Assembly: GCF_040183065.1 (NCBI RefSeq)
Contig: NC_091127.1
Span: 28,388,891-28,452,890 of the forward strand
Direction: 5' to 3'
DNA: 64,000 nt
Source of the DNA: Periplaneta americana
Taxonomy: Eukaryota; Arthropoda; Insecta; Blattodea; Blattidae
A program made the position numbers and the translations under genes. The notes under the pieces were generated by a model. That model had not been told where the DNA came from. It saw nothing but the letters and a program-made list of their open reading frames with translations, and made no database searches. Positions 1 through 64,000 of this stretch are shown one piece after another (position 1 is the first letter of the stretch; each line of letters begins with the position of its first letter).

Positions 1-281
1 CATGTGAACAAATATTGAAATATTGCCATTACTGTACATTAATTATTACATTGGTATATGTATTGAAGTATTTCATAAATAAAAAAGAGTGATATTTTTA
101 TTGTTCACAAAAAATAGCCCATAAGAACCCATTATATTTAGGGTGTCAGCAATACCCCGCGCGACTCTTACAAAGTTGGGCGGGACTGCTTAAGTGTTAA
201 ACGTGGTAGTTTATAGAGGTAAAACTTAACCACTCGCGATGGAGAGATTATGTAGAATTTATCAGGGTTAACTTCTAATAA

Positions 282-344
<63 letters not shown>
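282..344. repeat. (TAA)n microsatellite
   Basis: About 21 uninterrupted TAA units. The poly-isoleucine reading frame over it is a by-product of the repeat. In this window similar TAA/ATT runs are the 3' tails of jockey/CR1-like LINEs, but I see no LINE body attached here. Confidence 0.97.
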
Positions 345-345
<1 letters not shown>

Positions 346-1300
346 CCATAGGGCACGATTCGATGTTCTTGATGAAATAAAAGACGAAATTATATATTGG
401 ATTATTTAAACAGAAACCAATGTCATATTGACGTTATTGTGGAAAAAGGGGATTCTTTTGAAGAATTCGGGGATATGAAATTAAAGATTTCTTCTGTCCA
501 AAGAAACCGTGTGATGGTTATTGAATGAAATGTATGAAAGTTTGGAATTTACTAATAATCGAAATAATCTCGTCTCATCTATGAATAAATATTAACTAGG
601 TTAAGACCGTACAATACAGGAAAATTTAACATTATGATTAGTGTTATGTCTAACATTCATCGTACCTTGGCACCGGTACAATAATAGGGGGTCGCAAACT
701 GAAGTCTAGAGGTCCATTAACAATGAAAATTAAACATAACCTAACATAAACACAGATGTTTGCCGTCAAGTTATCAAATCGGATCATTCACAATGATTCA
801 CATAAACACTGACATTAACATTACCGTTCGACGTTAACATGAAAGTTTTCGAACTCCAAACTTTCATGCTTATGCTTACATGTTTTGCAAACAGAACTCA
901 ATCGTGGAACGCTGATGTATACGACAGAATATGGGGAAATGGCGTCGTTGTTATGTTTCCATGGTTACCAAGTATCTTTGCAGTTATGTTTATGTCCCCA
1001 TCATTGATGATGTGATTTTACCGTAACGTTTACATTCTTAAGTTAACGCTTACGTTATGTTTAATTTTAATTGTGAATGGGCCTTAGCCCACAAAATGTT
1101 TGGGAACCACTGCTTTGCTGTATTTCTTATGTGTGTCTATCCATCTGTTTTGAGTTCTGTTAATGAATTATATACGTCTTGATTACACAAATGTTAACAC
1201 GAATTTATATGTGTGAACTTTGGAATTCTGTGTAGTAATCCTTTCCAAACAATTTAGTGCACCTGAAACATTTCTGCTTCCTTTAATATGTTATTGTATA
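345..1300. other. AT-rich spacer, no gene recognised
   Basis: No recognisable coding region, RNA gene or transposon end. The DNA is AT-rich with stops in all frames. It contains loosely repeated words such as TTAACGTTAACATGAAAGTT around 780-1060, which may be a decayed repeat. Confidence 0.6.
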
Positions 1301-2263
1301 CTAGCCGTACCCGTGCGCTCCGCTGCACCCGTTAGAAATAAATATAAAGTAATTACATAATTAAAATAGGACATTTGATCCAGGGAACATTCGTGTTTGA
1401 TAGAAGGATAAATCGTTTATTATGTTACTTAATTTAAATTGTATTTACATAATTAAAATGCGATCATTTTGATCCAGAGACCACTTATTTGGTCATAAAA
1501 ATTATTTTAGGAAATACAGGAAACGAATGTACAGAATAGCCTATCAAGTTTTCTGTGCATAAGAAGCTATTTTAATCTTACCTGTCCTCGATTCACTCAG
1601 AAATTACTGTAATAACATTATAGCATTATGTCCATCTAGAGAAACTACACTTTCCAATGGTGAAATAATAATTAATTATACAAATCGGTTAATTTAGCTT
1701 CCGATATTACTTCATACAAATACAGAAACATTATCTATAGACTATCTTTCACAGCTTTCGATTGTTGCTGTCCAAGGCCCCTTATAGACGAAGTCATTTG
1801 TTTTTTAATTCATTACACGGCCTTAGATGGCAGTTATTTTAATTTTAAAACTCATTTATCTCATTAAATATCAGTCCTATCAAAATTTTTTAAAGAATAA
1901 AACTTATCGAAAATTATTTTTAAAGAAACGTTTGTTATGTAACATTTTTCATAAAAATCAATAATAAGCGAGATATTTCGATTTATTTAATTCAGGCCCC
2001 CTTATAACCCCCGTTTTAAATAATGTATTTTGAATGCCATATAGCCTAAAATCTAAGTTACAACGAACTTAATTTATATTCCAATTTTCATCGAAATCCG
2101 TTCAGCCATTATAGCGTGAAAAGGTAACAGATAGACAGACAAAAATTTCAAAAAAGCGATTTTCGGTTTCAGGGTGATTAATTATATATGTTAGGACCAA
2201 TTATTTTTGGAAAATCGAAAATTACCAGAAAAATTTCGGCTACAGATTTATTATTAGTATAGA
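1301..2263 (-). mobile_element. Non-autonomous Helitron, copy 1
   Basis: Read on the minus strand the element begins TCTATACTAATAATAAATCT and ends GGGTACGGCTAG. It sits between an A and a T, leaving no target duplication. TC start, CTRR end and insertion between A and T are the known rules for Helitrons, and a short palindrome (GTGC, 8-nt loop, GCAC) lies eight bases before the terminal CTAG. Four copies in this window share both ends exactly. No Rep/helicase frame is present, so it is non-autonomous. Length 963 bp. Its internal segment around 1490-1600 matches the copy at 61323 and not the other two. An alternative reading is a LINE 3'-end relic, but the constant A/T flanks at all four loci favour Helitron. 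Confidence 0.78.
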
Positions 2264-2924
2264 TATCATTTTTAATATTAAATGTGATTTTTACATAGAG
2301 ATAAGAATATTTGTTGCCAATTCACAGTATAGGCCTGGTCATTGTTTAATTCTGTTGAAGTGCACAAGATTATGAAACAAAATTGAATTTTCAACCGTGT
2401 ATTGAGGTTTCCAGCCTCTCAAATTTCGATTCTACTAAGTTAAATCGTCCCATGTAACTAAATACTCGAGACAATTAGTGCTGGTTAGATGTCTCACTTC
2501 ATCTGTATTACGCACTTATGAAGACACCGATATGCATTTTTGTGAACTAAGAGTAATAAAATAAAATTCACAAGCTAAAAAAAAGTGTCTATGTATTTAT
2601 CGACGCATATCGGACCATCTAGGACATTAATACACGTTCTTCTTCAGAATCCATCTGAAATAAATGGCGGCCTTTTAAATCATTCCACCTCTGACAGTTC
2701 CGGAGCGTGCATTCTTTTTTATCGAGAGAATAACTCATTTTAACAATAGTAACTACGTCTAAGAGAAGTCACTGGACAGTACAATGAACACGATAACTCA
2801 ACATTTATCAGATTGCGATCATCTTCTGGCTTAGAAAGATGATTTCCTGACCAACGAAATAGATGAACACAATTACTCAACGCTGCATAGAAAGTAATTT
2901 ATGTATTAATTATTTGAATAATTT
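2264..2924. other. AT-rich spacer, no gene recognised
   Basis: Stops in all frames and no transposon ends that I could pair. Nothing supportable seen. Confidence 0.5.
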
Positions 2925-3235
2925 CAAGGGAAAAATTGTTCCGGGGCCGCGTATCGATCCCAGGACCTCTGGTTGAACGTACCAGCGCTCTACCACTGAG
3001 CTACCCGGGAACTCCACCCGACACCGTCTCAACTTTTCCCTTTATATCCACACAACTCGCGTGGGCTGACGAAACGCCAGAGACCCACAACGAGTGCACA
3101 CAATCTCTGTGTGACTTGGAATTGTGGTTTTCTGTTAACGTACACAGTAACGTATATATTATGCAAATCTAGTCTTTCAGGTAAAGCTCCCTGTAAAGCA
3201 GATTTGAATAATTTCAAGGGAAAAATTGTTCCGGG
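2925..3235 (-). mobile_element. tRNA-derived SINE (family D), minus copy of a palindromic pair
   Basis: The minus strand reads through a tRNA-like head at about 2943-3016: an A-box-like TAGCTCAGTGGTAGAGC, an anticodon-like stem CTGGT/ACCAG and a B-box-like GGGATCGATAC. The body ends in the segment GGAACAATTTTTCCCTTGAA and then a stretch ending AGACTAGATTTGCATAA. A second unit follows head to head on the plus strand, so the locus is a large inverted repeat. The head resembles a tRNA-Asn-like anticodon loop, but it is embedded in a repeat and is not a functional tRNA gene. Confidence 0.7.
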
Positions 3236-3445
3236 GCCCACGCGAGTTGTGTGGATATAAAGGGAAAAGTTGGGACGGTGTCGGGTGGAGTTCCCGGGTA
3301 GCTCAGTGGTAGAGCGCTGGTACGTTCAACCAGAGGTCCCGGGATCGATACCCGGCCCGGAACAATTTTTCCCTTGAAATTATTCAAATCTGCTTTACAG
3401 GGAGCTTTATCTGAAAGACTAGATTTGCATAATATATTAATTATT
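3207..3445 (+). mobile_element. tRNA-derived SINE (family D), plus copy of a palindromic pair
   Basis: The tRNA-like head is at 3293-3361: TAGCTCAGTGGTAGAGC (A box), perfect 5-bp anticodon stem CTGGT/ACCAG, and GGGATCGATACCC (B box). Body and 3' segment match the minus copy just upstream and the pair at 40.7-41.1 kb. The GGGCCC junction near 3235 joins the two units, so the first unit's right end and this unit's left end overlap. Confidence 0.72.
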
Positions 3446-3837
3446 GTTAGTCACCATTGTCGTCATCATCATAATAATCTTGATTGTTCCGGACTCTTAT
3501 TCAGAATCATTGCTTAAAACATTTTGTAACATACACAAGAATGGTCTTTTGGTAGTTATATCTTGGTCAACGATAAGTAGACCTAAATATTTTGAATATC
3601 GGTATATGTTTTGTGATTTATATAATAGCGCATACTGTGACATGCCTTTGGACAGAAAACTGAATGAAAGGAATTTTAAAGGCATGTTATAGATCTATAG
3701 ATTCCGATAAGCTAAGATATAGGAATTAAATTAATATTATGTATTTGCCGTCTTAGCTTATCAAATGCTAAGTGAAAATTTATTCACTAAGTTAGCATAA
3801 TTTGTAAGACGATATTACATCCATGAATGTTTTCGGC

Positions 3838-4280
3838 AATGATGATACTGTTTTATTTTTTAGTGGAAAAACTTGGACTGATGCTTATTGTAATGCAAAT
3901 TTCTGGCTTAAAAAAATAAAATATGGTTCGATTTAAATTCACTTGTAATTAATAAAGATAAAACAATAGCTATCCTGTTTTCTTTAAATAATAAAGGTAA
4001 TAAATCAATTTCATCTACAATAAAAATTAAAATAGATAATTTTGATTGTTCCGATATAAATTGCAATTGTTCAGTTATTAATGAAGTTAAGGAGGTTAAA
4101 TACATAGGTATAATTATTGATAATCATTTAAAATGGAAGAATCATATTCATTATATTTGTAATAAATTACGTAAAACATTATATTACTTTGTTGTTCTAA
4201 GAAATATTTTGTCAATTAACGGTTTACGTATAATTTATTTAGCATTATTTCAATCTATATTTATGTATGGTTCTTACGCG
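3838..4280 (+). pseudogene. Old LINE reverse transcriptase, first fragment
   Basis: Translation gives an eroded polymerase core NDDTVLFFSGKTW (the usual F/YADD has become NDD). After one frameshift near 3925 it continues with VKYIGIIIDNHLKWKNHI and a thumb-like region ending FQSIFMYG. These are the motif C and thumb landmarks of jockey/CR1-type non-LTR retrotransposons. The same protein continues at 4389-4558 and 5360-5580, so this is one element broken by two later insertions. Stops and the frameshift make it non-functional. The 5' end is missing upstream of motif C. Confidence 0.72.
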
Positions 4281-4388
4281 GAGTAGCTCACCGCGTGAGA
4301 CAAATAGAGCTCTCCCTCTATAGGAGGAGGCCTTTGCCCTTAACGGGACATTTTTAGGCTAATCATTTCATTTCATCATTTCATTATA
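4281..4388 (+). mobile_element. Short SINE with RTE-like tail, inserted in the old LINE
   Basis: A head with GTAGCTCACCGCGTGAGAC is followed by AGGAGGCCTTTGCCC, GGGACATTTTTAGGC and TCATT repeats. That tail resembles the 3' end of RTE-clade LINEs found in many insects (recalled, not searched). It interrupts the LINE frame: FMYG lies just before and IGWGGTYKSNLYPLIL just after. A clear target duplication was not found. Confidence 0.55.
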
Positions 4389-4558
4389 GGTTGGGGTGGA
4401 ACTTATAAATCCAACCTATATCCGTTAATTTTACTACAGAAAAAAGTACTAACAATTTGTTTAAAAAAAAAGCGGAAAAATTACCCAACTGAATTGTTGT
4501 TTAAACATTTCAAAGTTTTCAACATTAAACAAATTTATTATTTTATTGTATTAAAATA
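4389..4558 (+). pseudogene. Old LINE reverse transcriptase, middle fragment
   Basis: Frame reads IGWGGTYKSNLYPLILLQKK, then a lysine-rich stretch and FKVFNIKQIYYFIVLKY. This is the post-polymerase region typical of CR1/jockey-like LINEs, continuing from the piece before the SINE. The last 15 bases are the target site of the younger LINE that follows. Confidence 0.68.
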
Positions 4559-5344
4559 CGGAAATTTTACTTGAAGCAAGTAGAGCGATCGGTTTGGAAG
4601 TAAATCCCGAAAAGACAAAGTATATGATTATGTCTCGTGACCAGAATATTGTACGAAATGGAAATATAAAAATTGGAGATTTATCCTTCGAAGAGGTGGA
4701 AAAATTCAAATATCTTGGAGCAACAGTAACAAATATAAATGACACTCGGGAGGAAATTAAACGCAGAATAAATATGGGAAATGCGTGTTATTATTCGGTT
4801 GAGAAGCTCTTATCATCCAGTCTGCTGTCCAAAAATCTGAAAGTTAGAATTTATAAAACAGTTATATTACCGGTTGTTCTGTATGGTTGTAAAACTTGGA
4901 CTCTCACTCTGAGAGAGGAACATAGGTTAAGGGTGTTTGAGAATAAGGTGCTTAGGAAAATATTTGGGGCTAAGCGGGATGAAGTTACAGGAGAATGGAG
5001 AAAGTTACACAACACAGAACTGCACGCATTGTATTCTTCACCTGACATAATTAGGAACATTAAATCCAGACGTTTGAGATGGGCAGGGCATGTAGCACGT
5101 ATGGGCGAATCCAGAAATGCATATAGAGTGTTAGTTGGGAGACCGGAGGGAAAAAGACCTTTAGGAAGGCCGAGACGTAGATGGGAGGATAATATTAAAA
5201 TGGATTTGAGGGAGGTGGGGTATGATGATAGAGACTGGATTAATCTTGCACAGGATAGGGACCGATGGCGGGCTTATGTGAGGGCGGCAATGAACCTTCG
5301 GATTCCTTAAAAGCCATTTGTAAGTAAGTAAGTAAGTAAGTAAG
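4559..5344 (+). mobile_element. 5'-truncated GTAA-tailed LINE (family P) with 15-bp target duplication
   Basis: The insert is flanked by a perfect direct repeat TATTGTATTAAAATA at 4544-4558 and 5345-5359. It begins inside the reverse transcriptase just after motif C and ends in a run of GTAA units, the family's 3' tail. Truncation at the 5' end, simple-repeat tail and target duplication are the hallmarks of target-primed reverse transcription. The empty-site frame of the old LINE rejoins exactly across it, so the order of events is certain. Confidence 0.93.
4594..5310 (+). pseudogene. LINE family P reverse transcriptase C-terminal part (uninterrupted, 5'-truncated)
   Basis: A 238-residue open frame whose first codon is TTG; the frame is actually open from the element's 5' edge at 4559. 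It covers the region after the YADD box: [27 protein letters not shown], the thumb with [11 protein letters not shown], and the C-terminal block with [28 protein letters not shown] and AYVRAAMNLR. It is the best preserved copy of this domain in the window. The catalytic palm is missing, so it cannot work as a polymerase. The GHVxRM and GRPxxRW landmarks are typical of RTE/craTA-like insect LINEs. Confidence 0.85.
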
Positions 5345-5775
5345 TATTGTATTAAAATATTTTCACAGAAATCTTAATAACCTTGAAAGGTATATACATA
5401 AATATAGAACTAAAAGTATGAATTCTCTGCGTTTGTCTGAACCTTAACGTAAAACCAATGCAGCTTTTTATCATAGCATACGTCAAGGTCCCAAATTATT
5501 ATTTTATTCTAATATTATTTTAACCACGAATCCTCTCCAAATTAATAAAAAGAATATATAAAAAATTGTATTGGATTTATAGTTTGGGTTTAAACATATT
5601 AAACACTTTTTAATCTGTATTCACTCTCAATTTTAATTTTATTTTTGTCTGTATTGGAATCCCCTCCTGAGCACGAGTCTTACTCATTCAGGAGTGGGCT
5701 AGTTTATCTTACATTGTATTAACTTGTATTCATTTCAAACTTACTAGCAATAAAGTAGACAGACATGTAGACAGA
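5345..5775 (+). pseudogene. Old LINE, C-terminal end and 3' UTR
   Basis: The frame resumes with VLKYFHRNLNNLERYIHKYR, then MNSLRLSEP and degenerates. It is followed by a 3' UTR with CTGAGCACGAGTCTTACTCA, GGAGTGGGCTAGTTTA, AATAAAG and an AGACAGAC tail. This completes the element that starts at 3838. Confidence 0.65.
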
Positions 5776-6104
5776 CAGACTTCTCATCTTCAGATCATTG
5801 AGAGTGAATGTTTACAATGTACGAACACTTTACAATGTTACAGTACGAACAATATCATGGTTAAAATTAGTACACATAAAAGAGTTAAAATATATAAAAT
5901 AATTTGTGCTAATTACTAAATTATTTAAAATGTAACAATAAAACAACGAAGAAAATTACTGTGTGGTATCAGAATTGGTATTGCTTTTAGCTGTTTTCGT
6001 GGTACCATTTGTTGAATCTTGTGACTAAAGTTAGTGATACGTTCTTCCACAAGGAAGATAGTTACATGTTGTGTGGTTCAACCAGGCCATATGTGAATAT
6101 TATT

Positions 6105-6173
6105 TTGGAAGCTGCGTGGTTATGTCGTGGAGTCCGGCCGTTTCACTCCACGACATAACCACGCAGCTTCCAA
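6105..6173. repeat. Perfect 29-bp hairpin
   Basis: Arms 6105-6133 and 6145-6173 are exact reverse complements with an 11-base GC-rich spacer. Perfect identity over 29 bp implies a recent inverted duplication or a conserved structure. I see no transposon ends around it. Confidence 0.95.
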
Positions 6174-6620
6174 CTATACAGGTGCCATGCCGGTCTTACG
6201 GTTGATCAGATGGAAACAAAAGCACGTGTTGCTACTCGCTTATACTGGCAGAATAATTGAAGACCTCGGTGTAAAAACCGGTCGAGTCCAGAAATGAAAA
6301 TTTTATAGGTGATAAAAATCTTTCCACAAAAATTGAATGTGCATTAATTTCAAACCCATTTTTGCACAATAATTGAAGGAAATTAGTGTTTTTGTGTGGT
6401 TACCAATATTTTGGTTAGTTCTTTTTCCTTCATAGAATTTTTTCTCAATGGTGGACTTGAATGTTTTTTGTACCGAAAATAAAACAGATTTATTTGCCAT
6501 GTTTGAATTTTTTTCTTTACTTCTTGTTTGAAAACAAATCCATGAAACTTATTTCTATCTCAGGTGAGTTCCCGTTGATGACCAATCAATGCATATATAC
6601 TATATGTAATAGACTATATA

Positions 6621-7599
6621 CAGGGACATCACTTTATTTTTACCAACATTTTTAACATTAACCTGACTATACTCGGAAACACTGTTGCTCCCTTCCATTA
6701 CAGGAGTTTGATGTTACTAGTGCAATATGTAAACAAATCATTTTACTAGGTATAGGAGGAGAGAAAAGTAGTCTATCCATTTATGCTGTAGGGAAATACG
6801 ATATTACGATTTTCAGTTTGATTATCACTTTTACGGAATTTATCAAAATACAGTAGAGTAGTAACATTTTTTTTTTCTAAAAACTCAACTTTTCAGGCGG
6901 CTATGTTCGTTATGTAATGTCTACTTTATTTAGCATATTAATTATTGATGCTAACATACAATATAGAGAGTGCATTTAAATTGAGGGGCTCATAAGTAAA
7001 GGGCTGTAAGTGCACTTAAGTTACTTTTGAGAAAATGGGGGTTGAATATTTAAGCTTTCGTAAAACCGGTGAAATTTGTATTTAAATTTTAATGTGTGAT
7101 GCGATTAAAATATCCCTTTGCCACTAAAATTTTAGATACTTTAGCTTACACTGGATGCACTTAACTCATGTTATTACAAATGTCACTAGCATTCCTTTGC
7201 TTCTAGCCACCTCAATTCAAAATAAACTAATCTGAATTTTTAAACAAGTTGCTGAAAATGGTTGCCGTTCATTACAATGCAGGCTTCAATTCTTTACGCA
7301 TATTATTAAAAACATTTTGAATCATATCCTCTGAAATTGAATTTATCGTTTCTTCAATATAATTTTTTAGTACGATATTATTAATATAGGTTCTTCCTTC
7401 TATAGAAAACGCAACCATATTTCTGAAACACACTATACACTGTAGTGTTTACTTCACTGCTTGAAGACTTCGAACGCAACAGCGGCCGTAAGTTTGTGTG
7501 TCTGACGGGAGCAAGGACATTAGTGAAGGGGTGGGAGTGAAGTACATTCAGGAATGCAGGTACAATAAAAATACAAGTAAAAATAAAATGACGTCCCCG
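6621..7599. mobile_element. Non-autonomous TA-flanked DNA transposon, copy 1
   Basis: Termini CAGGGACATCACTTTATTTT and the inverted partner GTAAAAATAAAATGACGTCCCCG are flanked by TA on each side (6619-6620 and 7600-7601). TA target duplication with a CAG-start inverted repeat fits the IS630-Tc1-mariner/pogo group. The 979-bp body is closely similar, in opposite orientation, to 29634-30604. Reading on the plus strand near 29.8-29.96 kb suggests both carry only the tail of a transposase, so they are internal-deletion derivatives. Confidence 0.85.
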
Positions 7600-7699
7600 T
7601 ATAATATATATCTATATTTTTTTAAACGATTATTATTGTACTATATTTTAAAGCTTAAAGCGTTTAGTGCAGCCAATAAGAGTAAGCTTATAATAGTTT

Positions 7700-7925
7700 T
7701 TTTTTTAACTTGGTTATTAAACGACGCCGTATGAACTACTGGGTTATTTAGCTTCGATGAAATTGGTGATAGCGAGATGGTATTTGGCGAGGTGAGGCTG
7801 AGGATTCGCCACAGATTGACATTCCCCTTACAGATTAGGAAAATCTTGGAAAAACCCAACCAAATAATCAGCTCAAGCGGGAATCGAACCAGCGCCCAGG
7901 CAAACGCGCTACTAGTATCTGATCT
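7700..7925 (-). mobile_element. tRNA-derived SINE, family B, minus copy
   Basis: On the minus strand: a tRNA-like head with GTAGCGCGTTTGCCTGGGC and a B box GGTTCGATTCCC, then a body with TCAGCCTCACCTCGCCAAAT, then the tail GGCGTCGTTTAATAACCAAG and an A run (T run at 7700-7709 on plus). A plus copy is at 30795-31045. Confidence 0.8.
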
Positions 7926-7947
7926 TAGGGATCAAAGTTGTAGTTAA

Positions 7948-8193
7948 TTTATTTTATTTTATTTTAGTAGGTTATTTTACGACGCTTTATCAGCATCTTA
8001 CTTTATTTAGCGTCTGAATGAGAAGAACGTGATAATGCCGGTGAATGAGTCCGGGGTCCAGCACCGAAAGTTACCCCGCATTTGCTCATATTGGGTTGAG
8101 GGAAAACCCCAGAAAAAACCTCAAACAGTTAACTTGCCCCAACCGGGAATCTAACCCGTTTCACCTGGTTTCGCGGCCACAGGTGTGGATAGC
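7948..8193 (-). mobile_element. tRNA-derived SINE, family A, copy 1
   Basis: Flanked by TGTAGTTAA at 7939-7947 and 8194-8202. The minus strand starts with CCACACCTGTGG, has a degraded B box, a body with GTTGAGG...CTTTCGGTGCTGGACC...CATTATCAC, and a tail GCGTCGTAAAATAACC with an A-rich end. The head is degraded compared with the copy at 54946. Confidence 0.88.
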
Positions 8194-8617
8194 TGTAGTT
8201 AAAATTGGTACTGAAATATAAGACTGTGGGGAAAGAATATTAATCTATCTTCCAAATTACGGGAAGATGTCTGTTTTTTTATGCAAATCAGTGAAAAACT
8301 AAGATCTAGAGAAGACCTGCTTAAAAATTCACTCTTATAAAAAAAACTGTAATTTAGTATGTAAATAGAATCAGTACCGGTTTTCTAATTCTTTAAATTG
8401 TGTAAAGCCAGCATAAGAGAATGGCCATCTAGGTAACGTAAAAATTATTTTTTTTTTCCTATGCCGGCATGTCCAGTTCGATTAATTAAAATGTGTCTCA
8501 GTGAAACATACAGCAGAGTCCGTATAGGTCAATTTCTGTCAGATACGTTTCCAATTCACTGTGGGCTAAAGCAAGGAGATGCACTATAACCTTTACTTTT
8601 TAACTTTGCTCTAGAGT

Positions 8618-9157
8618 ATGCCATTAGGAAAGTCCAGGATAAACAGACAGGGTTTGGAATTGAACGGGTTACATCAGCTGCTTGTCTATGCAGATGACGT
8701 GAATATGTTAGGAGAAAATCCACAAACGATTAGGGAAAATACGGGAATTTTACTTGAAACAAGTAAAGCAATAGATTTGGAAGTAAATCCCGAAAAGACA
8801 AAGTATATGATTATGTCTCGTGATCAGAATATTGTACGAAATGGAAATATAAAAATTGGAAATTTATCTTTTGAAGAGGTGGAGAAGTTCAAATATCTTG
8901 GAGCAACAGTAACAAATATAAATGATACTCGGGAGAAAATTAAACACAGAATAGGTATGGGAAATGCCTGTTATTATTCGGTTGAGAAGCTTTTATCATC
9001 CAGTCTGCTGTCAAAAAATCTGAAAGTTAGAATTTATAAAGCAGTTACATTACCGGTTGTTCTTTATGGTTGTGAGACTTGGACTCTCACTTTGAGAGAG
9101 GAACATAGGTTAAGGGTGTTTGAGAATAAGGTGCTTAGGAAAATATTTGGGGGCTAA
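8618..9157 (+). pseudogene. LINE family P reverse transcriptase, palm motif C to thumb
   Basis: The 179-residue frame holds [20 protein letters not shown] (motif C with intact YADD), [27 protein letters not shown] and [11 protein letters not shown]. It ends at KIFGG, where an extra G shifts the frame. The first nine or so codons of the open frame are out of frame with the true upstream protein (the palm motif GLKQGDAL is read in another frame), so the frame start is an artefact. Confidence 0.85.
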
Positions 9158-9212
9158 GAGGGATGAAGTTACAGGAGAATGAAGAAAGTTACACGGCACA
9201 TAACTGCACTCA

Positions 9213-9494
9213 TTGTATTCTTCACCTGACATAATTAGGAACATTAAATCCAGACGTTTGAGATGGGCAGGGCATGTAGAACGTATGGGCGTATTCAGAA
9301 ATGCATATAGAGTGTTAGTTGGGAGACCGGAGGGAAAAAGACCTTTGAGGAGGCCGAGACGTAGGTGGGAAGATAATATTAAAATGGATTTGAGAGAGGT
9401 GGGATATGATGGTAGGGACTGGATTAATCTTGCTCAGAATAGGGATCAATGGCGGGCTTATGTGAGGGCGGCAATGAACCTCCGGGTTCCTTAA
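9213..9494 (+). pseudogene. LINE family P C-terminal block after the frameshift
   Basis: Continues the 8618 frame in a new register: [45 protein letters not shown] and AYVRAAMNLRVP followed by stop and the GTAA tail. Only the one-base insertion near 9150 separates it from the upstream part. Confidence 0.85.
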
Positions 9495-9515
9495 AACCAG
9501 TAAGTAAGTATATCG

Positions 9516-10197
9516 GTATTTCGCTGAAAATTGTGAAAAACTTCTGGTAACCTTACTCTACATCCCGCCCCCCAAATTTTGAAAAAGTAATTTAATTACA
9601 CCCTGTATTTGTAAATCATAAAAATGACCAAATGGACTGAACTAGTTTTTAGATCACACTTCTCAATTGTCTGCTCGAAGCCTGAATACTCAGCGTAGCC
9701 AACTGGTGTGAGTTGGGAATACGCCTAGTTGGGTGTCAGTGTGAAAACATACTCGGGCGTAGCGTTAAGAGTTCGCGCTCCTGTTCAAGACAACGTTATA
9801 GTTAAATCATTAACCCAAGCAGCTAAGCTGCTAGTCTGTTCTGTCGGGTGTGTTACGCCAAGATAACTCTGGCTACAGGACAAAGATAATTCCGTGCAGT
9901 ACTGTAGATGTTAAGAGTTCAACATGAGTGTAAACACCATGAAAACTTGAAATGTCACATTGTATCACATAGTATATACCTTAATCAGTTATGTAATTTC
10001 AAAACAAAAAATAATTTAATTGGTAAATGTATTTGATAAATATCGTCCCTGTAACTGTGCACTCTGTAATGGTTGCAATTAAACGTTCATGCCTCAGACT
10101 ATGACAGAACTAGAGCAGTTACCTCTTCGAGTGGAATCTTACTGCTGATAAGAATGTGTCTAGTGGAGAATATTTTTTTAAATTCGTAGGTAGTGCA
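9516..10197. other. Spacer, no gene recognised
   Basis: The first part contains TTACACCCTGTA near 9595, a word resembling a mariner terminal repeat, but no inverted partner was found nearby. The GC-richer part 9660-9960 has no recognisable frame. Confidence 0.45.
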
Positions 10198-10320
10198 ATG
10201 GGTGTTCGAGAATAAGGTGCTTAGGAAAATATTTGGGGCTAAAAGGGACGAAGTAATAGGAGAACGGAGAAAGTTACACAACACAGAACTGCACGCATTC
10301 TATTCTTCACCTAACATAAT

Positions 10321-10577
10321 TACTTACTTACAAATGGCTTTAAGGAACACGCAGGTTCATTGCCGCGCTCGCATAAGCCCGCCATCGGTCCCTATCCTGA
10401 TCAAGATTAATCCAGTTTCTATCATCATATCCCACCTCCCTCAAATCAATTTTAATATTACCTTACCATCTATGTCTCGGCCTCCCCAAAGGTCTTTTTC
10501 CCTCCGGTCTCCCAACTAACACTCCATATGCATTTCTGGATTCGCCCAGACGTGCTACATGCCCTGCCCATCTCAAA
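10321..10577 (-). pseudogene. LINE family P 3' piece inside tandem unit 1
   Basis: On the minus strand it reads from the GHVARM region to the tail: [19 protein letters not shown], then a PRRRW-like block, MNLRVP-like end and GTAAGTA. It abuts, tail first, the plus-strand piece at 10199-10320. Confidence 0.75.
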
Positions 10578-10865
10578 CATTTGCTGTGGTCGTGCCAGAG
10601 AATCAGTCCCATTCCGAGGCTTGTTGTATGGATTCCTAACAAGCTTTTTTTTTACGGTGATTATAGCCCTTCGCTCAACCCCCAAGCTGGAGGACAAGCC
10701 CAAATCAGCTGTCAACGACTGCTTATTCAATATATTCACAGCTACCCCAGTTTGAGAATAAAGTGCTTAGGAAAATATTTGGAGCTAAAACGGATTAAGT
10801 AATAGGAGAATGGAGAAAGTTACACAACACAGAACTGCACGCATTCTATCCTTCACCTAACATAC

Positions 10866-11130
10866 TTACTTACAAATGGCTTTTAAGGAACCCGCAGGTT
10901 CATTGCCGCCCTCACATAATCCCGCCATCGGTCCCTATCCTGTGCAATATTAATCCAGTCTCTATCATCATATCCCACCTCCCTCAAATCAATTTTAATA
11001 TTACCCTCCCATCTACGTCTCGGCCTCCCCAAAGGTATTTTTCCCTCCGGTCTCCCAATTAACACTCTATATGCATTTCTGGATTCGCCCATACGTGCTA
11101 CATGCCCTGTCCATCTCAAACCTTTGCTGT
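10866..11130 (-). pseudogene. LINE family P 3' piece inside tandem unit 2
   Basis: Minus-strand frame with [48 protein letters not shown] and YVRAAMNLRVP. It is better preserved than the unit 1 piece. The frame runs on past the LINE edge into the neighbouring repeat, which is why its N-terminal 30 residues look unrelated. Confidence 0.8.
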
Positions 11131-11310
11131 GGTCGTGCCGGAGAATCATTCCCATTCCGAGGCTTATTGTTTGGATTCGTAACAAGCTGTTTTTTTTACG
11201 GTAATGGGTTGTTAACCCTTCGCCCAACCCCCAAGCTGGAGGACCACTCCTTATCGGCTGTCCACGACTACTTATTCAATATATTTGCAGCTACCCTCCA
11301 CTTCAGGAGG
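11131..11310 (+). repeat. Unclassified dispersed repeat with RPTPKLEDH frame
   Basis: Plus-strand frame reads FFYGNGLLTLRPTPKLEDH, then LSAVHDYLFNIFAATLHF. The related block in unit 1 (10578-10752) gives the same words. I recall this peptide from many unreviewed arthropod predictions, which suggests a widespread repeat, but I cannot name its class. Confidence 0.5.
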
Positions 11311-11805
11311 CCGTCTCCTCTACTTCAATTATCAATATTTATTAAACAATCTCTGATACGTAACTGTCCATAATCTCAGACGGCAAAAGCTATAACATAA
11401 CCTAAATAATATAAACAATATAAATGATAGAAAAATTTTAATTAAAGGTAATGAAATGAACATGAATCATTATAAAAGGTACAATTGTTGAAAGTAGGCT
11501 ACAACATTGGCAGAAAGGAACAAATGCTAGGGAGGTGATACAAACAAACAAATGCCAGGGAGGTGATAAAAACAAAAAATGCTAGGGGGGTGATAAGAAC
11601 TGTAGGATAAGCAGCCATGTTGTTTCGTACCGAAAGTAGTATGACGTGGTAAAAATATAATAGCCTAGTCTAGAACAAGCTATTTACACAATTTCAATGT
11701 ACTTTTTAATATTTATTCACTCTGTTATTGTAAATATACATGAAAAAATCCCTACATATATCTTTGACATTTCCAGAGAAAAAAATTAATGAAAATTATA
11801 TTATA
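11311..11805. other. Spacer with short local repeats
   Basis: The word AAATGCTAGGGAGGTGATA recurs three times in 11520-11600 with small changes. Nothing else recognised. Confidence 0.55.
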
Positions 11806-12466
11806 CAGGATGTTAAAAAAGAATCCAATATTTTAGGAGGTGCTAGTATGCATCAAAACAAGAAAATGTCTAATAAACATAGGTCCTACAACACATACTT
11901 TCTAAGATCTGAACACTTGTTCATAGGAGGTGCTCAGTGTGACGTCTGTTCATGACAATGCACTCTTTGAAATTTGTTTTAATACGTTAATAAAGTCCTG
12001 ATAACGATCCCCAGTTAATCTCTGTGATAGCACGTATTGCCTTATTAATCTATCACCAAGAACGCATCCCCATACGTTCATTGAGAATCGGTGCTGATGT
12101 CTTGTTTCTTCAACTGCATGGGAATTTTCATCAGTCTACACATGCTGATTACGAAAATTCACACCATCTCTGCTGAACCCCGCTCAAATCCGCAACCAAA
12201 CTTTAGTTTTCAGTATTCCTTGCGACGTATCAGTATTCCATGCCAGGAATGTCAACTACGGTATGATGATCTGATAGTCTGCTGTATTGTAGGACAGAGA
12301 AATGCATTGCCATAAATGGACGTCACATTGAGCACCTCCTGTGAACAAGTGTGACCACATCTCAGAAAGTATGTGTTGTAGGACCCATGTTTATTAGACA
12401 TTATTTTCTTGTTTTGATGCATACTATCACCTCCTAAAATATTGGATACTTTTTTTTAACACTCTG
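11806..12466 (-). mobile_element. Mariner-like DNA transposon remnant
   Basis: Inverted ends CAGGATGTTAAAAAAGAATC and the matching right end GGATACTTTTTTTTAACACTCTG extend for over 100 bp, and TA flanks both sides (11804-11805, 12467-12468). The minus strand encodes a decayed transposase core. At 661 bp it is about half of a full mariner, so it is an internally deleted copy. Confidence 0.88.
11955..12320 (-). pseudogene. Mariner-like transposase remnant
   Basis: Minus-strand translation, allowing frame changes, contains TDENSHAVEETRHQHRFS, then INVWGCVLGDRLIRQYVLSQ and RLTGDRYQDFINVL. The block W-x-GD-RLIxxY..RLTGxRYxxFL surrounds and follows the first catalytic Asp region in mariner-type DDE transposases. 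Several stops break it. The DDE half seen at 42.5-43.0 kb (PELLENIQ..FQHDGAPPHF) would follow this segment in an intact protein, so the two elements retain complementary parts of related transposases. Confidence 0.7.
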
Positions 12467-13373
12467 TATATATTTAAAATGCAGAAAACTCACATCTGGG
12501 TACCCTTAAAAGCAGAAAAAAGTAGTCTGTTTCTGAAAACAAGGCATTAAATGTGCGGTAAAGTTATCACTGCGAGATAGCTAGCATCAGAGTGATCAAT
12601 GATACGTGCATCATAATTCAAGCACAAGAGTAAAAACAATACCCGAATTGGTTTGAACCCACGTATCTCCATTGGCTTCCGGGTTAGATTCACAAACTCA
12701 TCACGTCACAATTATTTTAACCTATTAATTTAACAAATATCGAGTAAAATTACTCTGAAAGGAGATTTTTGCCCACTGGGATGTGTTTTAATAAAATAAC
12801 CGCCTTGTTTAGGATGTAATAATTTTAGACCCTTACATTTTCCAATTATTACTCCTCGTATATCGATATGTAAAACATAAATTTTCGTTGTAATTACTAT
12901 TAAGTATAAACAGAGAGATAACTATAATTGGCGTGAATGTCTTCAAATGTAGACACTAGAAGACAGGAATGAGCTAAGTATGAGTCAAGACTTTTTTTAT
13001 GAGGAAGGAAAGTAAAATAAAAAAAAACATGAAAGTTGTAGCTGAAGAAACGTCAGCAATTTACAGACCAGAACCGGTATAATTGTCGCTTAATTTATTT
13101 TCATAAATATTTATTATCTCGTCATCTATAATTCTCTTTCATTCAAGCAACACAGTCGTGTTTCGAGGACATTAGAGTTCTATCGAAGGCGAAAATGTAA
13201 TTTCATTTAACTGCTTCTATGAGAGCGAATAAGGTTTATCATGATACCATTGCGTTTAAAAAGACAAAGTTAACTACATAGAAATATTAGAGTGATAGTG
13301 CAGATACATTTTTCCCGACGTAATTTAATCATGGCTTAGAATACAACGTACGATTAATTGGTCGTTTGGTATG
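12467..13373. other. AT-rich spacer, no gene recognised
   Basis: No feature supportable. A TTGGTTTGAACCC word at 12648 resembles a degenerate B box but lacks a head. Confidence 0.5.
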
Positions 13374-13383
13374 TGTCTGAAGA

Positions 13384-13646
13384 TGTTTTTTATTTTATTG
13401 GGTTATTTTACGACACTGTATCAACATCTAGGTTATTTAGTGTCTGAATGATATGAAGGTGATAATGCCGCTGAAATGAGTCCGGGGTCCAGCACCGAAA
13501 GTTACCCAGCATTTGCTCGTATTGGGTTGAGGGGAAAACCCCGGAAAAAACCTCAACCAGCAACTTGCCCCTACCGGGATTCGAACCCGGGCCACCTGGT
13601 TTCGCAGCCAGACGCGCTGACCGTTACTCCACAGGTGTGGACTATA
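13384..13646 (-). mobile_element. tRNA-derived SINE, family A, copy 2
   Basis: Flanked by perfect TGTCTGAAGA at 13374-13383 and 13647-13656. On the minus strand: CCACACCTGTGGAGTAACGG, GGTTCGAATCCCGG (B box) and the family A body and tail. The open frame MSPGSSTESYPAFARIG on plus is an antisense artefact shared by other copies of this SINE. Confidence 0.92.
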
Positions 13647-13911
13647 TGTCTGAAGAAAGCACGTTCTTGAATAGTCACATATTTGTAAAAATATGTGGTT
13701 TTATTATAGACTACAGGGCTTTCATTTTAAAATTTCCCAGTCTAAATAACTAATTATTTAAATTGAATTAAATTTAAACAAAACACTTCAATATAGATAT
13801 TGAGAGGGAAGTCTGAAACCAGGCTTAAATGTATTTTAGATTTAACCCCCCACCATCCAGCCATCCTCACTTTGAAGTTTCAAATGGCACCCCTATAATT
13901 TTATATTTAAA

Positions 13912-15189
13912 CTAGCCGTACCCGTGCGCTCCGCTGCACCCGTTAGAAATAAATATAAAGTAATTACATAATTAAAATAGGACATTTGATCCAGGGAACA
14001 TTCGTGTTTGATAGAAGGATAAATCGTTTAATACAGTATGTTACTTAATTCAAATTGTGTTTAAATAATTAAAATGCGATCATTTCGGTCCAGAGAGCAC
14101 TCATTTGGTGCAATGACAATTCCTTTAACATGTTTCTTAATTGTTATTACATGCAACCATAGTTTAATGAACATTGACATCATTTAGATTTAATGCGTAT
14201 ACTTTATTTTACTTGTTATATGTTCCCATTTAATTATGGTAATAACTTAATTTTAACCCTTCTTTTCTACGTATTTAATAAATGGCGTTTGGCCCACTAT
14301 GGTTCTGAACCCTTCAAATAACTTAAATTATATTATATAATATTACATATATTATATTATATTATATTATTATATTATATTATTATATTATATTATTATA
14401 TTATATTATTATATTATATTATTGTATTATATTATATTATATTATATTATATTATATTATATTATATTATATTATATTATATTATATTATATTATATTAT
14501 ATTATATCAGAAGTTACTGTAATAACATTATAGCATTATGTCCATCTAGAGAAACTACACTTTCCAATGGTGAAATAATAATTAATTATACAAATCCGTT
14601 AATTTAGCTTCCGATATTACTTCATACAAACACAGAAACATTATCTGTAGACTATCTTTCATAGCTTTCGATTGTTGCTGTCCAAGGCCCCTTATATACG
14701 AAGTCATTTGTTTTTTATTTCATTATTCGGCCTTAGATGGCAGTTATTTTAATTTTAAAACTGATTTATCTCATTAAATATCAGTCCTATCAAAATTTTT
14801 CAAGGAATAAAACTTATCGCAAATTATTTTTAAAGAAACTTTTGTTGTGTAACATGTTTCACAAAAATCAATAACAAGCGAGATATTTCGATTTATTTAA
14901 TTCAGGCCCCCTTATAACCCCCGTTTTAAATAATGTATTTTGAATGCCATATAGCCTAAAATCTAAGTTACAACGAACTTAATTTATATTCCAATTTTCG
15001 TCGAAATCCGTTAAGCCATTATCGCGTGAAAAGGTAACAAACATACAGACAGACAGACATGCAAACAAAAATTTCAAAAAAGCGATTTTCGGTTTCAGGG
15101 TGGCTAATTATATATGTTAGAAACAATTACTTTTGGAAAATCGAAAATTATCAGAAAAATTTCGGCTACAGATTTATTATTAGTATAGA
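13912..15189 (-). mobile_element. Non-autonomous Helitron, copy 2, with internal insertion
   Basis: Same ends as copy 1 (minus strand TCTATACTAAT ... GGTACGGCTAG) between A and T. It belongs to the second subtype: the internal segment near 14100-14220 (GCAATGACAATTCCTTTAAC and onward) matches copy 3 at 31875. At about 14222-14508 it carries roughly 285 bp absent from copy 3, most of it a pentanucleotide array. No Rep/helicase coding. Confidence 0.78.
14332..14507. repeat. (TATTA)n pentanucleotide array
   Basis: About 175 bp of TATTA and a few TATATTA units inside the Helitron copy. The YYIIL-type reading frame across it is a by-product. Confidence 0.95.
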
Positions 15190-16270
15190 TGTGAAAGAGC
15201 ATTCAATTGTTCATATACCTCATTAATTTGTTGTCGCATCTTTCGTTTTCTATCGTCGCCTGGCAACCTGGATTGTTATTATTGTTGATTAGAGATGAAG
15301 AGAATAAAGCTATAAAAACTTACTGATCATTTCATGTAATAGTTGTGTTTGTGTGTTAAATTATTTTAAAATGGTGTATACCCTTCAAGGAATAATATAA
15401 ATCCTCCTTATTGATTAAATTTAGGAAATTACACAAAATAAGCTGTATTTTCATCCTACAGTCAACTGATAACAAAAATACAGGTTGCCAGGTGACGATA
15501 GAAACCAAAAGATGCGAAAAAAAATGAATGAGGTGCAGGGTAAAGGCTGGTAATATCAATATTTTGATAGTACTTTTTGAGAATCTTTTTTACAATTTTA
15601 CTGAGCAAGAGAAGGATCGGTTTTATGCAGAAACTTGTCCACGAACATTTCCTTAACACGTTGACGCAAAAACCGATCTTCCTCTCGCTCAGTAAAATTG
15701 TAAAAATTAAAAAAAAAGAACTATTATAATATTATTTGTATCACAATATTACCAAACTTTACCCTATAAACAATTAATTGTGCTTTCATAATTAAGTATA
15801 AAAATATAGGGGTGCCATTTTTTAAATTTCAAAGTGGTGTTGGCTGGATGGTGGGGGGTCAAATCTAAAATGCAATTGCGCCTGATTTCAGATTTCTTCC
15901 TCGATATCTAAACTGACGTGTTTTTTTGTTTAAATTGAATTCAATTTAAATAGTTATTTATTTAGATTGAGAAATTTTGTGTTAAATAATTCATTTGTAT
16001 TTTGATCTAAATGTGAAAAGGAGACGTACTAGCTAAAATAACACGAAAACCCGTGATTCGATGATATAATTATAATTAATACTTAAAATATGATGGATCC
16101 ATACTAAAATAGAAAGTAGGCTATAGGCTGCATACGAGTAGGCTATATTGAATATATGAGAAAAAGAAAACCTTACCAAATGAATGAAACGCAAGCTTTG
16201 TTATAAATATCCATGAAAAGAGATAAAAAGAAATGTGTGATAATTACTGAAGCATAACACTCACATACTG
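15190..16270. other. AT-rich spacer with a degenerate inverted repeat
   Basis: The words GAGCAAGAGAAGGATCGGTTT near 15603 and the inverted AAACCGATCTTCCTCTCGCTC near 15668 form arms about 65 bp apart. The wider flanks 13800-13880 and 15790-15960 are also inverted with respect to each other (the Helitron lies inside), suggesting an older palindromic element containing it. No coding seen. Confidence 0.5.
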
Positions 16271-16273
16271 TAC

Positions 16274-16664
16274 AGTAGTGGCAAAAAAAAAAAAACCGGA
16301 CCAACCCTTGTAGCTGATTTCAGAGCCTTGTTCACTCCAGAGCACGATAGACTGGTAACTAAGACTTTCGTGGTTCGAATCCTGCCTGGGAAGGAAACTT
16401 TTTTTTGTTCCTTATTCAAATTTATTCCCAATACTTTTCGATTGCAGCGATATTTTACTACTTAATCAACCTATTATTCCCAAAACATGAATTTTACCAG
16501 CAATCTAAACGTATTGGGAATAAATTTGAATAAGAAACAAAAAAAGTTTCATTCCCAGGCAGGAATCGAACCACGAAAGTCTTAGTTACCAGTCTATCGT
16601 GCTCCGTAGTGAACAAGGCTCTGAAATCAGCTACAAGGGTCGGTCCGGGTTTTTTGCCACTACT
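16274..16664. mobile_element. Palindromic element with convergent tRNA-like heads
   Basis: Arms 16274-16434 and 16511-16664 are near-perfect inverted repeats ending in AGTAGTGGC. Each arm holds a tRNA-like segment with B box GGTTCGAATCCTGCC (plus at about 16372, minus at about 16562), pointing toward each other. The end word TACAGTAGTGGCAAAAAA resembles Tc1/mariner termini, and TA is possible on both sides. It may be a MITE that captured a tRNA-like sequence. Confidence 0.7.
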
Positions 16665-16858
16665 ATACATTCCAGCCAAGATTTAAAAAAAAATAATTAA
16701 TCCAATGTAGAGAAAGCATTTAAGATAGAATTTTAATTGATCTGTTTTATAGGAAATTTTAAATGTTTATAATGTGCCATTGAAACATTTCCAGGATAAA
16801 AATACGACAATACAAACGTAATAGTAAATAGTATATTATGAATCGAGTTTATAATGTA

Positions 16859-17382
16859 TTTTATGCTCGACCATGCCGAAATGTAGTAATTATACACCTT
16901 TTAGCAGACCTTTAATGCATGTCATTAAAGTACACCTACTCATTAAAGGTCAGGTCTTTCAGCCAATGACGACTCAGGTTACAACTGTTCAGCCAATGAC
17001 ACGTCAGCTTTCTACCGTTATAAAACCGCAAATATCGATTATTCTCTGATATGCAATCGAAAGACAATTAGCGAAAAGTCACGGAGGCTGGAAATCCAAC
17101 ACTGTCGCAGAAGGTTACGTTCTGTTACTATAATAATTAGCGTTAATTGTAAATAATATTCAAATAAATTCAATTTGTCATCTCGTTTTTCAATGTCTAA
17201 TTTAATTTCAATGTAATCTCTGTAGGTTCTTATGGCCTAGCAAGGTTAATGTGAACATCTGTTCCTCGGAAAAAATCAATACGTTCGCGTCTGTGTACAT
17301 CTCACAACATACGGGACATTGGCCAAGGTCAGATACAAAGAAAATTAATAATATCAAGTTAGAAATATGGTCGAGCATAAAA
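16859..17382. mobile_element. Inverted-repeat element with promoter-like core
   Basis: Perfect 16-bp inverted ends TTTTATGCTCGACCAT at 16859-16874 and 17367-17382. Inside lie two copies of TTCAGCCAATGAC about 38 bp apart (CCAAT boxes), a TATAAAA at about 17020, and a GC-richer stretch after it, the arrangement of a Pol II promoter. No open frame follows. No TSD established. Confidence 0.5.
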
Positions 17383-17388
17383 AGTCGT

Positions 17389-17477
17389 ATGAAACTCGCC
17401 TATAATGGTAATTAAGAAGCTCGTTTCATAAAAATCCATACTCGCTTCTTAATTACCTTCATTATAGGCTCGTTGCA
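17389..17477. repeat. Inverted repeat around GCCTATAATG
   Basis: Arms 17389-17420 and 17444-17477 are imperfect reverse complements of about 32 bp. It lies directly after the right end of the 16859 element and may be part of a larger repeat. Confidence 0.8.
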
Positions 17478-18072
17478 TAATGTACTATTATGGCAATAGT
17501 CAATGTTTAGAGAATGAGCGAAACGAGTTTCTTTTAATTTTAATGAGTACAGCAATTGTACAACTTTATATACGTGTTTCATACATTATTTTTTGTACGG
17601 TAGGATTATAAAACAATCAATAAAGAAATAACATTATTAAATATGTAATTATGGGTAGTTTGATATCATGGTCTATGAAGAAAGTGGTTGCTATGACAAC
17701 AATGATGTATTAAATATTATAGCACAGCAAATTCTTTCATAATATTAACTTTATGGCACAAGTTATGCCATCGTAATAGAAGTCATGGCGTTTTATTGCC
17801 ATGGTAATATTTTACGGCTCTGGTACAACAGTGTGGCATATTATGCACGATTTTCACTCATGATGAAGACTGTTTATAATTGGTTTGTTCCAGTACGGGT
17901 CAGAATACAGCCTGCTCATGCGCGGTAGCTCAATTTGCATTCCAACAAGACTAGAACTGATTCCAAACCGATTCTGTACTTCCAATTTCCTGTTCCAACG
18001 TGGTTTAGAACTCATTCGGAACGAGTGAATTTGACATTGCCTGAAATCATTCTCGAAAAAAGGCATACCTTA

Positions 18073-19343
18073 GGGTCGTATTCATAGACAAGACTTTGGA
18101 CCAAAGTTGACTTTGGAAAGTACAAAGTCATCATTTTCCTATTCACAGTCGACACTTTGAGGAAAGTAAACTTCAATCGTGACTTTACTTCGAAGTCGCC
18201 GAAAATCCAGACTTTGACTTTGACTTTCGTTCGTGGACAAAAGGAAAATGACTGATATTTGGGAAATTGTTGAATTTGCCGAGAATATTGAAGATATCTA
18301 GGAGATTATTAAAGCTGCTCATGTTCCTTGGCGTATTATTATAGATTATAAATTCAAATCAAGGTACAGATTTGATAGACATTATTAAATATCCTCGTCA
18401 TGTTTGAACTTTCATTGATGAATAATCAAAGAGGATTATCTGTTCCACCAATAAATAATACAACTTATTCCATCCCCATTTTACGCTATAGGTAAGGATC
18501 AATAGCTTAATATTGATTCTTACTATTTAATTCTATAGAAGATAGGTTATACAATTGGAAATGCAGTTAATTTATAATCCTTGCGGTGTTATAATAATGT
18601 TTTCTGCATATTGATTTCAGATAATTTTAAGTAGTTTCTGCAGATATGCAGGGAATAACTCTGCCAACTGTCAGCAGGATAATACGAGTATGTCTCTCTC
18701 ATAGTCTGTCATTGGTGAAATCTTTTCTTCCATTCTTCACAACAAAATTATTTTACAATGAAATAATTTCAGGGTTTAATGTAAAACTAACGTCACTACA
18801 ATCGATGTTTTATTCACAACAAAATTCTTAACAGGCAATACTATTTCAGATAAACTATACCATTATGTTTTGTAGTTATGAATTGTGTTATATACAAGAC
18901 TGTTCGAACTGAGTTACAATTTTTTGTGGCCAGGTAGAAGAATAAATTATTATCGATTGGTGTAAAGTCTTAAACATGTTAATTTCTGTACTTAAGTTAG
19001 TTCCACATTAAGCCCACGAATAATTATTCTTATGTAAAGTTGCAAGAACGGTTAAAAATTGCTTAACATATACCGATGTTCAATTGTTTTATTGATTTGT
19101 CACTCAAAAGATGGCTTTGATTATGGCAATGCCTACTCTGTTTCAAGTATCTATTAATTTAATTCGTTTAGAAGGCAGTGATTTTGATTGCCAACATTAG
19201 AACAAGATCGTCAAATCTCGACTTACCAAAGTCAAAGTCTCAGAAGTATTGTCTATGAATAGAACTTTTAACAAAGTTAAACTTTACTACGAAAGTCGAC
19301 TTTGGGAAGTCTTCATTCGAAGTATCGTTTATGAATACGGCCC
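18073..19343 (+). mobile_element. PIF/Harbinger DNA transposon remnant
   Basis: Ends GGGTCGTATTCAT and inverted ATGAATACGGCCC, flanked by TTA at 18070-18072 and 19344-19346. A 3-bp TWA duplication and GGGCCGTATTCA-like ends are characteristic of PIF/Harbinger. Subterminal regions are rich in inverted AAAGTCGACTTT-like words. The internal coding is a HARBI1-like remnant. At 1271 bp it lacks most of the usual two-gene content. Confidence 0.85.
18247..18720 (+). pseudogene. HARBI1-like transposase N-terminal remnant
   Basis: The plus strand starts MTDIWEIVEFAENIEDI, then a stop, and later gives FKSRYRFDRHY and, after 18640, TLPTVSRIIRVCLSHSL. These match the order of the N-terminal part of PIF/Harbinger nucleases: an acidic start, a YRF-D segment and the TVSRII helix. 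The sequence between TAGGTAAGGATC at about 18488 and TTGATTTCAG at about 18620 has plausible splice sites, so an intron is possible. The DDE core is absent. Several stops and frameshifts. Confidence 0.68.
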
Positions 19344-19346
19344 TTA

Positions 19347-20580
19347 GTTAGGACTGTTGTAATTTTCCCTCTTAAATCACAGCCACGAAACCGAAAGCAA
19401 TGAAATTAGCGGTAATTATCATTAAATATAATGAATGGTACATACTTCCTGACATGAAGCTGCAAAATTATTTAAAAATTTATATCTCCCACACTCCAAG
19501 TATTTTTGCTAAATGGTACGGGTACCATTACACTGATCATTAAAATCATAACATGCAGCTTACATATACGAGGTTAAAAGACAGTCTTAAATTCCAACCC
19601 ATCTGTAAATTAAAAGGAAAAAAAAAATTGTGGAGTGTGTACGTACAGCACAAGCCTTAAAAGTTAAATTTATTATAAGCAAAAGGATTAAAGATATAAA
19701 CCAGTTTTTTGACTTCCCCATCCATATTAAAGGATTGTTAACAAATTCCTCACATCGTTAGTTTCATTATTAAGGAATGCCACCTGCTGATCATATGTGT
19801 AATATGTGCCTACCCGACTTGCCTTTGCTTTCAGGCTAGAGAGGCTTTCATACCCATAATTGCGGAACTGGCCCCGCATACGGGCTTCCGGTTTCACTCA
19901 AGATAATCATCTTACACATACACAGTGTAAGAGAGAAAGAGAGGGGCTCTGAGAGTGAGAGAGACGTCTCATTGTAAACCGGTAGCTAATATTATAGGTA
20001 GAAAAAATTGTCCCAAACATCTTTTCCCGCCTAAACTTGTTATTAGGGCGGCTGTGCTACACATAGCATATGAAAACAAGTCTCCGGACCTCAAACTGGT
20101 TTAGATTTTTTTATACGTGAATCGTTGCTTGGCAACGTGTATATTATGTACGGATAACAACAGTAGTTTAGTTATTGTGTAATTGTAAATATCAGGTGCA
20201 TATGTACATTCAGACATGTTTGGACATAATTATTTACGGTTCTAGTAATATATCAGGAGTCGATAACAGCGTGTGTCTCACGTCATTCGCACAATGTCGA
20301 AGTGTGCACGGTCGCGTAGGCTTTAAACTAGTCTGTCCACTTGAACCCGTCAACTTTTGATCCTCTTTCATAAAGGACGATGTATACTTTCAGTGTTATA
20401 CGATACACAGTGTTTCTTGTAGCATCTAACATTGGTTTTGTTCATCAATGTGTGGTGACTCCTTTTTCTCTTGTTGTATGTGTTTATTCACACTGCAGTG
20501 GGTATATACCCTGTGGCAATGGTAACTAATTACACTCAATAATGACAATAATAAACTTATTAATTAAAAATAGGATTAAT
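19347..20580. other. Spacer, no gene recognised
   Basis: Slightly GC-richer 19800-20350 with a purine-rich AGAGAGAAAGAGAGG run at 19930. No coding or transposon ends supportable. Could hold unique host DNA. Confidence 0.4.
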
Positions 20581-20628
20581 AATAATACTAATAATTAATA
20601 CTAATAATAATAATAATAATAATAATAA
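20580..20628. repeat. (TAA)n microsatellite
   Basis: Interrupted TAATAATAC/TAATAATAA units. Confidence 0.9.
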
Positions 20629-20817
20629 CAGGGAATATACTAAATTAAATGAAACGATCACTTAAAATAACATTTGAAATAAATCTAATTTGTATCTTAA
20701 AACTGAGATCGAACTAAAACCCACGAGTATGATATGTTCATATCTGCACAAGTACCTTTCAAATTACACTCATTTCGCTGTCAACTCACTCACTGCAATG
20801 GAACTACGACACATTTC

Positions 20818-21020
20818 ACTGATTCTATCCTGATTTCACTAACACTTTAAAAACATTTCACTGTTCAAATATTATGCACTGCCACTATAAACTATAAAGC
20901 TTCACTGACAGGAACACGTTTCACTTACACAGCACACTTCACTGACACGACATACTTCTTCACTGATACAACACATTTCACTGACACAACATAATTCTTC
21001 ACTGATACAACATTTCAATA
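20818..21020. repeat. TTTCACTGACACAACA minisatellite
   Basis: Degenerate units of 18-20 bp built on TTTCACTGAYACARCAYA, about nine copies. The minus-strand frame shows a CC(V/I)SE peptide repeat as a by-product. Confidence 0.85.
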
Positions 21021-21119
21021 ACAACATATCATTTACATCCTTTAAATACTGTGTATAATTACCGTCTATTAGTAAGGTCCTTAAGCCTATTTTTAAATAT
21101 GTTGGTGAATATTTGTTTT

Positions 21120-21310
21120 TTTCCCTCCCATTAGAGCTGGGTTTATATTCTCTGTTTTGCGTTTGTCTTGTAGGTATGTTCCTTACTTTAGGTAAGTTCT
21201 GTGGACTTATTTTCCAAGTCTTGTGTTTGTTCTGTAGGGTTGTGTTACTTGTGTTGTGCTTGTCTTCCATGTTTGTTTTGTGTTTGTAGGCCTGTGTTTT
21301 CTTTCCCCAA
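21120..21310. repeat. GTGTTTGTCCTGCAGG-type minisatellite, left block
   Basis: Degenerate units of about 35-45 bp with GTGTTCCTTGTTTTGTGTTT. It is the left half of an array continued at 22533. Confidence 0.75.
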
Positions 21311-21369
21311 TAATTTCATCTACATATGGAGTTAAATCTTCTCAAAAGGCGTAATGGTTCGACTATTGA

Positions 21370-22532
21370 TAAGATTTTTTGTATTGGACAGATATTGGAG
21401 AGAAAAAATGGGAGCATAAGGGTACAGTACATCAGTTATTCATAGATTTAAAAAGGCGTATGAATCGGTTAAGGGAGAGGTTTTATATAATATTCTTATT
21501 GAATTTGTTATTTCCAAGAAACTAGTTCAATTAATTAAAATGTGTCTCGATTAAACTTACAGCAGAGACCGTATAGGCCAGTTTCTATCTGATGCTTTTC
21601 TAATTCACTGCGGGCTAAAGCAAGGAGATGCACTATCACCTTTACTTTTTAACTTCGCTCTAGAATATGCCATTAGGAAAGTTCAGGATAACACACAGGG
21701 TTTGGAATTGAACGGGATACATCAGCTTCTTGTCTATGCGGACGACGTGAATATGTTAGGAGAAAATTCACAAACGATTACGGAAAACACGGAAATTCTG
21801 CTTGAAGCAAGTAAAGTGATTGGTTTGGAATCAAATCCCGAAAAGACGAAGTATTTGATTATGTCTCGTGACCAGAATGTTGTACGAAATGCAACTATAA
21901 AATTTGAAGATTTTCCTTCAAAGAGGTGGAAAAATTCAAATATCTTGGAGCAACAGTAACAAATATAAATGACAGTCGGGAGGAAATTAAATGCAATAAT
22001 AATTAAATATGGGAAATTCCTATTATTATTTGGTTGAGAAGCTTTTGTCATCTAGTCTGCTGTCAAAAAATCTGAAAGTTAGAATTTATAATACAGTTGT
22101 ATTACCAGTTGTTCTGTATGGTTGTGAAACTTGGACTTTCACTTTGAGAGAGGAACAGAGATTAAGGTTCTTAGATAAATATTTGGGACTAAAAGGGATG
22201 AAGTTACAGGAGAATGGAGAAAATTACACAACGCAGAACTGCACGCATTGTGTTCTTCACCTGATATAATTAGAAACATTACATCCAGACGTTTGAGATG
22301 GGCAGGGCATGTAGCACGTATGGGCGACTCCGGAAATGCATATAAGTTAGAGTGTTATTTGGGAGACCGTAGGGAATAAGACCTTTTGGGGAGGCCGAGA
22401 CGTAGATGGATTTGAGGGAGGTGGGATATGATAAGAGACTGGATTAATCTTGCTCAGGATAGGGACCGATGGCGGGGTTATGTGAGGGCGGCAATGAACC
22501 TCCGGGTTTCTTAAAAGCCATAAGTAAGTAAG
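21370..22532 (+). mobile_element. GTAA-tailed LINE (family P), copy 3, inside a minisatellite
   Basis: The longest 5' extent of the family here: KGTVHQLFIDFKKAYESVKG (motif A region), [41 protein letters not shown], and the C-terminal block. It ends CCATAAGTAAGTAAG. The exact 5' edge between about 21310 and 21390 is uncertain. The same minisatellite lies on both sides. Confidence 0.88.
21436..22515 (+). pseudogene. LINE family P reverse transcriptase, palm to C-terminus, broken
   Basis: Carries motif A (FIDFKKAYES), motif B ([13 protein letters not shown]) and motif C (YADD) in readable form, so it spans the palm. Breaks: a stop in CLD*TYSR at about 21553, a frameshift near 21905 ([10 protein letters not shown]), an insertion at about 21995, a deletion of about 19 bases at 22169 in the VFENKVL segment, and short deletions in the GRPRRRW block near 22400. 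Not functional. Confidence 0.85.
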
Positions 22533-23180
22533 GTCTGTGTTCCTTGTTTTCTGTTGTTACTGCAGCAATGTGTTCATAATTTAGTGTTTTATTTTTCTGC
22601 ATGGGTAGATTAATTTTTTTTATTACTCTGCAGGCTTGTGTTCCCCGTTTTGTGTTTGCCCTGTAAGATTATGTTCCTTATTTTGTGTTTCTTTTTTATG
22701 TTCTGCAGGCTTCAGTTCCTTGTTTTGAGTTTGAACTACAAGATTGTATTCCTTGTTTAATTGTTGTCCTGCAGACTTGTGTTTCTTTCTTTGTTTACCC
22801 TGAAGGCTTATACTTCGTCCTTTGTGTTAATCCTACAGGTTTATTTTTCTTCTTTTGTGTTTGCCATGCAGATTTATGTTTGACGTTTTTTGTTTCCTCT
22901 ATAACATTATGTCCCTTGCTTTGTGTTAGCCCTACAGTGTTTAGTTCCTTTTATGTCCATCCTGCAAGCTTTTGTTCCTTTTTTTTACGTTAGACCTACA
23001 GGATTGTGTTCCTTGTTTTGGTTTGTCCTGCAGGCGTGTGTTAACTTTTTTTGTGTTTGTCTTGCAGACTTGTGTTTCTTGTTTGGTTTTTGTCTAGCAG
23101 GTCTTTTGTTTTTCCTATCAGGGTGCGGGTATGTGCTATTTGTGGACTATATTCCCTGCCTTGTGTTTAGCCTTTATTTT
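22533..23180. repeat. GTGTTTGTCCTGCAGG-type minisatellite, right block
   Basis: About 15 degenerate units of 35-45 bp, each with a T-rich tract followed by CTGCAGGCTTGTGTTCC. Frames across it are long because the units lack stops in two registers, giving Phe/Cys-rich peptides with no family resemblance. Confidence 0.85.
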
Positions 23181-23460
23181 GAACATTATCCTTCCACCGT
23201 GCTCACAGTTTGGATGGAATTTTTGGAGTGTGGGAACTATGATCCAACACCTTCTAGATCTTTTGTGCTAACCCTCAAGCTAGGCTTATTCCCAAACCCA
23301 CACCAGCTGACTACACTAAGGTTCGCTGCGTATCCAGGTTTCGAGCAAGCAATTTCCTTCGTCCCTAGGCCAGCCCCCTCCTTGCGTCGCCAGCCGATGT
23401 TCGGAGTATGCTATGAACTTAAAAAATATTGATGGAATTACGTATGTAGATGCCTAATGT
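23181..23460. other. GC-richer segment, probable repeat of unknown class
   Basis: Contains CACACCAGCTGACTACACTA and CCAGCCCCCTCCTTGCGTCG. The composition differs from its surroundings. I could not assign it. Confidence 0.35.
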
Positions 23461-23504
23461 GGGGAATCCAGAGAACCACAAGTATCACTTCGTATTATAA
23501 AAGT

Positions 23505-23590
23505 TCCAGGCCTGCCCGGGCTCGAACCCGGACTAACCGTGTGATAGACTGAAGGTCTGACCACTTAACCACCGCAGATGTTCACCGTTA
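23505..23590 (-). mobile_element. tRNA-like SINE head
   Basis: On the minus strand: TGGTTAAGTGGTCAGACCTT (A box region), then CCGGGTTCGAGCCCGGGC (B box within a strong T-stem). It is likely the head of a SINE whose body lies to the left. It lacks a proper acceptor stem, so I do not call a tRNA gene. Confidence 0.6.
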
Positions 23591-24062
23591 CTTCTGATTG
23601 CCTGAGTGGTGAGGACAGGATGAACCAAGGTCTCAGTTTTTGAAAACTAATGATGAGGTTTATGACAAGAAGGAAGGAAAAAAAATTGTTTCAGTATTCT
23701 TGAATTGCCTTTGCTTTTGATCGGCGCATTTTGCTTTCATGTTCTCTTGTGGACTTCCCCTCCCCACCCCGGAATGTTAAGTCCTTGTCTGACTTCCTCG
23801 TTGTGTTCTAGAGTTATTCTCACATTCTATTGTAATTTAAACCCCTTCTTGAAAATTTAATTTCGTTTGATTCATGAACACTTGTATTGTATGTGCTGTA
23901 TTTAATTTAATACGCTATTTTCAGGCACTTACAAATAATGGAAAAGCGAACATATTTCGGGAATTAAAAATACATCCGCTATGGAGAATTGCCACTATTA
24001 AGAAAACCAGTAAGAATTAACATATTCGGAATTCTACCAATGCATTACATGTATAAATATTG

Positions 24063-24290
24063 TGAGATATAATCATCATCATCATCATCATCAGCAGCAG
24101 CAGAAGCAGCAGCAGCATCATGGATTAAGCCTTATAAGGCTCGTTCCGGTCTCACTTTTTTAGCACTGTTGACCCCGTCTTGTTTTCGGTCTACCAACAG
24201 TTCTTCTACCTATTGGGCTATAGTTCATCATCAGTTTTGGTATGCGATCTGCTTTCATTCTTTGTATATGTTGTTTCCAACCAAATTCAA
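24063..24290 (-). pseudogene. RTE-like LINE 3' fragment with trinucleotide tail
   Basis: Minus-strand frame: KQHIQRMKADRIPKLMMNYS, then GRRTVGRPKTRRGQQC and stop. RM..RIPK and GRR..GRPK..R are C-terminal landmarks of RTE-type LINEs. The tail at 24063-24120 is GAT/GCT trinucleotides. A short 5'-truncated insertion. Confidence 0.7.
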
Positions 24291-24610
24291 ATTCAAATTC
24301 AAATTTATTTACAATTTACATTTGAATTGAATACATATGAATAGATACCCGAAATGAGCATATGCTCGTGCTCGGGTACAGTCCAGTAGTCTACATAAAT
24401 TTTACAGGGTTCAAATAATAATGCTGATGATATAAATAACAATAATAATAATAATAATAATAATAGTGATAATAATAATAATAATAATAATAATAATAGT
24501 GATAATAATAATAGTGATAATAGTGATAGAACAAAAATATTTACAGTAATAAAATAAATACTAAGACGGATAAAATAAAATATAAAACCACAAGCGAGAG
24601 TTAACACAAC
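24283..24610 (-). repeat. LINE-like 3' UTR fragment with AAT repeats
   Basis: AAATTCAAATTCAAATT units at 24285-24308 and a GCTCGGGTACAGTCC block are followed by (AAT)n at 24440-24535. This looks like a LINE 3' UTR with tail, but no coding part is left. Confidence 0.45.
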
Positions 24611-25289
24611 TTAAATAAGCATATAATAACCGGAAAAAATGCCAAACTCGAAAATCAACAGAAAAGTTCGTTGTATCGCAGACGACAGCAACCGCCGTAT
24701 TGACATTGTGTTGTGCATTAATGGTAGTAGTGGGGAGCTGAAAGTCTACGTAACTGCCGTTCTCTTCTAATCTTCTCGTAAAATCATGGGAAGTTAATGC
24801 TGAAAAAACAAAATGTCTACGAGTCAAACTGTTCATTATTACCAGGATAACTACAAATAATACTGAAATATATTAATCGAGTTACAGTTATAGATCTCTC
24901 CTTTTGTGCAAGAGGTATCATATCAAAATATTTTATGAATGGCGGGGAAAATATAAATTTCAAAAACTTTCTAGTGACAAGATATAGTGACAAGTACAAT
25001 CAAGTGTATCTGTGGCGATGCTAAGAAAATTATTTATTGGAGATATACACTGTTATTAATTAAGAAAATGATCTATTTATATTTATTACATTGTTTTATC
25101 TTATAGGGTACATGCATCAGATAAATACAATAAAAATAAGTACCATATAATGCTAGTAACACTTAAAAAAATTATAATAAAAATGTTCAAATATCATACA
25201 AACATTTTCACTTTATTTTTAAACTTAAGAATGTGTAAATTGCTTAGGTCTGGATTATTTTTCAATACTGAATTTAACCGTTTCTACTA

Positions 25290-25505
25290 TATTGTTTTAT
25301 TCTGTCTATTAATTTAAAAATGCTTAGTTCCCTCCTTATATCTTCACTTCTTTCCCTATCCAGTAAGGTGTAACCTGCTACAGATCTCAGAAATTTCATC
25401 TCAGCTGCTTCTATTCTTTCTTCTTCTTTTTAGACTCATAAAGCAACAATGGCACTGCCATTACATTATAAAATTTAGTTTTCGTTTGTGATATACCGTA
25501 AAATT
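25290..25505 (-). pseudogene. RTE-like LINE C-terminal fragment
   Basis: Minus-strand translation: KFYNVMAVPLLLYES, KKKERIEAAEMKFLRSVAGY and RSEDIRRELSIFKLIDRI. The MAVP.LLYGSE..., RRIEAAEMRFLRSVAGY and EDIR.EL landmarks belong to a common insect RTE/craTA-like LINE (family knowledge). A deletion removes the TW..TKKQ stretch. Confidence 0.75.
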
Positions 25506-26163
25506 CTAATTTCTTAAATTATTAAAATATTTTCATTATTGTTAATTATTTGAAATATAAGAATATAGACATTTATGCTTCTTAACTGAATTTAGAGAGC
25601 GTACTGACAAATTTCAAAGTGAATTCAATAAGGGACATTCAAATATATATTTTATGATTTGTAAATAACTTTTTTATCATGTTAGAAATGTTTGAATTGA
25701 TGTTCCAATATACACTTCTGTAGGCCTACCACAAATAAATCTGGATCGTACTTATGATACTAAAGTTACAGTGTAAGATATCGTAAGAATTGTGACATAA
25801 AGAGATTTGAATGCTTCTCCTTTATGATGAGTCTCCCAAGTAATAATTTGAATAAAATAAGTAGATAATAAAATTTAAAAATATTAAATGTATGTATTTT
25901 TAATATTTAGGAGTTCGTCTTCACCTTCATTATCAAAACTAACATCCATTAAGCGGTATCTTCATCTCATGGGACGAAATACGTATTTTCCATTCCTTGA
26001 AACTGTAGTTTCAGCTTCTTCTTTTTTTGTGTAATTCTATCTTCACACATTCTCACTAAGTGGTCGTGACATTCTTGTTTATATTTGCTTACTAATACTT
26101 GTGTAATGCATGTGATATTCAGTTGGTTTGTTATATGTGTATTTATTTTATGATCTGTTAATG

Positions 26164-27459
26164 CAGGGACCGTCAAGTGACTACACTCTCGTGCGTACGT
26201 ACAAACCCTCAAGCCCTGACGTACGGCTGCGGGCAAGGGTAGCTGCTTCCACAGTGGCGGAGCTAAGAACTTGTATGTGAACCAAATTTGTGATAAGAAT
26301 GTAAATTAATTTCAGCTTTTAATTGAAGCACGCTTTCACTGTTAATTGCACTATACTGAAAAACAGTACTCTAAACAATTTTGTACAGTTAACTATATAC
26401 GAAACAAATTTTTGCATGTTTGCACAATAATGAAGCAAAACAAAATATACACTTTTATACAGATTAATATACTGTTTGTCTTCTTCTCATTGCTATACAA
26501 TTCAATTAACAAAATAAAACAACAGTACAAACGTTGTCATTCAAATACAATTCTCTAATAATAGTACTTTTTCTTAAACATCAGAGATCCGCTGCGATTT
26601 TTGCAGTTTTCTGTTAGTAAGCAGCTATTTAATTCTCGGAGCTATTGTTTTAGTACCAGCCAATCGCAAACATGCTTTCAATTGTTCATCACTTAGTTGT
26701 TTCTGTGACGTGACTTTGTAAACTTCATTAAACAAAACAGTGTTTCGCATACGTAGGTTGTCCCGAACATTTACAACGTTGTTGCAGCAAGATTGTACTA
26801 TTTAGGAAACCTTTCTCGTGGAAAACAAGTATAGAAATGGTTAATACTTTTTGTTTTGATACTTATCCTTTAGCTCAATATCGCTTTGTAAATCAAGTAT
26901 TTCTAATTGTAGTTCAGCAGGAATATCCAGGACACTCACTGAAAAAGATATTGCAAATATCTTAAATTGTTGTTCAAGATCTCTAATATCCTCAAATCTA
27001 CGTTCGAAACTTCGCACAATTGTTGCATTATTCTTATATATTCTTTCATGTCCAAGGCTTCTAACAGGTTTCCCATGTACATCCATAAATAAGGCAGTTT
27101 CATTTCTAAGTGCGAGAAAACGTTCCAGAATTTTTCGACTTCGCCACCTTACCTCGGTATGGTAGAGTAAATCCCCATACTGTTAATACCATCAAGCAGT
27201 GCCCTGAAGTCCCTGTGATTGAGTCCTTTAGACCTTATGAAATTAATTGTTCGCATAACAACATCCATTACATTGCTAAGGTTCATGTTTTTAGCACATA
27301 AATATTCCTGGTGCAAAATGCAGTGCACCGGTGCCCCCAAGCGACCTCGATAGGTTCCACCACTGATAGACTGCAGTGTACAAGTGTACTGCCCGCAGTG
27401 GAAGCTGTAAGCAGGCCTGTACGCCCTCTCGCGATCTTGACTCGACTTGGCGGAGCCTG
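26164..27459 (-). mobile_element. hAT transposon with perfect 8-bp target duplication
   Basis: Flanked by TGTTAATG at 26156-26163 and 27460-27467. The ends CAGGGACCGTCAAGT and the inverted partner of CAGGCTCCGCCAAGT match at 12 of 15 positions. The 8-bp TSD and CAGG start are hAT hallmarks. The minus strand encodes a broken GTF2IRD2-like hAT transposase. Length 1296 bp against about 3 kb for an intact element, so it is a deletion derivative. Confidence 0.92.
26600..27370 (-). pseudogene. GTF2IRD2/ZBED-like hAT transposase remnant
   Basis: Minus-strand pieces in order: APVHCILHQEYLCAKNM, VMRTINFIRSKGLNHRDFRA (27250 region), MDVHGKPVRSLG-like block, FSVSVLDIPAELQLEILDLQ (26900 region) and NLRMRNTVLFNEVYKVTSQK (26720 region). 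CIxHQExLC.K...NFIR..GLNHR.F and PxxLQLExxDLQ are landmarks of the domesticable hAT group that includes vertebrate GTF2IRD2. Stops and frameshifts separate the pieces and the N-terminal zinc finger is missing. Confidence 0.82.
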
Positions 27460-27467
27460 TGTTAATG

Positions 27468-27852
27468 AGTAATAAATTCATCGTAAAGGACAAGGCGAGT
27501 AGCTACCATTCTTAAATGCCAAAAAGCCAATATCTGTAAAAGATAGACAACACAAACCTGTATGCAACTGAAGAGTAATTAAAGAGCTTTGTATCTATGT
27601 AATTTATTTTATGCCATAATAAATATTTTACACAATCTTTCATAATTACTGAAAACATACAATTTTCGCTCACTGATCATCTCCAATCGTTTGCCATGTA
27701 CAAAGTACAAAAGTTTAATCTATTCATGTTGCGAATAAAACACGTAAATAAGCACGAGGCTATCAGATCTGTAGGCCTAATTCAGATTTTGGCTAGCTTT
27801 TTCGGTTTAAGAGTTTTGGTACGATTTGTTAATAAACCTTTGCTGTATTAAA
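27468..27852. other. Spacer, no gene recognised
   Basis: Nothing supportable. Confidence 0.5.
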
Positions 27853-28106
27853 GAAGAACTCCACCGCTGTGAAGTAATGGTTAGCCTTGTGAAATGAGCG
27901 AGTCCGGGTTCAAATCCAGGATGGGACAAGTTCCCTGATTGAGGTTTTTCCTGAGTTTTCCCTCAAACTATTAAGAGCAAATGCTTGGTAACTTTCGGCG
28001 CTGGATCCTGGACTCATTTCACTGGCATTATCACCTTCATCTCATTCAAACGCTTATAACCATAGCAGTTGAAAAAGCGTCGTAAAATAACCAATGAAAA
28101 AAATTG
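27853..28106 (+). mobile_element. tRNA-derived SINE, family A, copy 3
   Basis: Head TGAAGTAATGGTTAGCC with a degraded B box GGGTTCAAATCC, body with TTGAGGTTTTTCC and CTTTCGGCGCTGGATCC, and tail GCGTCGTAAAATAACC plus A run. Diverged from the other copies, so older. Confidence 0.88.
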
Positions 28107-28214
28107 AATACCGTTATGTTGTCCGCTATGATGTCGGTAAGATATGTCTGCACGTAGCAAGTGTCGAATAGCCTATACTATGCACGAATATATGCAATAA
28201 TCAATACAATTAAA

Positions 28215-28218
28215 AAAA

Positions 28219-28246
<28 letters not shown>
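28215..28246. repeat. (AT)n microsatellite
   Basis: About 14 AT units followed by ATACATAC. Confidence 0.95.
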
Positions 28247-28249
<3 letters not shown>

Positions 28250-29633
28250 CATATACAAACACATTATATAACATTATCCAAAGGTAACTTGGTAAGCCGA
28301 TATTCAATTCATTTTTTTAATGAATTAAGCCTATACATTGTTATTTCATTCACTAAAATAATCCGCAAAATGTAGGGGAAATCTCTAGATTTAAAGCAAT
28401 ATTATGAATGTATATTATGGCACCACTTTTATGAATTTTAGATATTGTAATAGCAATATATTTATTCCACAATGCGTTAAACAAACAAATTTGTCGAATA
28501 ACAAAGGAGTAAAGTAGGCTAGTTGAAAACATAAAAATGCAGGTCCTAGTGGTAGCATGTGTGACGGTATTAATATACTCAATTTTTTTTTTTTTGAGCA
28601 AGTAAATAAATGTTATTGTAAACGTAATAGTAATATGCGTTACAAGAGCGGTATGTTGAAGTTCTCATGTTCTAGGAAAAGTTTGTAAAAGCGAAACGTA
28701 GTTGAGCTTTTTTAATTTCCGAGAATTGAAAGAAAACATACCGCTCGTGTATCGTACATTATTTTGTGCAAAGATCATTTATTACATACCTGAAAGAGGA
28801 ATTTCTAATTAGTTGCAATGAAATCTCCGTCTTGGTTTCTGTTCAATGACGGCAAATTTGTAAAACAAAAATATCTATCTTCAACATTGTTGCTTTAAAT
28901 TTTTTCTGGGTTTACTATACTCCAGCAGACCGTGATATACGTCTGTATTTTTTCCCCCAGTCTACAAATGCGAACTTAAAACAAACGGTAAAGTTATGTA
29001 ATGATTTATTTTTTATTTTAATATTTTAACAATATTATTTATATAACATATTGCAGTAATAACATCGGCATCTGGAATCTTGTTGATTTTTTCACGGCTT
29101 CCTTAATGTTACTTTCATCACGAATGCAGTAACTTTAGTGGAGTTGTAGAGTTTACTTAATTTTTGCAAATATTTAAAAACAATAATTAACAGTGCAATT
29201 TAGGTGAAATTGCAGTGGTAAGTTTCCAATTTATAATTATTACTATATTGAACGTCTCTAAAAATAACATGTCAAAAGCCTAAATCAGTAAAATCAATAT
29301 GTCACTTAAGCGGTAAGAAGAGGGAAATTGTTATGTGTGTTAGGTTGGGAATACTGAATGTGGAATTTTAGACTTACCGCGGATTGGTTTTGTGCGGAAA
29401 CCAAGCAAATATGCACAATCTCACACAAACTATTTTTCAATCTGTAATAGGCATGTGCATACTTCTACTATTTTGTCGGTAATTATATATTATAATGTGA
29501 CTTTAATAATGAAATAGTGTTCGTTTGTTAGTATTTGCATAGTCGTAGTAATTTTGGTTTGACTTAAATTGTTATCATTCTATAATTTTTCAAGTTTGTG
29601 GGTTTGTTTCTCAAACTCTTGAAACTAGAAGTA
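28247..29633. other. AT-rich spacer with a small inverted repeat
   Basis: AGAGCGGTATGTT at about 28647 and AACATACCGCTCG at about 28736 are inverted and 80-90 bp apart, a possible small foldback. No coding recognised in the rest. Confidence 0.5.
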
Positions 29634-30604
29634 CAGGGACATCATTTTATTTTTACTTGCATTTTTATTGTACCTGCATTTCTGAATGTACTTCATTCCC
29701 ACCCCTTCACTAATGTCCTTGCTCCCGTCAGACGCACAAACTTACGGCCGCTGTTGCATTCGAAGTCTTCAAGCAGTGAAGTAAACACTACAGTGTATAG
29801 TGTGTTTCATAAATATGATTGCGTTTTCTATAGAAGAAAGAACCTATATTAATAATATCGTACTAAAAATTATATTGAAGAAACGATAAATTCAATTTCA
29901 GAGAATATGCTTCAAAATGTTTTTAATAATATGCGTAAAGAATTGAAGCCTGCATTGTAATGAACGGCAACCATTTTCAGCAACTTGTTTAAAAATTCAG
30001 ATTAGCTTATTTTGAATTGAGGTGGCTAGAAGCAAAGGAATGCTAGTGACATTTGTAATAACATGAGTTAAGTGCATCCAGTGTAAGCTAAAGTATCTAA
30101 AATTTTAGTGGCAAAGGGATATTTTAATCGCATCACACATTAAAATTTAAATACAAATTTCACCGGTTTTACGAAAGCTTAAATATTCAATCCCCATTTT
30201 CTCAAAAGTAACTTAAGTGCACTTACAGCCCTTTACTTATGAGCCCCTCAATTTAAATGCACTCTCTATATTGTATGTTAACATCAATAATTAATATGCT
30301 AAATAAAGTAGACATTACATAACGAACATAGCCGCCTGAAAAGTTGAGTTAAAAAAAATGTTACTACTCTACTGTATTTTGATAAATTTCGTAAAAGTGA
30401 TGATCAAACTGAAAATCGTAATATCGTATTTCCCTACAACATAAATGGATACACTACCTTTCTCTCCTCCTATACATAGTAAAATGATTTGTTTACATAT
30501 TGCACTAGTAACATCAATCTCCTGTAATGGAAGGGGGCAACAGTGTTTCCGAGTATAGCCAGGTTAATGTTAAAAATGTTGGTAAAAATAAAGTGATGTC
30601 CCTG
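29634..30604. mobile_element. Non-autonomous TA-flanked DNA transposon, copy 2 (inverted relative to copy 1)
   Basis: Ends CAGGGACATCATTTTATTTT and AAAATAAAGTGATGTCCCTG, flanked by TA at 29632-29633 and 30605-30606. The body matches 6621-7599 in the opposite orientation over its full length. At about 29815-29960 the plus strand gives KNYIEETINSISENMLQNVF and NNMRKELKPAL, which resembles the C-terminal helix of IS630/mariner-type transposases. Confidence 0.87.
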
Positions 30605-30794
30605 TATAACACCTCGTTCAAAAACACACTCGAACAATAATAATGTACTTATCCCACTAGTTACATAAATATCTATTTCAGTATTTATTTATTACGCTGT
30701 TTTATTGTCGTGTATAAACTTATCACAAAATATACATCGTATAAAGTTTGGCATGAGTTTGAAAAACTTGGGAAATATTACTGAGAGTAAACCT

Positions 30795-31045
30795 TTTTGG
30801 GGCCACCGATGTAGTTTGGTCAGCTGAGGCGCTTGCCTGTCGATACGGAGTTGCGCTGGGGCGTGAGTTCGATTCTCGCTTGATTGGATTTCTTCCGAGG
30901 TTTTTCTCAATCGTAAAGCGAATATAAAGTAATCTATGGCGAATCTTCGGCCTCATCTCACCAAATACCATCTATCACCAGTCCCATCGACGCTAAATAA
31001 CGTAGTAGTTGATGCTGCGTCGTTAAATAACCAAGTAAAAAAAGA
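30795..31045 (+). mobile_element. tRNA-derived SINE, family B, plus copy
   Basis: Head GTAGTTTGGTCAGCTGAGGC and GTGAGTTCGATTCTCGC (B box), then CGGCCTCATCTCACCAAAT, CGACGCTAAATAAC, tail GCTGCGTCGTTAAATAACC and an A run. ACCTTTT flanks it at about 30789 and 31046, a possible target duplication. Confidence 0.85.
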
Positions 31046-31052
31046 CCTTTTG

Positions 31053-31874
31053 AAAAGGCTATGGAAATATTACTGAGGTAGAATTCAAAGCTATTATAAC
31101 AGTTGCTTTCAAACTTATGCCGGCAGGTATTTAATTACAGAAGAAAATGTAGCATCACTCTGTTCTCCCTCCCCTCTGTACTGATCTGAGGATAGATACA
31201 AAAATTACCGTTATTCTATACAATAGACATATTTGGTTTATTGTAGCCATAGACTCCGTAATTACTACCTTCATTCCGCAAAAACAGTGAAGTCCAAATT
31301 ATGAAAATTCCTTACAATTTCTAGAAATAAAGTCCTGGACAATTTTATTCTTCCGAGTAATGAAAGTCCGCTGCGTTTCCATAGAAACGACGGAAGTGTT
31401 TATTAAAGCCATAATCGTCTGAGTTACATGGGATCATGTTAATTACGGCGATTCACCTGTCAACCAAATGCCAATTTCAGGTTTGTTTGAGCAAAGTGAA
31501 GACTAAGTCATCAATTAGAACGGCGTATCTTAGGTCCACTTTCCACGTAACCGCCCCGAGACAAAACCTCATGACGTCACGACCTTTACAGTTGTCAGCT
31601 CGGGAGACTGAGATCTGCTGCAAATCGTGACGGAATAACTAAAGTGTCAAATGGAAAGGAATGCAACTCTCATATCGGTAAATGCGTGATTTAATTCGTC
31701 TATCTATTGTGTATTTCTCTGTGCATCTATTTGTATGTCTGTCTCTAACAGTTTCTTTCTAAATATGTTCGTCTTTGTCTGTTTGTCAGTCTACATGTCT
31801 GTATGTTCATCTGTATAGTCTACTTACCTGTCCATGCTTCAGATTTTTTTGTGTTTTTTTTTTCTATCATATTA
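31053..31874. other. Spacer, no gene recognised
   Basis: Less AT-rich between 31380 and 31640. Open frames are short and show no family resemblance. Candidate unique host DNA. Confidence 0.4.
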
Positions 31875-31997
31875 TCTATAATAATAATAAATCTGTAGCC
31901 AAAATTTTTCTGGTAATTTTCGATTTTCCAAAAATAATTTGTGTTAACATGTATAATTAACCATCCTGAAACCGAAAATCACTTTTTTTTTAATTTT

Positions 31998-32036
<39 letters not shown>

Positions 32037-32869
32037 TACCTTTTCACGCTATAATGGCTGAACCGATTTATATGAAAATTGGAATATAAATTAAGTTCGT
32101 TGTATCTTAGATTTTAGGCTATAGGCCTATGGCATTCAAAATACTTCATTTAAAAGGGGGGTTATAAGGGGGCCTGAATTAAATCGAAATATCTCCCTTG
32201 TTATTAATTTTCATGAAAAATGTTACGTAACAAACGTTTCTTTAAAAATAATTTCCGATAAGTTTTATTCTATACAAAATTTTGATGCGACTGATATTTA
32301 ATGAGATAAATGAGTTTTAAAATTACAATAACAACGCCATTTAAGGCGCTGTACTGAAATAAAAACAAATGACTTAGTCTACAAGGGGCATTGGACAACA
32401 ACAATTGAAAGCTATGAAACATAGCCTACAGAGAATGTTTCTGTGTTTGTATGCAGTAATATGGGAAGCTAATTAATTGTTTAATTATTATTTCACCATT
32501 GGAAAGTGTAGTTTCTCTAGATGGACATAATTCTACAATGTTATTACAGTAACTTCTGAAACATATAGCAAGTAATATAAAGTATACACATTAAAACTAA
32601 ATGATATGTCAATCTTCATTAAACTATGGTTGCATGTAATAACAATTAAGAAACATGTTAAAGGAATTGTCATTGCACCAAATGATTGCTCTCTGGACCA
32701 AAAATACCTCATTTTAATTATTTAAATACAATTTAAATTAAGTAAAATATTAAACGATTTATCCTTCTATCAAACACGAATTTTCCCTGGATCGAACGTC
32801 CTATTTTAATTATGTAATTACTTTATATTTATTTCTAACAGGTGCAGCGGAGCGGACGGGTACGGCTAG
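31875..32869 (+). mobile_element. Non-autonomous Helitron, copy 3
   Basis: Begins TCTATAATAATAATAAATCT after an A and ends GGTACGGCTAG before a T. A CTGT microsatellite (about 8 units) lies at 32000-32035. The internal subtype is the one shared with 13912-15189. No coding capacity. Confidence 0.8.
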
Positions 32870-33290
32870 TTTTTAATAAATTATTGGAAACTGACTATGT
32901 GCATCTCTCTGTGATTCTCTGTGAAAATTATATTTGCACATAATGATTTTCATAAAATTTGGTACACATCTGATTTGCATAAACTACTTCAGCTAATCAA
33001 CAATTATTCTGTACAAAAAGGAATGAAAGCAGACAAATTCTGTTAGAAAATGGGTATGAAAAATTTCTTTGGCTTCCAGAAATCTATTGTCTTTGTTTTT
33101 TAATAGATTTGAGGGCAGTTTTGTTGAAGATTTTTGGTCCAATCTTATGTTATCGTACGGAAAACTCGTCCAGAAGGACATTTCATCCAATTCATTCATT
33201 CATAGTATTCTGAAAAGGGCAGGTCATTCACTGCAAACCCAGCATTCTCAAATCTTTCCTATTTTCTGCCCTCCTCTTTTTCTCCTCTTA
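32870..33290. other. Spacer, no gene recognised
   Basis: No supportable feature. Confidence 0.4.
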
Positions 33291-33292
33291 TG

Positions 33293-34234
33293 ATCCATAT
33301 ATCTTAATGACGTCTATCATCTGATATCTTCTTCTACCCCGAACTCTTCTCCTGTTCACCATTCCTTCCAGTGCATCCTTCAGTAGGCAGTTTCTTCTCA
33401 GCCAGTGACCCAACCAATTCCTTTTCCTCGTCCTGATCAGTTTTACCCACTCTTTCTAATACAGCTTCGTTTCTTACTCTGTCCATTTCACACGCTCCAT
33501 TCTTCTCCATTATTCACATTTCAAATGCTTCTATTCGTTTTTCTTCACTTCGTCATAATGTCTATGTTTCTGCCCCATACAATGCCGCACTCCATACAAA
33601 GCACTTCCCTAGTCTTTTCTTTAGTTCTTTTTCCAGAGGTCCGCAGAAGATGCTCCTTTTTCTATTAAAAGCTTCCTTGGCTATTGTTATCCTCCTTTTG
33701 ACTTCCTGGCAGCAGCTCATGTTACTGCTTATAGTACACCTCAAGTATTTGAAGATGTCCACTTACTCTACTGTCTCATTTAGAATTCGTAAGTTTATCT
33801 TCTGTATTTTTCCTCCTGTTACCATGCTCTTCGTCTTATTTGCATTTACCTTTATCCCGTACTGCTCACAGCTGTCATTTAGCACCAGTAGCATATTCTG
33901 TAGTATCATTTCCTATTCTGCTAACAACGCCATATCATCAGCAAATTGTATGCACTTTATTTTCTTCCTCCTACTATCACTCCTTCCATGTTCTGAAAAC
34001 ACTTCTTTACTAAATCCTCCAAGTAGATGTTAAACAGGGTAGGTGATAAAGGACATCCTCTCCCAATTTCACTTTGTTCTGACATTTCTTGTCCTATCTT
34101 CATATAAAACACCGAGTCAAAGTCAAGATTACTGAACAATCTTCTCTCTTTCCAATCCACACCTATTTTCTTTAGGATCCTCATCAGTTTATTCCAATAT
34201 TTCAGTACCAATTTAAGGTATTCGGATTTGAAGG
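33293..34234 (-). pseudogene. LINE reverse transcriptase, minus strand, different family
   Basis: Minus-strand order: IGRGCPLSPTLFNIYLEDL (motif B) near 34050, QFADDMALLA (motif C) near 33935, YGIKVNANKTKSMV-like near 33850, DIFKYLRCTISSNM near 33750, SAALYGAET near 33570, and a C-terminal block with RVRGRRRYQM near 33340. This is a full palm-to-C-terminus span of an RTE/craTA-like LINE distinct from family P. Frameshifts separate 33957-34253 from 33562-33762 and from the end. The 5' part is lost where the hAT element begins at 34243. Confidence 0.8.
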
Positions 34235-34242
34235 TTGTAAAC

Positions 34243-35097
34243 CACACCTGCACAAACAGCGCTCAACGAGCGCGCGCACTCCTTCGGAGCGGGAGAGCTG
34301 TGTTTACCACTCGCCGAAACGGAGAGGAAAATATGTCAGAATGACACAGACTTGCTATAGGTAGAGGAGAGGGAAACGACCACTCAGTTATCTAGTGGAG
34401 TGCAGTGTGTAGGCCTATTCTCAGTAACTGTTTCACGTTGCTTACCTACTGCTACAGTACAGTATGGAGGAATCTAAACGACGGAACATAACATTTAACA
34501 TTTAACGATTTACAGCTCGAACTTATTGATCTTCAATGTGACCTAAGGGCTAAAGATCGTTTGAATAATACTACTACCTTGGTTGAGTTTTACAAGACTA
34601 AACATTAGCAATAATATCCACGACTACACAGGCTGGCTGTGAAAATGATTGCAATGTTTGGCTCAACATTTATTTGTGAGCAACTGTTTTCTATAATCAA
34701 CTTTAACAAAGGCAGACATCGAACATCTGTAACTGATGTTTCATTATGACCAGTAGGCTACTGTTTCTTTCAGCTGCCAACAGCATAAAACCTCGTTTTG
34801 ATGTACTGATAAATAAAAATATAACAAAATGATATTGTACATTTAAGTAGCTATAGAATTTCTATTATTTCTGTAAAATAAATATTACTTTATTGATTAA
34901 TAATAGTCCAAGATAGTTTTGCAAAGACTGAACGGGAATTCATTTCATAAACACTCGTAATAGTACTTCCTTTTATATATATTTTGTACGAGATCACCCC
35001 TTCTTTCAGTCCACCCTTATACAGAGAGCAGCTAATATCTGCTTTCCGCTCATGAGCTGTGAGCCGTCTCGGAGAGCGCAAACCTTGTGCAGGTCTG
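34243..35097 (+). mobile_element. Second hAT transposon, near-perfect 8-bp target duplication
   Basis: Flanks TTGTAAAC (34235-34242) and TTGTAAAG (35098-35105), 7 of 8 identical. Ends CACACCTGCACAA and inverted CAGACCTGCACAA. Subterminal GC-rich words GCGCTC occur on both sides. The interior holds a plus-strand hAT C-terminal remnant. 855 bp, internally deleted. Confidence 0.86.
34500..34745 (+). pseudogene. hAT transposase C-terminal (dimerisation) remnant
   Basis: Reads LQLELIDLQCDLRAKDRLN, a stop, then RLAVKMIAMFGSTFICEQLF and INFNKGRHRTSVTD. FGSTxxCEQLFS.x..K.RxR is the hAT C-terminal signature and LQxELIDLQ immediately precedes it in GTF2IRD2-like members. It is better conserved than the corresponding part at 26.6-26.9 kb. 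Confidence 0.85.
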
Positions 35098-35105
35098 TTG
35101 TAAAG

Positions 35106-35680
35106 GAATGCGTAGTGTTGCGGATGGTGGGGCCGGCTTACCCAGGTAACACAATCGGTACCTAGGTCATTCCATCACTGGTGCACAAAATATCTCTTTG
35201 GGCTGCACTGCGTGGGGATATTACATGTCCCTTCCGGTAAGCACTTCTGTACCTCTATATAGTAGAAGGCGATAAAATTTTAAACCTAACATCAATAAAT
35301 TTGCAAGACTCTCATGACGAGGACAATAAGAAATTGTGTACTAACGAAGACAATGGCGATGATGAAGTCCTCTTAGCAGTTCCACTGCGTTAAAATAGCG
35401 AGTAATTAACATAATTTATTTTAAAAGTAAGCGTATTTTAACACGTTCCACATTATCTTTATTATACTTATCTTCAGTGCGAACGTGGGTGAGGTAGTGG
35501 AGGAAGAAAGAGGGAAAACGCCAAGAGGAAACTTTTCATTGGCTGTTGCGACAAGTTTCCCATCCGAAGAGGACTGTGTACCGTACATGTGTTCAGCATC
35601 AGCTGTACAAGTGTCTTTATTAGTAACGCTCTACGTGTCTTTTGTGATGTGTGAATTAATTAATGTAATTTGTTGCTGAA
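35106..35680. other. Spacer, no gene recognised
   Basis: Moderately GC-rich at 35110-35250 and again 35480-35640. Open frames do not resemble known families. Confidence 0.4.
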
Positions 35681-35687
35681 ATATTCG

Positions 35688-35910
35688 TCCGCCGCTAAGG
35701 CTCTGTAGGTAGCGTGTAAGCTTCCCAACCAAGCGGTCTGTGGTTCGATTGCTGGCATTTTTTTTTTGGAGTTTTAATTTCATTTATTGCATTCCATAGA
35801 TCTTACATTAGCAATGAACAAGTAAAAATTTTACGAGATTACAATTTTTTTACAATTTCAACTTCAATTTTTTACAATTTTTTTTTTCTGGCGAGATGTA
35901 GTGAATATTA
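35688..35910. mobile_element. tRNA-like head followed by R2-type LINE 3' tail
   Basis: 35688-35762 has TGTAGGTAGCGTG and GGTTCGATTGC (tRNA-like, plus strand). 35771-35890 reads, on minus, the LINE tail ATTGCTAATGTAAGATCTAT then GGAAT and AATGAAAT. The same tail and the same following word GGCGAGATGTAGTGA recur at 46886-47055. Confidence 0.55.
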
Positions 35911-36054
35911 TAGATTTATTAATTTGTCTTACAGAATAATATCTGTAATATTGACAATTATTCTCATAGCTGCAATGCATATGTCTGTACAGATTACTGT
36001 GCTCTTAACTGCGGAATCCCGGCCAAACAAGTCACTCAACTGAGTGCGCTCCTA

Positions 36055-36092
<38 letters not shown>

Positions 36093-36142
36093 GTAATAGT
36101 AATAGTAATAGTAATAGTAATAATAATATAATAATAATAATA
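36055..36142. repeat. (TAA)n/(TAG)n microsatellite tail of a LINE
   Basis: The run directly abuts the 3' UTR of the minus-strand LINE to its right, so it is that LINE's tail. Confidence 0.92.
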
Positions 36143-36656
36143 ATGGCTTTATTTAACCTGGCAGAGTTAAGGCCTTAAGGCCTTCTCTTACACTCAACCA
36201 GGATTAAAACTTGCTTACACAGTTGATCATAAAACTTGATCAGAATTAAGTAATTACATACTGATTACATAATGAGATCAAAAGAGGTAGTTACATAAAA
36301 TTTACCTCGTAAAATAAAAATAAACATAGTGAAGTACATATTAATTTGTTAGAATCAAATGCGGATCACATAAAAACAGAAGCCGATAATTCAATAAAAA
36401 AAGAAAAATGTACACAGTAAAAATAAAAATAAACACATTAGTATACATATTAGTATTAGATTACAATTAAGTGGGACTTACATAATTAAATCAGAAACCG
36501 ACAATGGAATAAAATGTACACAAAAATAGATTAATAATAAAAAACAACAACACAGTGGAATACATATTGGCATTAAGTGATAAATAAACACGATTTAGAT
36601 AATAAAAATAAGAAAAAAAAATAATAATAAATACAGTGGAACACATTTCCAACACG

Positions 36657-37307
36657 TTAGGTCTGAAAACTCATCATAAGATACTTTTCTAATTTACATT
36701 TAAAGGAAATTAAAGTTCGGCAGCCCTTGACTTCAGGCGGCAGAGAATTCCATTGACGAGAAGTAGCAACAGTGAAAGACGAATAAAGAGATGATGTGTG
36801 CAGTGGTATTTCTAGCGTGTTATCATATTGTGACCGAGTATTTAAGTTATGATACCGAGAAAGACTGTGGAATCGGACAGATAAGTAAGAGGGAGTAGAG
36901 GTGTACAAAATTCGGTATAAGAGAGAAAGGGAATGTAACTTTCTCGTCTCATTTAACCTGAGCCACAATAATTTATCGAAAGAAGGCGAAATGTGATCGT
37001 AGTAGCGGACATTACAAATGAAACGAACACACGCATTATGAACACGTTGCAGTTTCTGGGATAAATCCACCCCGAGATCACTGAATAAAGCGTCACAATA
37101 ATCGAAATGAGGCATAATAAGAGTCTGTACAAGCATCTGCTTTAATTTAGCTGGATAGTGGTACAATCTTTTTAACGAGTGAAGAGTGGAAAATACTTTC
37201 TTGCATGTGTGTTTGATATGCTTGTCCCAGGTAAGGTTAGATTCAAAATGAACTCCCAGGTTTCTTACAGTTGAACTGAATGGAATGATCGCTTTATTCA
37301 GAGTCAC
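36657..37307 (-). pseudogene. LINE family J reverse transcriptase C-terminal half, uninterrupted
   Basis: 216 residues in frame. It begins after the palm: STVRNLGVHFESNLTWDKHI (the NLGV.FD..L.W..HI landmark of jockey/CR1-like enzymes), then LKRLYHYPAKLKQMLVQTLI, FDYCDALFSDL, LQRVHNACVRFI, HISPSFDKLLWLRL, and CRTLISFKCKLEKYL at the end. No catalytic YxDD is left, so it is inactive despite the open frame. First codon GTG; the true start was upstream. Confidence 0.87.
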
Positions 37308-37457
37308 GGGAGGAAGGTTGAGCTCCCGAGACTCTGAATAAAGCGATCATGGCAGTTGACATTGGACATATACGTCAACATAAATGTCTAACTTGGAGTC
37401 AGGCCACAAAGGGAAACATTGAAGGAGGAGGATTCGATCCGGTGCTGTGGATTGAAT

Positions 37458-37765
37458 TCGGCGTAGCTCAGTGGTCAGAGCGCTTGGTACGTAGGACCAA
37501 GGACCCGGGTTCGATCCCCGGCGCCGGAGTGATTTTTTTTCTCAAATATTAATTGAAATGTAGTGAGATGAAGTGAGGTCGAGGATCCGCCAACAGATTA
37601 CCTAGCATTTGCGTTATGGTTGGGGAAAACCTCGGAAAAAACCCAACCAGGTAGTCAGACCAAACGGGGGTGAAGTGAAGAGAGGCCGAGGACTCGTCAT
37701 AGATCATCCGTCATCAGTCTCTTGGCTGAGAAAACCTCGGAAGAGTCTTATCATTTCGCGGGATT
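37458..37765 (+). mobile_element. tRNA-derived SINE with CCTCGG body
   Basis: tRNA-like head at 37458-37532: GCGTAGCTCAGTGGTCAGAG, anticodon-like stem TTGGT/ACCAA and GGGTTCGATCCCCGGCGCC. A second body at 37545-37760 has GAGATGAAGTGAGGTCGAGG and repeated AAACCTCGGAA words, matching 47041-47335. The two parts may be separate insertions. Confidence 0.7.
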
Positions 37766-38034
37766 GGGTGTTTGTCCCTTGTATTGTGCTTGTCCTCTGA
37801 CGTTACTGCGATAATCCTACATAGTGCTGACCACAATGTCAGAAAGCCCCGCAACGTGAGAGAGTCTAATATTGGTTTAAAGATACATACTTCCTCACAT
37901 CGTTGGCTATAAGCCTGTACAAAACGAGGAGATTATTAAGATAAGAGAGAAATAATTGGAATATCCAATTACAAATTACTACTGATTCATCTTGTTTTAA
38001 TATGTATAAATAAACATGTTCTTAGACTTACAAG

Positions 38035-38628
38035 CAAACATTCTAATGGGGGCAGATAAAAAAGTTAAATTTTTTTCTTCCACCATGTTAATAATGCCAA
38101 AAGAAGTGCTTATTTAAATTTTGGCCACTCGACCGCAATTACGAGGTTGTCCAAAAAGTGATTTTCCCTGAATCCGTTTACGAAAAAAAGCACAATTACC
38201 TGGAAAGATTTATTGAAACAGATACAGCAATTGTTGCGCTATTTGTCAACATTTTCCACACTGGAATTGAGACATTTGTCATATCAATGGATTAATTTTT
38301 GTATCCTTGTGTTGTAGAAGTCAGCCGCCTGGGATCGGACCCAGCGTTTGACAGCAGTCTGCACCTCTCTGTCGATCTCATGATACGACAAATGTCTCAA
38401 TTCCGGTGGGGAATATGTTGAAAAATAGCTCAACATTTGCAGTGTCAGTTGTAATAAATTTTTCCAATGAAATTGTGTTTTTTTTTGTTAACGGTCCCTG
38501 GCGAACTTACTTTTACGGCCCTCGTAATTGCGGTCGAGTGGGCAAAATTTGTATAAGCACTTCTTTTGACATTATTAACATGGTGGAAGAAAAAAAATTA
38601 ACTTTCTTATCTGCCTCCAGAATGTTTG
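38035..38628. mobile_element. Palindromic mariner-like element
   Basis: Ends CAAACATTCT ... AGAATGTTTG with long inverted arms (about 38035-38260 and 38390-38628). The minus strand at 38150-38390 reads EIDREVQTAVKRWVRSQAAD and FYNTRIQKLIH, the C-terminus of a Mos1/SETMAR-type mariner transposase. The right arm repeats its last part (YDKCLN) on the plus strand. A foldback formed from a mariner tail. Confidence 0.72.
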
Positions 38629-39077
38629 TTAGAGTAACGTTTTTAGTTGCCTATTCTTAGTTTTTTTTTTTCGGAGGATAGCCTTAGGCTAACACTGCAG
38701 CCTTAGGCTTATTGTGCAACCTCCTTATATTTGGATGATTTTGAAGTCGTTAAGATCGCTCTTCAAGCACGTGATTCACTGCTTGGTTCCATCTTATCGA
38801 TTAGACTATAGTAACCAGTTCTGACGATAACCGCAAACGCTCCACCGTCTCCATGTTACTATGTCGCCTCCTCAGATCGGTGGAATCTGTTCACATTCTC
38901 TTTCCCGAAGATGGTGTCACCGCAGATTAGTCCACTGTAGAAGCCTCTACGGCTACCTAGGGTTTGTGCAGCTCCCTCAGACAGATGGCGTCTGTAGGCG
39001 AATTCTGGAACAAAGTCTGCCACGATCACCTGGTCAATCTGAAACTATTACGATGATAGGTGAATTGAAGCTAGTGA

Positions 39078-39253
39078 AGGAGAAATGAATCCCAAGTCCA
39101 CTGCCGAAAGTTATCCAGCAATTTTTCAGCAAGTGGTTGAGGGAAAACTTCGGAAAAAACCCCAACCAGGTAACTTGTCCCAACCAGAATTTCAATCCCG
39201 GTCTGCTCTTTTCATGGTCAAGCAAGCTAATCGTTAATCTACAGCAGTGGACA
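39078..39253 (-). mobile_element. tRNA-derived SINE, family A, degraded partial copy
   Basis: Minus strand shows GGTTTTTTCCGAAGTTTTCC and CTTTCGGCAGTGGAC with a damaged head. The 3' half of the family is missing. Confidence 0.7.
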
Positions 39254-39359
39254 TCTCTACTGTTATTCTTACCAATTTGTTACTCTGCAATCCAACCATG
39301 GTGAAGCAGCTTAATGACGGCAGAAGAAATAGAAGTAGCCCGCGAAATTATGCCCCATC

Positions 39360-39626
39360 ATTTTTTATTTTATTTTAGTAGGTTATTATTTTACGACGCT
39401 TTATCAACATCTTAGGTTATTTAGCGTCCGAATGAGATGAACGTGATAATGCCGGTGAAATGAGTCCGGGGTCCAGCACCCAAAGTTACCCAGCATTTGC
39501 TCATATTGGGTTGAGGGAAAACTCCGGAAAAAAACCCCAACCAGGTAACTTGCCCCAACCGGGATTCGAACCCGTTCCACCTTGTCTAGCGGCCAGACGT
39601 GCTAACCGTTACTCCACAGGTGTGGA
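39360..39626 (-). mobile_element. tRNA-derived SINE, family A, copy 5
   Basis: Minus strand: CCACACCTGTGGAGTAACGG, B box GGTTCGAATCCCGG, body and tail as in copy 2. CCCCATC and CCCCGTC flank it (6 of 7). Confidence 0.9.
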
Positions 39627-39712
39627 CCCCGTCGTTTTAATGCATACTTTTCACTGGTGTCCGCGGTTTGAAGCTCGGTCTCCGATCGGAAAAACCACTA
39701 GGACCTCCAGTC

Positions 39713-39755
39713 TTGAATAATTTCAAAGAAAAATCGTTCCGGGGCCGGGTATTTA
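39713..39755 (-). mobile_element. Fragment of SINE family D
   Basis: TTGAATAATTTCAAAGAAAA and GTTCCGGGGCCGGGTA match the body/head junction of the 3.2-kb units. Only about 43 bp remain. Confidence 0.65.
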
Positions 39756-39764
39756 GTATTTAGT

Positions 39765-40672
39765 GTTATTTAGTATTTATTTATTTAATCTGATAGAGAT
39801 AAGGCCATCAGGCCTTCTCTGCCCCTCTACCAGGGGATTACAACTATGAAGAATAAAATTACAATTAATATTAAATTTACAATTACAATTACAATAACAA
39901 TTAAAGTACAACAAGATTACCTGATTAATGAAAGCTAGACAATTTATCATAGAAGTTAAGAACAAAGAATATTTTTGTATTTACTGAATTACAAATTAAA
40001 CCTAAAATAACAAAATTCTATAGTGATGAAATTACCGGATATTGAAATATTTTGTGATAGATTAAGAGAACTATTTACAAGAAATCATGTCTAAACGAGT
40101 CTCAATTACTGAGCAAGTGCCTAGTAAGTTTGTGTTTGAATTCAATTTTATTTCGACAGTCCCTGATGCTAGCAGGTAACGAATTCCAGAGTCTTGGCAG
40201 GGCTATTGTGAAAGAGGATGAGTATGAGGAGGTGCGATGGGATGGTATTGTTAGTATTGTTTCATGGCGAGAGCGTGTGTTCAGATTGTGGTGGGAAGAA
40301 AGGTAAGTGAAGCGAGACTACAGGTACGAAGGAATAGAAAAGTTCAAGATTTCGAAGAGAAGGAGAAGTGAATGTAAATTTCTTTTCTTATCTAGTTTAA
40401 GCCAACCTATTGTTTCCAGGAATGGAGTAATATGATCATATTTACGAACATTGCTTACAAAACGTACACACAAATTATGAGCACGTTGAAGTTTCGTTTT
40501 GTTGTCGCTGGAGAGGTCAGTCTGTAAAATGTCAGCATAGTCAAAGTAAGGAAATGCAAGCGTCTGCACAAGGGACTTTTTTAAGCAAGAGGGAAGATGA
40601 ATATTTATCCTTTTTAGCACATGGATAATAGAATATACTTTTCTGCAGGTTTCTGTGATTAGCATGTCCCAG
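39765..40672 (-). mobile_element. Jockey/CR1-like LINE (family J), copy 2
   Basis: Minus strand: coding 40672 to about 40100 with frameshifts, then a 3' UTR GTAGAGGGGCAGAGAAGGCC and an AAATAAATA tail. The UTR is diverged from copies 1 and 3, indicating a subfamily. Confidence 0.82.
40100..40672 (-). pseudogene. LINE family J reverse transcriptase C-terminal remnant
   Basis: Frame from 40665 to 40318 reads VYSIIHVLKRINIHLPSCLK, LVQTLAFPYFDYADILQTDL, KLQRAHNLCVRFVSNVRKYD and LKKR-like heptads to SIPSYL; a stop there breaks it. Beyond, further residues such as LWNSLPASIRDCR are recoverable in another register near 40170. Same domain as 36657-37307 but clearly diverged. Confidence 0.8.
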
Positions 40673-41160
40673 TTGAGATCGATCCCGGGAACTCTAGCTG
40701 AACGTACCGGTGCGGCGCTCTACCAACTGAACTACCCAGGAACTCCACCCGACATAGTCTTAATTTTTCGTTTGTATCCACACGACTCGAGTGGGCTGAC
40801 AAGACACCAGAGAGTGCACACAACCTCTGTGTGACTTGGAATTCTGGTTTTCTGTTAAAGTACCTGCAGTAAAGTATATATTAGGCAAGTCATTTTTTTC
40901 AGGTAAGGCTTCCTGTGAAGCAGACTTGTGCACTCGATGTGGGTCTCTGGCGTCTTGTCAGCCCACTCGAGTTGTGTGGATACAAGAGGAAAAATTGAGA
41001 CGGTGCCGGATGGAGTTCCTGGGTAGCTGAGTTGGTAGAGCGATGGTACATTTAACCAGAGGTCCCGGGCTCGATACCCGTCTCCGGAACAATTTTTCTC
41101 TTGAAATTATTCAAGTCTGCTTCACAGGGAAGCTTTATCTGAAAAACTAGACTTGCATTA
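40673..41160. mobile_element. Palindromic pair of SINE family D units
   Basis: Minus tRNA-like head at about 40679-40745 and plus head at about 41018-41092 (GTAGCTGAGTTGGTAGAGC, GGTCCCGGGCTCGATACCC). Bodies between and outside match 2925-3445. The repeat of this head-to-head layout at two distant loci suggests that the palindrome itself is the mobile unit. Confidence 0.72.
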
Positions 41161-41858
41161 TTCTAGTCGTTTGGCTAATAGTCAACTCATGAGAATAAGT
41201 TTGACCTCTGGAATTGATTCGCTGTAGTGTGCATGATTCGTGAGACCTGAGGTGGTAATTGGAGTAATACACCCTGTGCCATTTCTTTCATCACAGAAAC
41301 TACCCTCATTTTCCCCTTAGGCACTAAATTTCCCTTCTCCGCCGTCTCAGCTCCTTGTTCTTTGATTTCTGGTCTCGGTAGAAGATTATTGCTACAGTCC
41401 ATAAGGTTCGAGTGATACCAATCGCCCCCACTTGGTAACGAGGTAGCTGGGAAAATTACGATTTCCGCTAATTTTATTACTTTCTTTCTTTCGCCATCCT
41501 ATTCTAGAAGGGTACGTCTGTGATTGCCTCCGGGCATGCGAACTGGGCATTGGGCATTCAAGCTCCCCACCTTCCTCCCCTCCAAGCATCGTAGAAATGA
41601 ATGTGTGTGTGTAAAAAGGACGCACTTTTGGATGACAATAAACGTTACTGAACGAAAATATTGCATCGTATCTTAGTTACTTTACTTTAAATGATACGTG
41701 CGTATGCCGGATGGAGCATTGTAGCCTGCTTGTAAGTGTGATTAAATCGAAAGCTCTCACGCTAGGCTGTTCATAACGTTCATAACTTCAGCTAGCGTTA
41801 ACCTGAAGACGTCGGCCAGTAACACATTCTGCTGGCTATGTAGATTATTTGTAGACTT
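41161..41858. other. Spacer, no gene recognised
   Basis: Two weak minus-strand frames of 70-77 residues show no family resemblance. Composition is less AT-rich (41260-41600). Confidence 0.4.

Positions 41859-41859
<1 letters not shown>

Positions 41860-41924
<65 letters not shown>
41860..41924. repeat. (GT)n microsatellite
   Basis: About 32 GT units without interruption. Confidence 0.97.
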
Positions 41925-41925
<1 letters not shown>

Positions 41926-42066
41926 CGATTCATGGCAACTCTCTTAAGATTGGTAGTGAACAAAACGAGTGTGAGGTTTTTTTATATAATATTCCTGTTA
42001 CTCTTTTCATTCACATTCTACCATTGCTCCAGTGCGTAGGTGGTTCATATTTGTGCTCTGACACGT

Positions 42067-42290
42067 TAAATGTTATTATGTTTTATTTAACGACACTCGC
42101 AACTGCAGAGGTTATATCAGCGTCGCCGGATCTGCCGGAATTTTGTCCCGCAGGAGTTCTTTTACATGCCAGTAAATCAACTGACATGAGCCTGTCGCAT
42201 TTAAGCACACTTAAATGCCATCGACCTGGCCTGGGATCGAACCCGCAACCTTGGGCATAGAAGGCTAGCGCTATACCAACTTGCCAACCA
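42067..42290 (-). mobile_element. tRNA-derived SINE, family C, copy 1, perfect 12-bp target duplication
   Basis: Flanked by GCTCTGACACGT at 42055-42066 and 42291-42302. Minus strand: tRNA-like head with GCGGGTTCGATCCCAGG (B box), body ATTTAAGTGTGCTTAAATGC, and tail GGCGACGCTGATATAACC, GTCGTTAAATAAAACATAA. Confidence 0.93.
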
Positions 42291-42344
42291 GCTCTGACAC
42301 GTGCGATTCAAGCGTAGTATATTGAATTAGGGCTTTTCAATATA

Positions 42345-43134
42345 CAGGGTGTTAAAAAATAACGTTTACAACGTTTCAGGGATGATAGAAGAGGTAAAAA
42401 CAAACATTTTTTTTTAAGCGACAAAACTTTAGCAGATGCGCCGTTTTGCCGCAAGAAGGCCTGAAGGGTAGATGACTTGACTTGCGTCACAGCACACAAT
42501 GGTTAGTTCTGTTTGTACTGCTGTGTTTGCAGCAAGTTAAAAGGGTCCTTAACAGTCTCCGTGGTGGTAATTATTTTTTTCTACGCGACGTCCTACCAGA
42601 ACTTTTAGAAAATATCCAATTGAACATCAGAGAACGAATATGGTTTCAGCATGATGGTGCCCCTCCACACTTTTATCGTCGTGTCAGGAACCACCTAAAT
42701 GCTACATTCCCCGTTCGTGGGATTGGCAGGGGTGGACAGGTACCGTGGCCACCTCGATCACCGGACCTAACCCACTGGATTTATTTTTGTGGGGAGACCT
42801 GAAACGTCTTGTGTATGAGTTACCAATCCATATGGCAGAAGACTTAGTTGCTCGCGTTGTTGAAGCTGCACATGTTATTCGAGACAATGTTGGCCTTTTT
42901 GAGCGTTGCAGACTCTCCATAGTACGAAGGTACCAGTTGTGCAATGCCTTCAATGGACGGCAGTTTGAACACCGCCTCTAAAACGACAATTGGTCTCGTT
43001 CTTTATGGATTGCACTAACACTTACGTACACAATAAACGGCGCATCTGCCAAATTTTTGTCACTTACAAAATACGTTTGTTTTTACCTCCTGCATCATCC
43101 CTGATACGTTGTAAACGTTATTTTTAACACCCTG
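42345..43134 (+). mobile_element. Mariner-like transposon with long terminal inverted repeats
   Basis: Ends CAGGGTGTTAAAAAATAACG and inverted CGTTATTTTTAACACCCTG; the inverted similarity runs for about 100 bp to GGCGCATCTGC. TA flanks both ends. 790 bp, carrying only the second half of a transposase gene. Confidence 0.92.
42560..42981 (+). pseudogene. Mariner/IS630-type transposase C-terminal half, frameshifted
   Basis: Reads FLRDVLPELLENIQLNIRER, then IWFQHDGAPPHFYRRVRNHL (second catalytic Asp in HDGAPPH), WPPRSPDLT (third acidic position), then after a one-base shift near 42780 LDLFLWGDLKRLVYELPI, and RRYQLCNAFNGRQFEHRL at the C-terminus. The first catalytic Asp region is deleted. The sequence is otherwise rather well preserved, so the deletion derivative is not very old. 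Confidence 0.88.
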
Positions 43135-43299
43135 TAGAAATCTTGAAGGACATTTTACACTGGTAGATATTAAGTTTAGCTAAATTTCGGCCACGCCAAT
43201 GAATTCAACGTGTGCCAAAACATAAGAATACGTCAATATATCAAAATTCAAAATTTTATAGATGTTAAGTTTTGTGAAAACGCCCCAGAATTATTCTTT

Positions 43300-44200
43300 A
43301 AATTTAGTTATAAGGACGCATAAATAACCTGATTAATTGGAAACATGCATTAAATTTGCATTGAATGTTTACAGTTCTTTTAATGTAAAGCGATGCGCCT
43401 ATGGTCACTACCTTCACTAAATATGTTGTCCTGGGCCCGTCTCAAAGAGCGAAGAACTATTCACTCTCTCACTTTACTCTTCAGTATTGTTCAAACCTCT
43501 AACCCTAGCTACTTAGCTTCTCGTTTCCAACATTTGTCCTCATATCACGAAATAGATACTCGCTCACAACACCATATCACACTCTCCATTCCTAAACACA
43601 GAACATCCTTCTACTCTTCATCTTTCACGGTCTCTGCTGGTCATCTCTGGAACTCTCTACAACAAAATATCAGAGACTGTCGGACATTGTCTAGTTTCAA
43701 AAATAAATTAAAATTGCACTTTTTCAATTCAGATTCCTTTCAGTTATAAGCCCTTTTCTCTGCGATAGTTTTGTAAAAATATAGGCTATATATTTCTTTC
43801 CTTCCTTTTCCCTTTTTGTTCTCTTTATCACCAGATGAATTTATTATCATAGCCTGTTTATTGTGAATTTTTTTTAATATTCGTATTTCTTTTCTTTTTT
43901 TTTCATTATTTTATTACATTCCATTTTGTTATATTCTACCTTACGTTTTCCATATTAACTATTTGTACTAAATGAGTTGCTTTTACTACATTCCAATGTA
44001 TTTTACTTTCTTTTTTCTATTATTGTATTATTTTCATGTTGTTTAGTGTCGATTTTATTATGCTATTACTATTTTTTTTTGTAATATGTTAGTATTCTGT
44101 TCTGTAACTTTTTGTTAAATTTTAACTGTTTGTATACTTTGTGACCTGGTAGAGTGTAAGAGAAGGCCCTATGGCCTTAACTCTGCCAGTATAAATAAAG
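43300..44200 (+). mobile_element. Jockey/CR1-like LINE (family J), copy 3
   Basis: Coding at 43393-43749, then a 3' UTR with TAGAGTGTAAGAGAAGGCCC, TAACTCTGCCAGTATAAATA and an ATT tail expanded into a 370-bp microsatellite. The UTR is nearly identical to copy 1. 5' edge not precisely placed. Confidence 0.82.
43393..43749 (+). pseudogene. LINE family J reverse transcriptase, last 118 residues
   Basis: LPSLNMLSWARLKERRTIHS, LLFSIVQTSNPSYLASRFQH, DTRSQHHITLSIPKHRTSFY and LWNSLQQNIRDCRTLSSFKN match the corresponding last third of 36657-37307. The frame ends at a natural-looking stop before the UTR. Everything upstream is lost. Confidence 0.85.
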
Positions 44201-44500
44201 AATTATTATTATTATTATTATTAGGCCTATTATTATTATTATGATTATTATTATGATTATGATTATTATTATTATGATTATTATTATTATTATGATGATT
44301 GTTTATTATTATTATGATTGTTTATTATTATTATGATTATGATTATTATTATGATTATTATTATGATTATGATTATCATTATTATGATTATGATTATTAT
44401 TATTACGATTATGATTGTGATTATTATTATTACGATTATGATTGTGATTATTATTATTATTAGTATGATTATTATTATTATGATTATTATGATGATGATG

Positions 44501-44554
<54 letters not shown>

Positions 44555-44560
44555 GTCAAG
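44200..44560. repeat. Expanded ATT/ATG microsatellite
   Basis: (ATT)n with interspersed ATG units in a higher-order pattern (ATTATTATGATTATG and ATTACGATTATGATTGTG blocks repeat at 44400-44455). It follows the LINE polyadenylation-like AATAAAG and grew from the LINE tail. Confidence 0.95.
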
Positions 44561-45218
44561 GAATATGTTGGAATAAAATAATGAAATTCGAGAAAAATTT
44601 CGAACTTTCATATTCGCATCTGTACAAATTACCTTACCGCTATCAATTGCTATTAACACCAAATGGGTACTGTTGCCGTTGAGTGTTGCAGAATATGAAG
44701 ACAGAATCGTGCTTACTGCAGATGTAAGCTGCTCCTCTTTCTGGAGTAGTTCGGCCCTGGGGGTGACAACTGCGCATGTTCATTATGCCAGACACAATAA
44801 CCATAAACGCGTGCAGGCTTGCTACTCTGGTAGACGCTGTAAACAAATAATAGTACTCGGACTCGCCCCCGGGACTTGTGGAACAGCGCCCTCTTCCCAG
44901 GGCGTGAGAACAATTGGGAACATCTCACCACAAGAACTAGATATCCACTAGGAGCTGGACTCCTTGCTCTAAGGTCGCAATACGATGGACAGTCAGCGAA
45001 TCGATATAGTACGATCTGCTTAATTTATAGCCGGAAACTCTATCAATATGAATCGCAGCTGAGAACAGACAATTCTTAGGGCTAAACCACACAAAACTAT
45101 TTCAGGCTGATTGACACTGATTGAGATCCACTCCATCCATCCTTCATCGTATGATAACGCAGGATTCCTGCACGGAAATATCATATGTACTTCGGTAAAT
45201 CACAATAATATATGCATA
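44561..45218. other. GC-richer spacer, no gene recognised
   Basis: 44690-45080 is the most GC-balanced stretch of this part and carries several overlapping open frames on both strands, none recognisable. Possibly a repeat or host DNA. Confidence 0.4.
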
Positions 45219-45219
45219 A

Positions 45220-46300
45220 ATAATCACTTACAAGGAGAGGACACGCTCTTTATATCACAGAATTAAATAAGATTTTGTGACATGAAAGTACAAGACGTAC
45301 TGTTTAAAATCATACCTGGTATGGGTGGCCAATGACCCCTAGTTTTCAAAATATTGGCTATTGTTTGTGACATACTTCCGTTAGGTGTCTAATAGGAAAA
45401 CATTAGACTGTGTAACGACGTAGCTCATATGGTTGGATGCTGTGTTGTCATCCAGGCAATTTCAGTTCGACTCCTAATGCCTTCTCATTTTTTAAAGCTT
45501 GATATTATTATTATTATTGTTATTGTTATTGTTATTGTTATTGTTATTGTTATTATTTTTATTTATTAAAAAAAATTTATTCACTTTCAGTTGTCAGCTC
45601 CTATATTCAAAGCCATGTTGAAATATGCGTGGTATGCATCAAAATTAATAAACGAATGAAAAGTGTTTGTGAATGTGAATGATACCTGTTTCGCAGCAGA
45701 AGTGCGGAAAAATGTGTGTGACTGTGGACAACCTTCTTTCATTTGCTGTGCATGGTGCAGGAAATATGTATGTTTTGTGTATCTTTATGACATTTATCAT
45801 AATGAATCGGGACAAAATGATGTGGAATAGCTGCTACAGAAATAGAACAGACACCAGTGACACATCTTACCTGCCTACATGAGCAATATTTCATTGTTTA
45901 TCCTTTACAATACAATGTTAGCTAATTACAATTTGTTTAAAACATGATGAAGCGTTCAATACATTGAGAAATATGATATATGTAAATAGATTACTGTGAT
46001 CACAATATTAACCATTATTAAAAGAAAAAAAAATAGGACTAGTTAAGATTCGAACTTAGGTTGCCTGAATAACAACTCAGCATCCAACCATGTGAGCTAC
46101 GCTGTTACACCGGCTAATGCTTCCCTATTGAGCACCTAACGGAAGTATGTCATAAACAATAGCCAATATTTTCAAAACGAGGGGTCATTGGCCACCCATA
46201 CCAGGTATGACTTTAAACAGTACGTCTTGTACTTTCATCTCACACAATCTTATTCCATTCGGTGATATACAGAGCGTGTCGTCTCCTTGTTAGTGATTTA
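45220..46300. mobile_element. 1.1-kb palindromic element with convergent tRNA-like heads
   Basis: Arms about 45220-45480 and 46036-46300 are inverted repeats with roughly 85-90 percent identity by eye. The left arm has GTAGCTCATATGGTTGGATG (A box) and AGTTCGACTCCTAATGCC (B box) on plus; the right arm has the minus counterpart. The 550-bp centre holds a TTATTG microsatellite. No transposase. Ends near AATCACTTACAAGGAG; no clear target duplication. Confidence 0.75.
45505..45560. repeat. (TTATTG)n microsatellite
   Basis: About eight hexanucleotide units between ATT runs. Confidence 0.93.
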
Positions 46301-46309
46301 AGACGGCGC

Positions 46310-46600
46310 TCAATCAGTCGGATCCCGGCCACTTAGTCACTCGTAATGAGTGCACATCTGCACATAGTGTGTTGGACATTGTGCCACTGTCACACATCTG
46401 TGACACAGTGCATGAGGGTTGACCACTAAAGGGAAACTAAGAGTTGGAACTTAAACTAAGAAGATTCAATCCGGCATCGGAACTGGAATCCGGTGTTGAC
46501 TTAGTGGATAGAGCGTCAGCACGTAGAGCTGAAAACCCGGGTTTGGCTCCCGGTGCCGAAGAGAATTATTCTCCACTCCACTCATCCTTCATCACTAAGA
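46310..46600 (+). mobile_element. tRNA-derived SINE, divergent
   Basis: Upstream block CGGATCCCGGCCACTTAGTC, then a head at about 46492-46562: TGACTTAGTGGATAGAGCGT and CCCGGGTTTGGCTCCCGGTG (B box with one change). A similar upstream block without the head occurs at about 36010-36055. Confidence 0.6.
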
Positions 46601-47040
46601 AAAATATTCCTGTCCATTAGCCAAGCGTATGTCCCATACCATGTAGGCCTAGGTCTGTAAGTTATATCTTATTTAATTACACTTACCTGAACATAGAGTT
46701 AAACTGGAATCGCAACGTAACACAACTGAATTATGTATTGATATTAATATTAATACCGATATTACTAATTAATTATTAATTACTTTCAAATTTCACAAGC
46801 TTAGTTCGATTTCATCAGATTCATTCTACTGCACACCAAAATGCAGATAAGATACCATGTCGGCGCAAAACCAGCTTGCCCAGTACATTCATTCATTCAT
46901 TATATTCCATAGATCTTACATGAGCAATGAAGCTTTAAGATGTGGAACAAGTCAATTTTACAATATTACAAAATTACAATTTTTACAATATTTTACAATT
47001 TTTACAGTTTTGCAATTTAGTAATTTTTTACAATATTTTG

Positions 47041-47335
47041 GCGAGATGTAGTGAGATGAGGTGAGGTCCGAAGAATCGCCAAAAGATTACCTGGCATTTG
47101 CCTTTTGGTTGGGGAAAACCTCGGAAAAACCCAACCAGGTAATCAAATCAAAGGGGTGAAATGAAGTGATGCCGAGGACTCTCCATAGACCATCCGGCTT
47201 CAGTCCCACGTCTGGGGAAAACCTCGGAAGAAACCATTCAATGAGACCCAATGTGGATCCAACCCAAGCCCGAACGTAGCTCCGGATCAGCAGCCTAGCG
47301 AGTCTGCCGACTGAGCTACATCGATGGCTCTACTA
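47041..47335 (-). mobile_element. tRNA-derived SINE with CCTCGG body, inside the R2-type LINE
   Basis: The minus strand begins AGCCATCGATGTAGCTCAGT (A box), GGCAGACTCGCTAGGC, with a B-box-like region CGGGCTTGGGTTGGATCC, and continues into a body with GGTTTTCCCC repeats. Body matches 37545-37760. Confidence 0.68.
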
Positions 47336-47807
47336 AAATTATACAATACATAGCCAATCAGATTATTAAATTTACAAACGCAAACGATCATTCATCAATT
47401 GAGCTATATGTATAATACAAAACAAGTAAGTTAATTAAATTTAAGGTATAAACAATTCAATCAGTTGTGATATACAAAAATTGATAATACATAACATGCA
47501 AACTACTTCAAATTACAAACACAAACAATATATCAATAGAGCTATACAGATTACTATTCAATTTAAAGCATATACAATTCATCGACCAAAACTATACAAA
47601 CATATACAATACAAAGTAAGCAGATTAATTCAATTTACAAGCATACTTTCATTAAGCTACACAAATATATTTTTATAAATTATAGAATCAGCTCAAAGAG
47701 TTTGAGTGACCACAAGGGTCCTGAATACAATAAACATGTACAAATGTGATGTGATACATTAAAGAAAAAAGAAAGTTAATTGGTGAAGACAAATAAATAT
47801 AAGTGGA

Positions 47808-48290
47808 TTAATTGAAATAGAGATGGTGATGTAATATTTGAAGAGAATCCTTGATAATATTTATAAGAATAGACATTACATAATCAAAAGGAATGTGAAG
47901 TTCCTTAAGATAATTCCATGTGAATTTTGGAATTGAACCTCTACTGCCAAACAGCAAACCAATGACAGACCATTGTTTAAGAGGGACGTTGTACTTTTGA
48001 GAAAGATACGGCAGACAAGGTTCATATATGGACTTCTTCTCAATATCAACTTCGGTGGCCTGATTTAGGTTTCTTTCGAAACGGATAGTAGGGTCAAGAA
48101 CAAGAGCCCGTTTTAAGCGTCCGTTGATAGCAATAATGTCTGCCCGTCTAAAAGAACCATCTGATGATAAACAATGTACTTCCTCATGAATCTCCCAATT
48201 TAAAGTTTTTAACGATGTCGCCAAAGCATGTCGTACACGATGATGTCTAGCATTGATCAGCAGCTCGCCTTTAGGGCATTGTCCAAGCAC
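47808..48290 (-). pseudogene. LINE C-terminal restriction-like endonuclease domain
   Basis: 160-residue frame; the register is open upstream to about 48310 and gives TSLGHVLGQCPKGEL before it. HxLGxCP...RHHxVR is the zinc-knuckle/His region that precedes the endonuclease in R2-group elements. Then follow EIHEEVHCLSSDGSFRRADI and IAINGRLKRALVLDPTIRFE, with Glu/Asp/Asp spacing like a PD-(D/E)XK nuclease, and SVIGLLFGSRGSIPKFTWNY. It would nick target DNA in a complete element. Reverse transcriptase is missing (5' truncation). Alternative: another early-branching LINE with the same domain. Confidence 0.8.
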
Positions 48291-48356
48291 GTGTCCAAGT
48301 GAAGTACAATTAATATCAAGTAGATTAATTCAATATATAATCATAAACATCATAAA

Positions 48357-48668
48357 CCTCATGGTCTAGTGGTCAGAGCTTCTGGCTATAGCTCATGAGG
48401 TCCCGGGTTCGATTCCTGGTTAGAGCACAGGAATTTTTCCTTAAAGGGGATTATTCCTGTGTTCGTTCCATGGTCTGGAATTTAGGTTAAGTTTAGATTT
48501 AAGACCTCTCCTGGCCTACATTATCATAATCATCCTATCACATCATCGGGGTAATGTAACTCCGCCTTCCAGGCGCCCCAACCTCAGAAGTGGGTTACAA
48601 CTAAGCCACAGCCAGGAGAGAAGACCAGAAATGTCGAAAAGACAACCTGGTGGCATTGGATAAAAAAA
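48357..48668 (+). mobile_element. tRNA-derived SINE, Glu/Gly-like head, A tail
   Basis: Head CCTCATGGTCTAGTGGTCAG (A box) and GGGTTCGATTCCTGGTTAGA (B box). The 240-bp body contains CCTCTCCTGGCCTACATTAT and GCCACAGCCAGGAGAGAAG, ending GGCATTGGATAAAAAAAA. The only copy in the window. Confidence 0.82.
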
Positions 48669-49972
48669 ATCATCAGTTGAAATTCAATACATACAAATAC
48701 ACTGCATAATGTTATTCGACGGTAACTTGGGAAATGAAGTTCCTCTGTTTATATTTTACTTATTATTCACGTGTTTTTTTTTATATACCAAAAATTAGAA
48801 CAATAACCCTTTATCGTCTAGCTCTTATTTGTATTGTTCTTTTTATTACACCAGTATATTTCGAAATTAAATTTCAGCAATAAATTTTATTACTGTTTAA
48901 ATCTTCACTGATGTCATAAGTTATATTGCATTATTAATAGTCATAGCTAGAACGTCGTTATACAAATTTGGTCAGTTAAAAACAACTCATTATATATTCC
49001 AGTACTATATTGTTTTTGAAACTTGTATTGTAAAATTAATTAAGACTCAAAACAAGTTAACAAATTTCCCAATTAACAGTTACACAGACGGAAGTGTTCC
49101 TCAGTACCATATCTGAGATTGTCATCAATGGTATGAACTTCTTTTTGAAACCGATAGCTAGCGGCGCTTGTGGGTTGCATGTTCCTTGTCGATTCCCACC
49201 TTTATATTTAGTGCGGGGGTTGTGTAATCTTTTATAGCTATTTTATGTGTCTCTGGAAATGTTACTGCTGAATAAAGAATTCGCGAAGACACTAAGGGGG
49301 ATTGTTTTTGTTTATAATGCCATGTTTTTTTCAGACAGAGGTCTATAAATGTGTGCTATAATGTCATGTTAATGAATCTAAATGTTTATTGGACGCCTTT
49401 CTATCTTTTGGGTTCGAGACCACCTGCTAGAAGTATAAATTTTAGATGAAAGAAATATTTCACTTGATATCGCGTGCTACATATTAAGACACGTAGTAAA
49501 TAAGTTACAGAATAGTCCTAATTGTCATTTTAATTATGTGGCTAGTGAAAAGAAACGAGATTTATGAGGCGTTAATGTTGGCAGTATTGTACGTTAATAA
49601 GGCCTAAGTCGTAAATAATTATATATATTTTAGGTATTTAGGCCTATGCATAGTTTCATTCAGAATTTGACTTCATCTATGAGAAATGCATATTCTGCCA
49701 TTTTGAAGGTCCGTTCTGGGTTTCAAATGGAAACTTGCATAAAACACTCAATGTGAGTTAATATTCGAAAGACTTTTATCTAACAAGGGAAAGGTTTCGG
49801 TTCGAACACGAATTTCGTATCCAAAATTTGTATACAGGCCCATTTTTACATCTCTGTAAAGCTCCCAAAAGCTTTCTTTTGTGTAATGTGTGGTTTGTCT
49901 GTTAGAGCACTGTACAAGTTGAGGGGTGGGAAGAGTAATGCACAAGTTAAGGGGATGGGACATCTTATCCGT
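48669..49972. other. AT-rich spacer, no gene recognised
   Basis: No transposon ends or coding region recognised. A candidate unique region. Confidence 0.4.
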
Positions 49973-49973
49973 A

Positions 49974-50003
49974 AGCCTAGCCTAGCCTAGCCTAGCCTAG
50001 CCT
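49974..50003. repeat. (CCTAG)n short array
   Basis: Six CCTAG units. Insect telomeres use TTAGG (CCTAA on the other strand), so this is one base off the telomeric unit and not telomeric DNA. Confidence 0.95.
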
Positions 50004-50025
50004 AGAAGCTAGTGCGAGTGGTAAA

Positions 50026-50589
50026 ATGTCTAAAGCCCATTTAAGAACATTTTTCGCCAACGTTCTGTCTGAAAATATTGCAGCTAATCAAAAGTATATA
50101 CTGTTGTGTGAGTCATTGAATGCGCACAAGGACGCAACCTTAATAAATGAATCATTCTAAGGCTAAGACATGGCATGTATGATCATTCCACCTAAAAAAA
50201 CTAAATATATCCAGACTCTGAATATCTATTTCCTTAGACAAAACAAAATATATGCTCGGAGGATAACAGATTACATAAGGACTCTTGCTGAGAATCCAGA
50301 ACTTAACTTGGGAAATCGAGTGTTTATAATGGAAATGCACTCTGTTATTCATAACCAGTTGCCTGCTCCAGTATATCGCCCTATGCTTCAGTATTCCTGG
50401 CAGTCAGCTGGTTACGTGAATCGTGAACAAGTCTCGGACTTCAAAAATGTAATTCAGGTGGCATTTGATTTTTCAGCACTGGAGTGTGGTTCAGAAGATT
50501 GTTCAGGTGTTGCTTCTGCATGTTGTGCTTATTGCTCTGCTCCATGCTGTTTCATGCATTTTATAGAGAATCCTCATGTACATTTTTAA
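50026..50589 (+). pseudogene. DDE-superfamily transposase C-terminal part with Cys/His tail
   Basis: 50026-50160 reads MSKAHLRTFFANVLSENIAA, then ILLCESLNAHKD, and stops. 50170-50589 continues MIIPPKKTKYIQTLNIYFLR, QNKIYARRITDYIR, MLQYSWQSAGYVN and a tail ECGSEDC...CAYCSAPCCFMHFIENPHVHF. LLxDSxxxH followed by IPPKxTxxxQPLDV..FR..K is the DDE_1-type core region; the first Asp is Glu here. The tail has CxxC and HF..PHxH spacing suggestive of a zinc-binding module. One stop and a small frame change separate the halves. Family below superfamily level not determined. Confidence 0.62.
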
Positions 50590-50892
50590 AGAAGTGTATT
50601 GACCAATACCTACCAAACGGAGAGTTACACAAATGAATGCTTTTACGATCTTCATCCCCATTGTGAGGTAAGCGTCTGTACAAATTTTTAACCAAAAATT
50701 CCTGTTCGAGCCGAAACACTTCCCTTGTAAGAACTAACATTTAAAATTTAGGTACATTTTTTTTCATTTCTACATCACACAGTAATACAAAAAAAAAACG
50801 GTGGTTTCATAATGTATAATTGCAAAAATTTATCAGATGATAAGTGCGATTGTTATAAACTCGATGTAGAAATGAAATTGATGATGTGAAAT

Positions 50893-51055
50893 ATTTTACA
50901 TACGCGCCCTTGGTTTCAGCCGATGTTGAACGCAGTTTTTCCGCATACAAGGTTATACTATCCGACACTCGGCGGTCATTTTCATTTGAAACTTTGAAAA
51001 TGAATGTTGATTACTGCAGCAGGAACCGAAATCAGGCGAACAAAGTGCAAGAAAA
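50893..51055 (+). pseudogene. hAT-like transposase C-terminal remnant
   Basis: Reads FTYAPLVSADVERSFSAYKV, ILSDTRRSFSFETLKMNVDY. DVERSFSxYKxILSDxRRSFxxExL is the dimerisation-region signature of a hAT-like group different from the GTF2IRD2 type. No ends were found, so its relation to the DDE remnant just upstream is unclear. Confidence 0.75.
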
Positions 51056-51215
51056 GTAAGGTACAGAATAGATGTGATAAATAAATTAATGTAACAGTTA
51101 AATATAGGAAAAGCAAAATTGTACGCCATATACAGTTTTCGGCATTCTAAAACTGTAATTCAAAACTCTAGAAACATCTTTTCAGACATGTTTTACCAAA
51201 TTTGTGACAATTTAA

Positions 51216-52089
51216 GGGGAGAGGATGGTATTTTTTAAGTTTTTTTCCTATTTGGTGTAAAATATTAATTTTTTTTGTATGTAGAGAGCTCATACCCGTA
51301 GCAACTCAACCAAATAAAAATATTTTGAAAAAAAAATTTGGGGACCCAATTTTGAAAAAAAAAATGTACCCAATGCAGGATTGTACTGAAACCGATATAT
51401 CTAAACCGTTTTTAAAGATAGATTCAAACAGTTTTTTGCAATGTATTTGCAAAAGCATGGTCTACAAACTGTCTGTAACAGAATTTTGATATTAGTCCCT
51501 AAATTATAAAATAAACAATTAAATTTTAATAACAATTTTCTGATTTCCTTTCTTGCAAACAAACGGACATATTTTAAAAATGAACTCAATTAACAAAATT
51601 CTGTTACAGGGAAAAGTTTCCTAATAGTTTAAAGAATGTGTGTTCTAAATTTCATGCATGTATCTTTAATAGTTCAGAAATTATATCCATTTTTGTCTGG
51701 CAATGTAGCATAAAAACGTGAAGTTACTGGAAACCGATAAAGGGGGCGTGTGATTTAAAAAGCCATAGCGCAGGAAGTTTAAAAATGACGTCTCAACATC
51801 CGATAAGGGCACAAGTACCCACCAAATGTTATGCAATGCATTCCACACATATCAAAGAGTATTTTAAAGAAACAATTTTTTTTTTTTGAAAATTTAATTT
51901 ACCGGAAACAACAATAAAAGTGGGCGAGTGATTTAAAAATCTATAAAAATGGCGACTGAACATCCGATAAGGACACAGATACCTACAAAATGTTATGCTA
52001 TGCATTCCACACATATCACAGAGCATTTTAAAGAATTTTTTTTTCTGAAAATTTACTCATTTTTCACCAAAAAATACCATCCTCTCTCC
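51216..52089. mobile_element. TTAA-flanked non-autonomous transposon, copy 1
   Basis: Inverted ends GGGGAGAGGATGGTATTTTT and AAAAATACCATCCTCTCTCC (20 of 21 match over the repeat), flanked by TTAA at 51212-51215 and 52090-52093. A TTAA duplication is the piggyBac rule. The interior has a diverged direct duplication with a 165-bp period (51780-51900 and 51945-52060). No coding. 874 bp. Confidence 0.87.
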
Positions 52090-52365
52090 TTAAGTATGAT
52101 TTCCAACAATTATTCTCAACCTCACCAGCATTTCAGACCTTTCCGATATTAACCCTTATATAGGCCTACAATGATTGTATTGTCTTGATTTTATAACACG
52201 CAATAATCGTATACAAAACACGGAACGTGCTTGCTTAGGCGTGTGTCAAATTCGCTTCCGCTACCTGTACTTGAAACACCGACTACATTCTGACCGGCTT
52301 CTTGTGTTCATCTCAGACTAATACAAATATACCGATGTCACGGCCCTAGACATGAGTAAGAATGA

Positions 52366-52607
52366 ATGTTAAATGTTAAAATGTTATGTTTTATTTAACG
52401 ACGCTCGCAACTGCAGAGGTTATATCAGCGTCGCCGGATGTGCCGGAATTTTGTCCCGCAGGAGTTCTTTTACATACCAGTAAATCTACTGACATGAGTC
52501 TGTCGCATTTAAGCACACTTAAATGCCATCGACCTGGCCCGGGATCGAACCCGCAACCTTGGGCATAGAAGGCCAGCGCTATACCAACTCGCCAACCAGG
52601 TCGACAA
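52366..52607 (-). mobile_element. tRNA-derived SINE, family C, copy 2
   Basis: Flanked by TAAGAATGA at 52357-52365 and 52608-52616. Minus strand: B box GGGTTCGATCCCGGGCC, same body and tail as copy 1 at 42067, very similar, so both are fairly young. Confidence 0.9.
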
Positions 52608-52679
52608 TAAGAATGATATTGACATTTAAAAATAATAAATATAAATTAATTTGTAACTCTTTAAGTATGGACGATTTAA

Positions 52680-53114
52680 GTGGAGGCAGAGGTGAAATTT
52701 TCGAACAAAACTGAAGAAAAAATGAAATTTGGTTTTTTCCATTTGTATTATCTTTATTTTCTTATTCCGATGTTAGTTTTTGATTTTGTGCCCTTTAAAA
52801 GTATGAAATTAAAACCAAGATAACTGCATTACTATATTATTCCCATAATAAACTAATTCTTATCATTATTTATATACCTTCTCTGAACATATAAATAAAA
52901 AGAAATATTGAAAATTTCTTACAATATGGTGCATGGAGCATTTTATATCAAACGATATAAAGTTTTATAAAATTATTAATATTTACAGAACTGTTGTGCT
53001 TAGAAAGTTGAAACCTAGTATGCCCGTTACTAATAACATACTTAGTACCCATGATCAATTTCAAACAAATCGGATAAATTTTGTGGATTTTGAAATATTC
53101 ACCTCTGCCTCCCC
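52680..53114. mobile_element. TTAA-flanked non-autonomous transposon, copy 2
   Basis: Inverted ends GTGGAGGCAGAGGTGAAATT and ATTCACCTCTGCCTCCCC flanked by TTAA at 52676-52679 and 53115-53118. 435 bp, AT-rich, no coding. The ends differ from copy 1 except for the GGGGAG-type start, so it is a separate family of the same class. Confidence 0.82.
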
Positions 53115-53118
53115 TTAA

Positions 53119-54302
53119 TATTTCTTAGGCTTCATCTTAAAATAAATATAGGACAGTAAAAATATCCAAGGCCCTAGTTGCTGCTCAAACCCACGACCTA
53201 TAGCTTAGATAATTTTGTAGCTATGCACCTTATCAGTTTCGAACTAATTTGTTATTTTGTCTTGAGTAAAAATCATCATACAATTACCTTTCAATTTAAT
53301 CTGTATTCTTTTCAGAACACTATTTATGTAAGCATAAACTTTAAACTAGGTAGAGAAATAGGTTGAAATTGATTTTTCATATCAGATACATTAGTTAGTT
53401 AGCCACATAAAAACGCAAGGCTTCCGACATATCCATAAAAGTTGCCATGGTTACTCAAATCCTACATTCGTTTGTTTTCTTTGTACGGTTGTCATACGCT
53501 GTATGTAATGGAAAAAGAAAGACATACAAAGCATGTTAACAATTCTTGCGTGTGATCGTTTACCTACTCATTGTTAATAGAGCTGGGTGGGCTTTTGTTT
53601 TCTCTTGTTTTCGATTAAAAGTTTCGTACTGGGTTTACATTCCTTAAATGGAATACGCTATTTCATTTGGTGGAAAATTTTATACTAAAATTTCATTTCA
53701 AGTTTGGATGTTGTGTTATTAATAAAATAGTAGTTTATGAATATTAGACTTCTAGGAGTGAGTAGATTGTAATAGTCTGGACATGACAAACTCGTCTAAT
53801 ATTAAAATAAGTTATTTTCAGAGTACGTAGCTTATAGACGTTTCTGAAGTAGGCCTACAACGTATAAACAAAAGCAAATAAAAGAAATACACTAGAAATA
53901 CGACGTATTGTATGTATACAATGTTTGTTAAAAAAATACTAACGTTCCAACATGAGAAACGTCAAACCAATGTGACATTTTCTAAACTTGAAATGGTGAA
54001 TCTATATTTCATGCGTATGGTCTTCGGACATGGCAAAGCCTCATGTTGAAATCGAAATAAATTATTAAAACAGCATGGGACATACGAGACTTTCATGCAT
54101 AATGTATGGAAACAAAATAAAAAATATTATTCCTCGACCGTATTGTTTACAAATTTCTCCAATACTCTACTACGGGATAGGGAAACGTCAAATTGTAGGA
54201 ATTGAGTTACTCTGTTGAGGCAGTAGACGTGTCTTTAATATGATAATTAGTGCTTTTAATTAGAATATTGATTACCATGACAGAACAGGGAGTTAAACAG
54301 TT
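53119..54302. other. AT-rich spacer, no gene recognised
   Basis: No transposon ends or coding region recognised. Confidence 0.4.
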
Positions 54303-54310
54303 GTGTTCTC

Positions 54311-55428
54311 CAGTGGCGTAGCATGAAATTTTGAGCAGGGGAAGCTAACTCAAGTTGTCTTTCATGCAATATAAGAAAACGTATTACAAAAATACAGTCT
54401 TAAAATAAATAGTTGTCAATTTCAAGTCAGCAGTCGAAGATTGGTTGGAACCTCGTAAGTAACACCAATAAGGCATGACCTCAAATGATACGTAGTAAAA
54501 TATGATTTCACGGTTTATACATATCTCTTAACAAATAGACACGTAAACGTATAACATTAGCTCACTCCCTGTCGTACTTAGAGAAATCACAATATTAGTA
54601 TCATTACGTAAGTATGCGTCTGTCTTTTGGTTGTGTCCTTCATTGACAGCAAGGGAGTCGGTCATTTGTTTTTTAAATCACACTTTTGTTCGTAAGTCAG
54701 ACTTGATAATACAATTTTCCTAAAAAAAATTCAAGTAAATTAGTGTCAGGAACTGTTATTTCACTCATTATTTATTATATCAGCCACAATGCACACTAAC
54801 ACTTCAACTGAACACAACTGACGAAAAGGGATAACTCGGAAACTACTTATTTTACTGTAAATGTTAAAGATAGCTTCTTGGGATCCTTGCGACTAGGGTA
54901 GTTTAGTTAGAAAGGGATGGAAAATCTGCAGGGTTGATTACACAGGTCCACACCTGTGGAGTAACGGTTAGCGCGTCTAGCCGCGAAACCAGGTGGCCCG
55001 GGTTCGATTCCCGGTCGGGGCAAGTTACCTGGTTGAGGTTTTTTTCCGGGGCTTTCCCTCAACCCAATAGGAGCAAATGCTGGATAACTTTCGGTGTTGG
55101 ACCCCGGACTCATTTCACCGGCATTATCACCTTCATCTCATTCAGACGCTAAATAACCTAAGCTGTTGATAAAGCGTCGTAAAATAACCAACTAAAAAAA
55201 TTCATTACACAGAAGAAACCAGTCTGCTTGGAAGCTGGTGTGTGCAGGCTTCTTGTTTACTGCTGCATCACAAGTCATCCTGAGCTGCCGCATCACAATA
55301 TTTAACGCGTAAATATAAATTTTATTAAAATTAATAAATAATTTTCTCCATAAACTGCAGGTTTATTATGAAATTATTATTAACTGGAGAAGCTAAGCTT
55401 TTTAGCTTACATTGACGCTACGCCACTG
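54311..55428. mobile_element. Non-autonomous hAT element with perfect 8-bp target duplication and nested SINE
   Basis: Flanked by GTGTTCTC at 54303-54310 and 55429-55436. Ends CAGTGGCGTAGCATGAA and inverted ATTGACGCTACGCCACTG; CAGTGGCGTAGC is a classic hAT terminus. Without the nested SINE it is about 850 bp. No transposase coding. Confidence 0.94.
54946..55203 (+). mobile_element. tRNA-derived SINE, family A, nested in the hAT element
   Basis: Flanked by ATTACACAG at 54937-54945 and 55204-55212. Best-preserved head of the family: GTAACGGTTAGCGCGTC (A box) and GGGTTCGATTCCCGG (B box), body, and tail GCGTCGTAAAATAACC with A run. It inserted after the hAT. Confidence 0.95.
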
Positions 55429-55469
55429 GTGTTCTCTCTCACTGGCTCTGTTTGATCTGCAGGATGAAC

Positions 55470-55765
55470 CGAAAGTAAAAGGTAAAAAAGGTAAAGGTAT
55501 CACCGTAACATGCCATGAAGGCAATTGGGGGGGGCATGGAAGTAGAGCCCCATGCTATCCATGACCTTGGCACTAGAATGAGGTGGTGTGGTCGGTACCA
55601 CGCTCTGACCGCCTTTTACCGCCGGGAAGGAGGCTAAGTGAACCTCGGGGACGTTCTGAAAGTTTGGCAATGAGAAAAAATCCTGTCACCACTTGGGATC
55701 GAACCCCGGGACCTTCCAGTCTGTAGCCAGCTGCTCTACAAACTGAGCTACCCGGCCGCCAAGTA
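55470..55765 (-). mobile_element. tRNA-derived SINE, family with TACCTTT tail
   Basis: Minus strand: GGCCGGGTAGCTCAGTTTGT (A box), GGGGTTCGATCCCAAGTGG (B box), a GC-rich body with CACTTAGCCTCCTTCCCGG, and a tail of CCTTTTACC/ACCTTT repeats. Head is tRNA-like with a mismatched anticodon stem. Confidence 0.82.
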
Positions 55766-56000
55766 GTGGCATTAATTTTATGGACTTATTCTTTGACATA
55801 TTTCAGACAAAAAGGTTTTATATAATTTTGCTCGTTTTCTCTTCCTTTTCGAAATAAAAATTGTTTCTATGAAACATTTCATAGCGTGTTTTGAGAAAGC
55901 CATTGATTTAATTCCCAATATGCTCACTTAATTTAAGAGAGCAGTACGTTATGATAAGAAATGATTGAAAGAATTTTAGTTTTGTCCTTTAAAAGTGACG

Positions 56001-56076
56001 AAATTTGATCCGAACAAAAGTAACTTTTCATTCTTCAAAGGAATTTTACAATGTTACTTTTGTTCGGATCAAATTT
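56001..56076. repeat. Perfect 24-bp hairpin abutting a LINE
   Basis: Arms 56001-56024 and 56053-56076 are exact reverse complements with a 28-base loop. The right arm directly touches the broken 3' side of the minus-strand LINE at 56077. Confidence 0.95.
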
Positions 56077-57039
56077 CCCTAGACTGTGCAAGATTAATCC
56101 AGTCTTTATCATCATATTCTGCCTCCCTCAAATACATTTTAATATTATCCTTCCATCTACTGTATTATGTTTCGGCCTCCCCAAAGGTCTTTTTCCCTCC
56201 GGTCTCCCAACTAACACTCTATATAAATTTCTGGATTCGCCCATACGTGCTACATGCCCTGCCCATCTCAAATATTTGAATTTAATGTTCCTAATTATGT
56301 CAGGTGAAGAATACAATGCATACAGTTCTGCGTTGTGTAACTTTCTCCATTCTCCTGTAACTTCATCCCTTACAGCCCCAAATATTTTCCCAAGCACCTT
56401 ATTCTCAAACACCCTTAATATCTGCTCCTCTCTCAAAATGAGAGTCCAGGTTACATACAGCCATACAGAAGAACCGACAATATAACTGTTTTATAAATTC
56501 TAACTTTCAGATTTTTTGACAGCAGACTAGATGACAAAAGCTTCTCAACCGAATAATAACAGGCATTTCCCATATTTATTCCCGAGTGTCATTTATATTT
56601 GTTACTATTGCTCCAAGATATTTTAATTTTTCCACCTCTTCGAAAGATAAATCTCCACTTTTTATATTTCCATTTCGTAGAATATTCTGGTCACAAGACA
56701 TAATCATATACTTCGTATTTTCGGGATTTACTTCCAAACCTATCGCTTTACTTGCTTCAAGTAAAAATTCCGCGTTGTCCCTAATAGTTTGTGGATTTTC
56801 TCCTAACATATTTACTCATCCGCATAGAAAAGAAGCTTATGTAACCCGTTCAATTCCAAACCCTCTCTGTTATCCTGAACTTACCTAATGATATATTCCA
56901 GAGCGAAGTTAAAAAGTAAAGGTGATAGTGCATATCCTTGCTTTAGCCCGCAGTGAATTGGAAAAGCATCAGACAGAAGCTGGCCTATACGGTCTCTACT
57001 GTAGGTTTCATTGAGACACATTTTAATTAATCGAACTAG
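56077..57039 (-). mobile_element. LINE family P, minus copy of a head-to-head pair
   Basis: On the minus strand it runs from LIKMCL-like and GLKQGYALSPLLF-like palm sequence through [32 protein letters not shown], and the GHVARM block to about WINLAQ, where it stops without the usual end and GTAA tail. The lost tail shows a deletion or incomplete event on this side. Confidence 0.85.
56128..56809 (-). pseudogene. LINE family P reverse transcriptase remnant, minus strand
   Basis: Two frames: 56809-56576 ([36 protein letters not shown]) and 56436-56128 ([49 protein letters not shown]). A deletion/frameshift between 56460 and 56570 removes part of the thumb. Not functional. Confidence 0.82.
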
Positions 57040-57893
57040 TTACATCAGCTGCTTGTCTATGCGGATGACGTGAATATGTTAGGAGAAAATCCACAAACGA
57101 TTAGGGAAAACACGGGAATTTTACTTGAAGCAAGTAAAGAGATGGGTTTGGAAGTAAATCCCGAAAAGACTAAGTATATGATTATGTCTCGTAACGAGAA
57201 TATTGAACGAAATGGAAATATAAAAATTGGAAATTTATCTTTTGAAGAAGTGGAGAAGTTCAAATATCTTGGAGCAACAGTAACAAATATAAATTATACT
57301 CGGGAGGAAATTAAACGCAGAATAAATATGGGAAATCCCTGTTGTTATTCGGTTGAGAAGCTTTTATCATCCAGTCTGCTGTCAAAAAATCTGAAAGTTA
57401 GAATTTATAAAACAGTTATATTACCGGTTGTTCTTTACGGTTGTGAGACTTGGACTCTCACTTTGAGAGAGGAACATAGGTTAAGGGTGTTTGAGAATAA
57501 GGTGCTTAGGAAAATATTTGGGGCTAAGAGGGATGAAGTTACAGGAGAATGGAGAAAGTTACACAACACAGAACTGCACGCATTGTATTCTTGACCTGAC
57601 ACAATTAGGAACATTAAATCCAGACGTTTGAGATGGGCAGGGCATGTAGCACGTATGAGCGAATCCAGAAATGCATATAGAGTGTTAGTTGGGAGGCCGG
57701 AGGGAAAAAAGACCTTTGGGGAGGCCGAGACGTAGATGGGAAGATAATATTAAGATGGATTTGAGGGAGATGGGATATGATGATAGAGAATGGATTAATC
57801 TTGCTCAGGATAGGGACCAATGGCGGGCTTATGTGAGGGTGGCAATGAACCTCCGGATTCCTTAAAAGCCAGTAAGTAAGTAAGTAAGTATGA
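57040..57893 (+). mobile_element. LINE family P, plus copy of a head-to-head pair
   Basis: Begins abruptly at [10 protein letters not shown] (motif C) where the minus copy ends and runs to the family 3' end CCAGTAAGTAAGTAAGTAAG. It overlaps the minus copy in LINE coordinates, so the pair is not a simple 5' inversion of one insert. Confidence 0.9.
57070..57594 (+). pseudogene. LINE family P reverse transcriptase, motif C to connection
   Basis: 174 residues: [90 protein letters not shown]. Ends at a TGA (ordinary TCA, Ser) at 57592. The remainder to 57865 continues with a frameshift near 57705 (an extra A in GGGAAAAAAG). Confidence 0.85.
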
Positions 57894-57911
57894 ATACCCG
57901 GTACGCCTAGT

Positions 57912-58164
57912 TCTTTTTTATGTCATGTAAACTTGACTCTTGACCAAAGTTTTTAGACACCCGGTAGTCAGTTTTTTCTGCCATGTAAAGTTGACCCTTG
58001 ACCAAAGTTTTCAGACACCCGGTAGTCATTTTTTCTGCCATGTAAACTTGACCCTTGACCAAAGCTTTCAGACACCCGGCAGTCGGTTTTTTCTGCCATG
58101 TAAACTTGACCCATGACCAAAGTTTTCAGACACCCGGTAGTCGGTTTTTTCTGCCATGTAAACT
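57912..58164 (-). repeat. 58-bp satellite, inverted left array
   Basis: About 4.5 units in the orientation opposite to the large array at 62755. Unit landmarks: CTGCCATGTAAACTTGACC, TTGACCAAAGTTTT, GACACCCGGTAGTC. More diverged between units than the right array. It starts directly after the LINE tail. Confidence 0.95.
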
Positions 58165-58716
58165 GGATCCGTGGACACATGTAGGCGCTGGGTCACAACC
58201 GCCGTCGCGTTGAGTGTAGCCCTCGGCGTCATCGAGGCAGCTGCGTGCTTCGGTCCTCCCTACCGAATAAATTACGGCATGGTGCCAAATATCACATAAT
58301 TCCATAATTGCGGGATATTTTGTAGGCTCGGTCCCCTAACGCAATTTTGATATCGCAGTGAACAGTTGAAGGAGATCAATGTTTGTGGGTCACTGCGTTT
58401 ATAGTGTTCGTTAAAATTGGAGTTCCTGTTGGTTGTTGAGATACGATATCGAATAACATCTTCAAACCGATATCACAGTCTACTATATACAGTCGCGAAG
58501 CTTGAGGTGTTTTTTTTTTTTTTGCAAATCTCGTGATAAAGCGCTCCAAGTGGTTAGCAACTAGAAACAATAGACTGTCCATGGTTGACTTTGGACTGTG
58601 TCGTATTTCTATCGAGTGCTAGCTCCTTGCGTATTTCACATTGATGCTTGTGAAATGTTCGTTATTGGTTATAATGAAAATGTTAATGGCTAAAATATAA
58701 TAATTGGAATAATAAT

Positions 58717-58863
58717 ATGGGACAAGGAGGAGACGTTTGTAATGCTATAAACTGTAGCAACAGTAAGAGAAAGAGGCCAGAGTTATCCTTTTTCCGGTTT
58801 CCGAAAGATTCAGAAAGGTTCCTGGGTTTCCACAAGAATGCTGTGCAGAAACAAAACTGTTAA
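58717..58863 (+). pseudogene. THAP zinc-finger N-terminus of a P-like transposase
   Basis: A 48-residue ATG-started frame: MGQGGDVCNAINCSNSKRKR, then PELSFFRFPKDSERFL. THAP domains begin with C-x2-4-C and have an FxRFPK(D) block; here C8-x4-C13 and FFRFPKD at residues 25-31. The rest of the domain (Trp, the CxxH pair and AVPTIF box) is not found; the reading diverges after SER and stops at 58861. It would bind the element's ends in an intact transposase. Alternative: a captured host THAP exon, less likely because it sits at the proper 5' place within P-like ends. Confidence 0.75.
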
Positions 58864-59002
58864 TTTGAAGTTCTTTGTGACTGTTAGAATACATTATATC
58901 CTTAAATTTCACAATGAAATGTTTCAGTCTAACCGAAAGGACATTAGATACCGGTTAAAGTTCTGTCACTTAGGCTGCTAAATTTCCAGAGAAATGAATG
59001 TT

Positions 59003-59325
59003 AGGTCTACTTTTTTTTCAGAGGATATATTTTTAATTGTAGCTATTAATTTTGTTATTACTTTTATGTGTTACTTTACTAAAGACGTAGAAAAACCTAA
59101 GTTTGTTTTAATGAAATTTATTGATCACGTTTTATTTTCAATTCCGGTGGGATTATTATTGCTTAGGCCTACTTTTTTCTTCAAAGGATATGTTTTTAAT
59201 TATAGCTGTTAATTTTGTTGTTATTTTTATTTGTTGCTTTACTAGAGACTTAGAAATAGTCTGTTACAATAACATTTATTGATCACGTTTTATTTCCAAT
59301 TCTGGTGTGATTATTATTGCTTAAC
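59003..59325. repeat. Diverged tandem duplication, about 165-bp period
   Basis: GTAGCTATTAATTTTGTTAT at about 59038 recurs as ATAGCTGTTAATTTTGTTGT at about 59203, and TTTATTGATCACGTTTTATT at 59117 and 59275. It lies inside the P-like element. Confidence 0.88.
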
Positions 59326-59816
59326 CTCATTCCACTTTGTTAACTACGTAAGCCTACACTACAAGTACCAGTACACGTAAGTTACTCCATTAATTCATAT
59401 TTCCATTATTATTGTTGTAAAGGGAAATGCAAATTAATCTTTATTGGTTTCATAGTTAATTATCGCTATAATCTTGAATGAGTGAAGCGATTATAGTAAA
59501 TTTCAGTTCGTTTTGCACAAACAAAAATTATATTAACTTATTTCTTGCAGGTATCTTCGAGTTTATGGTGGAATTTAATATACTTCATTAAAATAATAAA
59601 TTAACTTTATGCATTTAATATTTCAATAATGGAAGGAAGGTGTTAATTTTTCCAAAAGAAGACGACAACGAAAGTGTAACATATTTTTCGGCTGCTAGGA
59701 AAGAGATCTGCGATGATGAGGCGATAGTAGCGATCCTAGTGGTGGGCAACTACCCATGTTTGCATTTTTACTACATATTGAGCTTCGCGACTGTATATAG
59801 TAGACTGTGCCGATAT

Positions 59817-60770
59817 ATTGAGGTAGAAATCAGCTTAAGGTTTTTATAGCAAACTAGTGATATAGCTGCCACTCACTGAAATATAGAAATCAAAATCTAA
59901 TTTAAGTTATTCTCTACATCTACTTAAATAACCGCAAAACGTTTCACTTTCATATCATCAATATAGCATTAATATGTATAATTAATGAAAAATAGTCACA
60001 TCATGGCATTAACTACAATAATATTTCATTTCTAATGGTAATAATGTTATCAAACCACTTCAGGTTTAGAAGTTTTTAATATCCAATACACAGCTGTACC
60101 TAGAAAATTACACACCACAGAATCGAACCTGTAAATTATTTTTAGTAACTTACGTTTTTAATAACCAATTTAATTGGAGCTCTAAATATGTCAGCATTCT
60201 AGCAGATCATGGCCTTCGTGTAATATTGTTTACTGTAGTGTGTGTTTTGTTTTATTCTGAAATGCAATTAGCTTGTTTAGCGTTTTTTTAATTGTATAAT
60301 ATAAAATTCGTTCAGGACACTACTAGCTAGTTCTGAAAACTGACGACAGATGGATTTTGGAAAATAGGAAAATTATGTTGAAAAATTGACATTTCACTGA
60401 AAACTACTATTTTTCTGAAAAACTTTGATGTCCAAGCTTCAAAATGAGGGGTCATTTATTAAAATCCGTTCAGTCATTTTCCCGTAATTTCCATTACCAG
60501 TTCAAATTATATATTTTATCGCTAGAGCCAGACTATTTAGTAAAAAACAAATTATATGATATATATGCAAATTCTATAATTTAGATAATTTGTTTATTGA
60601 GTAATATTATAAATACAAATTTTATATTACCATAATTTTGTCTAAAATCCAATGCACGGGACTTCTGACTGTACGTGCTTTGTACCCATCTATCTAATTG
60701 GTTTAATTTTTATCCTGTTACTAGCGACGCCCTGTATCAAATGCGGGAGAAAGCTATGAAAATTACATTG
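59817..60770. other. AT-rich spacer with decayed repeat
   Basis: 60440-60520 (AAAATCCGTTCAGTCATTTT, CCCGTAATTTCCATTACCAG) resembles the phrase used in the Helitrons here (ATCCGTTCAGCCATTATCGC), perhaps distant homology. No coding recognised. Confidence 0.4.
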
Positions 60771-60771
60771 T

Positions 60772-60870
60772 GGTAAACAGCGCCAGCGGGATTCGAACCA
60801 ACGACCGAGTGCAGACTTTGAACACATGTCCCGTTCTCTACCCCTACACCTCAATCTCAGGCACAACCCC
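60772..60870 (-). mobile_element. tRNA-like sequence, probable SINE head
   Basis: Minus strand: GAGGTGTAGGGGTAGAGAAC then CGTTGGTTCGAATCCCGCTGG (B box in a T-stem). Upstream and downstream do not close an acceptor stem, so not a tRNA gene. Confidence 0.5.
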
Positions 60871-61074
60871 AGACAGTTGTTCTGGGCAGGTTTTCCCTAG
60901 TCCGAATATAACAATTCCCATGTATTTGCAAGAGACATGGGCTGCTGTCTACCTCTGCTACGTGTACGATTCATGACATAATTATCATCAAAATAATCGA
61001 AGATTGTGGTTAGCTCATCCATAACATTTTATATACAGTAGATATCGTCAAGGGAAGATACACGAAGGGAGGGA

Positions 61075-61225
61075 AAATTGTGGTGGCGAATAGTGATGAA
61101 GAAATGAAATTGGTGACAAAATATGGTGACGACAAAATTGAATTGGTGACAAAATGTTGCAGTACCAAAATGTAATATGTGACGAAATCACCGGGTGACA
61201 AAAAATCGGTGACAACAATTCCGAA
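61075..61225. repeat. GGTGACAAAAT degenerate short repeats
   Basis: GGTGACAAAAT, GGTGACGACAAAATT, GTGACGAAATC, GGTGACAAAAAATC and GGTGACAAC recur at irregular spacing, about eight times in 150 bp. Confidence 0.75.
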
Positions 61226-61322
61226 TCCCCACTACCGTACCGATTTTTCACCCCATTCGAAAAATACTAATCACAGTAAAATTGCAAACAACTATAATTT
61301 TACTCTAAACCAGTGGATGCCA

Positions 61323-62306
61323 TCTATTCTAATAATAAATCTGTAGCCGAAATTTTTCTGGTAATTTTCGATTTTACAAAAATAATTGGCCCTAACATAT
61401 ATAATTAACCACCCTGAAACCGAAAATAGCTTTTTTGAAATTTTTTTGTTTGTATGTCTGTCTGTCTGTCTGTATGTTTGTTACCTTTTCACGCGATAAT
61501 GGCTGAACGGATTTCGATGAAAATTGGAATATAAATTAAGTTCGTTGTAACTTAGATTATAGGCTATATGGCATTCAAAATACATTATTTAAAAGGGGGA
61601 TTATAAGGGGGCTTGAATTAAATAAATCGAAATATCTCGCTTATTATTGCTTTTTATGAAAAATGTTACATAATAAAAATTTCTTTAAAAATCATTGCCG
61701 ATAAATTTTATTCTTTGAAAAATTTTGATAGGACTGATATTTAATGAGATAAATGAGTTTTAAAATTAAAATAACTGCCATCTAAGGCCGTGTAATGAAC
61801 TAAAAAACAAATGACTTCGTCTGTAAGGGGCCTTGGACAGCAACAATCGAAAGCTATGAAAGATAGCCTACAGATAATGTTTCTGCGTTTCTGTGAAGTA
61901 ATATCGGAAGCTAAATTAACCGATTTGTATAATTAATTATTAATTCACCATTGGAAAGTGTAGTTTCTCTAGATGGACATAATGCTATAATATTGTCACA
62001 GTAACTTCTGAGTGAATCGAGGACAGGTAAGATTAAAATAGATTCTTATGCACAGAAAACTTGATAGGCTATTCTGTACATTCGTTTCCTGTATTTCCTA
62101 AACTAATTTTTATGACCAAATGAGTGGTCTCTGGATCAAAATGATCGCATTTTAATTCTTTAGTTAAATTTAAATTAAGTAACATAATAAACGATTTATC
62201 CTTCTATCAAACACGAATGTTCCCTGGATCAAATGTCCTATTTTAATTATGTAATTACTTTATATTTATTTCTAACGGGTGCAGCGGAGCGCACGGGTAC
62301 GGCTAG
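61323..62306 (+). mobile_element. Non-autonomous Helitron, copy 4
   Basis: Begins TCTATTCTAATAATAAATCT after A, ends GTGCAGCGGAGCGCACGGGT ACGGCTAG before T. Subtype as copy 1 (62010-62130 matches 1490-1600: ACGAATGTACAGAATAGCC on one strand). Little diverged from copy 1, so this subtype moved relatively recently. Confidence 0.8.
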
Positions 62307-62754
62307 TCCAAAATAAGATTTTAAGCAATAGTTTTTTTTTTGTATTTTCCGAAAGAAATTAAAAAACAATTACGACAGTCACAGATGGATATTGAATCCA
62401 CTTTTGGAGAGATGCATTCACCTGGGGGAAAATTAATTGAAATAATATGTAGGCCTACCTATTGATGGAATATTGGAACTAGACCTTTTCTCGCAGTACA
62501 TAGACAAGTTTTATATAGGAAGTAAAGCGCACGAATGTGCATAAAGATAGTATAATAGTTTAACAGTTTTCCTTGCGGTATTCACTTAGTTTTTTTTGCG
62601 TTTTAAATACTTATAATGGTACCTTTCACATAGATTCTCATATAGTTCACACACTTTCACTTGGATTATGGAAATATTTTTTTTTGCAGAATTTATGGTG
62701 GTAGCCAAGTACTGCTAGTTCAGTGATCGCGCTTTTTAATTCCTGATTGGTCAA
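62307..62754. other. Spacer between Helitron and satellite
   Basis: No feature recognised. Confidence 0.45.
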
Positions 62755-63490
62755 GTGTCAAGTTTACATGGCAGAAAAAACTGACTACCGGGTGTCTAAA
62801 AACTTTGGTCAAGGGTCAAGTTTACATGGCAGAAAAAACTGACTACCGGGTGTCTAAAACTTTGGTCAAGAGTCAAGTTTACATGGCAGAAAAAACTGAC
62901 TACCGGGTGTCTAAAAACTTTGGTCAAGGGTCAAGTTTACATGGCAGAAAAAACTGACTACCGGGTGTCTAAAAATTGTCAAGGGTCAAGTTTACATGGC
63001 AGAAAAAACTGACTACCGGGTGTCTAAAAACTTTGGTCAAGGGTCAAGTTTACATGGCAGAAAAAACTGACTACCGGGTGTCTAAAACTTTGGTCAAGAG
63101 TCAAGTTTACATGGCAGAAAAAACTGACTACCGGGTGTCTAAAAACTTTGGTCAAGGGTCAAGTTTACATGGCAGAAAAAACTGACTACCGGGTGTCTAA
63201 AACTTTGGTCAAGGGTCAAGTTTATATGGCAGAAAAAACTGACTACCGGGTGTCTAAAAACTTTGGTCAAAGGTCAAGTTTACATGGCAGAAAAAACTGA
63301 CTACCGGGTGTCTAAAAATTGTCAAGGGTCAAGTTTACATGGCAGAAAAAACTGACTACCGGGTGTCTAGAAACTTTGTCAAAGGTCAAGTTTACATGGC
63401 AGAAAAAACTGACTACCGGGTGTCTAAAAACTTTGGTCAAGGGTCAAGTTTACATGGCAGAAAAAACTGACTACCGGGTGTCTAAAAACT
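62755..63490 (+). repeat. 58-bp satellite, main array
   Basis: About 13 units, 55-59 bp each: GTCAAGTTTACATGGCAGAA, AAAACTGACTACCGGGTGTC, TAAAAACTTTGGTCAAGG. Two units have the shorter AAAAATTGTCAAGG variant, and the AAGAGTC variant appears in units 2 and 6, suggesting a four-unit (about 229-bp) higher-order repeat. The frames FTWQKKLTTGCLKTLVKGQV-type are by-products. Confidence 0.97.
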
Positions 63491-63880
63491 TAAGTCTAGT
63501 TTCGATTAACCATGGTATCAGTTGGATAAAACTCCTACCAGATCTCTTATCTCTTCTGTCTCCTTGTTCGTAGCAGTTCTTGCTCTTGGGGTGTAGATAG
63601 TTATTCGGATGTCCTCAACAAGAAAGTTCTCCCTCGCTAACTCGTAAGCAAAGCGGGAAGGTGTCTATTTTGAGATTACTAGCGTTCTCTTGAGATATCT
63701 TGCCTTTGTACTGTCTATTAGAAAAGTTTTATAACAAAAGAATATCTCGAACTTGCAAAAGAAGGTCTTAAATTTTTGATAACATTAGCAACCTCGTACT
63801 TATTTTGTATAAGTTTCTTGTCTACGATTTCCATCAAAAACAATAGCGAGAAATCTCCTTTAACTTCAAAATGGTATCAC
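63491..63880. other. Spacer, no gene recognised
   Basis: Nothing supportable. Confidence 0.45.
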
Positions 63881-64000
63881 CACAGTTTAGTATATAGTCA
63901 CGAAGCTTGAGTTTATGAGGGTACTAGGAACAATAGACTGTGCAAGTACTATGTCGCATTGTCTGTAATGAGGCGATAGTAGCGATCCTAGTGGTTGGCA
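63881..64000 (+). mobile_element. P-like element, second copy, cut by the window end
   Basis: Begins CACAGTTTAGTATATAGTCA CGAAGCTTGAG, as the left end at 58474 with a few changes, then ACTAGGAACAATAGACTGTG as in 58566, and AGGCGATAGTAGCGATCCTA as near the right end of the first copy (59719). The shortcut from left to right subterminal sequence predicts a very short MITE-like form ending within about 100 bp past the window. Confidence 0.72.

What the first reader, a model, noticed from the sequence alone, without database searches (positions are those of the whole stretch)
58474..59809. P-superfamily-like transposon with THAP start and 7-bp target duplication
Seen: 29-bp perfect inverted ends, a perfect CCGATAT duplication immediately outside both ends, and an interior ATG frame with C-x4-C and FFRFPKD, too short to be picked up by ordinary ORF scans. 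Known: THAP domains open P-element transposases. Inference: this is a deletion derivative of a P-like family in what appears to be a cockroach, where such elements are little described to my knowledge. The autonomous parent should exist elsewhere in the genome.
Basis: partly seen in the sequence, partly recalled or inferred. Interest (0 to 1): 0.82.

Follow-up and report, generated by a model that had tools for sequence, protein, structure and literature searches.

The report
Gutted P-element transposon in cockroach
This stretch is an internally deleted copy of a P-element-type jumping gene, very probably in the American cockroach, one of many such shrunken copies, and a full-length but broken parent was found on another chromosome.

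Summary
Window 58474-59809 has perfect 29-bp inverted ends, a perfect 7-bp duplication (CCGATAT) and a frame that begins like a THAP domain (Pfam E 1e-4, just under the curated cut-off). Assembly statistics match Periplaneta americana PAMFEO1_priV1. Of 26 end pairs examined, 22 have exact 7-bp duplications. The predicted parent was found: a 4,770-bp element on contig C4 with the same ends and duplication GTATTAC, coding THAP, P-type helix-turn-helix, RNase H and GTP-binding insertion domains, related to the solved Drosophila P transposase (6p5a). The window copy lacks 2,974 bp of it: exon 1 is fused to the last codons of the transposase across a 2-bp overlap. The C4 copy is broken; the only other candidate seen is a decayed relative on C7. 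Genome-wide pattern counts: 1,973 window-type junctions, 1,701 of a 0.96-kb class, 17,568 signatures of a ~182-bp class, 40,003 end sequences. It is an ordinary P-superfamily deletion derivative, presumably moved in trans. The lopsided ratio of derivatives to coding copies is the notable part. It is neither Galileo nor a canonical P element.

The parts
58467..58473 (.). left target-site duplication CCGATAT
58474..58502 (+). left terminal inverted repeat, 29 bp, CACAG...
   Evidence: perfect inverse of 59781-59809; 40,003 sites genome-wide with <=2 mismatches
58717..58863 (+). 48-aa frame that starts as a THAP domain: transposase exon 1 (to 58817) plus read-through across the deletion junction to a stop
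   Evidence: THAP E 1e-4 (under cut-off); copy consensus and parent 98% identical over 50 codons (exon 1 and 16 codons before it)
58818..58819 (+). deletion junction (2-bp overlap GT); 2,974 bp of the parent are missing here
   Evidence: 58474-58819 = parent 96-428 and 58818-59323 = parent 3401-3910 (script coordinates); 1,973 sites with the junction 36-mer, <=3 mismatches, control 0
58818..58981 (+). remnant of the transposase C-terminus, ending FCHLGC and stop, not in frame with the THAP start
   Evidence: tblastx to sister and parent C-termini; stop position
59001..59323 (+). two tandem copies of a ~163-bp unit in the 3' non-coding part; about five units in the parent (estimated from length)
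   Evidence: TRF, 163 x 2.0; parent 3585-4379
59324..59780 (+). rest of the parent's 3' non-coding end
   Evidence: 59001-59809 = parent 4070-4865 at 93%
59781..59809 (-). right terminal inverted repeat, 29 bp
59810..59816 (.). right target-site duplication CCGATAT

Best explanation
The window holds a non-autonomous, internally deleted copy of a P-superfamily cut-and-paste DNA transposon, very probably of Periplaneta americana. An element like the 4,770-bp one on contig C4 lost 2,974 bp between the end of THAP exon 1 and the last codons of the transposase. The product kept both ends and now stands at about 2,000 places. It was presumably moved in trans by transposase from full-length relatives acting on the shared 29-bp ends, with insertion at GTnnnAC-like 7-bp targets. 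Shown: ends, duplications, parent, deletion junction, pattern counts. Inferred: movement in trans by P-type (GTP-dependent, DDE) chemistry, and that the suppliers of transposase are now broken or gone from this assembly.
For: 29-bp TIR and 7-bp duplication. Exact 7-bp duplication in 22 of 26 end pairs and 5 of 7 further copies. Parent C4:122404186-122408955, minus strand: TIRs with 2 and 1 mismatches and perfect GTATTAC duplication. Copy consensus is 94.7% identical to the parent's left 333 bp and 95.3% over the ~510 bp after the junction. Parent pieces: THAP 5.5e-19 (exon 1 joined to exon 2), Tnp_P_element 1.1e-5, TNP-like RNaseH_N 3.3e-31, GTP-binding insertion 1.2e-15, RNaseH_C 6.1e-10. P transposase 6p5a at 2.9e-16. 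The residues that align with D230, D303 and E531 are acidic in the parent (by way of the sister protein; residue numbers from PMC7776569). Junction counts.
Against: No intact full-length copy was seen: homology of the C4 copy to the sister transposase is split over three frames. Its intron is read from splice-like signals and homology, not from RNA. No coiled coil was shown. Which transposase mobilised the copies is not shown. The window frame alone scores just under the Pfam THAP cut-off. Four of 26 and two of 7 end pairs lack an exact duplication. Of 29 sites that keep the undeleted exon 1 joint, 27 were not examined.
Confidence: 0.95

Rival explanations
1. The derivatives were spread mainly by a sister P family (L071 clade, transposase 58-61% identical) that cross-recognises the ends, not by the direct parent.
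For: L071 has a left end that matches the 29-bp TIR at 79% and an open 865-aa exon-2 frame; 5 of the 7 places belong to it (compare).
Against: Its right end was not found within about 3.2 kb downstream of the stop codon, and the residue aligned with catalytic E531 is Lys in L071 but Glu in the parent. The window-type copies match the parent, not the sister, at 93-95% DNA identity.
Confidence: 0.15
2. It encodes a KP-like truncated repressor (THAP-only protein) kept by selection.
For: The consensus of 25 copies keeps the ATG and the 48-aa frame; Drosophila has repressor-making deletion derivatives (recalled).
Against: The frame lacks the second half of the zinc site (no C-x2-H). Distinct changes in the frame among 25 copies are 16 synonymous and 42 nonsynonymous, against 82:350 possible single changes; counted per copy they are 31 and 49, with one stop. 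The excess of synonymous changes is small and no correction for transition bias was made.
Confidence: 0.04
3. A non-P transposon that captured a THAP fragment.
For: THAP domains occur in several transposon classes (recalled).
Against: A full-length copy with the same ends and a perfect flanking duplication encodes a P-type transposase; duplication length and GTnnnAC-like target fit the P superfamily.
Confidence: 0.01

Closest known systems
Internally deleted P elements of Drosophila (0.5-2.8 kb) and zebrafish Pdre elements
   Same: Deletion derivatives of a THAP/RNase H/GTP-binding P transposon that keep the ends (PMC7776569 and PMC10983969, passages seen).
   Different: 7-bp rather than 8-bp duplication; no intact master seen here; thousands of copies.
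P-MITEs of Anopheles gambiae
   Same: Short families that share ends with P masters and outnumber them (PMC1562414, passages seen: 44-571 copies against 3-41 per P subfamily).
   Different: There: 8-bp duplications and, in the six consensus sequences described, a central part unrelated to P. Here the interior of the window type comes from the parent, and one class alone has 17,568 signature sites, in a genome roughly ten times larger (recalled size).
Galileo (P superfamily, Drosophila)
   Same: 7-bp duplication; consensus GTANTAC/GTATTAC, and the C4 parent's is GTATTAC; palindromic target motif (PMC4168063, passages seen).
   Different: Galileo has long internally repetitive TIRs (PMC3573991, start of abstract) and no introns (PMC10990002, passages); here TIRs are 29 bp and an apparent intron splits THAP.

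Membership tests
P superfamily | transposase with N-terminal THAP domain | tested here: met
   parent exon 1 joined to exon 2, E 5.5e-19, full model 1-87
P superfamily | P-type HTH and RNase H domain with GTP-binding insertion | tested here: met
   PF12017, PF21787, PF21788, PF21789 above cut-off on parent pieces; 6p5a, 2.9e-16
P superfamily | three catalytic acidic residues (D230, D303, E531) | tested here: met
   parent LSLDEI, VCDQG, NQDGLENFF, aligned through the sister, whose alignment to 6p5a is; the sister itself has Lys at the third place
P superfamily | 7- or 8-bp target duplication at a palindromic GT...AC target | tested here: met
   22 of 26 exact 7-bp; T at position 2 in 20 of 26, A at 6 in 24 of 26, C or T at 7 in 25 of 26; position 1 is G in only 7 of 26
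P superfamily | coiled coil next to THAP | tested here: inconclusive
   the 120-aa piece L082:2801-3160 gave only matches below cut-off
P superfamily | GTP-dependent excision with long staggered cut | not testable with these tools
   biochemistry
canonical Drosophila P element | 8-bp duplication and 31-bp TIR (PMC7776569) | tested here: not met
   7-bp and 29-bp
Galileo | 7-bp duplication GTANTAC | tested here: met
   parent GTATTAC; the window's CCGATAT is only a loose match
Galileo | long, internally repetitive TIRs | tested here: not met
   29-bp TIRs
Galileo | transposase gene without introns | tested here: inconclusive
   splice-like signals inside THAP in parent and sister; no RNA evidence
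MITE | short (50-500 bp, PMC10990002), no functional transposase | tested here: not met
   window copy is 1,336 bp and keeps coding remnants; elements of the ~182-bp class fit (176-186 bp in the 5 with both ends)

The most novel reading that the evidence does not exclude
One P-superfamily lineage has given rise to about 20,000 deletion derivatives of several size classes in a cockroach, while its transposase gene survives as one broken full-length copy and perhaps one decayed relative: the derivatives outlived, or helped to extinguish, their masters.
Probability: 0.45. Interest if true: 0.5.

Novelty: new member of a known kind. Interest (0 to 1): 0.4.

Why it matters
P elements are classic tools and models, best known from flies, mosquitoes and some vertebrates (recalled); a survey lists the P superfamily among those widespread in arthropods (PMC6327564, passages seen), so presence in a cockroach is not itself a surprise. 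What is added is a chain from a full-length parent to 1.33-kb, 1.17-kb, 0.96-kb and related 0.18-kb derivatives, with counts. It lets one ask which end sequences suffice for mobilisation and how a family spreads when coding copies are almost gone. The many short copies are also an annotation target: the assembly paper's repeat section names Tc1-Mariner and hAT as the main DNA elements and 'P element' does not occur in its main text.

Tried and rejected
Subtelomere-near copies (L059, L060, L061) looked like parents at first because P-type RNase H hits lie a few kb downstream of a near-complete copy. In them this element, without its last 15 bp, lies among 184-bp repeats, and the transposase nearby has a different THAP start; they were rejected. 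Two long end-to-end copies on C1 were not parents: L062 (3,043 bp) carries another inserted element and L063 (3,516 bp) an expanded ~160-bp tandem array. A THAP search (150 scored of 6,785 candidates) was followed only in its 8 best loci, which hold a different THAP. Inverted ends with 7- or 8-bp duplications were sought by script in eight P-type loci (L059-L061, L069-L073); only L072 gave a plausible pair, CAGGGCGGGTA, unlike these; L071 gave none. A KP-like repressor was weighed and judged unlikely. No structure prediction or fold search was run, because sequence matches were sufficient.

Limits: copies were the best BLAST matches to the window, so their distance from the consensus (0.83-1.66%) is biased low; seven copies chosen by exact ends gave 1.57-5.20%. 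Counts by pattern are sites, not proven elements; they allow 2 or 3 mismatches and miss older copies. The transposase searches scored 73 of 2,797 and 117 of 2,519 first-look candidates, so weak full-length copies may be missed.

Full report
Observation. The ATG frame 58717-58863 encodes 48 aa with C-x4-C and FFRFPKD. Pfam gives THAP at E 1e-4 (23.4 bits, curated cut-off 23.9), model positions 1-36 of 87.

Host. G000 has 3,231,669,367 bases in 91 contigs, and C6 is 188,082,718 bases long. The P. americana assembly paper PMC12774602 (passages and one section seen) gives 3.23 Gb, a scaffold count of 91 and N50 188.1 Mb. I infer that the window lies in that assembly; no call names it.

Copies. The window element as query gave 1,904 candidates, of which 40 were scored; 25 of these 40, the window copy included, match from base 1 to base 1336. 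From L001-L028, 25 loci with a single pair of ends were aligned to a 1,329-bp majority sequence and lie 0.83-1.66% from it (best matches, so biased low). Of 26 end pairs, 22 have an exact 7-bp duplication, 3 have one mismatch, 1 has five; other lengths do not fit. In seven further copies chosen by exact ends, 5 of 7 duplications are exact, L063 has one mismatch and L065 four. In eight ~300-bp stretches chosen around a variant end, 5 had both ends: 3 exact, L089 one mismatch, L088 four.

Target. Position 2 of the duplication is T in 20 of 26, position 6 A in 24 of 26, position 7 C or T in 25 of 26, position 1 G in only 7 of 26. Outside it, A stands at the third base to the left in 15 of 26 and T at the third base to the right in 18 of 26. 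This resembles the palindromic P-superfamily target (Galileo AANGT/ACNTT, P and 1360 ANAGT/ACTNT; PMC4168063, passages seen).

Parent. A search for the P-type RNase H domain listed 150 hits, the 150 scored of 2,964 candidates. A P element at L071 (C2) has a THAP exon 77% identical to the consensus frame over 30 aa, a similar left end, and a C-terminus that matches the window frame ending FCHLGC. Searching with its interior showed another kind, 58% identical, on C4. Stretches from C4 contain a complete element, C4:122404186-122408955 on the minus strand, 4,770 bp, with the same 29-bp ends (2 and 1 mismatches) and perfect GTATTAC duplications. It codes in pieces for THAP (5.5e-19 when exon 1 is followed by exon 2), P-type HTH (1.1e-5), RNase H N (3.3e-31), GTP-binding insertion (1.2e-15) and RNase H C (6.1e-10), and matches P transposase 6p5a at 2.9e-16, the other six chains listed being near 0.07. 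No coiled coil was shown: the piece between exon 2 and HTH gave only matches below cut-off. The copy is broken: homology to the sister runs through three frames, and the part between THAP and RNase H falls into separate open stretches.

How the window copy arose. Window 58474-58819 equals parent 96-428 and 58818-59323 equals parent 3401-3910, in script coordinates. So 2,974 bp are missing, with a 2-bp overlap at the joint, GT, which in the parent is the apparent splice donor after exon 1. The rest is 3' non-coding sequence with a ~163-bp tandem unit: two copies here, about five in the parent and about seventeen in L063 (numbers estimated from lengths).

Numbers. The 29-bp end with at most 2 mismatches: 40,003 sites, reversed control 0. 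One variant end, exact: 5,481. Window-type junction: 1,973. Junction of the 0.96-kb class: 1,701. Signature of the ~182-bp class: 17,568. 3' end 49-mer of the window type: 4,235. Undeleted exon 1/intron joint: 29, of which one exact, the C4 parent. One of the 29, at C7:173262202 (three mismatches), lies 0.8 kb before a transposase stretch 61% identical to the parent's over 282 residues with 12 stops; this may be a second, decayed full-length copy or a related subfamily; it was not fetched. The other 27 were not examined. With E at most 1e-60, one search listed 7 places: the parent, C7, and five of the sister family.

Size classes. Among the 100 listed exact ends, 70 form 35 facing pairs and 30 stay unpaired: 12 pairs of 958-976 bp, 15 of 1,317-1,343 bp, 3 of 1,154-1,172 bp, and single ones of 811, 1,252, 1,562, 3,043 and 3,516 bp; none of the 35 is full length. 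L066 (1.17-kb class) is a separate derivative that keeps the end of the intron and exon 2. The ~182-bp elements carry 33 bp of the parent's left end, a 16-bp piece from further in, and about 95 bp of its right end at 80-89% identity; this is less than the 93-95% of the window type, so they may stem from an older relative and not from this parent. Multiplying the three class counts by their lengths gives roughly 7 Mb, about 0.2% of the genome (my estimate), so the share is not extreme although the copy number is; P-MITEs make up 0.36% of the A. gambiae genome (PMC1562414).

Mechanism. Shown: anatomy, duplications, parent, deletion, pattern counts. Inferred: cut-and-paste in trans by P-type transposase on the shared ends. 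Deletion by incomplete gap repair after excision is the usual explanation for P derivatives (established knowledge, recalled); the short overlap fits but does not prove it.

Rivals. The sister family might have helped, but its right end was not found within about 3.2 kb of the stop and it has Lys where P transposase has catalytic Glu531 (residue from PMC7776569, passages seen). A selected THAP-only repressor is unlikely.

Novelty. A. gambiae P-MITE families have 44-571 copies and P subfamilies 3-41 (PMC1562414, passages seen). Deletion derivatives are standard for P elements, and a survey lists the P superfamily among those widespread in arthropods (PMC6327564, passages seen). This is a new member of a known kind, with a large and lopsided family. 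Paper searches on P elements in cockroaches: searches found 0 papers; the listings (15 of 20 shown; 15 of 62 shown) gave no cockroach P-element study by title. The library lacks most subscription papers and no repeat database was available, so the family may already be catalogued.

Noticed in passing
L059 (C9:2760000-2769500), L060 (C12:3737000-3746999), L061 (C15:177302500-177311499); also C5:890735 and C18:1252222 (not fetched): A copy of this element sits among 184-bp repeats near another P-type transposase gene, and the three fetched units are 98.3-99.0% identical in long pieces; they lie within 10 Mb of sequence ends, suggesting subtelomeric duplication.
   Followed up: partly
L071 1358-3955 minus strand (C2): Sister P transposase with an open 865-aa exon-2 frame has Lys where the catalytic Glu531 of P transposase aligns; a copy on C16 is 99% identical over the searched part. 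It could be a dead or co-opted transposase.
   Followed up: partly
L071 4626-4655, minus strand: A short palindrome CACAGTCTAATATATATCTATTAGACTGTG: two end-like sequences facing each other with nothing between.
   Followed up: no
window 57914-58164 and 62747-63491: Tandem arrays of what looks like the same ~58/115-bp unit in opposite orientations flank the region that holds the element, possibly a larger foldback-like structure of about 5.6 kb.
   Followed up: no
L062 about 331-2033: A 1.7-kb insert inside a family copy with its own inverted ends around TAGGTCATTAGAAAAAGGGCCCAA; class not determined.
   Followed up: no
L063 about 590-3390: The ~160-bp 3' unit is expanded to about seventeen copies (estimated) within one element, a possible seed of satellite DNA.
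   Followed up: no
L072 1857-5105: A P-type element with ends CAGGGCGGGTA and a 7-bp duplication with one mismatch: a further cockroach P family.
   Followed up: no
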